From: Terriglobales bacterium
GTDB taxonomy: Bacteria; Acidobacteriota; Terriglobia; Terriglobales; Acidobacteriaceae
Direction of reading: 5' to 3'
Assembly: GCA_035651995.1 (NCBI GenBank)
Contig: DASRER010000039.1
Coordinates: forward strand, 62,001 to 126,000
DNA length: 64,000 nt
The translations under genes were made by a program, and so were the position numbers. Of this stretch, positions 1 through 64,000 are shown in pieces; position 1 is the first letter of the stretch; each line of letters starts with the position of its first letter. Below the pieces are notes generated by a model. It was not told the origin of the DNA, did no database searches, and was given only the letters and a program-made list of their open reading frames with translations.

Positions 1-2592
<2,592 letters not shown>

Positions 2593-2670
2593 GAGGCCAC
2601 CCTTCCCTGGGATCACCGCTGTGGATGTAAACAAGTCATGTTATCAGATGGTTCAAGCGCCGCATTGCCT

Positions 2671-3525
2671 TCATTCGGCGCGGTTGCCAGGCCCCGCGCG
2701 CATTTCCCTCGCGTCCTTCGTGCCACCTTCGTCTCCTTTGTGGTCCGCTTTTGCCTTTCCGGTACGCGATTGCCCGATTTCCCGATCACTCGACTTGCGG
2801 CGGAAGATCGCGAACTGCTGCGTCTCTCCCACTTTCTCCATCACCCGGGCCAAGACGTCTTCGTGCACCGGATTGTGGTACACGACGATCGCCTCGCGCG
2901 CCGCAAGCCGCTCGGCAAAGTCCTGCAGCGCCGCCCGCGGCAGCGGATTGAACAGGTACACCAGCAGCCGGCCCGGCGGCAGTTCCACCTGGCGCGCGTC
3001 GCCGCAAATCGATTCAACCTGGAAGCACCTCTGGCTCTCGCTCTTGTATTGCTGGATGTTCTCCACGGCCGCGCGATGCAGCTCCGGCAATAGCTCGATG
3101 CCGGCCACGCGCGCGAACGGATAATCGGCCGCCATCAGCAGCGCGCGCCCCTTCCCCGAGCCGATGTCCAGAAACGTGTACTCGGAGTAGTCGATGCCGA
3201 GAGTGCTGAACACCTCGTGGAAGACGCCGGGGCTTGTCGGCTGATACAAAGCGCCCGCCATCGCGCCGGCCAGGTCGGACCGCCAGCCCACGTTCGCCGC
3301 CGTCGTGTCTACCCGGTGGTCCCAGTCGAAATCAATGTCGCCGTAGCGCGCCTTCCTGCGCGCCGGAGTCGAATTTCGCAGCAGGTATCCCAAGTCGTGG
3401 CCCAGGTCGCGGATCGCCCGCCACCAACCCTCGCGCCGGGCCCCCTCCCGCAGCCGCGCGCCGGCGATCGCCAACAGCGAAGGCCCGCCCCGCTCCGTCA
3501 GTTCTCCCCGATCTCTCAATTCCAC
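2671..3525 (-). CDS. Class I SAM-dependent methyltransferase with a repeat-derived C-terminal tail
   Basis: Predicted cytoplasmic Rossmann-fold methyltransferase; substrate unknown. Motif I is FLDIGSGKGR at residues 118-127, and the acidic residue ending strand beta2 lies in GIELLPELH (142-150). NPLPRAALQDF and VVYHNP complete a typical fold by about residue 243. The last roughly 40 residues (KSSDREIGQSRTG onward) are charged, low-complexity and encoded by two kinds of intergenic short repeat, so the ancestral stop was probably earlier. The GTG start at 3525 is preceded by AAGGA, itself part of another repeat. The gene lies 78 bp upstream of aceE on the same strand. Enzyme class is secure, role is not. 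Confidence 0.8.
   Translation of the reverse strand: MELRDRGELTERGGPSLLAIAGARLREGARREGWWRAIRDLGHDLGYLLRNSTPARRKARYGDIDFDWDHRVDTTAANVGWRSDLAGAMAGALYQPTSPGVFHEVFSTLGIDYSEYTFLDIGSGKGRALLMAADYPFARVAGIELLPELHRAAVENIQQYKSESQRCFQVESICGDARQVELPPGRLLVYLFNPLPRAALQDFAERLAAREAIVVYHNPVHEDVLARVMEKVGETQQFAIFRRKSSDREIGQSRTGKAKADHKGDEGGTKDAREMRAGPGNRAE
2706..2790. repeat. Degenerate short tandem repeats inside the methyltransferase 3' end
   Basis: On the plus strand, variants of CCTTCGT(G/C)(T/C)C recur as GTCCTTCGTGCC, ACCTTCGTCTCC and TTTGTGGTCC. A second unit follows as TTGCCCGATTTCCCGATCA. The same unit types recur in intergenic gaps elsewhere in the window, for example near 3530, 24870, 49010 and 52850. 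Here they are translated as the C-terminal tail of the methyltransferase. Confidence 0.65.
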
Positions 3526-3526
3526 G

Positions 3527-3572
3527 GTTCCTTCATGCCCTTCGTGCGGCCTTCATGCCCTTTGGGTTCGCT
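3527..3572. repeat. Short tandem repeat, CTTCATGCCC/CTTCGTGCGG type
   Basis: Three adjacent copies of a roughly 10-nt unit: CCTTCATGCCC, TTCGTGCGG and CCTTCATGCCCTTTGG. On the minus strand one unit supplies the AAGGA that precedes the GTG start of the methyltransferase. Same family as the repeats near 2.7, 24.9, 49.0 and 52.8 kb. Confidence 0.6.
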
Positions 3573-3822
3573 CTTGGTCTCGTTTTCCGCGCTTCCTCGA
3601 TTCGATCGTGCTGACGCACCTTGTCGCTTGCCCTTCCACAGCTGCGCGTGACAGGATGAATCAGCGGTCGCATCTTTGGCTATTTCCATGACGACCGCTA
3701 TAGCTGAAAGCTTAAGTTCTTTGAAAACCTGTATTTACCTCTAAGTCCAATGAAACGCCTGTATTGGCGTGATTTTCCGCGTAAGCTGCTGGTCCGCAAA
3801 GACCCCGGGGGAGGGGGGATAC
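3573..3822. other. Gene-free spacer between methyltransferase and cupin genes
   Basis: About 250 bp with no supportable gene and a locally lower GC content around 3690-3780. It holds two copies of CCTGTATT (near 3729 and 3758). The second forms a weak hairpin, ACGCC-tgtatt-GGCGT at 3755-3770, which on the minus strand could help terminate the cupin gene although its T-run is poor. TATAGC near 3700 on the minus strand could be a -10 element for the methyltransferase. Nothing firmer is visible. Confidence 0.4.
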
Positions 3823-4134
3823 CTACGCGATCTTCACACCGTCCAGGCTGACCACCGGCTCCACGCTCACCGCCTCGGCCGTGTGGGAAGCGCCGCGCGG
3901 CACGGCAATCGCGTCGCCCGGGCCCAGCACCGCTTCGTCGCGCCCCATGGTGATGTGCAGCCGCCCGCTCACCACGGCGTCCATCTTGTCCAGGTCGTGC
4001 GTGTGCGGCCCGAAGTATGTGCCCTGCGGATACACGTACCGCGACACCCGGTACCCGAGCTGCTCCAGCTTCCGCCGCATCGCTGCTTCACTCAGCGGCC
4101 CCTCCCGGTCAGCGTCCCAATGGATGACGTTCAT
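3823..4134 (-). CDS. Single-domain cupin protein
   Basis: Small cytoplasmic beta-barrel of 103 residues, close to one cupin_2 domain. Cupin motif 1 is visible as G-P-H-T-H (H44, H46) with D48/D51 nearby. Motif 2 is GPGDAIAVPRGASH, giving a third histidine at H84, so a metal site (Fe, Mn or Zn) is plausible. It resembles stand-alone cupins that bind small metabolites; no reaction can be assigned. ATG at 4134 lies exactly 6 nt after TAAACT with no Shine-Dalgarno, suggesting a leaderless mRNA. It sits alone between a divergent-looking spacer and an outer-membrane protein gene on the same strand. Confidence 0.8.
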   Translation of the reverse strand: MNVIHWDADREGPLSEAAMRRKLEQLGYRVSRYVYPQGTYFGPHTHDLDKMDAVVSGRLHITMGRDEAVLGPGDAIAVPRGASHTAEAVSVEPVVSLDGVKIA

Positions 4135-4146
4135 TGCGACAGTTTA
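4135..4146 (-). promoter_or_regulatory. -10 element for a leaderless cupin transcript
   Basis: Reading leftward, TAAACT (4146-4141) is followed by 6 nt and the ATG at 4134. The expected transcription start therefore falls on the A of the start codon. No purine-rich Shine-Dalgarno is present. Confidence 0.5.
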
Positions 4147-4180
4147 CCGCCGGCGAAATGAATGGGGTGGCTTTGGTCCC

Positions 4181-4208
4181 CGTTTCATCCGCGTGGATCC
4201 GCGGTAAG
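4181..4208. repeat. Short repeat, ATCCGCGT(GG) type
   Basis: Two adjacent units, TTTCATCCGCG and TGGATCCGCGG, lie between the cupin start and the end of the outer-membrane protein gene. It has the same architecture as the other degenerate intergenic tandem repeats but a different unit sequence. Confidence 0.45.
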
Positions 4209-4215
4209 CTTTTTC

Positions 4216-5025
4216 TCACTTTTTGGACCGCGGAAACGGGAACCGCTGGAAGCGGTACCCCACGATCGTCTTCACCAGCAGGCGTTCCGTGCTGGCCGTT
4301 GTGCCCACGCCCACTCCGACGTTAAATTCCCAGTTCGGCCCGAAATCCACGTCGAAAGTGGGCACGATCTGCTGCTCCTGCTCGTGCAGCGGGTCCAGGT
4401 TTCCGATGGGCCCCAGCGCTCCGTAGTACTCCAGGCCGAAGGCGATGCGCCTGGTCACGTCGTAGCTGACTTTGGCATTGGGCGAGAACTCCCAGCCAAG
4501 CTTCTGGCTGGGGCCGCGAAAGGATTTCTCCACCGTGGGATTGAACGCCCAATACCACTTGCCCGCTTTCTTGTCGACGATTGGCCGAAGCTCCCACGTC
4601 CACGTGTCGGCGGAAAAGTTCGGACGCACGTAGCCGAACTCGGTCGAGAGGCTCACGCCCACCGGCCAGCGCCACTTCTCCGGCGCCCGCACTCGTGGAC
4701 GGATGTGCGTGCCCACGAACTGCCATCCGTCGCGCACGCTTGCCGAGCTGAACAGGTAGTAGCCGGTCTCGAACCACGAGTTCCAGCCGTGCGTGATCTC
4801 CAGCGTCTCGTGGAACGCATGGTTGGTCGGCAGCTCGCCGTCGGACGAAACCGTCTTGCGGCCGTCAATCGTGAAGTTGCTGTGCAGCTCCACCATGGTC
4901 CGCTTCGCATCCACCGTGTCGCCGGGATAGACCTGGATTTCGTAGTTTTCCTGCGCGCGGGCGCAGGTTGCGGAGGCGGGCGCCACGAAGAGAAGGACAA
5001 GGACCCTGATTGTTCGTCGGCGCAT
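4216..5025 (-). CDS. Putative outer-membrane beta-barrel/transporter-like protein
   Basis: 269 residues starting MRRRTIRVLVLLF with a hydrophobic stretch and ATCARAQ, a good signal peptide with cleavage near residue 25. The mature part alternates aromatic and polar residues in repeated strands (WNSWFETGYYLF, WELRPIVDKK, WYWAFNPTVEK, IAFGLEYYGAL, GPNWEFNVGVGVG), the pattern of an outer-membrane beta-barrel related to putative transporter/MetA-like families. No specific substrate is inferable. The ATG at 5025 was chosen because the signal peptide begins there; the open frame extends upstream into unrelated sequence. The diguanylate cyclase gene is divergent from it. Confidence 0.7.
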   Translation of the reverse strand: MRRRTIRVLVLLFVAPASATCARAQENYEIQVYPGDTVDAKRTMVELHSNFTIDGRKTVSSDGELPTNHAFHETLEITHGWNSWFETGYYLFSSASVRDGWQFVGTHIRPRVRAPEKWRWPVGVSLSTEFGYVRPNFSADTWTWELRPIVDKKAGKWYWAFNPTVEKSFRGPSQKLGWEFSPNAKVSYDVTRRIAFGLEYYGALGPIGNLDPLHEQEQQIVPTFDVDFGPNWEFNVGVGVGTTASTERLLVKTIVGYRFQRFPFPRSKK

Positions 5026-5088
5026 CGGCTGACTTGGTTCGCTAATAGCCAAGGGCCAGGCCAAAAGCGCTTCCCCGCATTGTCCAAC

Positions 5089-6441
5089 GTGTGGCAAGAA
5101 CCGGCAAGCGGTTTTCGAATTCGGCGCTTCGGCGATTCGGCAAACCAGACGAACCACGAACGCTATCCTCCGCCCGCGGTCCGCGCGGCCATAATCGAAC
5201 CGACCGACCTGCCGAAGGAGACCGGTTCGCTGCCGCCGTCGTTTAAGTCGCTGAGTGCCCTCCTTGCGCCGGGCGCGCTGCTTGTCGCCGCGCTGGTTGG
5301 GCTGCATGTGACGGCGGCGCGGCCGGCCGTTCGCGAGTTCCTCGATTTCTATCCTTACATTGTCCTCGTGCTCGGCGCGCTGCTCGCCCTGCGCTTTCAT
5401 TCCAGCCGCAGCCTGTTCGCATTGGCTGCGCTCGCTTTGGCCGCGCGATATTCGCTGCCCGCAGCTCCCGCGGTCACGCGCGGCTTCGTCGCCGTGCTGT
5501 TGCCGATGAACCTGGCCGCGATCACCTGCGTTCGCGAGCGCGGCGTGCTGACACCTGCTGCCGCGGTGCGCATCGGCACGCTCGCCTGCCAGGCCGTGCT
5601 GGTCAGCGTGCTCTCCCGCCCCGAGATCGCGTGGACGCACTGGATCGCGCATCCGCTGCTGCCCTGGGCTGCGGCGACGCTCGCCGGGTTCATGGTCTTG
5701 CTGCGGTTCGTCGCGGTTGCCGATCCGCTGACCGCCGCCTTTCTCTGGTGCGTGCCGTCGTACCTCGTCGCGCAGGCGGCGAACAGCACGCCGATGCGCA
5801 ACGCGGTCTTCGCCACCGCCGGCGCGGTCGTGCTGCTCGGCCTGGTCGAGCGCGGATACCGCCTCGCCTACCACGACGCGCTCACCGGCCTCCCCGGTCG
5901 CCGCGCCTTCGACGAAATGGCCGCCGAGCTGCCCGAGATCTACTCGGTTGCGCTAGTGGACGTGGACCACTTCAAAAAGTTCAACGATCTTTACGGACAC
6001 GAAACCGGCGACCAGGTGTTGCGCATGGTCGCCTCGCGGCTGGCGCGCGTCGGCGATGGCGGACGCGCGTTCCGCTGGGGAGGCGAAGAGTTCGTGCTCG
6101 TCTTCCCCGGACGCACCGTCGATCAAGCCCTCGACGAAGCCGACGAAATCCGCCAAGCCATTGCCGACAGCAGCTTCGTTGTGCGCAGTCCCGATCGCCG
6201 CAAGAAAGGCCCGAACGACCGAGGTCCCGTTCGCATGACGGAGAAGGAAGCAGCGGTCACAGTAAGCATGGGACTGGCTGATCCGGCCCGCGGACGGCTC
6301 ACGGTCGACCAGGTCGTGCACGTGGCTGATCAGGCGTTGTACTTCGCGAAAGAGTCGGGCCGCAATCGCATCGAGACAATGCGATCGCTCGTGCGGCACC
6401 GCAAAGCGGCGGGCGTGGGGAAGCTGCGCTCAGCGCAGTGA
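5089..6441 (+). CDS. Membrane-bound GGDEF diguanylate cyclase
   Basis: Predicted to make cyclic di-GMP from two GTP at the inner membrane. The N-terminal half has six or so hydrophobic segments (from ALLAPGALLVAAL to AVFATAGAVVLLGL), followed by a GGDEF domain beginning near YHDALTGLPGRRAF. The active-site loop is RWGGEEF (about residue 330), catalytically competent; the RxxD allosteric inhibitory site five residues upstream is absent. A basic insertion (RSPDRRKKGPNDRG) precedes the last conserved strand. The start is uncertain: GTG at 5089 is the only plausible in-frame start near the first membrane segment, and a later start cannot be excluded. A PilZ receptor protein is encoded at 30.5 kb. 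Confidence 0.8.
   Translation: MWQEPASGFRIRRFGDSANQTNHERYPPPAVRAAIIEPTDLPKETGSLPPSFKSLSALLAPGALLVAALVGLHVTAARPAVREFLDFYPYIVLVLGALLALRFHSSRSLFALAALALAARYSLPAAPAVTRGFVAVLLPMNLAAITCVRERGVLTPAAAVRIGTLACQAVLVSVLSRPEIAWTHWIAHPLLPWAAATLAGFMVLLRFVAVADPLTAAFLWCVPSYLVAQAANSTPMRNAVFATAGAVVLLGLVERGYRLAYHDALTGLPGRRAFDEMAAELPEIYSVALVDVDHFKKFNDLYGHETGDQVLRMVASRLARVGDGGRAFRWGGEEFVLVFPGRTVDQALDEADEIRQAIADSSFVVRSPDRRKKGPNDRGPVRMTEKEAAVTVSMGLADPARGRLTVDQVVHVADQALYFAKESGRNRIETMRSLVRHRKAAGVGKLRSAQ
5116..5144. repeat. Short tandem repeat, ATTCGGC type
   Basis: Three or four degenerate units: GAATTCGGCG, CTTCGGCG and ATTCGGCAAA. The same unit recurs at 25785-25822. It lies in the divergent gap between the outer-membrane protein and the cyclase, or in the extreme 5' end of the latter. 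Confidence 0.5.
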
Positions 6442-6460
6442 GGCCCAACTCAACGGCAGA

Positions 6461-8560
6461 TCACTTCGGCTGCGCCGGCGCGGCTGCCTTCTTCTTGGGC
6501 TTCGGTGCGGGTTGTCCTGCCGCCTTCGGCGCCCCGCGTGGCGCCACGCTCGGGTCGTACATGCTGCCGTAGAGCAGGTACTGCCGCGCCGCGTCCCGCG
6601 GATAGCTGATGGTCACGGCCGCGACTTTCGGGCCCGCCATCGTTGCCGTCAACTCGGGATTGATTCCCACCCAGTAAGTCGGCAGATTCAGCTTGCGGTA
6701 GCGCTCCACCACTTCGTCGCGCACCTTGGGGTCGAAATGGACACCGTACGTGTCCACCAGCGCCTTGATACCGTTGTAGTCGCCCTCCGCTTTGGTGCGC
6801 ATCACTTCGGCGAGAAGCATGCCGACTCCCTCGCGCATCTTCTGATAATCGGTCACCTCCACGTAATGCTTGCCGTCGCGTACGAACTCGCGGATGGCGC
6901 CAGTCTTGTCCATGATGTAGCGAGCGATCATCTGCCGATCGCGCTGGTGGTCTTCTTCAATCGTGTCGCCGCGCGGAATGCGGCGGAGCTGCGTCAGCAT
7001 GGTGAGCGCCTGGCTGTCGTACATCGCCTTAGCCACGTTTTCCTGGTCGCTGATGAGGCCAAGCTCCTTCAACTTCGGGTCCCATACGTTCCACAGCGCC
7101 ATCAGGTCGGCGCGGCCTTCTTCCATGGTGGAGTAGTACTCCTTCAGATAGGCCTCCGATCCCCTGGACATGCGCTCACTCAGTTTGCCGGAGCCGTGCC
7201 CGATCACTTCGTGCATGGCGGTGAGCAGGTCGCTGGCCTCGGCGCCGTACTTCTTGCCGCGTTCCACCACCTCGGGCGAGGCAGCGAACTGCTCCAGCGA
7301 CGCGTGACCTGACGCGTTCGACAACGCGCGCGCGCTGCCGGTGAACAGAAAATTCTTGGTGCCGTATTTTTCGCGAATTTCGTTTTCGTTGGGCAGATTG
7401 TCGCCCACCGTGGTCACGTGGAAATCGCCCGCCTCGATGATTGTCTCGACCGCCTTCACCACCGGCGGCTTGAACGAGTGCTTCTTGTACTGCGGCGCCC
7501 ACGGCGCCTTTTCCTCGAAGTACTCGGCGTTCTGCGCGAGCTTGATCATGGCATCGGTGACTTTCTTGTCGGTGATGCTCACGAAGCTCTGCGAGCTTCC
7601 CTTGGCAGCGCGGGCGTCGCGGTATACCTCGATGAAGCCGTTGGCGAAGTCAACAGTCGCATCGTTCTGAACCCAATCCGCGCCAAACTTCAACCAATCG
7701 CTGAACTCACCGGTCTGGTAGAAGCGGATCAGGTCAGCGATCACGCGCCCTTGGTCGGGAGAAGCCGCGGCACGAGCCTTCTCCAAAAACCCGATCGCCT
7801 TCTTCAGGTAGACCGCGTACAGGCCCGCGGGAATCTTTCCGTCCGGCGTTCCGGCGCGATACACGATCTCTTTCAGCTTGCCATCGGGTCCCTTCACCAC
7901 TCGCGAGGTGAGCGGATAAGTCTCCTTGAAGCCCTGCAGGTCGGCGAGCGTCACGCCGAGGTAGAACGTGTTGGAGCTGGCCTGGACGATGTCTCTCCCG
8001 TCTTTCGGCGTCTTCGCGGTCGTCATCGGCTCAAAGTTCGGGTCGAAAATGGATGGCCGCAGCTCCTCCAGCTCTTTGTTCAGGGCAGCGGGCGTGGCAA
8101 TCGCCAGCAGATCGCCGTACTTCATCTTGAACGCGCCATTGCGCTGGGCAGCCGTCGCCGCCTTCTGGAGCTCTGCGAATGTGAAAGACGGCAGGAACTT
8201 CTGCGCGGTGTTCTCGTTGTGATTGCCGCGGTTGCCCCAGAACAGCTTGGCGTACTCGGTAATCTCGCTCATCACGGCAGGATCAATGCCGGATGAGTGC
8301 GACACAATCCCCTCCAGCAGCCGCTTCTGGCGGATGCCGTACCGCGAGAGCTGGTCGTAGATGATCGGATCAATCGCGATCGCTGCCTGTGACAGCCAGT
8401 ACGCCAGCTCCTGCTGCTTGGGATCGAGCGCCCTGAAGCTCTCGGCTTGCAGCTGGATGAAGCCGGTGTTGCCGATGCGCTCCACCAGAACGTTGTTGCC
8501 GGTGTGCTGAGCACAGGCTGTGACAGCGAGCAGGATCAGGGCGGCGAGAGTTCGCTTCAC
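6461..8560 (-). CDS. Dipeptidyl-peptidase III family (M49) zinc metallopeptidase lipoprotein
   Basis: Predicted to remove dipeptides from the N-terminus of short peptides. The M49 zinc motif HEVIGHGSGK (HExxxH form) is at about residues 450-459, and the third ligand region EEGRADLMALW is at about 480, matching the family signature HELLGH...EECRAE. Length (699) fits the family. The N-terminus MKRTLAALILLAVTAC has a lipobox (VTAC), so it is likely exported and lipid-anchored, unlike cytosolic eukaryotic DPP III. The C-terminus is a Pro/Lys/Ala-rich tail. It converges with the cyclase gene (20 bp apart) and is divergent from a TPR protein gene. Confidence 0.88.
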   Translation of the reverse strand: MKRTLAALILLAVTACAQHTGNNVLVERIGNTGFIQLQAESFRALDPKQQELAYWLSQAAIAIDPIIYDQLSRYGIRQKRLLEGIVSHSSGIDPAVMSEITEYAKLFWGNRGNHNENTAQKFLPSFTFAELQKAATAAQRNGAFKMKYGDLLAIATPAALNKELEELRPSIFDPNFEPMTTAKTPKDGRDIVQASSNTFYLGVTLADLQGFKETYPLTSRVVKGPDGKLKEIVYRAGTPDGKIPAGLYAVYLKKAIGFLEKARAAASPDQGRVIADLIRFYQTGEFSDWLKFGADWVQNDATVDFANGFIEVYRDARAAKGSSQSFVSITDKKVTDAMIKLAQNAEYFEEKAPWAPQYKKHSFKPPVVKAVETIIEAGDFHVTTVGDNLPNENEIREKYGTKNFLFTGSARALSNASGHASLEQFAASPEVVERGKKYGAEASDLLTAMHEVIGHGSGKLSERMSRGSEAYLKEYYSTMEEGRADLMALWNVWDPKLKELGLISDQENVAKAMYDSQALTMLTQLRRIPRGDTIEEDHQRDRQMIARYIMDKTGAIREFVRDGKHYVEVTDYQKMREGVGMLLAEVMRTKAEGDYNGIKALVDTYGVHFDPKVRDEVVERYRKLNLPTYWVGINPELTATMAGPKVAAVTISYPRDAARQYLLYGSMYDPSVAPRGAPKAAGQPAPKPKKKAAAPAQPK

Positions 8561-8741
8561 GAAGTATTCTCCGAGGCCGGGCGCTCTCTGAGCGCTGCAG
8601 CGATATGCGGGCAGCCAACGATATTAACGGAGCAGGCCGGACCTGGCCAACCGGCCCAGTCACCCACCGAACACCCAGCCACATTGACCGGCCGCGCGGC
8701 GCGATGCTAACTTCGCTTCCCGCCTACCGGAGGTCCCCCGG

Positions 8742-10418
8742 ATGCACTATCGAATCTGTCGTGGTTCCCTGCTCAGAATGAGTTTTGCGTTGCTGGCTGT
8801 CGCTCTGGCGAGTGTTGCCGGGCTCGCACACGCGCAGCATGCCCGCCCTGCCGCTGCCCCGGCGGCGCGCCTGATGCCGGGCGTCGGCGAAGTGAACCAT
8901 CCTGTGCGCACCAGCAATCCGGAGGCGCAGCGCTTCTTCAACCAGGGGCTGGCGCTCGATTACGGCTTCAACCACGACGAGGCGGAAAAAGCCTTCTGGC
9001 GGGCGGCTGAACTCGATCCCACGATGGCCATGGCATGGTGGGGCGTCGCGCTGGTGGTCGGGCCAAACTACAACCTGCCGATTGATCAGGAACGCGAGAA
9101 GAAAGCGTTCGAAGCCATTCAAAAAGCGCGCCGGCTCGCAGCCAACGGACCGGAGCCCGAGCGCGATTACATTGAAGCTTTGGCGAAGCGGTATACCGAC
9201 AATCCGAACGCCGACTTCCACCAGCTCGACGTGGACTACAACAACGCCATGCGCGAGCTATCGAAAAAGTATCCCGACGACCTCGATGCGGCCACGCTCT
9301 TCGCCGAGAGCGGCATGACCCTGCGTCCGTGGAAGCTGTGGAACGCGGACCACACACCCGCGCCCGGCACCGGCGAGATTGTCGAAACCCTGGAATCGGT
9401 CCTGCGCCGCAATCCGCAGCACATCGGCGCCAATCACTTCTACATTCACGCGGTCGAGGCGTCGGCCCATCCCGAGGCCGCGATGCCGTCAGCGCTGCGG
9501 CTGGCGGCGCTCGCGCCGAGCTCCGGACACCTGGTCCACATGCCGGGACACATCTTCATCCGCACCGGCGACCACGAGTCCTCGCTGGCCACCAACATCA
9601 ACGCCGCGCGCGCCGACGAGAACTACATCAAGACGACGCAGGCCCACGGTGTTTATCCGATGATGTACTACACCCATAACCTGCACTTCATCGTGATGGA
9701 AAACGCCATGATGGGCCGCTACGCCGAGTCGCTGGCGGCCGCGCGCAAAGTGCAGGCCCATGTGGGTCCGCACATCAAAGACATGGACCTGCTCGACTTC
9801 TTCAACACCATGCCGTCGCTCGTCATGGTGCGCTTCCGCAAGTGGGACGACATTCTGAAGTCGCCCGCGCCTGCCGCCGGCAGCGGCCCTTACACCGCCG
9901 GCACATGGCATTACGCGCGGGGGCTCGCCTTCGCGGCTCAGGGTAAAGAAAAAGAGACCATCACCGAGCTCGACGCGTTGCAGAAACTCGCGCCTGAGAT
10001 GGCCAAGATTCCTACCAACACCGTCGGCCCGGGCAATGCGCAGAAAATTCCGGTGATCGCCGCGCATGTGATCCAGGCACGCCTGGCGTCGTCGCTGGGC
10101 AAAACGGACGAAGCCGTTGCCCACCTGCGGGAGGCAGTCTCGATCCAGGACACACTCGACTACAACGAACCGCCTGACTGGTTCTATCCGGTTCGTGAAA
10201 CGCTCGGCGGCACTCTCCTGCGCGCGGGACGCGCGGCCGAAGCCGAGCAGGTATTTCGCGCCGATCTGGCCATGAATCCGCGCAATGCCCGCTCTTTGTT
10301 CGGTCTGATGGAAAGCCTGAAGGCGCAAAAGCGCGCGCACGACGCAGCATTCGTCGAGCAGGAATTCAAGTCGGCGTGGAAGGGCGCGGACACGCAGCTA
10401 CGCATCGAAGACTTGTAG
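8742..10418 (+). CDS. Secreted tetratricopeptide-repeat protein
   Basis: 558 residues with an N-terminal signal peptide (MSFALLAVALASVAGLAHAQ, residues 13-32). At least three TPR-like helical pairs are visible: FNQGLALDYGFNHDEAEKAFWRAAELDP near residue 70, MMGRYAESLAAARKV near 320 and LGKTDEAVAHLREAV near 450; GRAAEAEQVFRADLAMNPRNARSLFG is a further unit near 505. Such proteins act as periplasmic or outer-membrane scaffolds; no catalytic motif is evident. Start ATG 8742 has GGAGG about 8 nt upstream. It is divergently transcribed from the DPP III gene across a 181-bp gap in which no operator is obvious. Confidence 0.8.
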   Translation: MHYRICRGSLLRMSFALLAVALASVAGLAHAQHARPAAAPAARLMPGVGEVNHPVRTSNPEAQRFFNQGLALDYGFNHDEAEKAFWRAAELDPTMAMAWWGVALVVGPNYNLPIDQEREKKAFEAIQKARRLAANGPEPERDYIEALAKRYTDNPNADFHQLDVDYNNAMRELSKKYPDDLDAATLFAESGMTLRPWKLWNADHTPAPGTGEIVETLESVLRRNPQHIGANHFYIHAVEASAHPEAAMPSALRLAALAPSSGHLVHMPGHIFIRTGDHESSLATNINAARADENYIKTTQAHGVYPMMYYTHNLHFIVMENAMMGRYAESLAAARKVQAHVGPHIKDMDLLDFFNTMPSLVMVRFRKWDDILKSPAPAAGSGPYTAGTWHYARGLAFAAQGKEKETITELDALQKLAPEMAKIPTNTVGPGNAQKIPVIAAHVIQARLASSLGKTDEAVAHLREAVSIQDTLDYNEPPDWFYPVRETLGGTLLRAGRAAEAEQVFRADLAMNPRNARSLFGLMESLKAQKRAHDAAFVEQEFKSAWKGADTQLRIEDL

Positions 10419-10494
10419 TTCGGCGCGCGGTCGCGAGCACGGGAAGAGTAAAATAAGCTGAAGTGCGCAGCCGGCGCACGGCATCTGCAAGCTT

Positions 10495-11751
10495 ATGCCT
10501 GCTCGTCTCTTTTCGGCCCTCAGCCGTTGGGGCCTGGAACAACTTCACCGCAGACTAGGCAGCGTACCGCTTCGCGTCTCGCTCAACGGCGTCGAGAAAC
10601 AATTTTCCGACGCCCCACCGGTTGCAAAACTGGAAATCTCAGGATTAGGGAAGCTGCTGGCCCTCGCGCGAGCTCCGGAGCTCACTTTCGGCGATGGCTA
10701 CAGTGACGGCAGCATCCGCCTCGAAGGCGACCTGCTAGCCGCCCTCGAAGCCGTATATCACTCGTTGCAGCGGCGTCGGCGCGGATGGCGCACCACCCTG
10801 GAAGACGCGCTTCTGCGCATGACGCAGCGCAACACCGAAGACGGGTCGCGCCGCAACATTCATCACCACTACGACCTCCGCACCGACTTCTATCAGCTCT
10901 GGCTCGACCGCGAGCTGCTCTACACGTGCGCCTACTTCCCCACTCCGGAGACCGGCCTGGAAGACGCGCAGACAGCGAAGATGGACCACGTGGCGCGCAA
11001 GCTGAAGCTTCGTCCCGGCGAAAAAGTGGTCGAAGCAGGCAGCGGATGGGGCTCCCTGGCACTGCACATGGCGCGCAACTATGGCGTGAAAGTGCGCGCC
11101 TACAACGTTTCGCACGAGCAGATTGCCTATGCGCAGCGCCGCGCCCGCCTGCTCGGCTTGAGCGAACGCGTGGAGTTCGTGGAAGACGACTACCGCAACA
11201 TCGAAGCAGGCTACGACGTATTCGTCTCGGTCGGCATGCTCGAGCACGTGGGCCTCGCCAACTACGATGAATTCGGCCGCGTCATCCGCCGCGCTGTCGG
11301 CGAAGTGGGACGCGGGCTGCTGCACTTCATCGGACGCAACCGCCCCGCGCCCCTCAGTGTCTGGATCCGCAAGCGTATCTTTCCGGGAGCGTATCCGCCG
11401 ACCTTGAAAGAGATGATGGACATCCTCGAGCCCGCGAACTACGCCGTGCTCGACGTGGAAAACCTGCGCCTTCACTACGCCAAGACCCTCGAGCACTGGC
11501 TGGAGCGCTTTGAGCGCAATCGCGAGCGCGTGGAAAGCATGTTCGACGAGAAGTTCGCGCGCGCGTGGCGCCTGTATCTGACGGGATCGCTGGCTGCATT
11601 CCGCGTGGGCACACTCCAGCTCTTCCAGGTCGTTTTTGCCGGGCCCGAGTGCAACGCCATCCCGTGGACGCGGGCCCACGTTTACGACGCGGCGTCGGTT
11701 GCCACCCAACCTCAGGAGGCCCTAATCGAACAATGGACCGCTGCGACGTAG
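10495..11751 (+). CDS. cfa: Cyclopropane-fatty-acyl-phospholipid synthase family methyltransferase
   Basis: SAM-dependent enzyme that adds a methylene (or methyl) group across double bonds of membrane phospholipid acyl chains. The 418-residue length and the order of motifs fit the family: HHHYDLRTDFYQLWLD, SAM motif VVEAGSGWGSLALHMA near residue 178, YNVSHEQIAYAQ, the active-site region VSVGMLEHVG, and the C-terminal HYAKTLEHWLERFERN. The SAM motif has EAGSGWGS rather than the usual E(I)GCGWG. The stop codon overlaps the start of the downstream flavoprotein by 19 bp, so the two are almost certainly co-translated and may act in one lipid-modification pathway. A cyclopropane, methyl-branched or other methylated product cannot be distinguished from sequence. 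Confidence 0.9.
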   Translation: MPARLFSALSRWGLEQLHRRLGSVPLRVSLNGVEKQFSDAPPVAKLEISGLGKLLALARAPELTFGDGYSDGSIRLEGDLLAALEAVYHSLQRRRRGWRTTLEDALLRMTQRNTEDGSRRNIHHHYDLRTDFYQLWLDRELLYTCAYFPTPETGLEDAQTAKMDHVARKLKLRPGEKVVEAGSGWGSLALHMARNYGVKVRAYNVSHEQIAYAQRRARLLGLSERVEFVEDDYRNIEAGYDVFVSVGMLEHVGLANYDEFGRVIRRAVGEVGRGLLHFIGRNRPAPLSVWIRKRIFPGAYPPTLKEMMDILEPANYAVLDVENLRLHYAKTLEHWLERFERNRERVESMFDEKFARAWRLYLTGSLAAFRVGTLQLFQVVFAGPECNAIPWTRAHVYDAASVATQPQEALIEQWTAAT

Positions 11752-12893
11752 CCATCATCGGAGGCGGACCAGCAGGGTCCTCGTGTGCGTGGGAGTTGGT
11801 GCGGCGCGGTCTGCGCGTGGTCGTCCTGGACCGGCAGAAATTTCCGCGCGACAAAGTCTGTGCCGGCTGGATCACGCCGCTCGTGATCGACGAGCTGCGG
11901 ATTGATCCGCGCGATTACGCCCGTGGCCGCGTCTTCCAGCCGATTACGGCCTTCCGCACCGGCGTGATCGGCGGCGGCGAAATCTCCAGCAACTATGGCC
12001 GCGTGGTCAGCTACGGCATCCGGCGGTGCGAGTTCGATCACTATCTGGTCATGCGGTCCGGTGCCGGCGTGATCGCCGGCGGCCTGCAATCACTTGAGCG
12101 CGAAAACGGCCAGTGGATCATCAACAAGAGCCTGCGGGCGTCCGCGCTCGTCGGCGCCGGCGGGCACTTCTGCCCCGTGGCGCGCCACCTCGGCGCCCGT
12201 CAGGATGGCGAACCGGTCGTCGCTGCAAAAGAAATTGAATTTGCCATGTCGCCCGTGCAAGCGCAGCAGTGCTCGGTTCGGCCCGAAGCGCCCGAGCTGT
12301 TCTTCTGCCGCGACATGAAGGGCTACGGCTGGTGCTTCCGCAAAGGCGACTTCCTCAACCTCGGTCTCGGCCGCGTGGCGCAGCACGGGCTGAACACGCA
12401 CATCGGGGAGTTCGTCGAATGGCTGAAGGCCTGCGGCAAGGCGCCGCTCGATCTGCCGTCTGCCTGGCGCGGCCACGCCTATCTGCTCTACGAGGCCACC
12501 GGGCGGCGCGTGCTCGACGACGGCGTGCTGCTCATCGGCGACTCGGCCGGACTCGCGTACGCACAGAGCGGCGAGGGCATCCGGCCGGCGATCGAGTCAG
12601 GGTTGATCGCCGCGCAGGTGATCGCCGAAGCCGCCGGCGATTATTCCCGCGCCAAGCTGGCGCCCTACGAGCAGCGCCTGCGCGAACGCTTCGGCAGCGA
12701 GCCGCAGACGAGCGCCCTCGGCCGGCTCATGCCCGGTTCCATCGTCGCCGCCGCCGGACGCCTGCTGCTCCGAACCACCTGGTTCTCGCGGTCGGTCGTC
12801 CTTGACCAATGGTTCCTGCGCCTGGGCAGCGACGCTCCCATCGGCGGTTCAGAAGCGACAGTCGGCGAAGTGCTCACCACCGCCAGCGCCTGA
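11733..12893 (+). CDS. Geranylgeranyl-reductase-like FAD-dependent oxidoreductase
   Basis: 386-residue flavoprotein of the geranylgeranyl-reductase/PHBH superfamily. The FAD ADP-binding motif IIGGGPAGSSCAWEL is at residues 8-22, a VCAGWI loop is at about 47, and the second FAD motif LIGDSAGLAYAQSGEGIRPAIESG is near 265. Members reduce isolated C=C bonds in lipids or oxidise aromatic metabolites. Chosen start ATG 11733 has AGGAGG 13 nt upstream and lies inside the cfa reading frame, giving a 19-bp overlap. That overlap makes a lipid substrate plausible (inference). A paralogue also paired with a methyltransferase lies at 49-50 kb. Confidence 0.85.
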   Translation: MDRCDVAIIGGGPAGSSCAWELVRRGLRVVVLDRQKFPRDKVCAGWITPLVIDELRIDPRDYARGRVFQPITAFRTGVIGGGEISSNYGRVVSYGIRRCEFDHYLVMRSGAGVIAGGLQSLERENGQWIINKSLRASALVGAGGHFCPVARHLGARQDGEPVVAAKEIEFAMSPVQAQQCSVRPEAPELFFCRDMKGYGWCFRKGDFLNLGLGRVAQHGLNTHIGEFVEWLKACGKAPLDLPSAWRGHAYLLYEATGRRVLDDGVLLIGDSAGLAYAQSGEGIRPAIESGLIAAQVIAEAAGDYSRAKLAPYEQRLRERFGSEPQTSALGRLMPGSIVAAAGRLLLRTTWFSRSVVLDQWFLRLGSDAPIGGSEATVGEVLTTASA

Positions 12894-12904
12894 AGCGGTT
12901 CGAC

Positions 12905-13263
12905 TCATTTTCCGGCTCGCAGAATCCGTCCCAGCTCCTGGATCACGCTCGGATCGGCCCCGGCCCGGGGATCGGCATCACCTCATCGTCGGATTCGAGC
13001 GGCGCCGCCATCGAGAAACGCAATCCGCTCTTCACAACGCCCGCCGGGAGGAGCGAGGAAGCCTTGTCGAGCAGCCAGGTGAGTGTGCCGGCAACAGGGT
13101 GAATGAACAGTGCGGGCAGGCGTTCCGGCTCACGCGCACCGGTGATCACATCGCGTACGACTTCCGCCTTCTCTTTTCCGGTCGCGATCAAGATCGTGGA
13201 AATGCAGCCGGGCCACGTGTCCGAATCGACAACAATCGTCCAAAGAGTGCTTATCTCCCGCCT
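12905..13263 (-). pseudogene. Decayed 6-phosphogluconolactonase-like remnant
   Basis: An open minus-strand frame without a start (about 13191 to 12943) reads ATGKEKAEVVRDVITG, then LPALFIHPVAGTLTWLLDKA, which matches the C-terminal region of the 6-phosphogluconolactonase/glucosamine-6-phosphate isomerase fold (substrate-binding helix, then P-x-G-x-x-W-x-x-D-x-A). The upstream part is unrecognisable and meets a TGA near 13264, so the catalytic N-terminal half is missing. At the other end a different frame (about 12960-12905) encodes DPSVIQELGRILRAGK and a stop, resembling the true C-terminus of some other gene. The whole gap looks like debris between two intact genes. Confidence 0.5.
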
Positions 13264-15459
13264 TCAGGGCCGGCCCTCCTTGAGCTGGAGTTGCACGCCG
13301 GATGGGGAGCACGAGTGCGATTCACGCTGTGATTTCGCTTTCAGTGCCGCGGATTGCCAACGCTCATACTGCTGCTGCTTCGAGGGCGCCGCGTCTTTAC
13401 GACCTAGCAACCAATAGTCGAACCAATCGAGGTTGCGCTCCATAGCTTCCGCTTCCTGGTTTGGGCGGGACAGGTTATGACCAGTTTTCGGATAGAGAAT
13501 GAGTTCACTGGGCACACCGCATCGCCAAAGTGCGGTTTCGAATTCCAATCCTTGCACGGCAAGACTTTGATCGCCGAATTCAAGAAGCGTGGGTGTCGTC
13601 AGGCCAGCTACGTGGAACATGGGCGAGATCGCGATATAGCGCTGGAGCGAATCGAAGGGCGACCCGCCGTAGTAGTAGTCGTGAATGTTCATGTTCAGCC
13701 ATCCGGGCATTTGGCCGTAGGCGGAGATGAGGTCCAGCCCTCCTTCCGCAAATGATGCTGCCCGGAACAGCTTCGGGTTTTGTACCAGGACCAGCGGACC
13801 CAGCCAAGCTCCATGGCTGTGTCCTGCGATTCCAATTCTTTCCTCGTCGACAAAACCTTTGCTGATCATGAACTCGACGCCGGTCACAACATCATCCGCC
13901 GGCTCTTTGGCCAAGTCGTCAGGTGTACTGAACGAGTCGGAGTACGAGCCTGTGCCGCGGTAGTTCGGAAACAGGACCACATATCCTCGTGAAGCCGCGA
14001 GGCGGTAAGGATAGGGCCATTCAACGAACATTTCGTAGGCTTCAGGCACTGCGAATCCCGGCCCTCCATGAACAAAGACGATCAGGGGATACTTCTTGGC
14101 GGGATCGAAACTGGGTGGCTTGGCGAGCCAGCCCTCCACGACGGTGCCGTCGCGCGATGTCCAATGCACACGTTCGAATCCCGGCAGGTTTGGTTGATCG
14201 GAGTCGTTTATTCGTGTCACTTGCTTCGCAGAACTGAAGGGCGCGTGGCTGATAAAGATCTCTGGGCGATGGCTGGTGGATTCGCGAACAAAGGCAACTG
14301 TCTTCCCGTCACGCGAAACACTGTGCAGACTCTCACTGCCGTCGTGAGTTCCCAACGGGGTCATCAATCCATCTCGAAGCGACACGGAGAACAACCGGCG
14401 GCTGGCGTGCACAGTGTTTTCCAGAAGCATTTGGCCGGGCTCGACCCACATGAACCGCGGCTGGTAGAGCACGAAGCGGTCTGCGCCGGGAACCGGCGTG
14501 TACTGCTTTTGGTCAAAGTGATAGATTCCGAGTTGCGACTTTGTTTGCCACCGCCTCGCCAGGTTTCTGTAGACAACGGCGAGCGCCTTTCCATCCGGAG
14601 ACCAGATCGGATTCGAGTAGCTGCTGGTGTTGTCCGACATCTCGCCGCCGGTACCGCTAAGGATCACCTCTGATTTCCCGGTATCGAGCGAGTGAATCAG
14701 AATGTCCGTCCGCTGGTTGGCAAGGCCGGGCGTCGTTTGGACAACTGCCGCGATCTGATTCCCGTCCGGTGACCATGCGAACTGCGTGACATGGAGGTCG
14801 GTGATAACCGGCTCGGCCTTCTTGCCTGCCACATCGACGACCCAGAGTTCGTTTCGCTGATCGAGCTGAAGAAACGTAGTGTTGTTCAGGAGCTTGTAGA
14901 CCACGAAGCTCCATTTATCAACGACAATACCGGCATCTTTGTCGGCTTGACGTCCCGATTCAAAGTCACCTTTCTTGGCGTTGCGCACGATATAGCCGAT
15001 TCTCTTGCTGTCTGGTGACCACGAAAACGACAGCACGCCGCCCGCGGCATTGGTTAGTCGTTCGGGCGTGCCGCCCGGGCGGTCAACCGTCCAGATCTGG
15101 GGCGCGCCCTCGCGCGAGGAAAGGAATGCAATGCGGGATCCGTCCGGTGACCAGCGGGGAGCGTCGCCTTTCTCGCCGGGAAACCGCGGATCCTCTGACT
15201 TGTCGGAAGCAGTCAAGGGAACTGGCTGGCTGCCTGCCGCAACATTCGTTACCCAGATCGACTTTGCAAACCGGTTCTGCTGCCAGTCGGGCTCCCTTAT
15301 TGTGTAGATGATCTGCTGGCCATCGGGCGAGAGCTCGACATTCTCAATGCTCTTCCAGCTGAGCACCTCTTTCGCGCTGGTCGCCGAGAGCCCTTGAGCG
15401 AATGCTGCGACGACAAGCAGCAGGGAGGCTGTGGCAAGACCGGCCGATTCTTTCCTCAT
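13264..15459 (-). CDS. Secreted S9-family serine peptidase (prolyl-oligopeptidase/acylaminoacyl-peptidase type)
   Basis: 731 residues. The signal peptide is ESAGLATASLLLVVAAFAQG. The N-terminal beta-propeller shows repeated PD40 blades (SPDGQQIIYTI, SPDGSRIAFLSS, SPDSKRIGYI, SPDGNQIAAVV, SPDGKALAVVY). The C-terminal alpha/beta hydrolase carries VFVHGGPG and the nucleophile elbow GHSHGA (Ser near residue 547), with the catalytic His in KTGHNLSRPNQ. Start is ATG 15459 with GAGAGGA upstream; an in-frame TTG at 15480 is less likely. It is the last gene of a tight operon with the Asp-box protein (39 bp upstream) and the TonB receptor, so it may process material handled by that receptor. Confidence 0.88.
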   Translation of the reverse strand: MRKESAGLATASLLLVVAAFAQGLSATSAKEVLSWKSIENVELSPDGQQIIYTIREPDWQQNRFAKSIWVTNVAAGSQPVPLTASDKSEDPRFPGEKGDAPRWSPDGSRIAFLSSREGAPQIWTVDRPGGTPERLTNAAGGVLSFSWSPDSKRIGYIVRNAKKGDFESGRQADKDAGIVVDKWSFVVYKLLNNTTFLQLDQRNELWVVDVAGKKAEPVITDLHVTQFAWSPDGNQIAAVVQTTPGLANQRTDILIHSLDTGKSEVILSGTGGEMSDNTSSYSNPIWSPDGKALAVVYRNLARRWQTKSQLGIYHFDQKQYTPVPGADRFVLYQPRFMWVEPGQMLLENTVHASRRLFSVSLRDGLMTPLGTHDGSESLHSVSRDGKTVAFVRESTSHRPEIFISHAPFSSAKQVTRINDSDQPNLPGFERVHWTSRDGTVVEGWLAKPPSFDPAKKYPLIVFVHGGPGFAVPEAYEMFVEWPYPYRLAASRGYVVLFPNYRGTGSYSDSFSTPDDLAKEPADDVVTGVEFMISKGFVDEERIGIAGHSHGAWLGPLVLVQNPKLFRAASFAEGGLDLISAYGQMPGWLNMNIHDYYYGGSPFDSLQRYIAISPMFHVAGLTTPTLLEFGDQSLAVQGLEFETALWRCGVPSELILYPKTGHNLSRPNQEAEAMERNLDWFDYWLLGRKDAAPSKQQQYERWQSAALKAKSQRESHSCSPSGVQLQLKEGRP

Positions 15460-15498
15460 CGTTATTTCCTCTCGGGTCAAAACGTGCCGATAGGTATC

Positions 15499-17487
15499 TT
15501 AGGGCCGATCGCCAGGTTCGGCAGAGGGCGTGCCTCGGTCGGTTGAACGGATTCCGGGCTTGTTGGCGGTCGGGCCAGTGATGCTGGCGGCCAGCACGCG
15601 AGTCGAAAAGTCGGCCAGACTGAAGACGGCAACGGGTCCCGAGGGCCGAAGGGAGTCGAGTTCGCTCATGTGAATGCGCACGCGCTTGGGTCTCGACGAT
15701 TGATGCGGCTTCAGTTCGCCGTCCGTGAGCAGCGATGAAACGTCGAAGACGACACCCTCGGATTTTCCCCCTTCGTCGGCGTTGATGAACTCCGGCACTC
15801 CCAACTGCGCACTCAGGTCAAGTACGCGTACTTTTAGGGGCGCGTGCAGAGTGTCTTCGCTTCGATTCTCGAGGATGAAGTCGAACTCCACTGTCTTCGA
15901 CGAGCGGCTGAAGCGTCGGTTCAAGAAATACATCTGCACTTTGCCGCTCGCGTCGCGCAGCTCCGCGAGTTGTGGCGATCCATTCTTGTGAACCTGCCCG
16001 TTGACGGTCACCGTTGCGGTCCAAAGCTGCGGGACGCCAGTCGAATTACCGACCCACAGTGGATGGAATGTGCCGTCAGCAGACGCCGCCAATCCTGCGG
16101 TATGACCGCCGCTGAAATGAAACGAATGGATCCCGACCAGAGTGTATTCGTTTGTGTCTTTCCATCTCCGGTCAATGACGTCAACCGACAATGGGTCGGT
16201 CTTGTCAGGAATGTACGGTGTTTCGGAAACGCGAACGCTCGGTGTAAACGTCTCTCCGCCGTCGAACGACGCGCGGAACCGCACCGTCCAAGAGAGGTTG
16301 TCTGGATGATCGCGACGGTCGTACCAACTGACGCCGACAACGCCCTGAGGGTTCACCGCGACTTGGCCGTGAATGTCATCCGGCCCTGGCTGACCGCTCG
16401 ACCATGGCCTGTCGTCATTGATTACTCGAGGCTTTGACCACGTTTTGCCTTGATCGGAGGAATAGGACAACAGAATCTGTGATCGCCCCGAGCCGACGTC
16501 GGGCCAGACGAGATAGAGGCGGTCGCGAAACGGCCCGCTGCTGCTGTCCACGGCCATCGAAGCCATCATGCTGCGGTTCCAGCCGCGATCAAGGAACCAG
16601 TCGGCGACGGGAGACACCTGAACAGTCATCGGCCAGTTCGGCTTGTCGAAGGTGGCTCGGAAAACCTTGAGCTGCGTATTGGCCCAACGGCCGTCGTGGT
16701 CAAGAACACTGCGCGGCACACGGATGTGCAAATCGTCCGATGCGGGTGTATCAATCTTCCATTCTCCCATCGGCGCGATATATGTCCCGTCGGACAGAAC
16801 CACGCCGGGCCCGAATCCAATGTTGTAGTTGGCTTCGGCACTGGGAACGAACTGTGACGTGAAGGTGTTGCCTTTGTCGGTGGAGTACTGGAAGTAGTAT
16901 CCGGTCGAGTTCAGGCAGTGTTGGCCAGGCACACACACGCGACCAGCACCCTGAAGGTAGATCCAGCCATTACGCTTGCCGGCTGTTGTGTCGACGGTGA
17001 TGAAATTGCGCTCGGCGTGCTTGGTCCGTACGGCCGGCTCCCATGTCTTGCCCCCGTCGATGGAACGGTCGAGCCGATCGAAAGACTTGTCCTGCGAATC
17101 AAGGTTCTCGGAAAACGTGTAGGCAATTCCTTCCGGCCCGTAAGTGCACGCCGGGTCCCAGCTCTCGTGATATCCGTCGCCACGGGTTCGCAGCGTCGGC
17201 GTCCAAGTGCGGCCGCCGTCGAGTGAGGCGTACGTGACAACTTCGCTCTTGACCCAGTCGCTCGGCCACAACATCGAACAGGCGAGCAGGCGTTCGGCAT
17301 GAGCGGGATCGGCAGCGATCTGCACTTCAAAGTGCGGATCGCTGCCCAGCGCCTTACTGACCTGCACGTTGGGTCCGACGGTGAGCACAGGTTGTTGCGT
17401 CTGTGCCTCAAGCAAAGCTCCACACCAAAGCGCAACCAACAGAGACAGGCGTCCTACTAGAAACCAGTTCTCACGGTTCATGCGCAT
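15499..17487 (-). CDS. Secreted Asp-box (BNR/sialidase-like) beta-propeller protein
   Basis: 662 residues with a signal peptide (LVGRLSLLVALWCGALLEAQ). At least five Asp boxes S-x-D-x-G-x-T-(W/F) are visible: SLDGGRTW, SIDGGKTW, STDKGNTF, SSDQGKTW and SFDGGETF, typical of a six-bladed sialidase-type propeller. The catalytic arginine triad and Tyr/Glu pair of true sialidases are not obvious, so activity is uncertain and a carbohydrate- or protein-binding role is equally possible. Its ATG begins 2 bp after the TonB receptor stop (a second ATG at 17481 has better spacing to GAGG), indicating translational coupling. Roughly the last 140 residues form a separate beta-rich domain. Confidence 0.78.
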   Translation of the reverse strand: MRMNRENWFLVGRLSLLVALWCGALLEAQTQQPVLTVGPNVQVSKALGSDPHFEVQIAADPAHAERLLACSMLWPSDWVKSEVVTYASLDGGRTWTPTLRTRGDGYHESWDPACTYGPEGIAYTFSENLDSQDKSFDRLDRSIDGGKTWEPAVRTKHAERNFITVDTTAGKRNGWIYLQGAGRVCVPGQHCLNSTGYYFQYSTDKGNTFTSQFVPSAEANYNIGFGPGVVLSDGTYIAPMGEWKIDTPASDDLHIRVPRSVLDHDGRWANTQLKVFRATFDKPNWPMTVQVSPVADWFLDRGWNRSMMASMAVDSSSGPFRDRLYLVWPDVGSGRSQILLSYSSDQGKTWSKPRVINDDRPWSSGQPGPDDIHGQVAVNPQGVVGVSWYDRRDHPDNLSWTVRFRASFDGGETFTPSVRVSETPYIPDKTDPLSVDVIDRRWKDTNEYTLVGIHSFHFSGGHTAGLAASADGTFHPLWVGNSTGVPQLWTATVTVNGQVHKNGSPQLAELRDASGKVQMYFLNRRFSRSSKTVEFDFILENRSEDTLHAPLKVRVLDLSAQLGVPEFINADEGGKSEGVVFDVSSLLTDGELKPHQSSRPKRVRIHMSELDSLRPSGPVAVFSLADFSTRVLAASITGPTANKPGIRSTDRGTPSAEPGDRP

Positions 17488-17489
17488 CC

Positions 17490-20400
17490 TCAGAAGGAGA
17501 GCTTCAGTGACATTTGGATCGAACGCGGTCCACCGATGCCATAGAGGGGAGCAAAGCCGCCCGTCTGGCCGCCTGTTCCCAGGCTGCGGTTCAACATGGT
17601 CGGTGATTTTCCGAACGTGCCACTCGAGAATGCCAGCGTGCCGGCGGCATTGACGGAACCCAGGCTCCCCGCCGGATCAGCGAAATTGGGATGGTTGAAG
17701 ATGTTGAAAAACTCTGCCCGGTACTGAAGGTTGACTCGCTCGCTGAGCTTAAGCTGGCGGCGCATTGAGAAATTCAGCTGGTTATTTGCGAAACCACGCA
17801 GCGCATTTCGCCCCAACGTCCCTTGCCGCAGCTGCGCGGGAACTGCAAACGGGCCGACCTGCGTTAGGGAGACAGGTGTATTCGTGATGCGCTGTCCGCC
17901 AGGGCAGCTCTGATTGCCATTACTGGCAGTGCACGCATCTCCGGTGATGTAGAACGGGACCCCGGGGACCAGGTCGGGTCGGAATGCGAAGCTGCCAAAG
18001 CCAAGATTTCGCGTATAGGTGACGTCCACCGGAGTCGCCGTTCGTGCCGTGAAGATCGCGTCGGTGGCCCAGTTGCCAAAGATGGCACGCACCACCGCTG
18101 GACCCTTCACGGGAATGTCGTATGTGAGTGCGCTGGAGAAACTGTGGCGCACGTCAAAGTCGGAGGGTCCGCGTTCGGCGTCAAAGTTGATCTTGCTTGC
18201 GGCCGGCACGGCCGTGGAATCGTTGGACCCGTTATCAATGGAATGGGACCAAGTGTAGGAGGCGAGCGCCTGCAATCCGTGCGCGAGACGACGTTGGTAT
18301 TGGGCCTGCGCCGCTTCGTAGTCGGACGCGGCGGCGCTGCGATCAATCTGCACCAGAGGAAAATTAGCGTTCAGGTTGAAATAGCGCTCCTGCCGGATCA
18401 ATCGCCGGCCGGCTGCTCCCACGTATGACAGGGTGAATTTGTCGTTTGCGCCGGCGCTGGTTTCCAGCGCAAGGTTCCATTGCCGCGTGTAGGGCAGTTT
18501 TGTGTGACGGTCGGCGAACAGGACGTTGCTAAAAGGACCTGTGGTCGAGAGCGGCGCGAAGGGGATAGCGGCAGGATTGAGCGGATAGGCAACACCCAGT
18601 GCCGTCGCGCTGTTTACGTTCGGCGAAAGAATGACGACGTTGGAGATGGTCCCGGCCGGCAGGTCATAAAAGATGCCGAAACCGCCGCGGATCACTGTGC
18701 TTCTTTTGTCCCACGGTCGATACGCCAGCCCAAGCCGGGGAGCCACGTCGCCCCACGTTGTCTCCCACATCGGCGTTCCCGCCGGCGCGAATCCGATCGT
18801 GGCAGGATCGTCGGTCTGATTCGCCGCGAAGATCGTCGTGTTGTTGCGGCCGTGCGGTGGGGGATCCACGTCCCATCGCAAGCCGTAGGTCGCGGTCAGC
18901 TTCTCCGAAATGCGCCAAGTGTCCTGACCGTAAGCGGAGAAGTTTGTGTAGGCGTAGTCCACGGGCGACTTGCGCGTGGCAGTGAAAACCTGACTAACCC
19001 GGCTCGCCAGAATATCGGCCTGCGACGTGAAGAGCAGCTGTAAGTCGCCCGATCGCGAATAGGCGCTGGGGAAAAGATAGCGATGGTCTACACCGAACCG
19101 AACCTGATGATTGCTTTTGCCGAGCGAAAAGTTGTCCACGAAGTTCAGCTGCCCTTGCGTACCTTCGCCGTTTCGACCCAGGTTCAGCGATGTGGTTGCC
19201 GTGTTGAGAATGAACAGACTAAAAAATGTGTCCGGGGGCACACTCGAAGGCAGGATCGAATTCGTGAGCGGAACTGCGCCGCCCAGGTCATTCATCGTGA
19301 GGAACGTGCCTCCATTCTGCCGGCTCCAGTTAGCGCGGAACTCGTTGGTCATCGTCGGCGTGATCAGCCAGTTGGCGCCGGCGGTCAGTGTGCGCGTGCC
19401 GAACCTTGTAGGCCTGGGATTGTTCGGCTGTGTACCTCCGAGATTTGCGGTAAAGGTGGAGGGTGCGTAGTCATACCGCGCGAAGAGCGTCACCTTGCTC
19501 ATCTGGTGATCAAGCCGCAGGCTGGTTGCGTTAAAATTCGTCGGGTCGGAGTACGTGGCGGTGAACAGCGCCAGGCCATTGCCGAGATCGGTGGAGTTTG
19601 GAATTGGAAACGCCGCAAGCAGCGGCCTCATCGCCAACGGCAAAAGCGGATTATTGCGGAGCGCATTCGACGGTACCGTTGAGGTGACGGTCGCCGGCTG
19701 GCGAAGACGCAATCCCTCGTACGAGAAGAAGAAGAATGTCTTGTTCTTGACAATGGGCCCGCCGAACACGCCACCGAAATCATTCTGCCGCTGCTTGGCT
19801 TTGGGCAGCGGTTTCGGAGTTGCGTGGTTCGCGAACCAGTCATTCGCATCGAGGACATCATTGCGCAGGTAGTCGAAAGCGGTGCCGTGAAAACTGTTGG
19901 TGCCGGACCGAGTCGCCAGCGAGATTTGCCCGCCCGGGCTGCGCCCGAATTCCGGGGCGTAAGTTGACGTCTGGATCCGGAATTCCTGGAGCGCATCGAC
20001 TGACACAAGGTTGCTAAAACCACCGGCGGTGTTGGTTGCTGGCAGCTCCCCGGCGCCTGCCTGGCCGGTCCCGCCGCCGGCGTTGATGCTGAAATTGGCG
20101 CTGACGCCATCCACCGTGTAGTAGTTGGCGTTGGCGCGCTGTCCATTGATGCTGAACTGCCCCTGCTCTCCAAAGGTGGCCTTGGTCATCACCACGCCAG
20201 GCGAAAGCAAGATCAGCGATTGAAAGCTTCGTCCGTTTAGCGGAATGTTCTCAACGAACTGCCGATCCACCACCGTGCTGACGGTCGCATCCTGTGTGTT
20301 CACTTGCGCGCCGTCGGCGACAACGTTGATCGTCTCCGACCGGGACCCGACGTGCAATTCGAAGTTGCGGCTGAACGAGTCCTGCACGTTCAATACAACG

Positions 20401-20687
20401 CGCGAGAGCGTGATTGATTGAAAGCCATCTCTCGCGACTATCAGACGGTAAGTGCCGGGCTTCAGGCCGTTGATCACATACAGGCCTACATCGTTTGTCT
20501 TCGCCGAGATGCTGACGTTCGTATCAACGTTCGTCGCCGTGACGTCAGCGCCAACGATCGCAGCGCCTGTACTGTCGGTAACCTTGCCTGATACTGTCGC
20601 GCTGTCGGTCTGCGCGGACGCACCCGACGCAAAGACCACCATCAACGCTAGCAACACCACGGCGTGCACGCGCAGGCGCAGGCGCAT
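17490..20687 (-). CDS. TonB-dependent receptor with N-terminal carboxypeptidase-regulatory-like domain
   Basis: 1065-residue outer-membrane protein of the Oar/SusC-like class expanded in Acidobacteriota. Signal peptide MRLRLRVHAVVLLALMVVFASGASAQ; carboxypeptidase-regulatory domain at about 28-100 (ATVSGKVTDSTGAAIVGADVTATN); plug domain with VENIPLNGRSFQSLILLSPGV near 145; then a long beta-barrel ending in the aromatic C-terminal strand IQMSLKLSF. It probably imports a large substrate (glycan or peptide fragment) using TonB energy. GGGAGGAGAAC sits right before the ATG. It heads an operon with the Asp-box protein and S9 peptidase and follows the sigma/anti-sigma pair by 86 bp. No TonB/ExbBD genes are in the window. 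Confidence 0.92.
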   Translation of the reverse strand: MRLRLRVHAVVLLALMVVFASGASAQTDSATVSGKVTDSTGAAIVGADVTATNVDTNVSISAKTNDVGLYVINGLKPGTYRLIVARDGFQSITLSRVVLNVQDSFSRNFELHVGSRSETINVVADGAQVNTQDATVSTVVDRQFVENIPLNGRSFQSLILLSPGVVMTKATFGEQGQFSINGQRANANYYTVDGVSANFSINAGGGTGQAGAGELPATNTAGGFSNLVSVDALQEFRIQTSTYAPEFGRSPGGQISLATRSGTNSFHGTAFDYLRNDVLDANDWFANHATPKPLPKAKQRQNDFGGVFGGPIVKNKTFFFFSYEGLRLRQPATVTSTVPSNALRNNPLLPLAMRPLLAAFPIPNSTDLGNGLALFTATYSDPTNFNATSLRLDHQMSKVTLFARYDYAPSTFTANLGGTQPNNPRPTRFGTRTLTAGANWLITPTMTNEFRANWSRQNGGTFLTMNDLGGAVPLTNSILPSSVPPDTFFSLFILNTATTSLNLGRNGEGTQGQLNFVDNFSLGKSNHQVRFGVDHRYLFPSAYSRSGDLQLLFTSQADILASRVSQVFTATRKSPVDYAYTNFSAYGQDTWRISEKLTATYGLRWDVDPPPHGRNNTTIFAANQTDDPATIGFAPAGTPMWETTWGDVAPRLGLAYRPWDKRSTVIRGGFGIFYDLPAGTISNVVILSPNVNSATALGVAYPLNPAAIPFAPLSTTGPFSNVLFADRHTKLPYTRQWNLALETSAGANDKFTLSYVGAAGRRLIRQERYFNLNANFPLVQIDRSAAASDYEAAQAQYQRRLAHGLQALASYTWSHSIDNGSNDSTAVPAASKINFDAERGPSDFDVRHSFSSALTYDIPVKGPAVVRAIFGNWATDAIFTARTATPVDVTYTRNLGFGSFAFRPDLVPGVPFYITGDACTASNGNQSCPGGQRITNTPVSLTQVGPFAVPAQLRQGTLGRNALRGFANNQLNFSMRRQLKLSERVNLQYRAEFFNIFNHPNFADPAGSLGSVNAAGTLAFSSGTFGKSPTMLNRSLGTGGQTGGFAPLYGIGGPRSIQMSLKLSF

Positions 20688-20773
20688 GTTCTCCTCCCAT
20701 GAGCACCCGATCTTTGAATAGGTATGCTTGGTGGGAAAGCCGTTTGTACCACTTGGCGGCGATTGTTTTTGCC

Positions 20774-21988
20774 CTAGGGGTGATTGGGCTCAGTACCTAG
20801 ATACGCGTAAACGAGTTTGCGGCCCGACGGCTGATCAGCCTGAGGCCCCGCCTCGACGGTAACAAACACAGAATCGATCCCGGCCAGGAGTTTCGGGTCC
20901 TTGACGCGCAACACCCAGCGCTGCTGAGCGTGATCGTCGAGGCGAAAGACCCCCAGGTTGCGAGGCTTCGCGCTGCTCCCTTCACGATGTCCCCAAGCCT
21001 GAAAGAGGACCTTTTTGCCGCGCTCGGCCGCCGCAAGATCGAAGGCATAGAAGATTAGCGACGTGTTCTCAACGAAGAAAACGCGCCCCATGGCTTTGCG
21101 CGACCTGCCCCGTGAATCGACGTCGGCAACATCGATGATATGCAGGTTGCGCGCGCCCATCAGCTCGCGAACGTCTTTCGCAGCCGCACTTAACTGGCGC
21201 TCTTGCTCCAGCGCCGCGTCGCGCACCTTGATCTGCTCTCTCGCTTCGTTGAGCTGCATCTGCTGCTCGACGAGAGCAGCGACGGCCTGGCTTTTTTCGT
21301 TCCTCAGCTGATCGAGCTCGGCTTGATTACGGTTCGTGGCCTGCTGCAATTGCTGAAGATGCAAGTCGAGTTGCGCAATGGCGGCCTTGTCGATCTCAGC
21401 CTGATCGCGATACGAGTCGCGTTCCCTCGCCAAAGTTGCAATCATGGAATTCAGTAGCGCCGATTGCTGCTGAAGATCGTGAACTTTCTTATCGAGCACA
21501 TCGACATCGTGACGTGTGTCGGGTCGCGGCTGAACAACACTGGCAGCCCCAGTCGCGGATTGCAACATGGCTTGCGGAGGAGTGACCGCGCCGTGCCTAG
21601 TCATTCCTTGTCGGAACCATATCGTGACGGCGAGCAGGAGACACGCAGCGCCAGCAAGGGCGAAACACCAAGCCGGGATTACGGTTCGACGCACCCTCTT
21701 GTCAACTGTCAGCTGGCGAACCTCGGCCGGGAAGACAATTCCCTCACGTTCGGCGCGCTTGAGGAATCGCTCGCGATAACTCCGGCTTTGAAGGTCGGCG
21801 ATATTCTCCGCAAAATCGGCCTTCTCCACCGCTGGCAACTGCCTGAGGATTATTTGGAAATCGCTGATTGCGGAGCGACAGTTCGGACACAGATTCAGGT
21901 GTGAGTTGAAGTCCGCAAGTTCGTCCGCTGAGAGTTGGCCTGTAGTCGCCAACGCACACAGTTGTTCGTAATACTCATGCGCGGGCAT
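20774..21988 (-). CDS. Transmembrane zinc-type anti-sigma factor with coiled coil
   Basis: 404 residues. N-terminal cytoplasmic zinc anti-sigma motif H30-x3-C34-x2-C37 (HLNLCPNC), one membrane span at about 103-125 (VIPAWCFALAGAACLLLAVTIWF), then a long periplasmic coiled coil (about 165-275, heptads rich in Q, L, A and E) and a C-terminal beta-domain (IFYAFDLAAAERGKKVLFQAWG) that resembles the RskA/anti-sigma-K sensor domain. It should bind and silence the sigma factor encoded immediately upstream, whose gene overlaps this one by 14 bp. The unusually long periplasmic coiled coil suggests it senses an envelope partner, perhaps the adjacent TonB receptor (inference). Confidence 0.85.
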   Translation of the reverse strand: MPAHEYYEQLCALATTGQLSADELADFNSHLNLCPNCRSAISDFQIILRQLPAVEKADFAENIADLQSRSYRERFLKRAEREGIVFPAEVRQLTVDKRVRRTVIPAWCFALAGAACLLLAVTIWFRQGMTRHGAVTPPQAMLQSATGAASVVQPRPDTRHDVDVLDKKVHDLQQQSALLNSMIATLARERDSYRDQAEIDKAAIAQLDLHLQQLQQATNRNQAELDQLRNEKSQAVAALVEQQMQLNEAREQIKVRDAALEQERQLSAAAKDVRELMGARNLHIIDVADVDSRGRSRKAMGRVFFVENTSLIFYAFDLAAAERGKKVLFQAWGHREGSSAKPRNLGVFRLDDHAQQRWVLRVKDPKLLAGIDSVFVTVEAGPQADQPSGRKLVYAYLGTEPNHP

Positions 21989-22622
21989 TGGCGGCTCCTT
22001 TGTGAACCATCTGAGTAGTGACGCTGCCTTCGTGCCTCAGTACAGAGCGAATTTTCGCCAGTCCACGATAATAATGGTGGCGAACATTGGGCAAGCTCTC
22101 GCCGGTTCGATCGGCAATCTCTCTCATTGAGAGCCCTTCAAAATATGCGAGCTCTAGAACGCGCCGCTGCGCGGCCGTCAGGCTCGCCAGTCCTTTGGCA
22201 ACCAATTCCCGCGTTTCCTGGCTGGCAACAAGCACATCGCCGGGCTGAAGCAGCGCATCCTTCGCTTCGTCCAGTTCTACGCTGTCGTAAAACTTGCGCG
22301 CCGCAAGCTGTTGCCGCCGCGTGATGCTGCGGTGGTACGCATACTGCAACATCCACACCCTAGTAGTGCCACGCTCGGGATCAAATTGTGCCGCCACCTG
22401 GAAGATTTCGAGGAAAACTGCCTGCATCACGTCTTCGGCTTCGCCGACATCGCGGACAAACTTCAGCGCGATGTTAAAAATCAGCCGATGATAGCGGTCG
22501 AACAGAACCGCCAGCGCAGAGGTGTGGCCAGCCTGGAGGTGCGCCATGACGTCCTCGTCGGTTAACGACGAAAGCGCACCATAATCAAGTCCGCATGGCT
22601 CTTGAAGAACTGAAGCCCTCAT
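21975..22622 (-). CDS. ECF (group 4) RNA polymerase sigma factor
   Basis: 215 residues from the chosen ATG at 22622. Sigma region 2 is clear (FDRYHRLIFNIALKFV, DVMQAVFLEIFQ), and region 4 helix-turn-helix is LTAAQRRVLELAYFEGLSMREIADRT. It should direct polymerase to a small envelope-response regulon. An upstream in-frame ATG at 22658 falls inside the terminal repeat of the neighbouring insertion sequence and is therefore unlikely to be native; the native start or promoter may have been displaced by the insertion. The anti-sigma gene overlaps its 3' end, the standard arrangement for a co-regulated pair. Confidence 0.9.
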   Translation of the reverse strand: MRASVLQEPCGLDYGALSSLTDEDVMAHLQAGHTSALAVLFDRYHRLIFNIALKFVRDVGEAEDVMQAVFLEIFQVAAQFDPERGTTRVWMLQYAYHRSITRRQQLAARKFYDSVELDEAKDALLQPGDVLVASQETRELVAKGLASLTAAQRRVLELAYFEGLSMREIADRTGESLPNVRHHYYRGLAKIRSVLRHEGSVTTQMVHKGAANARA

Positions 22623-22654
22623 AACCCACCGATCCCGCCCCCAATGACGAGAAG

Positions 22655-23496
22655 CCATCTCATAAATGTCTCAGCAGGACCAGAACGCACGCGAGCTGAA
22701 CCATGCCGAGGAAGTTGGCCGCGTGGTACTCCCAGCGGGTGACCACGCGGCGATAGTTATGCAACCAGGCGAACAAACGCTCGATGCGCCAGCGACGGCG
22801 ATAGCGCCGAAGGGCGCGTCCGTCCTGGCTTGCGGGCCGGCTGCGTTGCAGAGTATGCGGTGCGATCAACTCGACGCCAAACTGCTGGCGCAAGCGTTGG
22901 TCGAGCGGGTCACTGTCGTACGCCGTGTCACCGACCAGCCGCGGCGGCGTGGCGCGGCAGAAGCGGGCGCGGAGTGTGGCTTCAACCAATCGGCTTTCAT
23001 GTGGCGAAGCACTCGTAACCCAGAGGGCGAGAGGAAGACCATGGCGGTCCGCAATTGCCATGATCTTGGTCCCTTTTCCGCGGCGCGTTGGACCAACACA
23101 ATCGCCCCCTTTTTCGCGCTGCTGAAGGAGGCATCGATGAACGCCTCCTCCAGATCGAGGGCCCCGCGGAGGAGCAGGTCTTCGGCCAAGGCGCGCAGAA
23201 TGCGCTCCAGACGGCCTTCCCGGACCCATTGCTGGAACCGGCGATGGCACGTTTGGTACGGCGGGTACTCGCGCGGCAGGTCCCGCCAGCGCGCCCCGGT
23301 ACGCAGTATCCAGAGCACGCCGTCGAGCACCGCGCGGGCTTCGCGCCACGGCCGACCGCGTCCGTCGGCTCGTCGCTTCTCGCGCAGCAGTGGCCGGATC
23401 GCTTCCCACTGCGCATCGCTCAGGTGCATGCATCGGGTTTGCTCTAAATCGTTGCTGGATCAAAGTGTTAAGTCAGTTTCTCTATTTATGAGATAG
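22655..23496 (-). mobile_element. IS5-family (IS427-like) insertion sequence, about 842 bp
   Basis: Bounded by the inverted repeat C(C/T)ATCTCATAAAT, read forward at 22655-22667 and as its complement at 23484-23496. It contains a two-frame DDE transposase. Size matches IS427-group elements. No clear target-site duplication is visible in the flanks. The left end lies about 33 bp from the ECF sigma start; the right end is 4 bp from the HAD gene stop codon. Both neighbours read in the same direction as the transposase, so read-through from the IS into the sigma gene is possible. Confidence 0.82.
22660..23429 (-). CDS. IS5-family transposase, two frames joined at an A5G5 slippery run
   Basis: Frame 1 begins MHLSDAQWEAIRPLL at 23429 and runs through YQTCHRRFQQW to EEAFIDASF (first catalytic Asp). 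At 23108-23117 the minus strand reads AAAAAGGGGG; a -1 shift there joins KRGKGTKIMAIAD, then LVGDTAYDSDPL (second Asp) and RWRIERLFAWLHNYRRVVTRWE (catalytic Glu) ending at 22660. All three DDE residues are present when the frames are joined, so this is more likely a programmed frameshift, known for IS427-group elements, than a dead gene. The stop codon lies inside the terminal repeat. A single-base indel is the alternative explanation. Confidence 0.8.
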
Positions 23497-23499
23497 GTT

Positions 23500-24219
23500 C
23501 TAACGACCAATGACAGGTTTGTAGATCCGCCAGCCTTTTTCCAGCGCGAGCTTTTCCAGGTCGGGATTGGGATTCACCGCAAACGGACGCCGCGCCAGCT
23601 CCAGCATCTCCAGGTCGTGGATGGAGTTGCCGAAGGCCGCATCCGGCGGCGCGTCCAGGTGCTTGCGCAGCGCCACCGCTTTGCCCGGTCCGCTGGGGAC
23701 GCGGACGAGTTCGTCTGTCACGATGCCATGCTTCACCACGACCGCCGCAGCCAGCACGCGTTCACAAGGAATGCCGAGGCGCCGCGCGGCTTCCTCGACC
23801 ACCCACTGGTTGGTGGATGAGACCGCCCAAATCTGGCTCTGCTGGGCACGCAGCCGGGCGACGAGGATCGCCATCTCCGGAAAGGTAAGGGCTGCGATGC
23901 GCTCCTCGACGAAGGCAATGGCCGCCGCACGAACCGCATGTTCGCGCAGTCCGGCGTGAATTGCCACCATCTCGCCGCACATCTGCTCCTCGGCAACCTC
24001 GCCGCGCCGGTATTGCTCGTAGCGGTCGCGAGCCCACGCCGCCGTGGGCCCCGGAATCAGACCGCGGTCGAGTTCCCAATAAAAGAAACCTTCGCCCGAG
24101 TCCAGGTCCCAGAGCGTGCCGTCGCAGTCGAAGGCGGCCACCCGCGGCTTGAGCGCGAGCACTTCCTCGAGGAACGCCTGTTGAATGGGATTCAGCGCGG
24201 GAGCGGCGGGCATTGGCAT
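23500..24219 (-). CDS. HAD-superfamily phosphatase (SerB-like)
   Basis: 239 residues. HAD motif I is AAFDCDGTLWD (DxDGT), motif II is WAVSSTNQWVVEEAARRLG (the T/S position), the motif III Lys is in GPGKAVALRKHL, and motif IV is AFGNSIHDLEML, with an Asn-Ser in place of the usual acidic pair before the Asp. This is a cytoplasmic aspartate-nucleophile phosphatase resembling phosphoserine phosphatase-like HADs; substrate not assignable. It starts directly after the stop of the MobA-like gene (no gap), so they form an operon with XdhC. The insertion sequence ends 4 bp past its stop codon. Confidence 0.82.
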   Translation of the reverse strand: MPMPAAPALNPIQQAFLEEVLALKPRVAAFDCDGTLWDLDSGEGFFYWELDRGLIPGPTAAWARDRYEQYRRGEVAEEQMCGEMVAIHAGLREHAVRAAAIAFVEERIAALTFPEMAILVARLRAQQSQIWAVSSTNQWVVEEAARRLGIPCERVLAAAVVVKHGIVTDELVRVPSGPGKAVALRKHLDAPPDAAFGNSIHDLEMLELARRPFAVNPNPDLEKLALEKGWRIYKPVIGR

Positions 24220-24828
24220 TCAGGACTTCAGTTGCGCGTACTCTTCCGGCGTGTTCACGTTGGCAACCACGTTCGCATCATCCACCGGCAGATATAGAAT
24301 GTGGGCCTGGTTTGCGTGTTCCACGTCGCGCGCGGTGGAGGTAACTGGCGCGCGCAGCATGGCGCCGATCAGATCGCGCCCCATCACCACCGGGTGTCCG
24401 TGCCTGCCGGCGAACTCCGGCACTACCGCCCAACCGTCGCCCGACGCGTCCATGTACGCGCTGCGCAGTTTCGCAACCGTCGCATGCGAGGCCGGAGGAC
24501 GGTCCACCAGCGTCACCAGGGCGGTGTCGCGCCCGCGATTGAGCACTTCCTGCAATCCGATCTGGAGCGAGCTGAGCTGCCCGCGCTCCGGCTCTGGGTT
24601 CGGCGCCAGGTAAGCGCCGCGCGAGTAGACAACGGGCTCGAGCGACGGCGCGTTGGCGCCGGCCACGACGATCAGCAGCTCGGTGTGCGGCGCGAGCATC
24701 TCCATCGCCGCGGAGAGAAACGTCCCGGCGCCGCCCGGCGGCCAGGGCAGCAGAGCCTTGTCGCGCCCCATGCGCGACGACGCTCCCGCCGCCAGAATCA
24801 CGCCGCAAAAACTCGCCGCCCGCGCCAT
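24220..24828 (-). CDS. MobA-like NTP transferase (molybdenum-cofactor nucleotidyltransferase family)
   Basis: 202 residues with the nucleotide-binding signature GVILAAGASSRMGRDKALLPW at the N-terminus, typical of NTP_transf_3/MocA proteins that transfer CMP or GMP to molybdopterin. The downstream motif LVTLVDRPPAS corresponds to the usual D-x-P metal-binding loop (here VDRPP). GHPVVMGRDL is also family-typical. Its neighbour upstream is an XdhC-like chaperone, so a role in maturing a molybdenum hydroxylase (MCD cofactor) is the best guess. No hydroxylase structural genes lie in the window. It is immediately followed by the HAD gene. Confidence 0.82.
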   Translation of the reverse strand: MARAASFCGVILAAGASSRMGRDKALLPWPPGGAGTFLSAAMEMLAPHTELLIVVAGANAPSLEPVVYSRGAYLAPNPEPERGQLSSLQIGLQEVLNRGRDTALVTLVDRPPASHATVAKLRSAYMDASGDGWAVVPEFAGRHGHPVVMGRDLIGAMLRAPVTSTARDVEHANQAHILYLPVDDANVVANVNTPEEYAQLKS

Positions 24829-24865
24829 CCTCGTTTTGTATCACACGACGCCGGGGACGAAGCGT

Positions 24866-24900
24866 TGTCCTTCGTGCCCCAGTGTGTGTGTCCTTGATGT
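24866..24900. repeat. Short tandem repeat, TCCTTCGTG type
   Basis: TGTCCTTCGTGCCCC and GTGTGTGTCCTTGATGTG lie between the XdhC stop and MobA-like start. Same family as 2.7, 3.5, 49.0 and 52.8 kb. Confidence 0.5.
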
Positions 24901-24930
24901 GAAGCTCTCGCTTCTGGTCGACGCGCCGGG

Positions 24931-25776
24931 CTAGCTCTCCACCGAGCTCTCATCCGGCTCTGTGGCGTAGCGCTTGCTGGGGACGCCGGGCGCGGCGCCG
25001 CGGCGGTGCGCGATCATCTCGGCGACGATCGCGACCGCAATCTCTTCCGGAGTGATGGCGCCGATCTCCAGACCTACTGGCGCATGGACGCGGGCGAACT
25101 TCTCGCGCGCCATGCCTTCCTTTTCCAGCTCGCGGTAGACGGAGATCACCTTGCGCTTCGAGCCGATCATGCCCAGGTAGCGCACCGGGCGCGGCAGGTC
25201 CACGGCCCAGCGCAGCACGCGCATGTCGTCGCGATGCCCACGGGTGACGATCACCATGTAGTCGGACTCGGTGGGCGCCAGTTGCTCCATCACGCGCTCG
25301 AAGTCGTCGGCGTAGACATCGCGCGCCTCCGGAAAGCGATCACGGTTGGCGTAGCTCTCGCGGTCGTCAATCACGGTGACGTCGAAGCCCGCCAGCCGCG
25401 CCACCTTGTACAGGCTGAAGGCCACGTGCCCCGCGCCGAAAATATAAAGATGGCTCACCGGCAGCACCGGCTCGACGAACACTTCGAGCGTGCCGCCGCA
25501 GACCAGGCCGGTGTCGTACTTCGGGTTCTGGTTCAGGTCGAACCTGAGGGTGCGTGCCTTCTCGGTCTCGATCACCTCGCGCGCCGCCTGCCAGACCTCG
25601 GCCTCCACGCAACCGCCGCCGATCGTGCCCTCGATGGAGCCGTCGTCGCGCACCAGCATCTTCGCCGTGGAAAACGACGGGATCGAGCCGCGCACGTTGA
25701 CGATGGTGGCCAGCGCCGCCCGCCGCCCTTCGCGCCGCAACCGCACGATTTCTTCGAAAATATCCACGCCGCCCAT
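24931..25776 (-). CDS. XdhC/CoxI-family molybdenum-hydroxylase maturation protein
   Basis: 281 residues. The N-terminal XdhC_CoxI part shows ATIVNVRGSIPSFSTAKMLVRDDGS and the conserved GTIGGGCVEAEVW. A central Cys is in GLVCGGTLEVFVEP. The C-terminal Rossmann part is HLYIFGAGHVAFSLYKVARLAGFDVTVIDDR, then RGHRDDMRVLRWAV and YLGMIGSKRKV. XdhC binds the molybdenum cofactor, promotes its sulfuration and inserts it into xanthine dehydrogenase-type enzymes. The operon partner is the MobA-like transferase 102 bp downstream. The start at 25776 was chosen from homology of the N-terminus; there is no strong Shine-Dalgarno. It is divergent from the zinc-type dehydrogenase. Confidence 0.88.
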   Translation of the reverse strand: MGGVDIFEEIVRLRREGRRAALATIVNVRGSIPSFSTAKMLVRDDGSIEGTIGGGCVEAEVWQAAREVIETEKARTLRFDLNQNPKYDTGLVCGGTLEVFVEPVLPVSHLYIFGAGHVAFSLYKVARLAGFDVTVIDDRESYANRDRFPEARDVYADDFERVMEQLAPTESDYMVIVTRGHRDDMRVLRWAVDLPRPVRYLGMIGSKRKVISVYRELEKEGMAREKFARVHAPVGLEIGAITPEEIAVAIVAEMIAHRRGAAPGVPSKRYATEPDESSVES

Positions 25777-25784
25777 TATTCTAG

Positions 25785-25822
25785 CAATTCGGCAATTCCG
25801 CGGTTCGGCAATTCGGCAATCC
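25785..25822. repeat. Short tandem repeat, AATTCGGC type
   Basis: Four units: CAATTCGGCAATTC, CGCGGTTCGGCA, ATTCGGCAATCC. It fills nearly all of the 48-bp divergent gap between xdhC and the dehydrogenase, so any promoters for both genes must overlap the repeat. Confidence 0.65.
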
Positions 25823-25824
25823 CT

Positions 25825-26847
25825 ATGAAAGCTGTCCGCTTCCACCAATACGGCGGGCCAGAAGTTCTGCGATACGAAGACGCTCCCGATCCCGTGCTCC
25901 GCAAAGACCACGTCCTGGTGAGGGTGAAGGCCTGCGCCATGAACCACCTCGACCTGTGGGTGCGGAAGGGGACAACGCGCTCGGCGCTGCCGCACATCAA
26001 CGGCAGCGACATTTCTGGCGACGTCGCCGCTGTGGGCGAGTACGTTGCCAGCGTAAAACCAGGCGAGCGCGTGCTGCTGGCGCCCATGGTGTTCTGCAAC
26101 CACTGCGCCGAGTGCAGCGCGGGGCGGCAGAACTTCTGCCGCAAGTTCAACGTGCTGGGCAACGGCGTGGACGGCGGCAACTGCGAACTCATCGCCGTGC
26201 CGGAAGTGAACGTCATCAAAATTCCGCCCTCACTGACCTACGACGAAGCAGCCGCCGCTCCGCTCGTTTTCCTGACCGCGTGGCACATGCTGGTGGGCCG
26301 CGCAGGCATTCGTCCCGGACATTTTGTGCTCGTGCTCGCCGGCGGATCGGGCGTGGGCATGGCCGCCATCCAGATCGGCAAGCTGTTCAATGCGCGGGTG
26401 ATCGCCACCGCCGGCAGCGAGAGCAAGATGGAGGCAGCGCGCGACATCGGCGCCGACTACACCATCGACCACTACCAGCAGAAGATCTCCGAAGAAGTCC
26501 GCAAGATTACCGCCGGCGCCGGCGCGGACATTGTCTTCGAGCACGTCGGCCAGGCCACCTGGGATGAGAGCCTCAAGTCGCTGCGCCCCGGCGGCACGCT
26601 GGTCACCTGCGGCGCCACCACCGGCTACGACGCGCGCGTTGACCTGCGCTTCCTGTTCGTGCGCCAGCTCTCGGTGCTCGGCTCCTACATGGGATCGATG
26701 GGCGAGCTGCACGAGGTGCTCAAGCACGTCTTCAGCGGAAAGCTGAAGCCGGTTGTCGACAAGACCTACCCACTGCGCGACACCCGCGCCGCGCACGAGC
26801 GGCTGGAGAAGGCGGAGCAGTTCGGGAAGATTGTGCTGAACCCATAA
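25825..26847 (+). CDS. Zinc-type medium-chain dehydrogenase/quinone-reductase-like oxidoreductase
   Basis: 340 residues. GroES-like N-terminal domain (MKAVRFHQYGGPEVLRYED, RVKACAMNHLDLWVRKG), a four-cysteine structural zinc lobe CNHCAECSAGRQNFC at about residues 92-106, then the NAD(P)-binding domain with LAGGSGVGMAAIQIGKLFNARVIATAGS. It probably reduces or dehydrogenates an alcohol, enal or quinone with NAD(P)H; substrate unknown. Presence of the structural zinc lobe argues for the Zn-ADH side of the superfamily rather than zinc-free quinone reductase. Start is ATG 25825, right after the repeat, with no Shine-Dalgarno. Confidence 0.87.
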   Translation: MKAVRFHQYGGPEVLRYEDAPDPVLRKDHVLVRVKACAMNHLDLWVRKGTTRSALPHINGSDISGDVAAVGEYVASVKPGERVLLAPMVFCNHCAECSAGRQNFCRKFNVLGNGVDGGNCELIAVPEVNVIKIPPSLTYDEAAAAPLVFLTAWHMLVGRAGIRPGHFVLVLAGGSGVGMAAIQIGKLFNARVIATAGSESKMEAARDIGADYTIDHYQQKISEEVRKITAGAGADIVFEHVGQATWDESLKSLRPGGTLVTCGATTGYDARVDLRFLFVRQLSVLGSYMGSMGELHEVLKHVFSGKLKPVVDKTYPLRDTRAAHERLEKAEQFGKIVLNP

Positions 26848-26921
26848 AGCTGAACAAGGCAAGACAAAAAAAGTAAACAGGCAAGGGTGCAGCCGATGCC
26901 GGCGGTCCCACTTTTTCCTTT

Positions 26922-26956
26922 TGCTTTGTGACTTCCTGCGTGCCTCCGCGGTTCAG
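26922..26956. repeat. Short tandem repeat, CTGCGTGCCTCCGCGG type
   Basis: TTTTGCTTTGTGACTTCC, then TGCGTGCCTCCGCGGTTC: degenerate 9-11 nt units between the dehydrogenase stop and the DUF421 gene. The spacer 26848-27013 holds nothing else recognisable apart from the -10 element at 27002. Confidence 0.45.
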
Positions 26957-27001
26957 TCCAGCGTTCCAAACCAGTTACTCTCGCGGCTGTCAGCTCCGCG
27001 C

Positions 27002-27013
27002 TAGCATCTCCGC
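27002..27013 (+). promoter_or_regulatory. -10 element for a leaderless DUF421 transcript
   Basis: TAGCAT at 27002-27007 is followed by 6 nt and the ATG at 27014, with no Shine-Dalgarno. Same geometry as the cupin gene. Confidence 0.45.
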
Positions 27014-27532
27014 ATGGCCCCTTGGCCAGTCCTGGGCAACATCGCGCTGCGTACTTCGGCGATCTATCTGCTCATTTTGCTTGGCCTGCGCATCACGGGG
27101 AAGCGCGAGGTCGGCCAGATGACGCCGTTCGACCTCACGCTGCTGTTACTGCTCTCCAACGCCGTGCAGAACGCCATGACCGGCCCGGACACGTCGCTGG
27201 CCGGCGGCCTGGTGGCGGCGCTCACCCTGCTGCTGATGAATTACTTGTTTGCCGAGGTAGCCGGCGGCAACCGGCGCTTTCGGCGCTTCATCCAGGGACA
27301 GCCCACGCTGCTCATCCACAACGGCAAGGCCATTCCGGCGCACATGGCCCGCGAACACGTCAGCTACGACGAGCTGATGCGCGCGCTGCGCGAGCACGGC
27401 ATCGCCTGCGTCGAGGACGTTTCCCTCGCCGTCCTGGAAGTAGACGGCTCCATCAGCATGCTCAAGTACGACGACATTCCCGCCAGCGTCGCGCCGCACC
27501 AGCGGCTGAAATTCCTGCAGAAGCACCAGTAG
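27014..27532 (+). CDS. DUF421 (YetF-like) membrane protein
   Basis: 172 residues with three hydrophobic segments in the first 85 residues, including the family signature GLRITGKREVGQMTPFDLTLLLLLSNAVQNAMTG. The soluble C-terminal part follows (QPTLLIHNGKAIPAHMAREHVSYDELMRALREHG, then VLEVDGSISML). YetF-type proteins are inner-membrane proteins of unknown biochemical function. Length is near the short end of the family. It stands alone, with its own predicted -10 element. Confidence 0.88.
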   Translation: MAPWPVLGNIALRTSAIYLLILLGLRITGKREVGQMTPFDLTLLLLLSNAVQNAMTGPDTSLAGGLVAALTLLLMNYLFAEVAGGNRRFRRFIQGQPTLLIHNGKAIPAHMAREHVSYDELMRALREHGIACVEDVSLAVLEVDGSISMLKYDDIPASVAPHQRLKFLQKHQ

Positions 27533-27592
27533 GGCAGATTTGACCGCCCCAAACGACATTGGCGCTGCCCGAGTGTGCGAGGAGGGCACAAC

Positions 27593-27619
27593 AAAAAAAG
27601 GCGAGCGGGGGCTCGCCTT
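27593..27619 (-). terminator. Rho-independent terminator of the HhH gene
   Basis: Stem AAGGCGAGC/GCTCGCCTT (9 bp) with a GGGG loop at 27598-27619. Read leftward it is followed by a run of T (27599-27593). It lies 20 bp past the stop codon of the ComEA-like gene. Confidence 0.85.
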
Positions 27620-27639
27620 GAACTGTTGGTGAGGAAGCC

Positions 27640-28068
27640 TTACTTCTTCGGCGCCGTCTTCTTGTCGGAGCCGCCGCCCTTGGCGTCGCCGCCCGCCGCA
27701 GCCGCCTTCGGCTGGTGGGCGATGATCTGCTCCTTGATGCCTTCATACGTTGATTCGGAGATGATCTTCCTTTTCACCAGATCATTTTTCGCCCGATAGG
27801 GGCGCCCGGCGATGATCTTGTCGGCGGTGGCGTCACCGATCCCAGGCAGCTCTTTGAGCTGGTCGCGGGTGGCGGCGTTGATGTCGAGCTTCTCCACATG
27901 CTTCGACGAGGTTTTCTTCGCCGGCGCAGTGGTCGCCTTAGCGGGCGCGGAACTGCCGGCCGCCTTGCTCTTGCTGTCCTTGGTTTGCGCCAGCGCCACC
28001 GTGGCCGCCAGCGCCATGATTGCGACTGATACAAACACTCTTGCACTCAGCTTCTTGAGGCCGCTCAT
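27640..28068 (-). CDS. Exported helix-hairpin-helix (ComEA-like) protein
   Basis: 142 residues: signal peptide (VFVSVAIMALAATVALAQ), a Lys/Ala/Ser/Pro-rich linker to about residue 58, then a helix-hairpin-helix DNA-binding unit LDINAATRDQLKELPGIGDATADKIIAGRPY (about 63-93), followed by KNDLVKRKIISESTYEGIKEQI and a second basic tail. ComEA-type proteins bind DNA non-specifically in the periplasm, often for DNA uptake; here no com genes are adjacent. A strong Shine-Dalgarno (AGGAGGAG) precedes the ATG. Confidence 0.85.
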   Translation of the reverse strand: MSGLKKLSARVFVSVAIMALAATVALAQTKDSKSKAAGSSAPAKATTAPAKKTSSKHVEKLDINAATRDQLKELPGIGDATADKIIAGRPYRAKNDLVKRKIISESTYEGIKEQIIAHQPKAAAAGGDAKGGGSDKKTAPKK

Positions 28069-28161
28069 TTCTCCTCCTCTTGCGATCAGTTGTTAGGGGC
28101 CGGGCCCATGAAGGGCCGATCGAATCGAAAAACAACACAAGACCTCGAGGCCGGTAGCGCA

Positions 28162-28200
28162 GGCACTTGGCCCTTGGCCGCTAGCATTTGGCCCCTCAGC
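28162..28200. repeat. Short tandem repeat, CATTTGGCCC type
   Basis: GCACTTGGCCCTTGGCCG followed by TAGCATTTGGCCCCTCAGC: two to three degenerate units in the 190-bp gap upstream of the HhH gene. The rest of that gap (28069-28259) has no recognisable gene. Confidence 0.4.
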
Positions 28201-28259
28201 GCTGCCGGCGAAGGCCGATGCCAGGCGCCCAGTGCCGAGAGACAACGATTGCGCCTTCG

Positions 28260-29117
28260 TTACTTCCTCCGAGACAACTTACCCAGGACCTTGCCGGCAA
28301 AGTCGTCCGACAGGCCGAGCGCCGACTTCACGCGCGAATATGCGTCGACCGCTTTCTTGTCGAGCCATATGAGCGAGCGCCGCGCCGCGCCGTCGCCAGG
28401 CCGCGCGCGGTAGTCGGTGGACCGCGGCGCGTGGCTGCCCGCCGCCTCCGGCGTGTAGTAGTACAGCGCGATGCTCTTGCGCGTCACGCCTTCCGGGCAG
28501 CGCAACGGATCGGCGAAGCCGTGGTACGACGTTTCGTCGGTGTTGAAGATGAGCGCGTTGTTGGCCTCGGGAAGCATCTTGGCCGCGCAGCGCTTCATGT
28601 CGCGCTCCCACAGCTCGATGGCGCCGCCCCACTCCTCGCGCCAGCCTTGATTGAGATACACGATCAGGTTGACGCGCCGCCGCCAGTCGCGATGATGATG
28701 GTGCGCCGTGAAGTCGGCGTGCACGTTCAGGAAACCGCCGCGGCCCGACTGGTGCATCCCGCCGCCGTCGAGCATGGGATCGGAGATCAGGCCATCGATC
28801 CCGGTCAGCTTCTCCAGCCACCCGACGAAGGCCGGCGCGTTCAGCTCCTCCACGATATGGCGAATGCCCGCGGGGAAGGTGTCCAGACGCGTCAGTCCGA
28901 CCTTGTTCTCGTTGTAGTGCTTGTAGGAGATCCACGCAGGATCGTCGAGCTTGGGAAACTCGGCCACGGCAATCGCCAAAGCTTCTTCCGTCAACAGTCC
29001 CTGCAACCGAATGTGAGGAAAGGGCCGCCCGGCGCGATATCTTTCGGCGAGATCGCCGACGCGCGCGTTCCACCGATCGAGCGAAACGACCTCGAAGGCG
29101 GAGGAGGCGATGGGCAT
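28260..29117 (-). CDS. 2-oxoglutarate/Fe(II)-dependent oxygenase-like protein
   Basis: 285 residues. Jelly-roll oxygenase motifs: H133-x-D135 (NVHADF) and H199 (SYHGF) as iron ligands, with R213-x-S215 ([10 protein letters not shown]) as the 2-oxoglutarate carboxylate site. The GAIELWERD strand and [12 protein letters not shown] match prolyl-hydroxylase-like 2OG proteins. Hydroxylation of a protein or small molecule is expected; substrate unknown. ATG 29117 was chosen by alignment of the N-terminal fold; a TATAAT hexamer lies 18 nt upstream at 29141-29136. It is divergent from the cold-shock gene. Confidence 0.83.
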
Positions 29118-29200
29118 GGCAGCCAGGAGAGCGCAATTATATGACGAGGGAAGCTGGCCCGGCCGGGCGCGTTGACGGCGCCCTCCGTTTGTGCCCGGCC

Positions 29201-29229
29201 TTGTGCAACCAGGGCCTTTCGTGTAATAT
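29201..29229 (+). promoter_or_regulatory. Sigma-70 promoter of the cold-shock gene
   Basis: TTGTGC (29201-29206), 17-nt spacer, TAATAT (29224-29229). The predicted start near 29236 leaves a leader of about 105 nt before the ATG, comparable to the long structured leaders of cspA-type mRNAs. Confidence 0.6.
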
Positions 29230-29341
29230 GAAGCTGCGTGTAGGTCGAAGATTCTGCGCAGCAAAGCTTCTCAGCATTTCCTGCCAGCACCATCTCCGAA
29301 TTCCACATCGCAATTTCAACGCAAAGGAACACTGCATCACC

Positions 29342-29542
29342 ATGGAACAAGGAACAGTTAAGTGGTTCAACGACGCGAAGGGATACGGCTTCATCACCCG
29401 CCAGAACGGCGAAGATGTGTTCGTGCACTTCAGCGCCATTCAGGCCCAGGGCTTCCGCACTCTGCAGGAAGGCCAGGCCGTTCAATTCAACGTCGTGAAG
29501 GGACCCAAGGGCTGGCAGGCGGAGAACGTTCAGGTCCTGTAA
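29342..29542 (+). CDS. Cold-shock domain protein (CspA family)
   Basis: 66-residue single cold-shock domain: [15 protein letters not shown] contains RNP1 (KGYGFI), and DVFVHFSAI contains RNP2 (VFVHF). It acts as an RNA chaperone or transcription antiterminator, binding single-stranded nucleic acid. Length is standard. A consensus-like promoter and a long leader lie upstream and a strong terminator follows, so it is a monocistronic, probably temperature- or growth-regulated gene. Confidence 0.96.
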
Positions 29543-29567
29543 TCTGACCGACTCCATCTGACTTTGA

Positions 29568-29600
29568 AAAGGCGGCCGTGACCGGCCGCCTTTCGTTTTT
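29568..29600 (+). terminator. Rho-independent terminator after the cold-shock gene
   Basis: Stem AAAGGCGGCCG/CGGCCGCCTTT with a TGAC loop, then CGTTTTT. It starts 26 bp after the stop codon. Confidence 0.9.
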
Positions 29601-29731
29601 CCTGACACCACCCGCCTCGACAGTAGACGTGGGCGCCACCCTGGCGTTGTGTCGATGTCTAAGCGGCCTTGCGAGGGGCCAAGCACCGGGCGTCATCTGA
29701 GCCCAGCCCTGAAAAAGGCGGCCATAAGAAG

Positions 29732-29807
29732 TGGTGGCCAGGGACGGAATCGAACCGCCGACGCCAGCCTTTTCAGGGCTGCGCTCTACCAGCTGAGCTA
29801 CCTGGCC
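29732..29807 (-). tRNA. tRNA-Phe (GAA)
   Basis: Read leftward: acceptor GGCCAGG, D-arm GCTC-AGCTGGTA-GAGC, anticodon arm CAGCC-CTGAAAA-GGCTG (anticodon GAA), variable GCGTC, T-arm GGCGG-TTCGATT-CCGTC, acceptor CCTGGCC, discriminator A and an encoded CCA. All stems pair, with one G-T in the T-stem. A TATAAT (29925-29920) lies about 110 nt upstream. Confidence 0.97.
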
Positions 29808-30482
29808 ACGCTGGCACGCATGTTGGCGCGAGCAAGGCTCGCTTTCCAACACGGTGTTGACTTGGAGTTCGCGGCGCAATGCAGGCGATACCAGATCGGC
29901 CGCGCGCGGGAACAGGCGAATTATAGCAGCGGCCGCAGAATCAGGTCGAGCGCGGCCACGGCCGGGCCATGCCGCAAAGCCGCTTTTTTGTTTCATGCTG
30001 AACCCTCGCGGCTGAGCGCGCATTCCGAACTGACCAAGGCGTCGTAGGCCCACGGTAGGCAATTGTTCGGGGGTGCGGCGTAAGAACTTCTTCGGGCTGC
30101 CAACATTCCATGATGATGCGCATTTGGGCCGTTGCGGTCGCTTCGGCGGTTTGTTTGAAGCTGACTCGGAGCGCCGGAACACAAGGTAGGGCACATGCTG
30201 AACATGAAGAGAATTGCTGTTGTGGTCGTGACCGCATTTTCGGCCGCTCGGCTCGGATATCCAAAATCTGAAGCTTCCGGTGAAGCAGGCCACCATCGCC
30301 ATGTCCGCTGATGCGCACCCTTGAAGAGCGGCGCTCGAGTGAAGCTTGGCGAAACCCCAATGAAGAACGTCCGCAGTCCCTGAAAAGGCCCTTCGGCGGC
30401 GGTTGAGCCGCTGTTTCAGCAACTTACGGACGGCGTCCCAATCCGGCACCTTGGCCTCATTACCCCTGGCCGAGGACCTCAC
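29808..30482. other. Gene-poor stretch between tRNA-Phe and the HEAT/PilZ gene
   Basis: About 675 bp with no convincing intact gene. It holds the probable tRNA-Phe -10 element (29925-29920), a hairpin GCGAGC-aag-GCTCGC near 29828-29842, a small possible gene remnant (30204-30324) and, at 30372-30390, an inverted echo of the tRNA-Phe anticodon arm (another is at 29704-29719). Long open frames here lack any protein-like pattern. Confidence 0.45.
30204..30324 (+). pseudogene. Possible frameshifted small secreted-protein gene
   Basis: ATG 30204 opens a signal-like MKRIAVVVVTAFSAAR and stops at 30311. A different frame over the same stretch continues naturally as GSDIQNLKLPVKQATIAMSADAHP with a stop at 30322-30324. 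Joining the two frames would give a short exported protein of about 40 residues. AAGGTAGGG precedes an in-frame ATG at 30195. There is no recognisable family; it may be chance. Confidence 0.25.
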
Positions 30483-30522
30483 GTGATATTGGACCTGACC
30501 CTCCGTCGTCCTACCATTTCCA

Positions 30523-30536
30523 TAGAATTTCGCGGT
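30523..30536 (+). promoter_or_regulatory. -10 element for a leaderless HEAT/PilZ transcript
   Basis: TAGAAT (30523-30528) lies 8 nt before ATG 30537. An alternative GTG start at 30483 has GAGG 7 nt upstream; the two readings compete. Confidence 0.4.
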
Positions 30537-33137
30537 ATGGCTGCTTCGTCCCCATCCCCGTCACCGTTGTCTTCCGTCCAGGAATTGGGAAGCGCGCTGC
30601 TGCGCTCACTCAACGTCTTGATAAAGAGCGTGCGTCTTTACGGCGCCACCCATCAGCGCACGCAGGAGCAGCTGAAGCGAGCGGTCGAGCTGGCCAAGTC
30701 CGCCACTGCCGACGGCGAGCCGCTGCTTTTCGGACTCGCCGCCAACCGCAGCGTGCTGGTCAACGGCAAGTCATTGCCCGACGGCCCCGCCGAGGCGAGC
30801 TTTGCCCAGGCATTGCATGCGGGCAACATCTCCAGCATCGAGGTCCTGCCCGGCGCGACCTCTGACGATCTGTTGGCATTTACGGTCGCGCTCGCCGGCA
30901 AAGACCCGCGCGACATCCTGCGCTTCAACACTGAGACGGGCTCGCACCTCCGGGTGAACGAGGTCCATTACGTCGCGCGCCGCGCCGGTGAGGCCGCCGC
31001 CGCGCCTGCCTCACCTTCGTCGGCAACCGGCCCCGCGCCGACGCCAGTGAACAGCAGCGCCACCCTGGCGGTGCTCGCCAGCGAACTGATCGCGTCCGAC
31101 CCGAGTCTTTCTGCGGCACCTGCCGCGACAGCAGCTTCCGCGGCTGCTCCGGCTGGCGACATGGAGCAGCTCGCCGGCATGTGGCTGCGCCACTTCGCGC
31201 AGCGGCTGGAAACATCGAGCGCGCCGGAGCAGGACGTTGATCTCGCCGCGCTTCTCGAAAAATTGGATAGCGCCGGCGTGAAGCGCCAGATTGAGGGAAA
31301 GGAACTGGTAGAGCTTGCCGAGCGCTGCGCCCTGCAGTTGGCATTGGAGCGCTACAACCGCGGCGAAGTGAAGAACGTCGCCGTGCCCGAGTTGCTGCAC
31401 AAACTCTCGCGCGAGGTCGCGCACCTTCGCAAGCAGGTGGGCGCGGCCGAACCGGAATCCAGGTCCGGCCCGGACGCACTGCAGCGCGAGTTCTGGGCCT
31501 CGGTGCCGGCGCAGGGAAAGCTTGGCGTTCTTCTCTCCGACGATGCCTGGTGCATTCCGGCGCAGAACGTGGAGAGTTTCGCCCGCGAGTTGGCCGCCGC
31601 CGGTGATCACGCGACCGCCGCGCAAGTGGTGTTGCGCTATGTGGCGTGCACCTCATCAGCGGAGAAAGACGCGCGGCTGAAGGCGGCCGAAGGGCTCGCC
31701 GTCCTGATCAATGTGCTCTCCGAACTCGGCGCGCAGGCGATGGATGCCGCCGTCATCCAGGTGGCGCGGGCACTCTCGGTCGAAGCCGATTCGCTGGTGG
31801 AGACGGCGCTCACGGTTGGCTTGTCGCGGCTCACGCTGCAATCGCTCAAGGACCGGCACTTTGCCGCCGTCCACCACGCCATCGCGGCGCTGAACCACCT
31901 GGAAAAACATCGCGCCACCACGGCGCGCGAGCTGCGCGCGCGGTTGCGCATCGAGGACCGCCTGCCCGAGCTGGTGCGCGAAACCGCTGCCGGCTCGGCC
32001 GACCCGGGCGACGTGGCCGCGCTGCTGAAGCGCCTTCCCGTGCCGGCGACGCGGGCCATCGTGGAGCAGTTCACGCGTTCGTCGCGCCGCGATACCTGCG
32101 ATCGCCTGCTCGACCTGGCTGAGCGGCTGGGCGAGCCGCTCCTCGAGCAGGCGGTTACCACCTTCCGCACCGGCACCGCCAACGACGCGGCGCGCGTGAC
32201 CGGCATCCTGAGCCGCCTCGCACCCGAGATGATGCAGGAAGAACTGGCGCAGCGCTGCCGGAACTGGCCGCTGCTGCAGCAGGAGATCGCGGTGCGGCAG
32301 ATTGCCGCCGCTGCCACGCGGCACACCGGCAAGCTGCTGCTCGCCATGCTCAGCGAAGTACAGCCCGCACTGCGGCCCACCATCATCGACGAGATCGGAT
32401 GCTGCGGTGAGGAGCTCGCCATCCCCGCGCTGCTGGAGATTGCCGGCTCGCACGACGCCCGCGAGTTCGGGCGCGTGAAAGCCATCGAGGCGCTCGGACG
32501 CATGCGTGAAGCGCGCGCCATCTCACTGCTGCGCGACATCATCCTCGCGCGCAAAGCCTTCGGCTGGCGCAATGCGGAAGAGCTGCGCGTGACCGCCATG
32601 CACGCCCTGCGCCTGATCGATCCGCTCGCCGCCAATGATTCCGAACTCGAGGCCGCGTTCAAGACGGACCCGGTCGCGGGCTGGGCGCTCACCGAATCCG
32701 AAGGGCAGGGTTGGGCGCGCAAGCGCCGCTACCACCGGATCAGCATCGACAAGCCGCTCAACGCAACCGTGACCACCCAGCGCGGCAGCGCCGGCGTCAC
32801 CGTGCAGAAGCTCAGCCTCGGCGGCGGTCTCGCGCTGCGTCATTCACACGCGCAACTGGCCGGCGAGGGCACCCTGGAATTCACCGCCGGCTTCCGCAAG
32901 CTGAAAGCCCGCATCCTGGTCCAGGAAGTCGGCGACCGGCGCATCGCCTTCGAGATCCTCGACATGGCGCTGGAAGACCGCCTGCGCCTGCGCAAGCTGC
33001 TCGCCGGTGAAGCCGCCGCCAGCGGACAGCGCGTTGCCTCGCGTCCGGCTGCGAAGGCCGCGTCAACCAAGGAGCCGCCAAAAGAAAAACAAACGGCCCT
33101 TCCTTCGTTTCCCGACGATCACGGCTATACGCTGTAG
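30537..33137 (+). CDS. HEAT-repeat protein with C-terminal PilZ (c-di-GMP-binding) domain
   Basis: 866 residues from ATG 30537 (884 from GTG 30483). The N-terminal region (LLRSLNVLIKSVRLYGATHQRTQEQLKRAVE) is helical; an Ala/Pro/Ser-rich linker covers about 160-205; long alpha-helical HEAT-like repeats run from about 400 to 720 (for example DEIGCCGEELAIPALLEIAG, FGRVKAIEALGRMREARAISLLRDII). The C-terminus from about 730 is a PilZ domain: RKRRYHRISIDKPLNATV (RxxxR) and VQKLSLGGGLAL ((D/N)xSxxG-like). It probably acts as a c-di-GMP effector scaffold in the cytoplasm; the partner is unknown. Confidence 0.78.
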   Translation: MAASSPSPSPLSSVQELGSALLRSLNVLIKSVRLYGATHQRTQEQLKRAVELAKSATADGEPLLFGLAANRSVLVNGKSLPDGPAEASFAQALHAGNISSIEVLPGATSDDLLAFTVALAGKDPRDILRFNTETGSHLRVNEVHYVARRAGEAAAAPASPSSATGPAPTPVNSSATLAVLASELIASDPSLSAAPAATAASAAAPAGDMEQLAGMWLRHFAQRLETSSAPEQDVDLAALLEKLDSAGVKRQIEGKELVELAERCALQLALERYNRGEVKNVAVPELLHKLSREVAHLRKQVGAAEPESRSGPDALQREFWASVPAQGKLGVLLSDDAWCIPAQNVESFARELAAAGDHATAAQVVLRYVACTSSAEKDARLKAAEGLAVLINVLSELGAQAMDAAVIQVARALSVEADSLVETALTVGLSRLTLQSLKDRHFAAVHHAIAALNHLEKHRATTARELRARLRIEDRLPELVRETAAGSADPGDVAALLKRLPVPATRAIVEQFTRSSRRDTCDRLLDLAERLGEPLLEQAVTTFRTGTANDAARVTGILSRLAPEMMQEELAQRCRNWPLLQQEIAVRQIAAAATRHTGKLLLAMLSEVQPALRPTIIDEIGCCGEELAIPALLEIAGSHDAREFGRVKAIEALGRMREARAISLLRDIILARKAFGWRNAEELRVTAMHALRLIDPLAANDSELEAAFKTDPVAGWALTESEGQGWARKRRYHRISIDKPLNATVTTQRGSAGVTVQKLSLGGGLALRHSHAQLAGEGTLEFTAGFRKLKARILVQEVGDRRIAFEILDMALEDRLRLRKLLAGEAAASGQRVASRPAAKAASTKEPPKEKQTALPSFPDDHGYTL

Positions 33138-33186
33138 CGGGGACTCGTCCCATCCGGAGGAATCTGCTCTGGCGATGGATAAGGAA

Positions 33187-34020
33187 CTACTTCGGCGACC
33201 AGTGCGGGACCGCGCGAAACAGTCCGTTGAGGAATCCCACTTCCCACGCAATGAAGAGTCCGAAGCCGAGGCTGATCAGGCCTGACGCGGTCGCCAGGTT
33301 GCGCGTGATCCACGCCGAGCGTCCCTGCGTGTAGTGGATGGCGCCGGCCAGCGCCACGGTGATCAGCGCCATGCCGGCGATCGTTCCTGCGCCGAACACC
33401 AGCAGGTAAAGCACGGCCCAGCGCGCGTCGCGGATGGTGGCCAGCACCAGCAACGCCACCGCCGCCGAGCCCGCCATCCCGTGCACCACGCCGACCACGA
33501 GCGGACGCACCGCCTGGTAAAAGCCGAGACGCCCGAACCAGCGGTCGAGCCGCCCCAACGGGTTCTGCTCCGGACGATGCGGATGGCGCTCCGGCCCATG
33601 CGAGTGCGCGTGCGTGTGCACGTAGTCGCCGTGAGCGTGCGCGTGCGAGTGGACGTGAACCGGGTGCGCGTGTCCGGCCGCGTCGCGCACCGCTGCGGGC
33701 GACGAAAATGTCTCGCTGATCCAGCGCATCACGCCGGTAAGGTTCAGCACGCCGAGCACGATGAGCATCAGGCCGACAGAAAACTCCATGCTCAGCCCGA
33801 CGCGCGCCGGAATCACCAGCCCGAAAAGGATGATGGCCGCGCCCACCGCCACGATCGTGAGCGTGTGTCCCACGCCCCAGATCGCGCCGATCAGCGCCGC
33901 GCTGCGCAAACTGCGCTGCCGCGTGACGATGGTGCTCACCGCGATCACGTGATCGGCGTCGGTGGCGTGCCGCATTCCGAGAAAGAACCCGAGCGCGATG
34001 ATGGAAAACAGACTCGCCAT
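33187..34020 (-). CDS. NiCoT-like nickel/cobalt transporter with His-rich loop
   Basis: 277 residues with about six to seven membrane segments. The NiCoT signature H-x4-D-H appears in the first helix as RHATDADH (H18, D23, H24). A central loop at about 118-150 is strongly histidine-rich (HPVHVHSHAHAHGD, THAHSHGPERHPHRP), a metal-gathering feature. It also resembles UreH/HupE-type proteins. Nickel or cobalt movement across the inner membrane is expected; direction is not certain. No urease or hydrogenase genes are near. Cobalt use by MetH is a possible link (inference). It converges with the HEAT/PilZ gene. Confidence 0.85.
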   Translation of the reverse strand: MASLFSIIALGFFLGMRHATDADHVIAVSTIVTRQRSLRSAALIGAIWGVGHTLTIVAVGAAIILFGLVIPARVGLSMEFSVGLMLIVLGVLNLTGVMRWISETFSSPAAVRDAAGHAHPVHVHSHAHAHGDYVHTHAHSHGPERHPHRPEQNPLGRLDRWFGRLGFYQAVRPLVVGVVHGMAGSAAVALLVLATIRDARWAVLYLLVFGAGTIAGMALITVALAGAIHYTQGRSAWITRNLATASGLISLGFGLFIAWEVGFLNGLFRAVPHWSPK

Positions 34021-34172
34021 GATTCGACTGTCAGAATACCGAGCGCCGCCGGATCAGGGAAGTCGCGGCCGCAGGCGGTGCTTCGCGCGGCGGCTACGGT
34101 CCGGAACAGACAGCGGATTTCCGTCCCGGGGCGCCCTCTCCAAAACCGTCGTTTGGCTTGAGTGGGTTCCCA

Positions 34173-34553
34173 CTACGCCAGCGCGATGACTTCGATCTCC
34201 ACCAGCGCGTCCTTCGGCAGCCGCGACACCTCCACCGTTGTTCGCGCCGGCGGATCGGCGGGGAAGTGGCGCGCGTAGACGGCGTTCATCGCCGCGAAGT
34301 CGCTCATGTTCTTCAGAAATACGCCCACGCGCACGGCTTTGCTCAAGCTGCTGCCTGCCGCTTCGAGCACCTTGGAAATGTTGCGCAGCGTCGCTTCGGT
34401 TTGCGCGGCCACGTCGCCCCCGACCAGGTTGCCGGTCGCCACGTCGAGCGCCACCTGCCCGGAAAGGAAGACCAGACCGTTAGCGCGGATCGCCTGTGAA
34501 AACGGGCCGATCGGTTGCGGACTGTCCTTGGTGAAGATTACGTGCCTGCTCAT
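34173..34553 (-). CDS. ridA: RidA-family reactive enamine/imine deaminase
   Basis: 126 residues, a standard single YjgF/YER057c/UK114 domain: IGPFSQAIRANGLVFLSGQVALD, VGVFLKNMSDFAAMNAVYARHF, and PPARTTVEVSRLPKDALVEIEVIA with the carboxylate-binding Arg of PARTTV. RidA hydrolyses 2-aminoacrylate and related enamines released by PLP-dependent Ser/Thr dehydratases. Its ATG overlaps the stop of exactly such a dehydratase (ATGA), so the producer and its detoxifier are translationally coupled. Confidence 0.93.
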   Translation of the reverse strand: MSRHVIFTKDSPQPIGPFSQAIRANGLVFLSGQVALDVATGNLVGGDVAAQTEATLRNISKVLEAAGSSLSKAVRVGVFLKNMSDFAAMNAVYARHFPADPPARTTVEVSRLPKDALVEIEVIALA

Positions 34554-35518
34554 CGCTTCGCCTCCGCCGCTTTCGCCGGCAATGCCGCTTCGAAATTCAC
34601 CGCGCTGGTGTTTCCGCCGCTGACGATGACGGCCACGCGCTCGCCCGGCGCCGGCTGATATGCGCCGGCAAGCAAGGCCGCCGTTGCCGCCGCGCCGCCA
34701 GGCTCGGCCACCACGCGCGCAGCTTCCCACAGCGCCTGCTGGGCGCGGCGAATCGCGTCGTCGCTGACCAGCAGCACGCGCTCCACATGCTTGCGCGCGA
34801 TGGCGAAGGTCAGCTCGCCCACGCGGCGCGGACCGAGCGAGTCAGCCGCGATGCTCTCGGCCGGCGCATCCACCGGACGCCCGGCGCGGAGCGCATTGGT
34901 CATCGTGGGCGCGCCTTCCGGCTCAACGCCGATCACGCGCTTGCTCCCGGCAAACCACGAAGCGATGCCGCCAATCAGCCCGCCGCCGCCGACCGCGACC
35001 AGCACCGTATCCACGTTCGGCGCTTGCGCCTCCAGCTCCAGGCCTACCGTGCCCTGGCCGAGCAGCGTCTCCGTCTGGTCGAATGCGTGGATCGCCATGG
35101 CGCCCGACTTGGCCTGCCACTCGCGGCTGGCCTCGAGTGCGTCGTCGTACAGATCGCCCGTCACCACCAGCTCGGCGCCGTAGGAGCGAATACGCTGGAC
35201 TTTCGCGGGTGAAGAAATGGTGGGAACGAAGATGCGGGCCGAAACACCCAAGCGCCGCGCCGCGTACGCCACGGCCGCTCCGTGATTGCCGCCCGATGCC
35301 GCCACCACTCCCGCCTTGGGCACCGGGCGGGTCAGCAGGTTTGTGAACGCGCCACGCGTCTTGAACGCGCCCGCATGCTGGGAAAGCTCCAGCTTGAGCG
35401 TGAGAGCGAAGTCAGCCAGGCCGAAATCGCGTCCGTTCACCTCCAGCACCGGTGTGGTGCGCACGTAGGGCCGGATTGCCGCCTCTGTCGCCTTGATCGC
35501 TTCACGGGTCATCGCCAT
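34550..35518 (-). CDS. PLP-dependent threonine/serine dehydratase family enzyme
   Basis: 322 residues, fold-type II PLP enzyme without the C-terminal ACT-like regulatory domain of IlvA, like catabolic threonine dehydratase. PLP Lys is in AGAFKTRGA, the substrate-binding loop is ASGGNHGAAVAYAA, the phosphate loop is VGGGGLIGGIA, and the C-terminal IVSGGNTS holds the pyridine-N contact Ser. It deaminates Thr or Ser to 2-oxobutyrate or pyruvate via an enamine. GGAGGA precedes ATG 35518. Serine racemase or a related lyase cannot be excluded. The overlap with ridA supports dehydratase activity. Confidence 0.88.
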   Translation of the reverse strand: MAMTREAIKATEAAIRPYVRTTPVLEVNGRDFGLADFALTLKLELSQHAGAFKTRGAFTNLLTRPVPKAGVVAASGGNHGAAVAYAARRLGVSARIFVPTISSPAKVQRIRSYGAELVVTGDLYDDALEASREWQAKSGAMAIHAFDQTETLLGQGTVGLELEAQAPNVDTVLVAVGGGGLIGGIASWFAGSKRVIGVEPEGAPTMTNALRAGRPVDAPAESIAADSLGPRRVGELTFAIARKHVERVLLVSDDAIRRAQQALWEAARVVAEPGGAAATAALLAGAYQPAPGERVAVIVSGGNTSAVNFEAALPAKAAEAKR

Positions 35519-35611
35519 CACTTCTCGCTCCTCCGCTCAGGTGACCTGTAGATGTCCCGGCACGCGGCGCGACTCTAAAAATATTACGCTCGTGCAAATC
35601 TCGCTCCACAG

Positions 35612-35658
35612 TGGTTGACAACAACCATCGTTACCTGGCAAATTAGCATATATGCTAA
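35612..35658 (+). promoter_or_regulatory. Promoter and palindromic operators of the ArsR-type gene
   Basis: Two inverted repeats lie upstream: TGGTTG-acaa-CAACCA (35612-35627), which contains a perfect -35 hexamer TTGACA (35615-35620), and a perfect 16-bp palindrome TTAGCATATATGCTAA (35643-35658) that spans the ATG at 35652. Placement over the -35 and the start codon is what an autorepressing ArsR dimer would need. A clear -10 is lacking (CAAATT is the best candidate). Confidence 0.65.
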
Positions 35659-35954
35659 CCGCCAATGCTGCTAAGGCGCTCGCCAGCGACCGCCGATTGC
35701 AGATTCTGCGTTGGCTGAAGCGCCCGCGCGCCCATTTTCCGCCGCAGATCTACGGCGACCTGGTGAAGGACGGTGTTTGCGGCGTGCTCATTGCGCGTAA
35801 GCTGCGGGTTTCGCAGCCCACCGCCAGCGAGCACCTGCGCGTGCTGTCGCAGGCTGGCCTGCTGCGCACCCGCCGCCTCCGCAACTGGACGTTCTACCGC
35901 CGCGACGAGCGCCGCATCGCGCGGCTCAAGCGTGCCCTCCAGCGCGGCTGGTAG
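35652..35954 (+). CDS. ArsR-type winged-helix transcriptional regulator
   Basis: 100 residues. Winged helix with recognition helix VSQPTASEHLRVLSQAGLLRTRRLRNWTFYRRDE, the classic ArsR/SmtB pattern. No ELCV-type cysteine metal site is visible; the single Cys (GVCGVL) lies before the recognition helix, so the inducer may not be a thiophilic metal. The start codon sits within a perfect palindrome, implying autoregulation. Downstream on the same strand there is no partner gene; the neighbour converges with zero spacing. Confidence 0.85.
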   Translation: MLTANAAKALASDRRLQILRWLKRPRAHFPPQIYGDLVKDGVCGVLIARKLRVSQPTASEHLRVLSQAGLLRTRRLRNWTFYRRDERRIARLKRALQRGW

Positions 35955-36689
35955 CTACCGGATCGCCGATGCCAGCGTGTCATGGTGCATGGCGATGAAC
36001 TGCCGCAGATACGGCCCAATCCCCGCTAAACCGCTGAACCCTGCCGCCCGCGCCGCCGCGTCCTGCTGCTCGACCGGACGATCATCGGCTGAGGCGTACT
36101 GCGCCAGGCTGCGGAAGCAGCCGATGGTGAACACGTCCCACGCCGCTCCCTGGTCGCGAACGAAAATCAGGTTCTGTGGCTGCTCCAGTTTGGCGAGGAA
36201 AGCATTCTCCATCTCACGCTCACGCAGCAGTTCACCGCGCTTGCCGGACAGCGCCTGGAACATCTCCACATGGAACAGGCCGGCGCCCTCGCAGGCCTTG
36301 CGGACATCGGCGGGCGGCGGCCCGCTGACGAACACGTCTTCCTGCCAGGCGATCAGCGGCGGAATCTTCTCGCCGGTGCCCGACGTTCGCGCCGCCGCCG
36401 CGCGCCGCGCCACGCGCTCCGCCTTGTAGTACTCCGTGTAGCTGCCCATCGGCGTGAGCACCAGCAGGTCCCATTTGTCACCCTGGCGATGCCGCATCCA
36501 CAGCGGCGCCTCTTCACCGGCAGCGACGTCCGCGGCGGCCTTGGCCTTGAGGACATCAATCAGTTCCACGATTTTTCCCGGCGCAGCCTGGATCAACGAT
36601 GTCTTGTAGAGATATGCGCCCGTCCGGGCCGGCGGGGCAGCGGCACCGGGCGTCTGCATTAGGAGGAACAGCGCCAGCAGCGTAAGCAT
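35955..36689 (-). CDS. Secreted protein of unknown function
   Basis: 244 residues from ATG 36689, starting with a signal peptide (MLTLLALFLLMQTPGAAA). The mature part contains GAYLYKTSLIQAAPGKIVELIDVLKAK and WDLLVLTPMGSYTEYY, then a second similar half (GLFHVEMFQALSGKRGELLREREMENAFL, AWDVFTIGCFRSLAQYA). The two halves look like tandem dimeric alpha/beta-barrel (NIPSNAP/ABM-like) units. That resemblance is tentative. TACAAT lies 8 nt before the start, with no Shine-Dalgarno. Confidence 0.65.
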   Translation of the reverse strand: MLTLLALFLLMQTPGAAAPPARTGAYLYKTSLIQAAPGKIVELIDVLKAKAAADVAAGEEAPLWMRHRQGDKWDLLVLTPMGSYTEYYKAERVARRAAAARTSGTGEKIPPLIAWQEDVFVSGPPPADVRKACEGAGLFHVEMFQALSGKRGELLREREMENAFLAKLEQPQNLIFVRDQGAAWDVFTIGCFRSLAQYASADDRPVEQQDAAARAAGFSGLAGIGPYLRQFIAMHHDTLASAIR

Positions 36690-36744
36690 GGGCCGGGATT
36701 GTAAACCGTGGCAGGCGCGATCTGGTTTGTGTCCCTTCATCGCG

Positions 36745-36757
36745 TAAACTATCCCGC
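36745..36757 (+). promoter_or_regulatory. -10 element for a leaderless GH18-like transcript
   Basis: TAAACT (36745-36750), 7 nt, then GTG at 36758; identical hexamer to the cupin gene promoter. Confidence 0.45.
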
Positions 36758-38017
36758 GTGCTGAGTCGAATCCTTGCCGTTATCGTGGCCGCTGCGCTAT
36801 TGACCAGCGCAGCGTCAGCCGCCACAACGCCGAAGGCCAGGGCGGCGGTCATTTCCACGCCGCGAGGGGAAGGGAAAGTCGGCGTAAAGCCTCCGTTCAC
36901 GGCCCTGATGTATCTCACCAACCGCCCGGACTCGATCGCCAGCTTCCGCGAGCACGCCTCGCAGATTTCCATCATCGCGCCGCAGACGTTCGTCATGGAC
37001 GCCGAGGGCTTTATCTCCGGCGATGTGCCGGAAGAAGTCCTGCAGATCGCGGCCGCGAATCGAGTCGCGGTGCTGCCGCTGGTTGTCAACCGGCGTTTCG
37101 ATCAGCCGCTCATGCACACTGTGCTTGACTCACCCGAGTCGCGCGCCCGCGCCATCCGATATCTCCTGTACTATGCGCTGCGCGACGGCTACATGGGTTT
37201 CCAGTTCGACTACGAGAACATCCACCACACCTACCGCGACCGCCTCAGCGCGTTCTTTCAGGAAGCCGCCGCCGCGTTTCATCAGCATGGCTTGATCTTG
37301 AGCGCGGCAGTGGTGGGACGCTATGCCGACGATCCCAGGTCGGAGTCGCCGGGCGGCTTCGAAAACTGGAGCGGCGTCTACGACTATGCCGTGCTGGGCA
37401 AGCACGCCGATTTTCTGACCATCATGGCCTACCCGCAGCACGCCCAGTTTTCCGGCCCCGGGCCGGTCGCGGGGCTCACCTGGGTGCGCAAGATCGCCGA
37501 TTACGCCGGCGCGCAAATGCCGCCGCGCAAGATTTCGCTCGGCATCCCGCTGTACGGCGTTCAGTGGACGGCGCAGCCCAGCGCCGCCGGCGAGACCGCC
37601 ACAAAGTGGAAAGTCAGGAGCACGCGCTACTCCGACGTGACCGCGCGCCTCGCCTCCACCGGCCCGGCGTGGGACGAAGCCGAGCAGGCGCCGCACCTGA
37701 TGTTTGTGGAACAGGGCGGGCAGACCGAACTCTGGTACGAAGACGCGCGCAGCCTTGGCGCCAAACTCGACTTGGCGCAGACCGCCAAATTCGCCGGCGT
37801 CTCCGCCTGGTCGTTAGGCAGTGAAGACCCGGCCTTCTGGACGACGCTCGCCAGGTATCGAATCGCGCGCCTGCCGGTCCGCCCGATGAAGGGGACGCTC
37901 GACCAGCGGGCCCGCGCCGCGGCGCGGGCGCTCGCCCTCAAGCCGAAAGCCGTAAATATGGCCGCTTCCAGGCCCGGCGCCCCGCACAAGAGCAACTCGC
38001 CGGCGCCCGACTTCTAG
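36758..38017 (+). CDS. Secreted glycoside hydrolase family 18-like protein
   Basis: 419 residues with a GTG start and signal peptide (ILAVIVAAALLTSAASAA). A TIM-barrel GH18 pattern is visible: YMGFQFDYENI near residues 146-156 corresponds to the DxxDxDxE catalytic strand with its terminal Glu; DFLTIMAYPQHA is strand 6; KISLGIPLYGVQW is strand 7; AGVSAWSLGSEDP is strand 8. It resembles YdhD/YaaH-like spore-type glycosidases acting on peptidoglycan or chitin-like N-acetylglucosamine polymers. The tail after about 370 is basic and low-complexity. Probably periplasmic or outer-surface. Confidence 0.82.
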   Translation: MLSRILAVIVAAALLTSAASAATTPKARAAVISTPRGEGKVGVKPPFTALMYLTNRPDSIASFREHASQISIIAPQTFVMDAEGFISGDVPEEVLQIAAANRVAVLPLVVNRRFDQPLMHTVLDSPESRARAIRYLLYYALRDGYMGFQFDYENIHHTYRDRLSAFFQEAAAAFHQHGLILSAAVVGRYADDPRSESPGGFENWSGVYDYAVLGKHADFLTIMAYPQHAQFSGPGPVAGLTWVRKIADYAGAQMPPRKISLGIPLYGVQWTAQPSAAGETATKWKVRSTRYSDVTARLASTGPAWDEAEQAPHLMFVEQGGQTELWYEDARSLGAKLDLAQTAKFAGVSAWSLGSEDPAFWTTLARYRIARLPVRPMKGTLDQRARAAARALALKPKAVNMAASRPGAPHKSNSPAPDF

Positions 38018-38053
38018 GCCAGCCGGCTTCGCGAAAATCTTGCGCGGCCCTGC

Positions 38054-38065
38054 TAAAATATTGCT
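38054..38065 (+). promoter_or_regulatory. -10 element for a leaderless transcript
   Basis: TAAAAT (38054-38059) ends 6 nt before the GTG at 38066; no Shine-Dalgarno. Confidence 0.45.
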
Positions 38066-38437
38066 GTGCGAAGGGTCTTCATCCCCGCCGTCCTGCTGCT
38101 GGTCGCGGCACTTGCCTATGCCGACAAGAAGGACCAGAAGCAGTACTCCGACCTGAGCTTCACGGTGCTGCGCGATTCGGGCAAACCGATCCGCAATGCG
38201 GCGGTCATCCTGCATCCGGTGAACAAAGACGGCAAACAGGAGCACGGCGGGCTTGAGCTGAAGACCAACGCCGACGGCAAGGCGGAGATCAACAGCATCC
38301 CGTACGGTAAGCTGCGCATACAGGTCATCGCGCCCGGCTTCCGCACTTACGGCGAGGACCACGAGATCAACCAGCCGTCGCACGAGTTCAACATTAAGAT
38401 GGAGCGGCCCAAGGAGCAATACTCCATCTACAAGTAA
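38066..38437 (+). CDS. Small secreted carboxypeptidase-regulatory-like (Ig-fold) protein
   Basis: 123 residues: signal peptide (FIPAVLLLVAALAYA) then one beta-sandwich, LSFTVLRDSGKPIRNAAVILHPVNKDGK...GLELKTNADGKAEINSIPYGKLRIQVIAPGFRTYGEDHEI. It has the fold of the domain also seen at the N-terminus of the TonB receptor at 17.5-20.7 kb. It has no catalytic motif and probably serves as a binding or transthyretin-like module outside the inner membrane. Confidence 0.75.
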   Translation: MRRVFIPAVLLLVAALAYADKKDQKQYSDLSFTVLRDSGKPIRNAAVILHPVNKDGKQEHGGLELKTNADGKAEINSIPYGKLRIQVIAPGFRTYGEDHEINQPSHEFNIKMERPKEQYSIYK

Positions 38438-38642
38438 GGTTTCACGTTGCGCGTTTCCCGGAAACCGGTCCCAACCAGCTCTGGTATGATGATGCGGTGA
38501 TCGACGCCCTCCGAATGCGGCTTCAGTAACGCGCACCCCACGCGGTCGCTGCCGTCTGTTTTTCAATCGTTGCGAAATCAGGAACTCCCCCGGGCGCGCT
38601 CCGCATTCAGCCACGTTCCACGCGATAGACTAAAGGTGAAAG
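38438..38642. other. Leader region upstream of metH
   Basis: 205 bp without a gene. TATGAT (38485-38490) could be a -10 element giving a leader of about 145 nt, and TAGACT near 38628 a second one. I looked for cobalamin, SAM and SAH riboswitch cores and could not fit any of them. CACGTTGCGCGTTTCCCGG at the start resembles the GTTTCGCGTTTC short-repeat type seen near 52.9 and 63.1 kb. Confidence 0.35.
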
Positions 38643-41600
38643 ATGCCGGACTTTCTCAAGACCGTCGCTGAGCGCGTCGTCATTTACGACGGCGCCATGG
38701 GCACCAACATTCAGTTCCGCAACCCCACGGTGGACGACTACTGGGGCAAGGAAGGATGCAACGAGCTTCTGGTGCTCTCGCGGCCCGACATCATTGGCGA
38801 CATCCACGCCGACTTCCTGCGGGTGGGCTGCGATGTGGTCGAGACCGATACCTTCGGCGCCACCCGCATCGTGCTCGGCGAGTATCAGCTCGAAGACAAG
38901 GTCGCCGAGATCAACATCGCCGCGGTGAAAGTGGCGCGCGAAGCCGCCCAGCAGTTCTCCACGCCCGACAAGCCGCGCTTCGTGGCCGGCAGCATCGGCC
39001 CGACCACCAAGCTGCCGTCGCTTGGCCACATCGGCTTCGACGCGATGGCCGCCGCCTTCGAAGAGCAGGCGCGCGCGCTCATCGAGGGCGGCGTGGACGT
39101 GCTGCTCATCGAGACCTCGCAGGACCTGCTCCAGGCCAAGTGCGCCCTCGCCGGCGTTTTCGACGCGATGAAGGCGACGGGCAAGCGCCTGCCGGTCACC
39201 GTTCAAGTAACACTTGAAGCCACAGGAACCATGCTGCTGGGCACCGAGATCGGCGCGGCGCTCACCGCGCTCGAGCCCTACGACATCGACATCGTTGGGC
39301 TGAACTGCGCCACCGGACCGCGCGAGATGAACGACGCGATCCGCTACCTCTGTGACAACTCGACCAAGCACGTTTCCTGCCTGCCCAACGCCGGGCTGCC
39401 GCAGAACGTGGGCGGACGCGCCGTTTACCAGCTCACGCCGCAGGAGTTGTCCGAGTACCACGCGCGCTTCATCCGCGACTACGGCGTGCGCATCGTGGGC
39501 GGATGCTGCGGCACCACGCCCGAGCATCTGAAAGCCGTCGTTGACGCCTGCGCGAACCTGCACCCGCACCAGCGCGACGTGCACCCCGAAGCTGCCGCGT
39601 CTTCGGCCTACTCCAGTGTCCCTCTCGATCTCGATCCCAAGCCGCTCATCGTTGCCGAGGAGATGAACACCACCACGCAGCGGGCCGCCTTCCGCGACCT
39701 GGTGCGCGCGCAGAAGTATGACGACATCCTCGCGCTTTCCAAGAAGCTGGTGAACGAAGGCTCGCACATGCTCGACCTGTGCTGCGCCATCGTGGGCGAA
39801 GACGAAAAAGGCTACATGAACGGCATCCTGGAGAAGATCGCCACGCGCGTGCCCGCGCCCGTGCTGGTGGACTCCACCGAAGCCGACGTCATCGAAGAGG
39901 CGCTCAAGCGCATCCCCGGCAAAGCGATCATCAACTCGATCAATCTCGAGGACGGTGAGAAGCGCACGTCGCGCGTGCTGCCTGCCGCCAAGCGCTACGG
40001 CTCGGCCGTCATCGCGCTCACCATTGACGAAGCCGGCATGGCGCTCACCGCGGAGAAGAAGATCGCCATCGCGCATCGCATCTTCGACCTGGCGACGGGC
40101 AAGTACGGCATCCGCCCGCAGGACCTGATCTTTGACGCGCTCACCCTGCCCATTTCCACCGGCCAGCAGGACTACCGCACTGCCGGCATCGAGACGCTCA
40201 AGGCGGTCGAGCGCATCAAGAAAGAGCTGCCCGAGGTGCACACCATCCTCGGCGTGAGCAACATTTCCTTCGGCCTCGACGCGTACCCGCGGCGCGTGCT
40301 CAACAGCGTCTTCATGCACGAGGCGGTGAACCACGGCCTCGACATGGCCATCGTGAACTACGGCAAGATTTATCCGCTCTACAAGATTCCCGAGGCGGAA
40401 GTCGAGCTGGCGCGCCGCCTCATTTACTTCGACACCTCGAACGGCGATCCGCTCCAGGCCTACATGCAGTTCTTCGCCGGCCAGGGAAAAAAGGTGGAGA
40501 AGAGCGAAGTGCGCGCCGAGTCGCTCAGCGTGGAAGACAAGCTGAAGTTCTGCATCATCAACGGCGAAAAATCCATCGGCTCGGGCTCGCACAAGCAGTC
40601 GCTCGAGCAAGTGCTGGAAGACGCGCTCACTTCGTACTCGCCGCTCGACCTGATCAACACCGTCCTGCTCGACGGCATGAAGACCGTCGGCGACCTGTTC
40701 GGCGCGCGCAAGATGCAGCTGCCTTCGGTGCTCGACTCGGCTTCGGTGATGAAGCAGGCCGTCGCCTTCCTCGAACCGAAGATGGAAAAGGCCGCAGGAT
40801 CGCAGAAGGGAACCATCGTGCTCGCCACCGTGAAGGGCGACGTGCACGACATCGGCAAGAACCTGGTCGACATCATCCTGTCGAACAACGGGTATCGCGT
40901 GGTGAACCTCGGCATCAAGCAGCCTGCCGACCACATCATCGCGGCCGCGCAGGAGCACAAGGCCGACGCCATCGGCCTCAGCGGCCTCCTGGTGAAGTCC
41001 ACGCTGGAGATGAAGTACGTCATCCAGGACCTGGAGCGGCAGAAGCTGTCCTTCCCGGTGATTTGCGGGGGCGCTGCGCTGACGAAAAAATATGTGGAAC
41101 ACGACCTGCGCAACGAGTATTCGTCGGCCGTTTTCTATGCCGACGACGCCTTCGCCGGCCTCCACCTGATGGACGATCTCACCTCGCCCAACGGACGCCG
41201 CGAAGCGCGTCTCGCCGAAGGCCGCACCGTGAAGGAGGCGCGCGCGGCCGCCGCCACGGCGACGGCAGCCGCACTCGCGGGCGAAGCTGCCCCCGCCGAC
41301 GCGCCGCAAGCGCCCGCGATCGCCATTCCGGCCGCACCCAATATCCCGCAGCCGCCTTTCTGGGGCGCGCGCGTCAAACGCGACTACGATTTGCGCGAGG
41401 TCTTCCGCTACATCAACCTGACGGCGCTTTTCAAGAACCAGTGGCAGCTCAAGACGGCGTCGCAGGAGGACTACGCGCGCCTCGTCGAAGAAAAATTCAA
41501 GCCCGTCCTGCGCCAGCTCGAAGATGAAGTGATCGCCTCGGGATGGCTCGAGCCGCGCACCGTCTGGGGATACTGGCCCTGCCAGTCCGAAGGCAACGAC

Positions 41601-42146
41601 GTCGTGATCTACGAGCCTGCCTCGTCTGACCAGAGCCCGAGGCGTGAAATCCAGCGCTTCACCTTCCCGCGCCAGAAAGAAGGCCGCCGCCTCTGCATCG
41701 CCGACTTCTTCGCCTCGAAGGCGTCCGGCCAGATGGACGTGATTGGCTTCTCGCTGGTCACGGTCGGCGATCGCGCCTCACACGAAACCAAGAAGCTGTT
41801 CGACGCCGGCGAGTACACGAAGTACCTGTACCTGCACGGTCTCAGTGTGGAGACGGCAGAGGCGCTGGCCGAGTATCACCACAAGCTAATGCGCGAGGAG
41901 CTGGGTATAGCCGGGGACGATGCCAGGGAAATCAGCGGCCTCTTCCACCAGAAGTATCGCGGCTCGCGCTACTCGTTCGGATATCCGGCCTGCCCAAATC
42001 TCGAGGACCAGACCAGACTCTTCGCCCTGCTCAAGCCCGAGGAGGCGGTCGGCGTGCGCCTCACCACCGGCTTGCAGCTCGAACCGGAGCAGAGCACCAG
42101 CGCCATCGTGGTGCATCATCCCAGCGCCAAATACTTCGTGGCTTAA
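38643..42146 (+). CDS. metH: Cobalamin-dependent methionine synthase, full length
   Basis: Transfers the methyl group of 5-methyl-THF to homocysteine via B12. 1167 residues with all four modules in order: homocysteine-binding barrel (zinc cysteines at about residue 220 in LNCATGP and 287-288 in VGGCCGTTPEH), pterin-binding barrel (about 330-610; ALTIDEAGMA, LGVSNISFGLDAYPRRVLN), cap plus B12 domain with DVHDIGKN (axial His at about 738) and GLSGLLVKST, an Ala/Pro-rich linker at about 865-900, and the SAM-binding activation domain (FWGARVKRDYDLREVF to SAKYFVA; RGSRYSFGYPACP). Slightly shorter than E. coli MetH (1227). AAGGTG precedes the ATG. Confidence 0.97.
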   Translation: MPDFLKTVAERVVIYDGAMGTNIQFRNPTVDDYWGKEGCNELLVLSRPDIIGDIHADFLRVGCDVVETDTFGATRIVLGEYQLEDKVAEINIAAVKVAREAAQQFSTPDKPRFVAGSIGPTTKLPSLGHIGFDAMAAAFEEQARALIEGGVDVLLIETSQDLLQAKCALAGVFDAMKATGKRLPVTVQVTLEATGTMLLGTEIGAALTALEPYDIDIVGLNCATGPREMNDAIRYLCDNSTKHVSCLPNAGLPQNVGGRAVYQLTPQELSEYHARFIRDYGVRIVGGCCGTTPEHLKAVVDACANLHPHQRDVHPEAAASSAYSSVPLDLDPKPLIVAEEMNTTTQRAAFRDLVRAQKYDDILALSKKLVNEGSHMLDLCCAIVGEDEKGYMNGILEKIATRVPAPVLVDSTEADVIEEALKRIPGKAIINSINLEDGEKRTSRVLPAAKRYGSAVIALTIDEAGMALTAEKKIAIAHRIFDLATGKYGIRPQDLIFDALTLPISTGQQDYRTAGIETLKAVERIKKELPEVHTILGVSNISFGLDAYPRRVLNSVFMHEAVNHGLDMAIVNYGKIYPLYKIPEAEVELARRLIYFDTSNGDPLQAYMQFFAGQGKKVEKSEVRAESLSVEDKLKFCIINGEKSIGSGSHKQSLEQVLEDALTSYSPLDLINTVLLDGMKTVGDLFGARKMQLPSVLDSASVMKQAVAFLEPKMEKAAGSQKGTIVLATVKGDVHDIGKNLVDIILSNNGYRVVNLGIKQPADHIIAAAQEHKADAIGLSGLLVKSTLEMKYVIQDLERQKLSFPVICGGAALTKKYVEHDLRNEYSSAVFYADDAFAGLHLMDDLTSPNGRREARLAEGRTVKEARAAAATATAAALAGEAAPADAPQAPAIAIPAAPNIPQPPFWGARVKRDYDLREVFRYINLTALFKNQWQLKTASQEDYARLVEEKFKPVLRQLEDEVIASGWLEPRTVWGYWPCQSEGNDVVIYEPASSDQSPRREIQRFTFPRQKEGRRLCIADFFASKASGQMDVIGFSLVTVGDRASHETKKLFDAGEYTKYLYLHGLSVETAEALAEYHHKLMREELGIAGDDAREISGLFHQKYRGSRYSFGYPACPNLEDQTRLFALLKPEEAVGVRLTTGLQLEPEQSTSAIVVHHPSAKYFVA

Positions 42147-42200
42147 GCGAGCAGTGTAGAGATGGCCAGCTGCGTCTGGCCGGGTCTTAGCAGCCTGCAG

Positions 42201-45041
42201 CTACTTCAGTTTCGCGTACTCCGCCTTGGCCTCGATGAGGATGGGGATATCGGGGTCGGCATTCTTCCACAGGGCAAAGAAGTCCTGGTAGGCGGTGCGC
42301 GCCTTGGCGGTATCGCCCTGGAGCGCGTAGGCGCGCGCCAGCCCTACCTGGGCCAATGGATGCGCCACGCTGCCGAAGTCAACGAACTTGCGGTCGAGTA
42401 CCGTTTGGAATTCGGCGGCGGCGGCCTGGGCGTTCTTCTGCCGCAGGTAATAAATGCCGCGCATGTAGTTGGTCTCGACGCCCGCTTTCTCGTAGGGACG
42501 GGCGGTCTCCAGCTCCTGCACGGCCCGCAGAGGATCGGAAGCCAGCGCGGCGCGCACCTCCGGCGCAACCAGCTTGTTGATCAGCGTGTCCTCGGGGTGC
42601 TCGGCTAGGACTTCTCTCAACAGCCCTTCAGGCCGCTGCTTCTCGCCAAGCCAGGCCAGCGTCAAGGCGACGGGCACGCGCACGTCGCCTTTCGGGTCCT
42701 TCTTCAGGCCCTCCTCGGCGAACCGGCGCGCGGTTGCGTTCTGGCCGAGCAGCGCCGCTCCGAAGCCGGTCCCGGCCAGCAGGGTGGCCACCACCGGAGG
42801 ACCTCCGTTCTGCTCCGCCATCTGTGCCGCCTGCCGCTCTAGCGCAATCGCCTCCCTCAGCCTGCCGGCGATGGCCGCAGTCTGTGCCCTGAACGCGACC
42901 GCGTTGAACTCGGCCGGCTTGCCCTTGATCCATTCTTGTTCACGCTGGAGAGCGGCCGTATCGCCCTTCAAGTACGCCACTGACGCAATCAGGCCGTGCA
43001 CGGTATCGGTATCCAGGCGCCGTGCCACCGCCTGGTCCAGTACGGCGCTGGCTTCGTCCAGGCGGCCGAGAAACATGTAGGCCGCCGCCACGTTGATGAC
43101 CGGCAGCGAATGGTTGGGCTCCAGGCGCATCGCTTCCTGCGCCTCCAAGAGCATGTTCGGAAAGTCGCCGATGCTGCTGTACATCACCGCCAGGTTGTTG
43201 TGCGGCGACCAGTCTCGCGGGTAGGTCTTCGTCCAGAGCTGGTAGGCCTCGATGGACTTCGGCATGTTGCCCAGGACGCCGTCGTAGTAACGCGCCGTGA
43301 TGTACAGCTTTTCCAGCTCGCTCACGCGGTCGCGCAGATCGAACGCCCGGGTCAGGTTTTCGCGCGAGAGCTGCCGCAGGCCGCTGTTACCATAGGCGGC
43401 GCCCATGCGCGCATACGCCAAGGCGAAATTGGGATCGAGTTCCACCGCGCGCTTGTAGAAGGGAATTGCGGGCAGATCACCCTCGCGCTGCCGCCTCTCT
43501 TCGCCCATGGCATACGCCTTCAGCGCCTCCAGCGATGACGTCGTGGTGTCATCCAGCGGCTTGCTCGTTGCCTTGATCGAGCTCAGCGACTCGCCCAGGT
43601 TCTCGCGCAAATCCGAAGCCGCCGTGTGCAGCGCCGCCAGCACTTTTTCCTTCGACGCCGCCGGCTGCTGCCGCTGCGTGATGGTGTCGCCGGTGGATGC
43701 GTTCAGCGCGCTCAGCGTGACCACGTACTGGCTGCCCAGCGAGGCGATCGAGCCGGTCAGGTACGCCTTGCTGCCGGCGCGTTGCGCCAGCTCGCGCGCC
43801 ACGTCGCTGGTCAGGCGCTCGTCGGGGGAGCGCCCCATCAGCCGCAGCGTCTGCCGCACGCGCGAATCGCTCAGCACGCTGAGGAAGGGCGACTGCTGTA
43901 AGTCCACGGCAAGCGCCTGGCGCAGCGTGCCGTCGAAGACGGGGTCGCCGGTGGTGTTCACGAAGTCGGCCAGCACCAGCGTGTCGCGTTCGCTCAGCGC
44001 GCGCGCCTTGCGCGAGTTCAACAAAAACGCGCCCAGCGCGATGATGGCGATGACCGCCGCCGCGATCCCACCCCACAGCATTCCCTGCCGCGGCGCCGCA
44101 GCCAGCACCGAGGTGAAGCTCCTTCCCGACTCCTGGCGCTGCCGCGGCGGCCCCACAGCGGACACAGCCCCCGTACGTCCCGAGTCGGTGTCGCGCTTCA
44201 GCCGCTTCAGATCGGCGCGCAGCTCCGACGCCGACTGATAGCGCAGATCGCGGTCCTTCTCCAGCGCCTTGTTGATGATGCGATCCAGTTCCGGCGGCAG
44301 GTCGGGATTCAGCCGCGCCACCGCCGCCGGCGCCCGGTTCAGGATCGCTTCGAAGATCACCGCCGACGTGCCCCCGTGAAACGCCACGCTGCCCGTCGCC
44401 ATCTCGTAGATGACCGCGCCGAAGCTGAAAATGTCGGAGCGCGGGTCGAGCTCTTCGCCGCGCGCCTGCTCCGGCGACATATACGCCACCGTGCCGATCG
44501 CCGTGCCCGGACTGGTCAGGTCGCGCGTCGCCGGCGACGTTGCCATCTCGGCCTGCGAGCCGTGCGGCTGTCCGCTCACCTTCGCCAGCCCGAAGTCGAG
44601 GATCTTGGCCTGCCCGCGCCGCGTCACGAAGATGTTCGCCGGCTTGATGTCGCGATGAATGATGCGCTCGGCGTGCGCCGCGTCGAGCGCGTCGGCAATC
44701 TGAATAGCCCAGTCGAGCAGTTGCTCGGAGCGCAACGGCTTGCCGTCAATGCGGTGCTTGAGCGTCTCGCCCTCGAGCAGCTCCATCACGATGAACGGCC
44801 GCCCATCCACCTGCCCGATATCGAAGATGGTGCAGATGTTGGGATGGCTCAGCGCCGAAGCCGCCCGCGCCTCCCGCTTGAACCGCTCCAGCGAGTCAGG
44901 ATCGGTCGCGAGTTCTTCGGGCAGAAACTTGAGCGCCACCTTGCGGCCCAGGTTCAGGTCCTCGGCGCAGTACACGACACCCATCCCGCCGCCGCCAAGC
45001 TTCTCCAGGACCTTGTAGTGGGAAACGGTTGTGCCGATCAT
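42201..45041 (-). CDS. Transmembrane Ser/Thr protein kinase with TPR domain
   Basis: 946 residues. Hanks-type kinase at 8-280: glycine loop GGGGMGVV (16-23), ATP Lys K38, catalytic HRDIKPANI (D131), DFG at 149-151, and MSPEQ for APE. A Pro/Arg-rich juxtamembrane region leads to one membrane span ([22 protein letters not shown], about 320-345), then a CHASE-like or TolB-type alpha/beta region ([39 protein letters not shown]), and at least six TPR-like helical pairs from about 530 to the end. This architecture is frequent in Acidobacteriota. It probably senses an extracytoplasmic state; targets unknown. It converges with metH. Confidence 0.92.
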
Positions 45042-45128
45042 TCGGGCCGCTCGCCGTCATGGTATGGGCGGGGGCGGGGGAGGGTCAAACGAAGCCCGCC
45101 CCTCCGGCGACAATTTCTGCAGACCATA

Positions 45129-45218
45129 TGGCGGAGAGGGAGGGATTCGAACCCCCGATACCCTTTCAGGTATGGCCGCTTTCGAGGCGGCTCGTTTCAA
45201 CCGCTCACGCACCTCTCC
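45129..45218 (-). tRNA. tRNA-Ser (CGA)
   Basis: Class II tRNA read leftward: acceptor GGAGAGG, anticodon arm GCCGC-CTCGAAA-GCGGC (anticodon CGA), a long variable arm (ATACC...GGTAT), T-arm GGGGG-TTCGAAT-CCCTC, acceptor CCTCTCC, discriminator G and an encoded CCA. About 90 nt, as expected for serine. Confidence 0.96.
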
Positions 45219-45420
45219 GCGCCAGGGAAGGGACGATCGGCGGACGTGCCGCCGGTTGCGGTTGCTGTTTTCATGATAGCAAATCTGCTTTTGTCCGCGG
45301 CTGGACATGCCGATGTGACGGCGGCGCGGGCGAGGTCGCCCACACGGTCCGTGCTCTCCCTGCGTTCGGTGGTCGGTATCGAAGGGCGAGGCCGCCCGTC
45401 GCTCCATTGCGCGGGGCAGT

Positions 45421-45867
45421 TTATCGGCGGGCGTGAAAGAAATTTTGCAGCATTTCGGCGCTGCGCGCCGCCAGCACGCCGCGCGTGACCTCCACGCGAT
45501 GGTTCAGCGCGGGATGGTTCAGCACCTGCATCACCGACTGCACGGCGCCGGCCTTGGGATCGTCGGCGCCATAAATCAGCCGCCGGATGCGCGCGTGCGT
45601 AATTGCGCCGGCGCACATCGCGCACGGCTCAATGGTGACGTACAGCTCGCACTCCAGCAGCCGATGATTGCCCACCGCCGCGCCCGCCTGGCGCAGCGCC
45701 GCCATCTCGGCGTGCGCGGTGGGATCGTTGTCGCTCAGGTTGCGATTGCCGGCGCGCGCCACGATGCGTCCGCCGAGCACCACCACCGCGCCGACCGGAA
45801 CTTCTCCGGCCGCCTGCGCGCGCGATGCTTCGGCCAGGGCCTCGGTCATGTAGAGTTCGTCGCTCAT
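45421..45867 (-). CDS. tadA: tRNA-adenosine(34) deaminase
   Basis: 148-residue zinc deaminase that converts A34 to inosine in tRNA-Arg(ACG), widening wobble decoding. Catalytic HAE at 52-54 (TAHAEMAALRQAG) and zinc cysteines C82/C85 in PCAMCAGAI. Other TadA-typical features are GEVPVGAVVV at the N-terminus, GNHRLLECELYVTIEPCAMC, and the C-terminal helix SAEMLQNFFHARR. Full length. No partner genes; it lies 200 bp downstream (in its own direction, upstream) of tRNA-Ser. Confidence 0.95.
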   Translation of the reverse strand: MSDELYMTEALAEASRAQAAGEVPVGAVVVLGGRIVARAGNRNLSDNDPTAHAEMAALRQAGAAVGNHRLLECELYVTIEPCAMCAGAITHARIRRLIYGADDPKAGAVQSVMQVLNHPALNHRVEVTRGVLAARSAEMLQNFFHARR

Positions 45868-46153
45868 TCGTCCCGATCCGTCGCTCCCGCTGCTTCCGGC
45901 GGGAAGGATACCTTAGGGATGAGCCAGGGATGGGCCCTCGCCGGCCGGCTGCCCGCGCACACCGCACGGGCAGCAACTCTGAATATGCATTATCTGCTCC
46001 GTAAACGGCTGCACGGGCACCCTGGGCCTGTTTCCAAGGTCTCTCGGCGGGGAAACCCCCCGTTAGTTACCAATCTCTAACTACGGAATGGCGGCGCCTG
46101 TTCCCAGGGGCCGGCCAAGGCCCCACGGGCAGCAAACGTTCGGAGGAGATCGA
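45868..46153. other. Divergent spacer between tadA and the DUF5818-like gene
   Basis: About 285 bp without a gene. It includes a GC-rich inverted stretch CGGGG-aaa-CCCC near 46048-46062 followed by TTAGTTACCAATCTCTAA. No clear -35/-10 pair or repeat array was recognised. Confidence 0.3.
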
Positions 46154-47161
46154 ATGAAACGAGCGATATTGTTGGCTTCGATACTGCTGCTGGCGTCGGC
46201 GGTAGCGCTAACGCAGCAGCCCACGAGTCCGGGCACGACGCCGGACCAGACACAGTCCCAGCAACCTGGTAGTCAGCAGCCGTCGGCTGCGGGAACGCCT
46301 GCGCAGGGTGCGCAGACGATCCAGGGCTGCCTCAGCGGCTCCAGCGGCAATTACACCATCACCGATAAAGCAACCGGCACGACCTACAAACTCTCCGGCA
46401 GCGACGATCAGCTGAAGGCGCATGTCGGCCATCAGGTCGCCATCAGCGGCAGCCTGAGCGGCGCCGGCGCAACCGGCACCGAGACCCAGCCCAGCAGCAC
46501 CGGTCCGGAAAAGACCATCACCGTGCAGTCGGTGCAGATGATCTCGGAGACCTGCAGCGGCGCCGGCTCCAATCCGCAGAGCGACATGAGCGCTGCGGCA
46601 GGCGCGGCAACTGGTGCGGCCGCCGGCGCTGCCACCGGCGCAATGACCGGCGGCAGCGAGGCCGCCAACCAGGCGTCGAGCGCAGCGTCGCAATCGGCGC
46701 AGCAGGCCACGCAGCCGGCAACGGGCGCCGCGCCCGACCAGACGGCTGCTGGACAGACGCCAACTGCGCCGGGCAGCACGACCGGCACAACCGCTGCTCC
46801 CGACACGACTGGCCAGGCGGCCACATCGCAGCCGGGCGGCACCGCGGCCACGGCGCCCTCGACCACCACCGCGCCCGATACCAGCATGAGCGCGCAGTCG
46901 CAGACTCCACCGTCAACCACGCAACCGAGCACGACTGCTCCTGACCAGACTGCGCAGCCGAGCACGACGGCCCCCGATCAGACTTCGAGCCAGACGGCCC
47001 CAAGCCAGACCGAGCCTTCCGCCTCGCAAGCCACGCCTGCCCAGGGCGCAGCCGGCCAGAAGGCAAATGGCCTGCCTCAGACGGCCAGCCCGCTTCCGCT
47101 GTTGGGGCTGCTCGGCCTGGGCTCGGTGGCCACTGGCCTGATCGCGCGCTTCCGCAAGTAG
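46154..47161 (+). CDS. Secreted DUF5818-like protein with Thr/Pro/Ala/Gln-rich stalk and LPXTG-like C-terminus
   Basis: 335 residues. GGAGGAGA precedes ATG 46154. Signal peptide (LLASILLLASAVALTQ); short Q/P-rich linker; a small beta-domain, IQGCLSGSSGNYTITDKATGTTYKLSGS...HVGHQVAISG (about 56-100), which looks like DUF5818; then about 170 residues of low-complexity A/T/P/Q/S sequence with PSTTAPDQT repeats. The extreme C-terminus is LPQTASPLPLLGLLGLGS, more hydrophobic residues and a basic ARFRK tail. That tripartite end (LPxTx, hydrophobic helix, basic tail) has sortase/exosortase-substrate design. It is probably tethered to the membrane or cell surface. No sortase is in the window. Confidence 0.75.
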   Translation: MKRAILLASILLLASAVALTQQPTSPGTTPDQTQSQQPGSQQPSAAGTPAQGAQTIQGCLSGSSGNYTITDKATGTTYKLSGSDDQLKAHVGHQVAISGSLSGAGATGTETQPSSTGPEKTITVQSVQMISETCSGAGSNPQSDMSAAAGAATGAAAGAATGAMTGGSEAANQASSAASQSAQQATQPATGAAPDQTAAGQTPTAPGSTTGTTAAPDTTGQAATSQPGGTAATAPSTTTAPDTSMSAQSQTPPSTTQPSTTAPDQTAQPSTTAPDQTSSQTAPSQTEPSASQATPAQGAAGQKANGLPQTASPLPLLGLLGLGSVATGLIARFRK

Positions 47162-47563
47162 CGCGGCGCGCACGCTGAGCGACTGTCGGTTGGAACGCAG
47201 GCGGGGCCCGCCCTGGAGATGTGCGGGCCCGCATGCGCGAATCCTGCGGCGGTCGCTTTTGTTTTGTGGGGGAAACTGCTCGCGAAGGCCTTTTCCTCGC
47301 CGCCCCGGTGTACCGGGCAATGATCGCCCAATCCTGTTCCCATCTACTGGCAAGGTTGACAGCTCCCCGGGGGGCACCGCCAGAGGGCCCCACAAGGTCC
47401 TGTCCCCCTGTGCAAAACCCCTTAACAACTTCCTTAACTAATTCATTGCTGCCGTAACCCGGCTTAGGTTACAGTGCGCTTAAGCTATTCCGTTCCGACA
47501 GGTTGCAGACTTGTACGTGGCGCGGAACGGGTGTGGCGCGCGCGATGTTGCGGAGGCGTGACC
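47162..47563. other. Long leader upstream of the bactofilin gene
   Basis: About 400 bp without a gene. It has one TTGACA (47356-47361) lacking a matching -10. A lower-GC stretch at 47410-47490 contains repeated CTTAA blocks (CCTTAACAAC, CCTTAACTAA, GCTTAAGCT) and the interrupted palindrome GTAACC-CGGCTTA-GGTTAC, 47455-47473. Function unknown. Confidence 0.35.
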
Positions 47564-48214
47564 ATGTGGAGAACTCGGAAGGAAGATGAGCGGCCCGCGC
47601 CGCCGGCAACTCCGGCGCCCGCACCTGCCGCCGCTCCCGTTGTCCCCGCAAAAGTAGTTCCCGCCAAGGAGGCTGCGCCAATGGATCCGGTAAAAAATGA
47701 TAACTACCGTCCCGAGATGGCCCACATCGGAAAATCGGTGCTGGTGAAAGGCGAACTGTCGGGCAGTGAAGATCTGTATCTCGACGGCGAAGTCGAAGGC
47801 AGCATCGAGCTGCGCGGACACAGCCTCATCATCGGTCCGCACGGGCGCGTGCGCGCCAACATTCACGCGCGCGACATCGTCGTGCACGGCAAGGTCGAAG
47901 GGAACGTGCGCGGCACCGATCGCGTGGAGTTGAAAAAGAGCGCGATCCTGATGGGTGACATTTCCACGCAGCGCATCCTCATCGAAGACGGCGCTTACTT
48001 CAAGGGCGGCATCGAGACGCAGAAGGGTGACGCCAAGGCCGATGGCGCCAAGCCCGAAGCGAAGGCTGCGTCGGCGAGCACTTCGTCGTCGAGCGCGTCG
48101 CCGGCCGTGGCGTCATACAGCAGCCAGGGCGCAAGCGCGAGCACGGCGACGGCGCACGCCTCATCGCCCACGGCGCAGAATGTTCATCCGTCGCTGTTGG
48201 AGAAAAAGTATTAG
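47564..48214 (+). CDS. Bactofilin
   Basis: 216 residues. Bactofilins self-assemble into beta-helical filaments that scaffold cell-shape, chemosensory or peptidoglycan enzymes at the inner membrane. The core at about 48-145 shows the regular six-residue beta-helix turns: IGKSVLVKGELSGSEDLYLDGEVEGSIELRG, LIIGPHGRVRANIHARDIVVHGKVEGNVRGTDRVELKKSAILMGDI. It is flanked by a Pro/Ala-rich N-terminal arm and a Ser/Ala-rich C-terminal arm, as usual. GGAGG lies 8 nt before ATG 47564. No M23 peptidase gene, a common partner, is adjacent. Confidence 0.92.
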   Translation: MWRTRKEDERPAPPATPAPAPAAAPVVPAKVVPAKEAAPMDPVKNDNYRPEMAHIGKSVLVKGELSGSEDLYLDGEVEGSIELRGHSLIIGPHGRVRANIHARDIVVHGKVEGNVRGTDRVELKKSAILMGDISTQRILIEDGAYFKGGIETQKGDAKADGAKPEAKAASASTSSSSASPAVASYSSQGASASTATAHASSPTAQNVHPSLLEKKY

Positions 48215-48270
48215 GAACGCGGCGCTCTGCCGGGCGCCACTTCGTCCAGGGCCCTTAAAGGTTTAGTTGA

Positions 48271-48981
48271 ATGAGTTCCGTTACCAGTAACATTTTTCGG
48301 CTCTTTCGTGGTGACGCCAGCCCGTCGCCGGCGGCCCTGGCGGCCCAGCCTGCCGTCAGCGAACGCATCCCGCGGCGCTCCTCCGGGTTCGCCGAATTTG
48401 CCCGCGCCATCGCCGGTCGCGACAGCCTGTGCGTGCTCGATCTCGGGCCCACGTCGCCGGCCAACATCACCCACCTCACCGGCCTCGGACACCGCTCCTA
48501 CAACGAAGACGTGCTGCTCGCCTCGTTCGATTCCAGCCTGGCGATGACGTCGCCCGAGGGCAAGCCGACGCTGAACGCGCAGAAATTTCTGGCCGACAAT
48601 CTTGCCTACGAGCGCGAGCTGTTCGACGCCGTCCTGCTCTGGGACATGCCCGACTATCTGCACGAGTCGTTGGTCAAGCCCGTAGTCGAGCGCCTGCATT
48701 ACGTCATGAAGCCGGGCGGCGTGCTGCTCGCCTTCTTCCACACGCGCGACGCCGGTCCTGACGCGCCGTTCTACCGCTACCATATCGCGCCCAAAGACGG
48801 CCTGAGCCTTCAGCCGGTTTGGAAGCCTATGGACGGCCTCGCCAACGGGCGCCGCACGCCTATGTTCCGCCTGCAACGCGTCTTCAACAACCGGCACATC
48901 GAAAACCTGTTCCGCGACTTCGGCTCGCTGAAGTTCTTCCTCGCCCGCGACAACGTGAGGGAAGTGCTGGTGGTTCGCTGA
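48271..48981 (+). CDS. Methyltransferase-like protein
   Basis: 236 residues with a class I methyltransferase-like core: SLCVLDLGPTSPANITHLTGLGHRSYNEDVLL (motif I with GPTSPANI in place of the usual glycine-rich GxGxG), FDAVLLWDMPDYLHESLVKPVVERLHYVMKPGGVLLAFFHT (motifs II-IV; PGG loop present). The degenerate SAM loop makes catalytic activity doubtful; it may be a binding-only or diverged enzyme. Starts 56 bp after bactofilin on the same strand, so they are probably co-transcribed. Confidence 0.7.
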   Translation: MSSVTSNIFRLFRGDASPSPAALAAQPAVSERIPRRSSGFAEFARAIAGRDSLCVLDLGPTSPANITHLTGLGHRSYNEDVLLASFDSSLAMTSPEGKPTLNAQKFLADNLAYERELFDAVLLWDMPDYLHESLVKPVVERLHYVMKPGGVLLAFFHTRDAGPDAPFYRYHIAPKDGLSLQPVWKPMDGLANGRRTPMFRLQRVFNNRHIENLFRDFGSLKFFLARDNVREVLVVR

Positions 48982-49004
48982 TATCGTCCGCTATCAGTAC
49001 AATC

Positions 49005-49045
49005 TAGTGTCCTTGGTGCGCCCTTCGAGTCCTTTGGGTGAAGGG
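49005..49045. repeat. Short tandem repeat, GTCCTTGGTGCG type
   Basis: GTGTCCTTGGTGCGCC, CTTCGAGTCCTTTGGG and TGAAGGGTC: units of the TCCTTCGTG family in the convergent gap between the methyltransferase-like and flavoprotein genes. Confidence 0.5.
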
Positions 49046-49061
49046 TCTTGACTTCCATCGT

Positions 49062-50144
49062 TCACAGCCGCGCCCTCGTCCTGCGCAGCATCGCCTCCGC
49101 CACTCCCGGCAAGCGCAGCGCTTTCACCACCGGCGCGCGCAGGGGAGGGGGCATTTCCAGCAGCCGCCGCAGCCGCCGCGCGTTGCGAAACGCCGGCGCA
49201 AACCGCCGCCGATACTCGCGCGCGTAGCGCTCCGCGCCTCCTTCAATGCAACATCCGCCTGCCAGCGCACCCGACGCGAGCGCGATTGCAATTCCGTCAC
49301 CCACAAACGGATCAATGAATCCCGCCGCGTCGCCGGCGAGCAGGACGCCGTTTTCGTCCACCGGCCGCGGCGTGCCGAAAAGGAGCGGCGATGTCGTCAC
49401 CGGCCCCATCACGGGCTGCCAGTCGCGCGCCGCAGCGGCCAATGCCGGATGCAGCGCCAAGGCCTGTGCAAGCGACGCGGCCGCACTCGCATCCACCAGG
49501 GCGCACGCGTTCAACAGGACACCGATGCCATCGGGCGACAGCACCGGCTGCACGCCGCAGTAACCTCCGCGAAAAACGTAGAGCGTGGTTGTGCCTGCAA
49601 AGTCGGCGATGTTTGGCGCCCGAAAATGCGCTTTCAGACCCAAGAGCCGCGCCTTGCTGCTCCGCGCGCTCACGCCCGAAACCCGCGACCAGCGCCCGCT
49701 GGCGTTGATCACCGCCGTGGCAGAGAATTCTCCAGCGCTTGCCGCTACGCGGAACCGGCGCCCATCGGGCGCGACGCGTTGCACCTCCACCTGCTGCCGC
49801 GCATCCGCACCCGCGCGCGCTGCAGCATCCCACAGCAGCGCATCCAGCTGATACCGCGAAACGCTCAGCGCCGGCGGCCGAACCGGCGCCTCCAGCACAT
49901 CGCGAGCGAAGACGACCCTTGCCCGCTCAATCCTCGGAGCCGCCTGCAACGCGTCTTCGCTCCCCAGCAATCCACGCAGAATGTTCAACGACTCCGGCGA
50001 CACAAACTCGCCGCACACCTTGTGGCGAGGCAGCCCTCCGCGCTCGAGCAGGAGAACGCGCGCGCCATCGCGGGCGGCAGTGATCGCGGCGCTCGATCCC
50101 GCCGGCCCTCCGCCGGCCACGATCACGTCGAAGCGCTCGCTCAT
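49062..50144 (-). CDS. Geranylgeranyl-reductase-like FAD-dependent oxidoreductase (second copy)
   Basis: 360 residues. FAD motif VIVAGGGPAGSSAAITAARDG at the N-terminus, HKVCGEFVSPESL at about 40-55 (the KVCGE loop typical of GGR-type enzymes), INASGRW near 150, and the second FAD motif LLAGDAAGFIDPFVGDGIAIALASG near 275. It likely oxidises or reduces a lipid or polyketide-derived metabolite; substrate unknown. The start ATG at 50144 overlaps the stop of the upstream methyltransferase (ATGA), so the pair is co-translated. The same MT+GGR pairing occurs at 10.5-12.9 kb with an unrelated methyltransferase type. Confidence 0.85.
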   Translation of the reverse strand: MSERFDVIVAGGGPAGSSAAITAARDGARVLLLERGGLPRHKVCGEFVSPESLNILRGLLGSEDALQAAPRIERARVVFARDVLEAPVRPPALSVSRYQLDALLWDAAARAGADARQQVEVQRVAPDGRRFRVAASAGEFSATAVINASGRWSRVSGVSARSSKARLLGLKAHFRAPNIADFAGTTTLYVFRGGYCGVQPVLSPDGIGVLLNACALVDASAAASLAQALALHPALAAAARDWQPVMGPVTTSPLLFGTPRPVDENGVLLAGDAAGFIDPFVGDGIAIALASGALAGGCCIEGGAERYAREYRRRFAPAFRNARRLRRLLEMPPPLRAPVVKALRLPGVAEAMLRRTRARL

Positions 50145-50842
50145 CTTTGCTCGCGCTCCGAAGGCGGCGCGATCGCCGGCCACTTCTTCCATGCGACCAC
50201 ACCCATGCGAAACGGCCAGGCGCGGGCAATCTCAACCCGCGCGGCCGGTGTGTTCCCGAGCATCGCGCGCACTTCATCCATCGTGTACGCCCGCCGCACC
50301 GAGGCCGGGCCGTCATGTCGCGTGAGCCGGCTGCGATACAGCGGCATGCCGGCGTACACCAGCGCCAGATGCGCCCAGCTTCGCCGTAGATCGTTGATCA
50401 GCACCGCCACGCGCGCCACGCGCAGCGCCTCGCGCACGAACCTGACCACCTCACCCGGCTCCAGGTGATGGACGAACAGGGAACAGCTCACCACGTCGAA
50501 GCTGAAGTCGGAAAACGGAAGGGCCATCGCGTCGGCCACCACAGCGTTGGCCGGCTCCGGCAGATGGGTCTCCGCGCGGTCGCTGATGGTCACGCGCAAC
50601 TTCAACCGGCCGCGAATCGCGGCCGCAACCGCCAGCGGGACGTCGCCCGACCCGGAAGCCACGTCGAGCATGCTGAGCGAGCGCGCGCCCGTCGCCCGCG
50701 CCACGCGCTCCACCAGCCGTCGCATCGTTCGCGTCCCGCCAAAGTATTTGTTGATCCAGCGCAGATCGGCCAGCGACGCGGCCACTTCGGCGGGCGTACC
50801 GGCGTCGCTATCGAGCAGTTCGGGCGTGACGGAGCGGCGCAT
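50141..50842 (-). CDS. SAM-dependent methyltransferase (UbiE-like)
   Basis: 233 residues. N-terminal LADLRWINKYFGGTRTMRRLVERVAR, motif I SMLDVASGSGDVPLAVAAAI (about 56-75), acidic motif II region ISDRAETHL, DAMALPFSDFSFDVVSCSLFVHHL (motif post-I/II) and REALRVARVAVLINDL. Similar methyltransferases are found beside type III polyketide synthases with a flavoprotein partner; no such synthase is present here. The stop overlaps the flavoprotein start by 4 bp. The upstream ABC exporter gene is 115 bp away, separated by a large inverted repeat. Confidence 0.85.
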   Translation of the reverse strand: MRRSVTPELLDSDAGTPAEVAASLADLRWINKYFGGTRTMRRLVERVARATGARSLSMLDVASGSGDVPLAVAAAIRGRLKLRVTISDRAETHLPEPANAVVADAMALPFSDFSFDVVSCSLFVHHLEPGEVVRFVREALRVARVAVLINDLRRSWAHLALVYAGMPLYRSRLTRHDGPASVRRAYTMDEVRAMLGNTPAARVEIARAWPFRMGVVAWKKWPAIAPPSEREQR

Positions 50843-50848
50843 GGGAGC

Positions 50849-50957
50849 ACTCAGCAGTCAGCACTCAGCATTCAGCCCCTGCGTATTCGTGCTCAAGGGC
50901 TCGCAAGCAACACCACGAGCATACAAGGGCTGAATGCTGACTGCTGAGCGCTGATTG
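50849..50957. repeat. Inverted array of CAGCACTCAGCATTCAGC-type short repeats
   Basis: Left arm (50849-50878) has units CTCAGCAGTCAG, CACTCAGCA and TTCAGCCC. Right arm (50928-50957) has GGGCTGAATGCTGA, CTGCTGAG and CGCTGATT, i.e. the reverse complement type. Fourteen terminal bases (TCAGCATTCAGCCC and its complement) pair perfectly. It fills the entire gap between the ABC exporter stop and the methyltransferase start and could fold into a long hairpin in a read-through transcript. Confidence 0.75.
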
Positions 50958-52745
50958 CTAAACTTCCGCCAGCTCTTCTTCGAGCAGCTGCTTGTTGTAC
51001 AGGTCGGTGTAGTAGCCGTTGCGGGCGATGAGCTGCTCGTGCGTGCCCAACTCCACGATGCGGCCGCCGTGCAGCACGGCGATCTGGTCGGCGTTGCGCA
51101 CGGTCGAGACGCGGTGCGAGATGAAGATGGTCGTCCGCCCTCGCATGATCTCGCGCAAGTGGTTCAGGATTTTCTCTTCCGTGTAGGTATCCACGCTGGA
51201 AAGCGCGTCATCGAGGACGAGAATTCGCGGGTTGCGGATGAGAGCGCGCGCAATCGCCGTCCGCTGCTTCTGGCCGCCGCTCAGGGTGATACCGCGCTCG
51301 CCCACCATCGTCTTGTACTGCTCGGGAAAGCCCTCGATGTCAGACGCAATGCTGGCGCCCTCGGCGGCGCGCCGCACCTCGTCGTCGCTGGCCTCCGCCG
51401 CGCCGAATGCGATGTTGTCGCGCACCGTGTCGCTGAACAGGAACGTCTCCTGCGGCACAAATCCAATGTTCCGTCGCAACGTCTCCAGTTTGTAGTCCGT
51501 GATCGGCCTGCCGTCGATCAGCACGCTTCCAGGCGGTGCGTCGTATACACGCGGAATCAGATTCACCAGCGTAGATTTTCCAGAGCCCGTGGGTCCCACA
51601 ATGGCCAGGCTTGTCCCCGCCGGGATCGCCAAATTGACGTCGTGCAACACCTCCACCGGCCCCGACGTTTTCGCGTTGCCGTTGCCGGCCGCGTTCACCT
51701 GCGGTGCGCCGCTGTAGGCGAAACTCAGGTTGCGGAACTCGATCCGGCCTTCGATCGGCAGCTCCTGCGCCCCGGGCGCATCGGTCACCTCCGGCTGCTC
51801 GCGCATGATCTGGTCAATGCGTCCCAGTGACGCCGTGCCGCGCTGGAAAATATTGATCACCCAACCCAGCGCGATCACCGGCCAGGTGAGCTGCACCATG
51901 TACACCATGTACGCCACGAACTTGCCTGGCGTGATGTGCCCAAGCAGCACTTCGCGCCCGCCCATCCACAGCACCACCACCATCGCAGTGCCCAGAAGCA
52001 GTTCGAGCGTCGGCCACAGCATGCCCATCAGCCGGGCCAGCGGCAGGCTGCGCTGAATGTACTCGTCGTTCGCCGCCTCGAACCTGGCGATCTCGGGCGC
52101 CTCCTGCGCGTAGGCGCGAATCACGCGCACGCCGCTGAAGTTCTCCTGCGTATGCGCCGAGATTTCGCTGAACATCGCCTGGATGCGCTCGAAGCGCTGG
52201 TGAATCTGCGTGCCGAAGTACTGGATCACGATGCTGGCGATCGGCAGCGGCAGGAAGGCGTAGAGCGTGAGCTTGGGGCTGATCGCCACCATGAACACGA
52301 GCGCGCCCACGGTGAACACAATGGTGTTGGCGGTGTACATGATCGCCGGGCCGAGCAGCATGCGGACGGCGTTCAGGTCGTTGGTCGCGCGCGCCATGAT
52401 GTCGCCGGTGCGCGTGCGCTGATAAAACGAATAAGACAATTGCTCCAGGCGCCGGAACAGGTCGTTGCGCAGGTCGAACTCCACCTCGCGCGAGATGCCG
52501 ATCACAACCCACCGCGTCAGGAACTGGAAGATGCCCTTCGCCGCCGCCAGCGCGATCAGCAGCAGGGAATAGGTGACGATCTTCTGCTGCGTGATGCCCG
52601 ACGTCAGGTCGTCCACCGCCCGCCGGATGACCTGCGGAAACAGGATCCATATCCCGTTCATCAGCAGCACCGACACGCCGCCCAGAACGTATCCCCAGAT
52701 GTATTTGCGGAAGTAAGGCGCGAGTGGCTTCAGGCTCTTGAACAT
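50958..52745 (-). CDS. MsbA-like ABC exporter (fused permease and ATPase)
   Basis: 595 residues, one half-transporter expected to homodimerise in the inner membrane. Six membrane helices lie within residues 20-310; the ATPase domain has Walker A GPTGSGKST (about 395), Q-loop FVPQETFLF, signature LSGGQKQR, Walker B ILVLDDALSSVD and switch His ISHRVST. An Asn/Gly-rich insertion (SGAPQVNAAGNGNAKTSG) interrupts the start of the ATPase. A lipid, lipid A or drug could be exported; location next to LptFG favours a lipid/LPS role (inference). Confidence 0.9.
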   Translation of the reverse strand: MFKSLKPLAPYFRKYIWGYVLGGVSVLLMNGIWILFPQVIRRAVDDLTSGITQQKIVTYSLLLIALAAAKGIFQFLTRWVVIGISREVEFDLRNDLFRRLEQLSYSFYQRTRTGDIMARATNDLNAVRMLLGPAIMYTANTIVFTVGALVFMVAISPKLTLYAFLPLPIASIVIQYFGTQIHQRFERIQAMFSEISAHTQENFSGVRVIRAYAQEAPEIARFEAANDEYIQRSLPLARLMGMLWPTLELLLGTAMVVVLWMGGREVLLGHITPGKFVAYMVYMVQLTWPVIALGWVINIFQRGTASLGRIDQIMREQPEVTDAPGAQELPIEGRIEFRNLSFAYSGAPQVNAAGNGNAKTSGPVEVLHDVNLAIPAGTSLAIVGPTGSGKSTLVNLIPRVYDAPPGSVLIDGRPITDYKLETLRRNIGFVPQETFLFSDTVRDNIAFGAAEASDDEVRRAAEGASIASDIEGFPEQYKTMVGERGITLSGGQKQRTAIARALIRNPRILVLDDALSSVDTYTEEKILNHLREIMRGRTTIFISHRVSTVRNADQIAVLHGGRIVELGTHEQLIARNGYYTDLYNKQLLEEELAEV

Positions 52746-52748
52746 CGG

Positions 52749-52788
52749 ATCAGTTGTCAGTTGCCGGTTGTCAGTCGCCGGTTCTGAA
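52749..52788. repeat. Short tandem repeat, (G)TTGTCAGTTGCCGG type
   Basis: CAGTTGTCAGTTGCCGG and TTGTCAGTCGCCGG are two near-identical 14-nt units, followed by TTCTGAAC. It lies immediately upstream of the ABC exporter start. Confidence 0.65.
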
Positions 52789-52841
52789 CTTTGGATGATT
52801 TTAGCAATTGGCGGGATTCGAGTCTGTTTGCGGTTGCCGAT

Positions 52842-52917
52842 GCGCCTTCGTGGCCTGCGTGCCCTTTGTGTTTTGCTCTCGCCTTCGACTTTACGTGAAA
52901 CTCGAAGCGCGAAACGT
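52842..52917. repeat. Two adjoining short-repeat types upstream of the ABC exporter
   Basis: GCCTTCGTGGCC, TGCGTGCCC and TTTGTGTTTTGC (TCCTTCGTG family) are followed by GTGAAACTCGAAGCGCGAAAC (GAAACTCGAAACGC family, see 63124). Two repeat types abut in one gap, ending 4 bp from the lptFG stop codon. Confidence 0.6.
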
Positions 52918-52921
52918 CTTC

Positions 52922-55282
52922 CTATGTCGGCACCTTCAATGTCAGGTAGCCTCCGCCCAGCGCGAACAGAATGTCGGGCGACCAGGCCGCCAGCGCCGGC
53001 GGCAACTGGTTCACGTTACCCATCGCCTCGAACAACCCTGACGTCACCCAGTACACCACCGCGATGCCGATCGCGGTCGCCACGCCCGTCAAGGCGCCGC
53101 GCCGCCCGGCGGATAACGAGAAGGGAACCGCCAGCAACGCCATGACGAGCGTGATCAGCGGAAACGCCAGCTTTTTGTGGAGCTGCACCCGCAGTCGCAC
53201 CACGTCGAAGCCGCTCTGCTGCAGGTCGTGGATGTACTGCTCGAGCTCGGTGTAGCTCATCTCCGACGACTGCTTCACTTCCTTCTTAAAGTACGTGGGC
53301 GGCTCGTTCAGCTCGGCGAAGGTGGCCACGTCGAACGTCTTGTACTCCTCAATTGCTTCGCCCCGGAAAGAACGCTGCCAGCCCTGCTCGAACACCCACT
53401 TGTTCAGCTCCGGCTCCCAGTGGGCGCGCGCCGCAAAGACCCGCCGCGTGATGGCGAACGTCCTGGGATCGAACTCGAACGCGGTGATGTTGCCGAAGCG
53501 GTTCCGGTCGGGATCGTAGAACTGGTAGTAGTAGATGGTGGAGTGCTCGCCAAAAATCCACTTGCGGTCCGGACGCAGATACGTCTGCGCGGGCTTCCCC
53601 TTGATTCGGTTGAAGAGCGTCTCCTGCCGCTTATTAAAGCGCGGCAGGTACAACTGGTCGAAGAAGAACAGCCCCGTCGCCAATACGGCGGCCACCACCA
53701 GCACGGGCACAATGACGCGGTAAATGCTGATGCCGGTCGCCTTCATGGCTGTGATCTCGTTGGCGCGCGCCATCAGCCCGAACGTCACCAGCACCGCGAT
53801 CAGCACCGCCATCGGCGTCATCAGGTAGAGCATCGAAGGCAGCACGGTCAGCAGGTACTCGCCCAGCGTTGCCAGCCCGACGTCGTTTTTGAGCACGTCC
53901 TTGAAAATTTCAAAGAAGGTGAACACCAGGGTGAGCACCAGGAACGCGGACAGCACCATGCCCACGTATCCGGCGAACTCGCGGAGCACGTAGTCGTCCA
54001 GGATCTGCGGGAACTTGGTGCGCAGGAATCGCGCCCGGCGCATGGCCCGCTCCCAGGCACCGCCGCGTCCGGTCGTGGCCGGCGCCACGCGTGCTACCTG
54101 TTCGCGCAGCCACGCGGGGACGGCGCGCAGCCACGCCAGCTCCAGAGGACGCCGGTCGGTGTGCCACAGCAGCCACGCGCCGGCAACGACGAACACGGCG
54201 TTGGCCATCCAAACGCCCGGCGCCGGCGGAACCTTGCCCTGGCGCGCCAGCGCCAGCCCGGCGAGTGTGGCGAAGTAGTAGATGAACACCAGCGCGATGG
54301 TCAGCACGAAGCCGGTGCTCTTGCCGCCCTTGCGCGCCGAGAGTCCCAGAGGGATGGCAACCAGCGCCAGCACCAGGCACGCCGTGGGCAACGCCAGCCG
54401 GCGGTGAAACTCGATCTCGTACCAGCGCGCCTCCGCCGGCGACGAGCTGCGCGCCCGCCGCATCAGCTCGCTGGTCGGGAGCTCGGCCGTCGGCACCGTA
54501 TCGCGCTCCTGCCGGTTCGAGCCGGGCAGCGGCAGCGGAATGTCGGTCGCCGAGAAGGTCGAGATGGCGTACTCATGCGGCGCCTTGAGCTGTGTCTCGT
54601 GCGTGGAGCCGTCTTCCAGATGCAGGCGCAGCGCCGGGCTGCCGTTCGCGGCAGCCGGCGCCCGGGCCCGCTGCTGCTCGGGCTGCTCGAGCGCGATGCC
54701 GTGACGCGCCAGCGTAATCTTGGGCGCGGCCGCGTCGCTCACGTCTGCCAGGAAGATGCCCTTCCACTCCGCCGCGCCGCGGCTCACCGTCGCGTCCTGC
54801 ACATAAAGGACGTAGTTGTGCAGGTCTTCGTAAAAAACGCGCGGCTGCACTTCGAACGTCGCCTGCGAGCTCTTCAGCGATTCCTGCAGCTGCGTAAAGG
54901 CTGCCGCCGCCCGCGGCGCCACGTACAGGTTGTTCACCGAAGCCAGCAGCCACGCCGTGATCGCGAAGAGGGAAACAATCCGAACGAAGGCGCCCGTGCC
55001 GATCCCCGAGGCGCGCATCGCCGTGATCTCGCTGTCGGCCGCCAGCCGGCTCAGGCCCAGCAGGATCCCCACCAGCACCGCCAGCGGAATCGTCACGTTG
55101 AATGCCGCCGGCAGGGTGAACAGAAAGATTTCCGCCACGCTGCGCGCCGAGGCGCTGTTGCGCACCACCAGCTCCAGGATGCGGCCCACGTCGCGCATGA
55201 ACACCACGAACGTGAACAGCGCCAGCCCGATCAGGGCGTGCGAGACCACCTCGCGCAGGATGTAGCGGGTAAGGATGCGCAC
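52922..55282 (-). CDS. lptFG: LptF-LptG fusion, LPS-export permease
   Basis: 786 residues containing two complete YjgP/YjgQ permease units. Unit 1 (1-about 365): MRILTRYILREVVSHALIGLALFTFVVFM, SEITAMRASGIG, a beta-jellyroll periplasmic segment, then ARWYEIEFHRRLALPTACLVLALVAIPLGLSARKGGKSTGF. Unit 2 (about 425-786): KFPQILDDYVLREFAGYVGMVLSAFLVLTLVF, NEITAMKATGISIYRVIVPV, periplasmic segment, then RVQLHKKLAFPLITLVMALLAVPFSLSAGRRGALTG. In most Gram-negatives LptF and LptG are separate subunits of the LptB2FG extractor. The charged joining segment (about 380-425) is predicted cytoplasmic. LptB, LptC and LptA are not in the window. Confidence 0.93.
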   Translation of the reverse strand: MRILTRYILREVVSHALIGLALFTFVVFMRDVGRILELVVRNSASARSVAEIFLFTLPAAFNVTIPLAVLVGILLGLSRLAADSEITAMRASGIGTGAFVRIVSLFAITAWLLASVNNLYVAPRAAAAFTQLQESLKSSQATFEVQPRVFYEDLHNYVLYVQDATVSRGAAEWKGIFLADVSDAAAPKITLARHGIALEQPEQQRARAPAAANGSPALRLHLEDGSTHETQLKAPHEYAISTFSATDIPLPLPGSNRQERDTVPTAELPTSELMRRARSSSPAEARWYEIEFHRRLALPTACLVLALVAIPLGLSARKGGKSTGFVLTIALVFIYYFATLAGLALARQGKVPPAPGVWMANAVFVVAGAWLLWHTDRRPLELAWLRAVPAWLREQVARVAPATTGRGGAWERAMRRARFLRTKFPQILDDYVLREFAGYVGMVLSAFLVLTLVFTFFEIFKDVLKNDVGLATLGEYLLTVLPSMLYLMTPMAVLIAVLVTFGLMARANEITAMKATGISIYRVIVPVLVVAAVLATGLFFFDQLYLPRFNKRQETLFNRIKGKPAQTYLRPDRKWIFGEHSTIYYYQFYDPDRNRFGNITAFEFDPRTFAITRRVFAARAHWEPELNKWVFEQGWQRSFRGEAIEEYKTFDVATFAELNEPPTYFKKEVKQSSEMSYTELEQYIHDLQQSGFDVVRLRVQLHKKLAFPLITLVMALLAVPFSLSAGRRGALTGVATAIGIAVVYWVTSGLFEAMGNVNQLPPALAAWSPDILFALGGGYLTLKVPT

Positions 55283-55342
55283 TTAGGGCATAGTTTCAGG
55301 CCCGCCGGGGGGAAGTGCAAGCGTGGCGCCGTTTCGGCAGTG

Positions 55343-55804
55343 TCAGTCAGCCGCGATGGTCAGCGGCTTCAGCGTCAGGATGCCGTCGAAGGTTACGAAG
55401 TAGCACTCCACGCTGAGCCCGGGAAACCTTGATTCCAGCAACTCCGCGGCCCGCCCCAGGTCAATCTTGTGCCGCCCCTGCTCCAGCACCGGATCGCCGC
55501 CAAACGCCGCCAGTCCTCCATAGGTCGCGCAGTCGGAGTGACTCATCAACACCGCGCGCCGAGTCTGGTGTAGGCGTATGGACATCCGGAACTGCTCCAG
55601 GATGAACTCCTGCTCGAAGGGATTGCGCGGCGAAGCGAGCGTCCGCGCGCCGCCCGCGACCACGATCATGTCGGGCCGCAGAATCCCCTCGCGCTCCAGG
55701 AATTTGCTGACGACGCCGCGAAGACGCGCATCGAAGCAGCACAACACTGCCGCATCGGCCACGTACTGCTCCGTGGGCGAGTTGAAGTCGAGCACCTTGC
55801 GCAT
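55343..55804 (-). CDS. Beta-carbonic-anhydrase-like protein
   Basis: 153 residues, shorter than classical beta-CAs (about 200). The zinc signature is present: C23-F-D25-A-R27 (CxDxR) and H89-S-D-C92 (HxxC), in SHSDCATYGG. PDMIVVAGGARTL corresponds to the usual strand and turn between them. It probably hydrates CO2 or is a diverged zinc protein of this fold. TATAAT lies 10 nt before the ATG with no Shine-Dalgarno. The gene is 60 bp upstream of lptFG in the same direction. Confidence 0.8.
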   Translation of the reverse strand: MRKVLDFNSPTEQYVADAAVLCCFDARLRGVVSKFLEREGILRPDMIVVAGGARTLASPRNPFEQEFILEQFRMSIRLHQTRRAVLMSHSDCATYGGLAAFGGDPVLEQGRHKIDLGRAAELLESRFPGLSVECYFVTFDGILTLKPLTIAAD

Positions 55805-55820
55805 AGTGGTTCAGATTATA
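55805..55820 (-). promoter_or_regulatory. -10 element for the carbonic-anhydrase-like gene
   Basis: Perfect TATAAT (55820-55815 read leftward) with only 10 nt to the ATG at 55804, so the mRNA leader would be 0-4 nt. Confidence 0.6.
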
Positions 55821-55962
55821 GAGAGGAACCCCCGGTTATCGCCGCCGCCATGAAGACCGGCCGTGCGGGTGCGCGCACCGCGCTTACTTTACTGATGATA
55901 ATGCTACACCCGCGGCGCCACCAAGCCCGCCACGGCGCGCTCGCGGTTGAAGGATTTCCCGC

Positions 55963-56019
55963 TTGACAAACGGTGTGCTGTAACCGTATGGTTACGTCAT
56001 TATGCGGAACCGTTCGGTT
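55963..56019 (+). promoter_or_regulatory. Promoter and operator of the second ArsR-type gene
   Basis: TTGACA (55963-55968), 18-nt spacer, TATGGT (55987-55992). The -10 lies inside the inverted repeat GTAACC-gtat-GGTTAC (55980-55995). A second related inverted repeat AACCG-tt-CGGTT (56008-56019) lies just after the ATG. Repressor binding here would block polymerase. The start near 55999-56002 implies a leaderless mRNA. Confidence 0.72.
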
Positions 56020-56424
56020 ACGTATTCAACGGGCCGCCGCCGCGCTGCGCCCGGGCAGAGGGCGCTGGCCGCGGCCCCTGCCGCCGTCTTCGCCGCGCTC
56101 GCCGACCCAACCCGCTGCGCGGTGCTCGACCTGCTCCGCGCCGGCGCGCAACCGGCGGGGCAGATCGCGCGCCGCTTTCCCGTGTCTCGCCCGGCCGTCT
56201 CCAAGCACCTGCGCCAGCTCCGCCGGGCGCACCTGGTCGAGGAGCATCGTGCCGGACGCCAGCGCCTCTATCGTCTCAACCCCGAGCCGCTCAAGCTGGT
56301 CGATCACTGGCTGGAGTCGTACCGCACGTTCTGGAGCGCCAACCTGGCCAGCCTGAAGGCCTACGTGGAAGCCAACCCGGAATCGCACCCGGCGCGCCGC
56401 AAACGCCGCCGCGGAGATCTCTGA
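56002..56424 (+). CDS. ArsR-type winged-helix transcriptional regulator
   Basis: 140 residues. Winged helix: AVFAALADPTRCAVLDLLRAGAQPAGQIARRFPVSRPAVSKHLRQLRRAHLVEEHRAGRQRLYRLNPEPLKLVDHWLE. It belongs to the branch often paired with SRPBCC/AHSA1-type genes. No thiol metal site. The first 25 residues are basic and encoded over the second half-operator; ATG 56002 is the only start upstream of the fold. Downstream is a truncated gene, so the original target operon seems to have been lost. Confidence 0.85.
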   Translation: MRNRSVTYSTGRRRAAPGQRALAAAPAAVFAALADPTRCAVLDLLRAGAQPAGQIARRFPVSRPAVSKHLRQLRRAHLVEEHRAGRQRLYRLNPEPLKLVDHWLESYRTFWSANLASLKAYVEANPESHPARRKRRRGDL

Positions 56425-56471
56425 TCCACAAAACGAAACCTCAACTCGAAAGGAAGAAGGGAAGAACGCCC

Positions 56472-56663
56472 ATGAAACCGACCACCGCACTCGCCATCCT
56501 GGTCCTGGGAAGCGCCGCGTTCTGCGCGGCCGCCGACGCAAAATCCGCCGTCACCATCACGCCCGCGCAGGCCGCCTTCGAGCAGATGAAATCGCTCGCC
56601 GGCGAATGGCAGGGCAGGAACAGCAAGGGCCAACCGTCGCGCGTCACCTACCGCGTCGGCTGA
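56472..56663 (+). pseudogene. Truncated secreted DUF1579-like gene
   Basis: 63 codons: signal peptide (MKPTTALAILVLGSAAFCAAADA) then FEQMKSLAGEWQGRNSKGQPSRVTYRVG and a stop. The phrase F-x-x-M-K-x-L-x-G-x-W-x-G is the beginning of a lipocalin-like DUF1579-type domain that normally continues for about 130 more residues; here it stops after the second strand and the following DNA (56664-56760) is non-coding. Most likely a 3' deletion. It lies 47 bp after arsR and was probably its co-transcribed partner. Confidence 0.6.
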
Positions 56664-56762
56664 CTTGGCTTGCCTTTACAGACGAAGAGCTCCTTTCTGG
56701 CCTCGGCTGCCTCCGCGGCTTGCCATTCACCCTGCATCCAACGGTTTATACTGGGCACACGC

Positions 56763-58094
56763 ATGTCCACCGCGCCCTCAAAAACGTTCTACATTGAGAC
56801 GTTCGGCTGCCAGATGAACGCCCACGACTCGGAGAAGGTCGTGGGTACGCTCATCGAGCAGGGCTACCGACAGGTCGCGACCGTGGAAGAGGCCGGCCTG
56901 GTCTTCTACAACACCTGCTCCATCCGCGATAAGGCCGAGCAGAAGGTCTTCCACCGCCTGAACGACCACAAGCGCCTCCAGGCCGAGGGCAAGAAGTTCG
57001 CCGTGCTGGGCTGCGTCGCCCAGCAGGAAGGCGACAGGATTTTCGAGCGCGCGCCGCACGTCTCGCTGGTGTGCGGCTCGGCGTCGTACCGCAAGCTGCC
57101 CGAGATGCTCGTGCAGATCGAGGCAGGGAACTCGCGCGTCACCGGGCTGGACGACCGGCAGACCGACCAGACCTTCGAAACCGAGTTCACCGCGCGCACC
57201 AATCCGCACCGCGGCTACATCACCATCATCGAAGGCTGCGACAAGTTCTGCGCCTACTGCGTGGTTCCCTACACACGCGGCAAGGAGCGCAGCCGCACAT
57301 CGGACTCGGTGCTCGCCGAAGCGCGCCGCATGGCCGGCCAGGGCTACACCGAGGTGCAACTCCTCGGCCAGAACGTGAATTCGTATCTCGATCCCAGCGG
57401 GCGCAAGTCGTTCGCCGAACTGCTGGCGGCGGTCGGGGAAGTCCCGGGCATCCGCCGCGTGCGTTTCACCACGTCGCATCCGCGCGACTTCACCCGCGAC
57501 ATCGTCGAAGCCATCGACGCCGTGCCTGCCGTCTGCAACCACGTCCACTTGCCGGTGCAGAGCGGATCGAACAAGGTGCTGCGCGCCATGCTGCGCCTCT
57601 ACACCCGCGAGGAGTACCTGGAGCGCATCGCGTGGATCAAGGCCGCGCGCCGCGAGATCTCGCTGACCACCGACATCATCGTCGGCTTCCCCGGTGAAAC
57701 CGCCGCCGACTTCGAAGAGACGATCGCGTTGCTGAGCGAGGTCGGCTACGACGGCATCTTCAGCTTCAAGTACTCGCCGCGCCCCAACACGCCCGCGCTC
57801 CAGATGCCCGACAGCGTCTCCGACGAGGTCAAGTCCGAGCGCTTGAACATTCTTCAGGCGCGGCAAAAAGACATCCAGCGGGAGCGCAATCTTCGCCACA
57901 TGGGCGCGATCTATGAGGTGATGGTGGAGGGACACAATCCGGCCCGCGGCCAGTGGCTCGGACGCACGTCGCAGCACATGATGCTAAACTTCACCGCTCC
58001 CCCCGGCTCCGAGCCCGCGGTTGGCGATTACGTGGAGGCCAGGGTCACGGCAACCTTCCCCAACAGCCTCGCTGGAGAATTGGTGAGGCCGTAG
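56763..58094 (+). CDS. miaB: tRNA-2-methylthio-N6-dimethylallyladenosine synthase
   Basis: Radical-SAM methylthiotransferase that adds 2-methylthio to i6A37 of tRNAs reading UNN codons. 443 residues: N-terminal UPF0004 domain binding the auxiliary cluster (C16 in ETFGCQMN, NTCSIRDKAEQKV and LGCVAQQEG), radical-SAM CxxxCxxC at C159/C163/C166 (GCDKFCAYCVVPYTRG), LPVQSGSN, TDIIVGFPGETAADFEET and a C-terminal TRAM domain (MVEGHNPARGQWLGRTSQH...GDYVEARVTATFPNSLAGEL). TATACT lies 10 nt before the ATG and no Shine-Dalgarno is seen. miaA is not in the window. Confidence 0.96.
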   Translation: MSTAPSKTFYIETFGCQMNAHDSEKVVGTLIEQGYRQVATVEEAGLVFYNTCSIRDKAEQKVFHRLNDHKRLQAEGKKFAVLGCVAQQEGDRIFERAPHVSLVCGSASYRKLPEMLVQIEAGNSRVTGLDDRQTDQTFETEFTARTNPHRGYITIIEGCDKFCAYCVVPYTRGKERSRTSDSVLAEARRMAGQGYTEVQLLGQNVNSYLDPSGRKSFAELLAAVGEVPGIRRVRFTTSHPRDFTRDIVEAIDAVPAVCNHVHLPVQSGSNKVLRAMLRLYTREEYLERIAWIKAARREISLTTDIIVGFPGETAADFEETIALLSEVGYDGIFSFKYSPRPNTPALQMPDSVSDEVKSERLNILQARQKDIQRERNLRHMGAIYEVMVEGHNPARGQWLGRTSQHMMLNFTAPPGSEPAVGDYVEARVTATFPNSLAGELVRP

Positions 58095-58185
58095 CCTGGA
58101 AGGGGCGCGGCTTCCGCCGTGCCGATGCGAGCAGAGTTCTTGGGGACGCGGCGGGGGAGCGTAGCGACTGGGCGGCGGATCACTG

Positions 58186-58269
58186 CCGGGGCTTCCGCCC
58201 CGGGCAACGATGGAAGCGCGGGGCCTTGGCCCCGCGAACAGGAGCGTGCAGCAAAGGGGCTTTAGCCCC
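58186..58269. repeat. Three consecutive GGGGC/GCCCC palindromes (REP-like)
   Basis: Perfect stem-loops in a row: CCGGGGC-ttcc-GCCCCGG (58186-58203), CGCGGGGCC-tt-GGCCCCGCG (58217-58236) and GGGGC-ttta-GCCCC (58256-58269). They share the core GGGGC-TT-GCCCC and sit between miaB and the nuclease gene, 20 bp from the latter's start. No T-tracts follow, so they are not simple terminators. Confidence 0.75.
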
Positions 58270-58288
58270 GGGGGCCAGGGAGTTCACG

Positions 58289-58774
58289 ATGGAAGTCGAA
58301 ATGAAAATTCGCGGCTTGATGATGGATCCGGTCACCAACATGCCCATCGTGATTCTCAAGGACACCAGCGGCGACGCCGTCCTGCCCATCTGGGTTGGCA
58401 TCTACGAGGCGAATGCCATCGCCCTGGAAATCGAGAAGGTCGCCACGCCGCGCCCCATGACGCACGACCTCATCAAGAACGTGCTTACGGGCCTGGAGAC
58501 GCGCGTCCACAAGATCGTGGTCAGCGAGTTGCGCGACGACACCTTCTTCGCCGTCATCTGGCTGGAGCGCGACGGCCGCATCATCAGCATCGACTCGCGC
58601 CCGTCGGACGCGCTCGCCCTCGCCCTGCGCGTCGATTGCCCCATCTTCGTCGCCGACGAAGTCCTCAAAACGAGCAAGAAGGCCGCCGAAGGCTCCGACC
58701 GCGTCTCCAGCGAAGAGCTCCGCAAGTGGCTCGAGAACCTGAACGACGAGGACCTGGGGCGATACAAGATGTAG
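58289..58774 (+). CDS. Bifunctional nuclease family (BFN/DUF151) protein
   Basis: 161 residues. Family-typical sequence: MEVEMKIRGLMMDPVTNMPIVILKD, VLPIWVGIYEANAIALEIEKV, PRPMTHDLIKNVL, ISIDSRPSDALALALRVDCPIFVADEVL. Members are reported to have DNase/RNase activity in plants; the bacterial role is unclear. Start ATG 58289 with AGGGAG 8 nt upstream. The C-terminus is acidic (NDEDLGRYKM). It follows miaB after the palindromic repeats. Confidence 0.9.
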   Translation: MEVEMKIRGLMMDPVTNMPIVILKDTSGDAVLPIWVGIYEANAIALEIEKVATPRPMTHDLIKNVLTGLETRVHKIVVSELRDDTFFAVIWLERDGRIISIDSRPSDALALALRVDCPIFVADEVLKTSKKAAEGSDRVSSEELRKWLENLNDEDLGRYKM

Positions 58775-58833
58775 TCGGCCGGGTCATCCGGTCGTTGAAT
58801 ATCGGACCAGTGTACCGACAGCAACGGCTGGAT

Positions 58834-58868
58834 CGGGTTCAATGGCCCGATGCCCCGATGTTCAATCA
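58834..58868. repeat. Short tandem repeat, CCCGATG type
   Basis: GGTTCAATGGCCCGATG, CCCCGATG and TTCAAT: two or three units just upstream of the small protein gene. Related GTCATCCGGTCGTTGAAT lies at 58781-58800 in the same gap. Confidence 0.45.
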
Positions 58869-58874
58869 GCCGGT

Positions 58875-59201
58875 ATGCCTGATCCCTCCACCCAGCTCCA
58901 GCACCTCTACGCCGCCGGCTTCGACCTCCAGACCTTCGAGCGCTTTCCGCGGGCCGTAGGGGTGACAAGAGGGAATTGCATTGCCCTCGTCGAAGCCACA
59001 CCCGAGGGCTTGCGGCTGATCGGTACGCCCGGCTGGCGCATGGGCGGCGCCGCCGGCGGCACGCTGGGCGTTCTGGTGGAGCGGGACGGCCGCCAGGTCT
59101 TCCAGGCCAAGCAGGAAACGGTCGAGGCCACTGCTGAGCGGCTGGCTGAACTCGCCGGGTTTCGCGCCGACCTGGAAAAAGCCCTATTGCCGTCGCCTTG
59201 A
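58875..59201 (+). CDS. Small protein of unknown function
   Basis: 108 residues from ATG 58875 (an ATG at 58842 is inside the repeat and less likely). Sequence features: LQHLYAAGFDLQTFERFPRAVGV, then two or three beta strands (NCIALVEATPEGLRLIGTPGWRMGG, GTLGVLVERDGRQVFQAKQETVEA) and a C-terminal helix. The codon pattern and composition look like a real gene. No family recognised. It converges with another small gene across the dif-like site. Confidence 0.6.
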   Translation: MPDPSTQLQHLYAAGFDLQTFERFPRAVGVTRGNCIALVEATPEGLRLIGTPGWRMGGAAGGTLGVLVERDGRQVFQAKQETVEATAERLAELAGFRADLEKALLPSP

Positions 59202-59238
59202 GGAGGCGCGCGACCGCGAAAACAGCCGCGTTTCGGTT

Positions 59239-59266
59239 CATTAACATAATATCCGTTATCGGACAT
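59239..59266 (-). other. Candidate dif site (XerC/XerD recombination site, chromosome terminus)
   Basis: 28 bp on the plus strand made of CATTAACATAA (11), TATCCG (6) and TTATCGGACAT (11). Read on the minus strand its right arm is TTATGTTAATG, against TTATGTTAAAT in the E. coli dif XerD arm. By eye 18 of 28 positions match E. coli dif, including the 12 contiguous bases TTAACATAATAT. The arms are partly palindromic around a 6-bp centre, as required. It lies in a convergent intergenic gap with no other explanation. Confidence 0.6.
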
Positions 59267-59346
59267 GCGCCGCCCAGGGACCCTGCCCGTTATGTCCTCA
59301 CGCGCAAGGGTAAGATCTCACCGCAGGTGCGGGTCCGCAGGCAGCC

Positions 59347-59538
59347 CTAGCGTTCCGCCTCAGCAGGGTTCTCAACCGCCACCTCGACCACCATCACGTT
59401 CCTCTGGAAGTCGAACCAGCTGTGGACCTTCAATGGCGGTGTAGACCCGCAGTCGTGCCTGGCGGCACGGACCTGATCGCGCATGGCCTCGGCGGTCGGG
59501 GTCTGGACTTCGTAATCGAGCTTCTTCCAACGTCCCAT
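59347..59538 (-). CDS. Small protein of unknown function
   Basis: 63 residues, starting MGRWKKLDYEVQTPTAEAMRDQVRAARHDCG, then WFDFQRNVMVVEVAVENPAEAER. Supported by a perfect Shine-Dalgarno AGGAGG five nt before the ATG at 59538. It has the look of a short alpha/beta protein; no family recognised. It stands alone. Confidence 0.6.
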   Translation of the reverse strand: MGRWKKLDYEVQTPTAEAMRDQVRAARHDCGSTPPLKVHSWFDFQRNVMVVEVAVENPAEAER

Positions 59539-59727
59539 CACGGCCTCCTGGGATGCGCCTGGCTGCGCCTGCCGTGCTGGATCGCAACCTGCCTGCCAAC
59601 ACTAACTCGCTTATTTTCTGAGGGTATGCGCAGGGGATGAAAGCAATCTTTACGCAAGCTCAGGAGTTTTTTCGCGCTTTCCCGCATATTGGGAGAGACC
59701 CAGGCCCGCGTAACCGAACTACCCCGC

Positions 59728-60681
59728 TCACCGCTCCAGCAGCACAACCTTGGGGTGAAACAGCGTCCCGGCCACGCGGCTGGCGATGGCGATGATCTCG
59801 GCCTGCCCGCGGAAGACCTTGACCAGCGGCGCCTTCGACAGCTCCGGCAGATTGACGCTTTGTCCCGTGCTAATGCGCGCCACGTGCTCCTCGTTCGCCG
59901 TCACCGACGGCATGGCCGGCAGCACGCGCCGCGGGTGAACGAACAGGGAATCCAGTTCCCGGCCGCTGTCGTCGACGCGATTGCCGCGCGTGTCCTCGTC
60001 GTCGCGAGCATTGCCGGCGATGCGCTGCGCCGCCTCCGCCACCTGGGCCACCTGTTCAAGCGTGCGCGCGTCCGCCAGCGTAAACTCGGCCACCCGCGTG
60101 CGCCGCAGCGACGCCAGATGTCCGCCGCATCCCAGCTCCTGTCCCAGTTCGTGCGCGATCGATCGCAGGTACGTTCCGGACGAAACCGCCGCGCGGAAAC
60201 GCACGCGGTCGCCCTCCACGCCGAGCACCGCCAGCTCGCTCACCTGCACCTGCACCGGCTTCAGCTCCACGTCCTTCTTCTTGCGCGCCAGCTTGTAGGC
60301 CGGCACGCCGGCAATCTTCTTGGCCGAAAACGGCGGCGGCATCTGCTCGATTGTGCCGCGAAACTTCCCTGCCGCCGTTTCCACCTCGTCGCGCGACACG
60401 CTCACCGCCCGCGTTTCGCCCACCGCATCGCCGGCCGCGTCATAGGTATCGGTGGCAAATCCCAGCCGGATCTCGCCCTCGTACGCCTTCTCGGCGGCGG
60501 TGTAGAACTGCGCCAGGCGCGTCATCCGCCCGACGACCAGCGGCAGAACGCCGGTCGCCATCGGATCCAGCGTCCCCAGGTGGCCCACGCTGCGCTCGCC
60601 GAGCAGCTTGCGCACGCGGCTCACCACGTCGTGCGACGTCATCCCCGCCGGCTTATCGATGACCAGGAAGCCATTCATCAT
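59728..60681 (-). CDS. truB: tRNA pseudouridine(55) synthase
   Basis: Isomerises U55 to pseudouridine in the T-loop of tRNAs. 317 residues. Catalytic Asp motif GHLGTLDPMATGVLPLVVGRMTRLAQF near residues 33-57; N-terminal GFLVIDKPAGMTSHDVVSRVR; FRGTIEQMPPPFSAKKIAGVPAYKLAR; and SSGTYLRSIAHELGQELGCGGHLASLRRTRVAEF. The C-terminal extension resembles the PUA-like tail of TruB. The start (ATGATG at 60681) lies directly against a short repeat. rbfA or rpsO, common neighbours, are not present. Confidence 0.96.
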   Translation of the reverse strand: MMNGFLVIDKPAGMTSHDVVSRVRKLLGERSVGHLGTLDPMATGVLPLVVGRMTRLAQFYTAAEKAYEGEIRLGFATDTYDAAGDAVGETRAVSVSRDEVETAAGKFRGTIEQMPPPFSAKKIAGVPAYKLARKKKDVELKPVQVQVSELAVLGVEGDRVRFRAAVSSGTYLRSIAHELGQELGCGGHLASLRRTRVAEFTLADARTLEQVAQVAEAAQRIAGNARDDEDTRGNRVDDSGRELDSLFVHPRRVLPAMPSVTANEEHVARISTGQSVNLPELSKAPLVKVFRGQAEIIAIASRVAGTLFHPKVVLLER

Positions 60682-60777
60682 TTACGATTTGACTGCGCCA
60701 TTGACGATTCTAGCCGCAGGCCACCTGCTTCCTCTCTGCGGTCTTCAAATCGTAAATCGCAAATCGTAAATCCCAAG
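60680..60777. repeat. AAATCGTAAATCGC short repeats, inverted across the truB/rhomboid gap
   Basis: Left copy ATTTACGATTTGA (60680-60692) and right copy TCAAATCGTAAAT (60745-60757) are a perfect 13-bp inverted repeat. The right copy continues as CGCAAATCGTAAATCCC. The left copy touches the truB start codon; the right copy ends 7 bp before the rhomboid ATG, so both genes' expression signals must lie within or between the repeats. Confidence 0.75.
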
Positions 60778-60783
60778 TCCCTC

Positions 60784-61491
60784 ATGATTCCCATCCGCGA
60801 CGACGCGCCGCGCACCGAGACGCCCTGGGTAAACTTCTTCCTCATCGGGATCAACACCCTCGTCTTCCTCTTCGAAGTCGCGCTCGATCCGCACGCGCGC
60901 TCCGTGCTCATGTTTCAATTCGGCGTCGTGCCCGCCAACGTCACCGGGCTGCTGGCCGGCGCGCGCCACGCCAGCGCCGAGGCCGCCCTGGTGCCCATCT
61001 TCACCTCCATGTTCCTGCACGCGAGCTGGCTGCACCTGATCGCCAACATGTGGGCGCTCTACATTTTCGGTGACAACGTGGAAGACCACCTGGGACACAC
61101 GCGTTACCTGCTCTTCTATCTCGCCGCCGGCGTTCTGGCGTCCATCGTGCACACGCTCTTCAACCTGAGCTCCGCCATTCCCAGCGTCGGCGCCTCGGGC
61201 GCCATCGCCGGCGTGATGGGCGCCTACTTTCTGCTCTACCCTTCCGCGCGCGTCCTTACGCTGGTTCCCTTCTTCTTCATCTATTTCGTCTGGCTCCCGG
61301 CCTGGCTCGTCCTCGGGTACTGGTTTTTGGTCCAGTTCCTCTCGGGCGCCTCAACGGCCGTCGCCTACACGCAGGAGAGCGGAGGCGGCGTCGCCTTCTG
61401 GGCACATGTCGGCGGCTTCGTTGCCGGCGCGCTCATGATTAAGCTGTTTCCAGCCCGGCCGAAGCGGTATCGGTATTACGGCTGGCAGTAG
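60784..61491 (+). CDS. Rhomboid-family intramembrane serine protease
   Basis: 235 residues with six membrane segments. Catalytic Ser in GASGAIAGVMGAY (GxSG) and His in HVGGFVAGALMI; the HLIANMWALYIFG segment (HxxxN) supplies the oxyanion-stabilising residues. It cleaves transmembrane substrates within the inner membrane. Start ATG 60784 (MIPIRDDAPRTETPWVNFFLIGIN) is a typical rhomboid N-terminus for this group. The cytoplasmic tail is short and basic. Confidence 0.92.
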   Translation: MIPIRDDAPRTETPWVNFFLIGINTLVFLFEVALDPHARSVLMFQFGVVPANVTGLLAGARHASAEAALVPIFTSMFLHASWLHLIANMWALYIFGDNVEDHLGHTRYLLFYLAAGVLASIVHTLFNLSSAIPSVGASGAIAGVMGAYFLLYPSARVLTLVPFFFIYFVWLPAWLVLGYWFLVQFLSGASTAVAYTQESGGGVAFWAHVGGFVAGALMIKLFPARPKRYRYYGWQ

Positions 61492-61499
61492 TTCTCAGG

Positions 61500-61573
61500 C
61501 AATGCAAATGAAAAAATGCGAAGCGGATACTCTGCCGGGGTCTTCATTTTGCATTTTGCATTGTTTGAATTGC
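61500..61573. repeat. ATTTTGCATT short repeats, inverted, overlapping the ftcD stop
   Basis: Left copy CAATGCAAATGAAAAAATGC (61500-61519) and right copy CATTTTGCATTTTGCATTG (61545-61563) are inverted. The last four codons and the TGA of ftcD (QNAK, stop) are encoded by the right copy. The spacer between rhomboid and ftcD is otherwise empty. Confidence 0.7.
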
Positions 61574-63037
61574 CCGCAGCCGCGCCCGCGTCTTCGCCAC
61601 AAAAGCGCTGTCCGTCAGCGACTCCAAATTGATCTCCACGTTCGCCGCCGCGCCCTCGATCGCCGCGCGCGCCAGCGACGACGCCACCGTCAGGTCGCTG
61701 GCCATCTTCGGATTCGTGATCTGCCGCAGCTTTTCGACGAGCAGCAGCACTTCCCTGCCGCGCTCAGCCACGCCCAACGGCGTCTCAGACGCGCGGCGCG
61801 TTGCCGCCTGGATCGCCGCTTCGCCCGCCGCCGGTTCTTTGGTCTTCGCTTCCTTGAGGGCAGCCATCACCGCGCCGTAGGACGCGGCGTCGGCGTCCAC
61901 TGCGGCCTTGAACTCTTCGCGTAGCTGCGCCAGGCGCGCGATCGCATCGCTCAATTCGCGCTCGAACTGCACATAATTCTTCTTGCCGCGCGACATGGCG
62001 GCGACCATGTGCGCCAGCGCGGCGGCCATCGCACCCGCGGCCGCTGCTGCGCTGCCGCCGCCGGGAGTTGCCGTGGGTGCCGCCAACTGCTCCACGAACG
62101 GCTCAAGGCCGGCGCGCAGTCCACCCACGGCCATCTTGCCGCCCATCACCGCCGCCAGGCGGTTCTCCAGGATCAGCGAGCTGTCGAAGTTCTCCACCTG
62201 CAGGAACCACTCCGCTGCGTCTTCCAGCGCCCGCTTGGGGATGAGCCCCACGATCTCGCTCGACAGCGGCTGCACGCCGTAGCGCTGCGCCTCGCGCCGC
62301 ACGTATTCGAAGACGCGCGCGATCGGCGTCTGCTCGAAGTCGGTCAGGTTCATCGAAACCTGGGCCAGCCCGCGCACGCTGAATCCCGCCGCTTTCACGT
62401 AGCGCAGTCCGCCGGAAGAAAACCGCGTCGCCCGGGCGACCTTCTTGGCGATCTCCACGTCCCCCGTGTTCAGAAACACGTTGTATGCGATCAGAAATTT
62501 CCGCGCCCCGACCACCGTCGCGCCTGCCGTCGGATGCAGCTTTGCCTCGCCGAAATCCGGACGGCGCGCCGGGTTTTTCGGCACCTCGTCGCGCAGGCCC
62601 TCGAACTGCCCGCGGCGGATGTTCTCCAGGTTCTGCCGCTCGGGCGTCGTCGCAGCCGCCTCGTACAGGTACACCGGCACGCCGCAGCGCTTCCAGATCT
62701 GCTCGCCCACGTGCCGCGCGATCGCCACGCAATCTTCCAGGGTCAGGCCCTCGATGGGAATGAACGGCACCACGTCGGCGGCGCCCATCCGCGGATGCGC
62801 GCCGGTGTGCTTGGTCAAGTCAATCAGCTCCGCCGCCTTGCACACGCCGCGGATCGCCGCCTCGGCCACCGCGTCACGCTCGCCCACCAGCGTGATCACC
62901 GAGCGGTTGTGATCGGCGTCCATTTCGCGGTCGAGCAGATACACGCCGTCCATCTTCATCGCCGCGATGATGGCGTCAACTTTGGCCGCATCGCGGCCTT
63001 CGGAAAAATTGGGAACGCACTCAACGAGGGTGGACAT
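61544..63037 (-). CDS. ftcD: Glutamate formimidoyltransferase / formimidoyltetrahydrofolate cyclodeaminase
   Basis: 497-residue bifunctional enzyme of histidine degradation: transfers the formimino group from formiminoglutamate to THF, then cyclises it to 5,10-methenyl-THF with ammonia release. Transferase N-terminal part is LVECVPNFSEGRD, HNRSVITLVG, KHTGAHPRMGAADVVPFIP with the catalytic His in HTGAHPR. The C-terminal cyclodeaminase from about 310 is FVEQLAAPTATPGGGSAAAAAGAMAAALAHMVAAMSRGKKNY. The other hut genes are absent from the window. The final residues are encoded by an intergenic-type repeat, so the native stop may have been displaced. Confidence 0.93.
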   Translation of the reverse strand: MSTLVECVPNFSEGRDAAKVDAIIAAMKMDGVYLLDREMDADHNRSVITLVGERDAVAEAAIRGVCKAAELIDLTKHTGAHPRMGAADVVPFIPIEGLTLEDCVAIARHVGEQIWKRCGVPVYLYEAAATTPERQNLENIRRGQFEGLRDEVPKNPARRPDFGEAKLHPTAGATVVGARKFLIAYNVFLNTGDVEIAKKVARATRFSSGGLRYVKAAGFSVRGLAQVSMNLTDFEQTPIARVFEYVRREAQRYGVQPLSSEIVGLIPKRALEDAAEWFLQVENFDSSLILENRLAAVMGGKMAVGGLRAGLEPFVEQLAAPTATPGGGSAAAAAGAMAAALAHMVAAMSRGKKNYVQFERELSDAIARLAQLREEFKAAVDADAASYGAVMAALKEAKTKEPAAGEAAIQAATRRASETPLGVAERGREVLLLVEKLRQITNPKMASDLTVASSLARAAIEGAAANVEINLESLTDSAFVAKTRARLRAIQTMQNAK

Positions 63038-63123
63038 GGGAATGAACCGGCAAGAATAGCAGTTCTGGAGGCCGAACCTTCACGCTCGGCGGGCGAGCAC
63101 CGGCACAAAAGGCATCTCGGCTT

Positions 63124-63155
63124 GAAGCGAAACTCGAAACGCGAAACCCAACCCC
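63124..63155. repeat. Short tandem repeat, GCGAAACTCGAAAC type
   Basis: GAAGCGAAACTCGAAACGC and GAAACCC: three units of (C)GAAAC(G/T)C between ftcD and the PagL-like gene. The same unit is part of the 52842-52917 repeat. Confidence 0.6.
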
Positions 63156-63162
63156 TAAAAAC

Positions 63163-63759
63163 CTATTTCTTCTTCCCCGATCTGCCGTTCCAGAAGATCA
63201 GCCCCACGCGTCCCTGGATAAAGTTCAGGCCCGGGTTCGGCAGTTGCAGGCTGGCGTTGGAGATGTGTACGTAGCGGATCGCCAGGTCGAGCTTCTTCGC
63301 CTCGCCCAGCGGGACTTGAAACCCGACCGATCCCTGTGGACTGAAGTTCACCGTGTTGATCCCGGGTGGAACGTTTTTCGGCGTGAACAGCGCGCCGCCC
63401 GCGATCTCCACGTAAGGCGTGTACTTGCCGATGAAGTTCCACTTCAGCACCGCGCCGTTGAAGCCGCCGCCGTAGGTGTTGTTGTTCACGCCGGGCTGCC
63501 ACAGGTACTGCACCGGCACGACGTCGAACGCGTATTCGAAGTTGCCGCGCAGGGGGCCGCGCCCGTGCGGGCCGAACACGATCCAGCCCAGGCGCACGCC
63601 CGTGCTGATCATCGAGGTGTCGGCGGAAAATCCGCCGCTGATGCCGTGTCCGCCAGACGTCCACACGCCGAACTCGCGGGCGCCGCGCCCGAACTCGCCG
63701 ATGTTCTGCGCCCACGCACACGGGCCGAACAGCAACATAAAAAGGAAAGCTTTTTTCAT
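63163..63759 (-). CDS. PagL-like lipid A 3-O-deacylase / acyloxyacyl hydrolase family protein
   Basis: 198 residues. Signal peptide MKKAFLFMLLFGPCAWAQ, then an eight-stranded beta-barrel pattern. The PagL active-site stretch is visible near the C-terminus: IRYVHISNASLQLPNPGLNF, with catalytic H165 and S167 and the conserved NA and PNPG. It probably trims acyl chains from lipid A in the outer membrane, linking to LPS transport by LptFG. TAAATT lies 9 nt before the ATG with no Shine-Dalgarno. The C-terminal lysine-rich tail (SGKKK) is unusual for a barrel end. Confidence 0.83.
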   Translation of the reverse strand: MKKAFLFMLLFGPCAWAQNIGEFGRGAREFGVWTSGGHGISGGFSADTSMISTGVRLGWIVFGPHGRGPLRGNFEYAFDVVPVQYLWQPGVNNNTYGGGFNGAVLKWNFIGKYTPYVEIAGGALFTPKNVPPGINTVNFSPQGSVGFQVPLGEAKKLDLAIRYVHISNASLQLPNPGLNFIQGRVGLIFWNGRSGKKK

Positions 63760-63769
63760 GTATGAAGGA
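63760..63769 (-). promoter_or_regulatory. -10 proximal element of the PagL-like gene
   Basis: TAAATT (63774-63769 read leftward) ends 9 nt before the ATG at 63759, again consistent with a leaderless or nearly leaderless transcript. Confidence 0.4.
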
Positions 63770-63899
63770 ATTTATCAGGCTCGCGCCGCGCGATGTGAGC
63801 GAAATCCGCAGGCGTTCCGCCAGTATCACTCTTTGCGGGGTCGTCCTGAGCCCGCGTTGGTTGCGGGACCAGGACCCTGTGCACTGTACTCCCAGCGAC

Positions 63900-63930
63900 A
63901 AAAAAACGCGGGCGCCTTTCCGCCCGCGTT
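63900..63930 (-). terminator. Rho-independent terminator of the gene entering from the right edge
   Basis: Perfect 10-bp stem AACGCGGGCG/CGCCCGCGTT (63905-63914 and 63921-63930) with a 6-nt loop; read leftward it is followed by a T-run (63906-63900). It lies about 40 bp past the stop at 63971. Confidence 0.88.
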
Positions 63931-63970
63931 GCGTCCTGGCTGGGCCGGCAGCCGAGGACCGATGGCGCTT

Positions 63971-64000
63971 CTAGCTCGCCACTTCCTCCAGCTGCTTCGC
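63971..64000 (-). CDS. C-terminal end of an unidentified protein (cut by window edge)
   Basis: Only nine codons and a TAG are visible, reading AKQLEEVAS. The strong terminator right after it shows this is a genuine gene end. The family cannot be determined from nine residues. Confidence 0.5.
   Translation of the reverse strand, partial: AKQLEEVAS

Follow-up and report, generated by a model that had tools for sequence, protein, structure and literature searches.

Among the described systems closest to the locus analyzed here is the XerCD/FtsK system of E. coli, and what is known of it (reviewed in PMC5357621) is the background to the role in dimer resolution that is proposed below. In the phylum itself, dif sites were predicted in the 3 of 3 acidobacterial genomes examined, including that of Acidobacterium capsulatum (Kono et al. 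2011, PMC3025954), so that an acidobacterial dif site would be, on that prediction from 2011, an ordinary case of something known. A sequence-only reading of the 64,000-nucleotide stretch of DNA under analysis (the window) had proposed such a site at its positions 59239-59266. This proposal is supported by the single copy, the conservation of the site, the presence of the machinery and the position at the terminus in relatives, and the 28-mer is almost certainly the chromosomal dif site of a subdivision-1 acidobacterium, with a predicted role in dimer resolution by analogy with E. coli.

The candidate, CATTAACATAA-TATCCG-TTATCGGACAT, was present at 59239-59266 with exactly the letters, the coordinates and the 11-6-11 arrangement described in the reading, and its layout is that of dif: 28 bp in which two 11-bp arms, partially dyad-symmetric, surround a 6-bp centre, with the XerD arm conserved. 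The first arm, CATTAACATAA (59239-59249, plus strand), is the putative XerD-binding arm, as judged from E. coli, and contains TTAACATAA, the same letters as in the E. coli XerD arm; its ACA and AA showed no variation across 35 family sites. It is followed by the central region TATCCG (59250-59255, with no strand assigned), the putative strand-exchange region, whose consensus in the family is TA[T/C]C[T/C]G, and then by TTATCGGACAT (59256-59266, plus strand), to which XerC would bind on the same analogy. This XerC arm, in the form TTATC[G/A]GAC[A/G]T, is almost without variation in the family sites, and it recurs phylum-wide as well as in named genomes from other phyla, such as Nitrospirota and Deltaproteobacteria.

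The 28-mer is contained in a 145-bp intergenic gap (59202-59346) between two small convergent ORFs, as the reading had noticed, one of 119 aa on the plus strand (58842-59201) and one of 64 aa on the minus strand (59347-59541), which are given here as context only and which produced no match in a Pfam search. An octamer GGGCAGGG with the form of a KOPS, putatively used by FtsK, occupies positions 59281-59288 of the minus strand; its presence and its direction toward the 28-mer were as reported, the distance being 14 bp and not 13. In another part of the window, between 14000 and 22000, the GC content is lower (0.585-0.60 versus around 0.65) and long ORFs run on the minus strand, possibly corresponding to acquired DNA.

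The likeness to E. coli dif was recomputed with the reference sequence as printed in PMC3025954, compared in reverse complement. The 18 of 28 identical positions and the identical XerD-arm block seen in the first reading were reproduced, the latter within the 12-mer TTAACATAATAT. This is the highest score of the window and of the whole 183-kb contig around it, but the runners-up there score 17, and because 17/28 turns up elsewhere on the contig, 18/28 is weak proof when taken alone; identity to E. coli dif was therefore rejected as sole proof. The significance comes instead from the 12-bp core and from the conservation in relatives.

The same scores bear on the possibility of a chance likeness, in which a terminator-like or AT-rich palindrome of the convergent gap would simply resemble dif. 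Palindromes are common in convergent gaps, and 18/28 barely exceeds the 17 of the runners-up. The 28-mer recurs, nevertheless, in many genera with unrelated flanks, and a control pattern was found in 1 of 150 genomes. Family conservation (111/150 versus 1/150, and the profile of 35 sites) refutes a chance likeness, to which we assign a practically negligible probability.

These counts come from a search with 22 fixed positions and up to 3 mismatches allowed, with the reversed pattern as control: the site was detected in 111 of 150 family genomes, in nearly all of them as a single copy. Around one quarter of the family genomes gave no match at the 3-mismatch stringency, which could reflect divergence or assembly gaps. 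Across the phylum, the site was found in 144 of 396 sampled genomes. The core pattern TTAACATAA-N6-TTAT matched 10 of 60 family genomes, the own genome included, and the 3' bases that follow, which were not part of the search, read CGGACAT or CGGACGT in eight of these matches, CAGACAT in one and an unrelated sequence in one. A strict 21-base pattern found the own genome only, among 41 relatives, the pattern being too strict, and the family was revealed after its centre was loosened and mismatches were permitted.

When 35 distinct family sites were compared, the information content reached up to 2.25 bits inside the 28 bp, whereas the flanks averaged 0.12 bits. Two positions depart from this block pattern: position 2 of the arm and the T directly 3' of the block, which is partly conserved. 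Since the 28 bp and the following T are kept while the neighbourhood changes, the conservation is that expected of a sequence-specific binding site and not of a shared gene neighbourhood; on the alignment, its confinement to the block marks such a site. The family consensus can be written as TTWACAKAA-TAYCTG-TTATCGGACAT, and sites of the same form are present in named genomes of Acidobacteria, Nitrospirota, Deltaproteobacteria and Bacillota. A genome of the same family (G066) matches "Acidobacteria bacterium isolate gp1 AA134" without a difference over 3,019 bp, and from this identity and the family membership we infer that the host is a subdivision-1 acidobacterium.

Of the three observations that the earlier reading had named as counting against a dif site, two, absence from close relatives and several copies per genome, were not found: most close relatives carry it, and in the own genome (a 3.66 Mb assembly, 99.35% complete, in 48 contigs) it is a single copy at 3 or fewer mismatches. 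Copy number also bears on a second alternative, that the 28-mer is the dif-like attachment site of a Xer-exploiting mobile element (IMEX) or plasmid. Such elements do bear dif-like sites (PMC5357621), and a few other genomes have two or three copies; in one of them (G075) the two copies (L008 and L016) have nearly the same left flank, whereas on the right their flanks part where the site ends. This double dif could possibly correspond to an element integrated at dif or to a mixed assembly. For the locus in the window, the single copy in its own genome, the housekeeping character of the nearby genes (MiaB-like, bifunctional nuclease, TruB and FTCD), and the presence of one site in nearly all relatives, which in the complete genomes lies close to the terminus, speak against a mobile origin, in such a way that this alternative is already largely refuted and we hold it to be very improbable.

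The machinery expected for a chromosomal dif site is encoded in the own genome, with XerC-like and XerD-like proteins and an FtsK with a gamma domain. The two recombinase genes are adjacent and in tandem on another contig (C28, L027:6924-8870), an arrangement that is retained in the complete family members examined. Both proteins match the solved structure of E. coli XerD over almost their full length, and the XerD-like one passes NF001399, with the equivalog cut-offs narrowly missed in both cases (322.5 vs 329.6 bits for XerD-like, 321.7 vs 335.15 for XerC-like). The FtsK gamma domain was found encoded in every genome examined, including the own one, with a weak second match in G434.

The position of the site was analyzed in seven relatives assembled as single contigs, where its distance from dnaA amounts to 36-50% of the circle: 46.4% in G047, 50.1% in G434 and 36.0% in G017 with exact lengths, and around 46-50% in G132, G134, G496 and G534 with rounded lengths. 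In the three complete relatives G047, G017 and G434, polar motifs flip at or near the site, and so, less sharply, does GC skew, supporting its location at the terminus with a reversal of polarity. In G047, mostly positive skew values precede the site, and those that follow it are for the most part near zero or negative. The motif GGGNAGGG, the KOPS of the E. coli type, points toward versus away from the site in ratios of 33:5 (G047), 34:14 (G017) and 28:20 (G434, not significant), whereas AGGGAAG gave 69:4, 48:8 and 56:13, respectively. Since the polarity of GGGNAGGG is no more than modest in two of these three relatives, the octamer GGGCAGGG beside the site is weak evidence.

On the own contig (C39, 183 kb), no sign change of the GC skew was detected at the site: the skew is negative on both sides, around -0.06 to the left and -0.16 beyond 130 kb. 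The sign was also noisy in 20-kb samples of other contigs of this genome. With the genome in 48 contigs and no flip on C39, the skew switch, whose lying far away was the third observation named in the earlier reading, is unconfirmed at this position in the own genome. On this contig, GGGNAGGG appears 0 times forward and 11 times reverse to the right of the site, and 8 and 8 times to its left; within 50 kb, a radius picked post hoc, the ratio of rightward to leftward copies is 5:1 on the left side and 0:9 on the right side. The motifs gave a clearer pattern than the skew: nearly all of them between 70 and 121 kb of the contig point rightward and all those beyond 121 kb leftward, and the change of direction falls somewhere from 118 kb to the site, within around 3 kb of it. 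For the check proposed in the sequence-only reading, a reversal of skew and KOPS at the site, the three complete relatives give support, and on the own contig the local motif polarity switches and the GC skew does not; its claim that the window spans the terminus likewise has in its favour the position and polarity in relatives and the local motif switch, and lacks the change of skew sign on the contig. From 0 to around 65 kb the motifs of the contig are mostly leftward again, with a second switch at around 65-72 kb (approximately 4000-10000 of the window), as might be left by an inversion close to the terminus or by a join in the assembly. Both the constant sign of the skew and this second switch count against the proposed dif site.

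AGGGAAG was the most dif-polarised of 15,270 heptamers, with 173 copies toward and 25 away from the site in G047, G017 and G434 together. It was discovered in G047, and in the held-out pair G017 and G434 it ranked first again (104:21). All heptamers of four G and three A, pooled, gave 3632:2332, so a strand-composition bias contributes, with AGGGAAG far above it. The recognition helix of FtsK gamma reads RIGYGRAAHLIDxM in the eight of eight family genomes read (RVGYGRAAHLIDxM in L219, among L215-L222), and RIGYNRAARIIEQME in the solved E. coli-type domain. In place of E. coli R1300 and E1303, whose substitution impairs KOPS recognition (PMC2680272), all eight family members carry H and D, the residue numbers being placed by spacing in the alignment to the solved domain. 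Together, the polarity of AGGGAAG and the H and D residues suggest a lineage-specific KOPS. That subdivision-1 Acidobacteriota orient FtsK by a motif centred on AGGGAAG and not by the E. coli GGGNAGGG, co-evolved with the altered helix (RIGYGRAAHLID vs RIGYNRAARIIE), has in our judgement an even chance of being right, and the divergence of FtsK guide motifs in a little-studied phylum is thereby made directly testable.

If the E. coli-based model applies to this dif site, recombination between two sister chromosomes would join them into a dimer, and FtsK at the septum would move along polar DNA motifs to dif, pairing both copies. The gamma domain would then activate XerD on the TTAACATAA arm, which would make the first exchange of strands within the 6-bp centre, and XerC on the TTATCGGACAT arm would carry out the second, restoring two monomers. 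Binding of XerCD and FtsK-dependent recombination at the 28-mer are predictions by analogy. The site would mark where the terminus region of replication lies in an uncultured acidobacterium, and the family-wide consensus can help to order fragmented assemblies and to mark sites for Xer-exploiting elements.

Compared with the E. coli dif/XerCD-FtsK system, the locus shares the 11-6-11 layout, an identical TTAACATAATAT (the XerD arm plus half of the centre), two recombinases, the presence of FtsK gamma and the terminus position, here seen in relatives. By contrast, the E. coli XerC arm is TTATGCGCACC on the same strand, versus TTATCGGACAT here, the XerD-like and XerC-like genes adjoin in our case, and R1300 and E1303 of the recognition helix are replaced by H and D. 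With dif of B. subtilis (CodV/RipX), it has 18 of 28 positions and a ACATAATAT core in common, whereas the rest of the arms and the centre differ. With the acidobacterial sites of Kono et al. (2011, PMC3025954), it shares the phylum.
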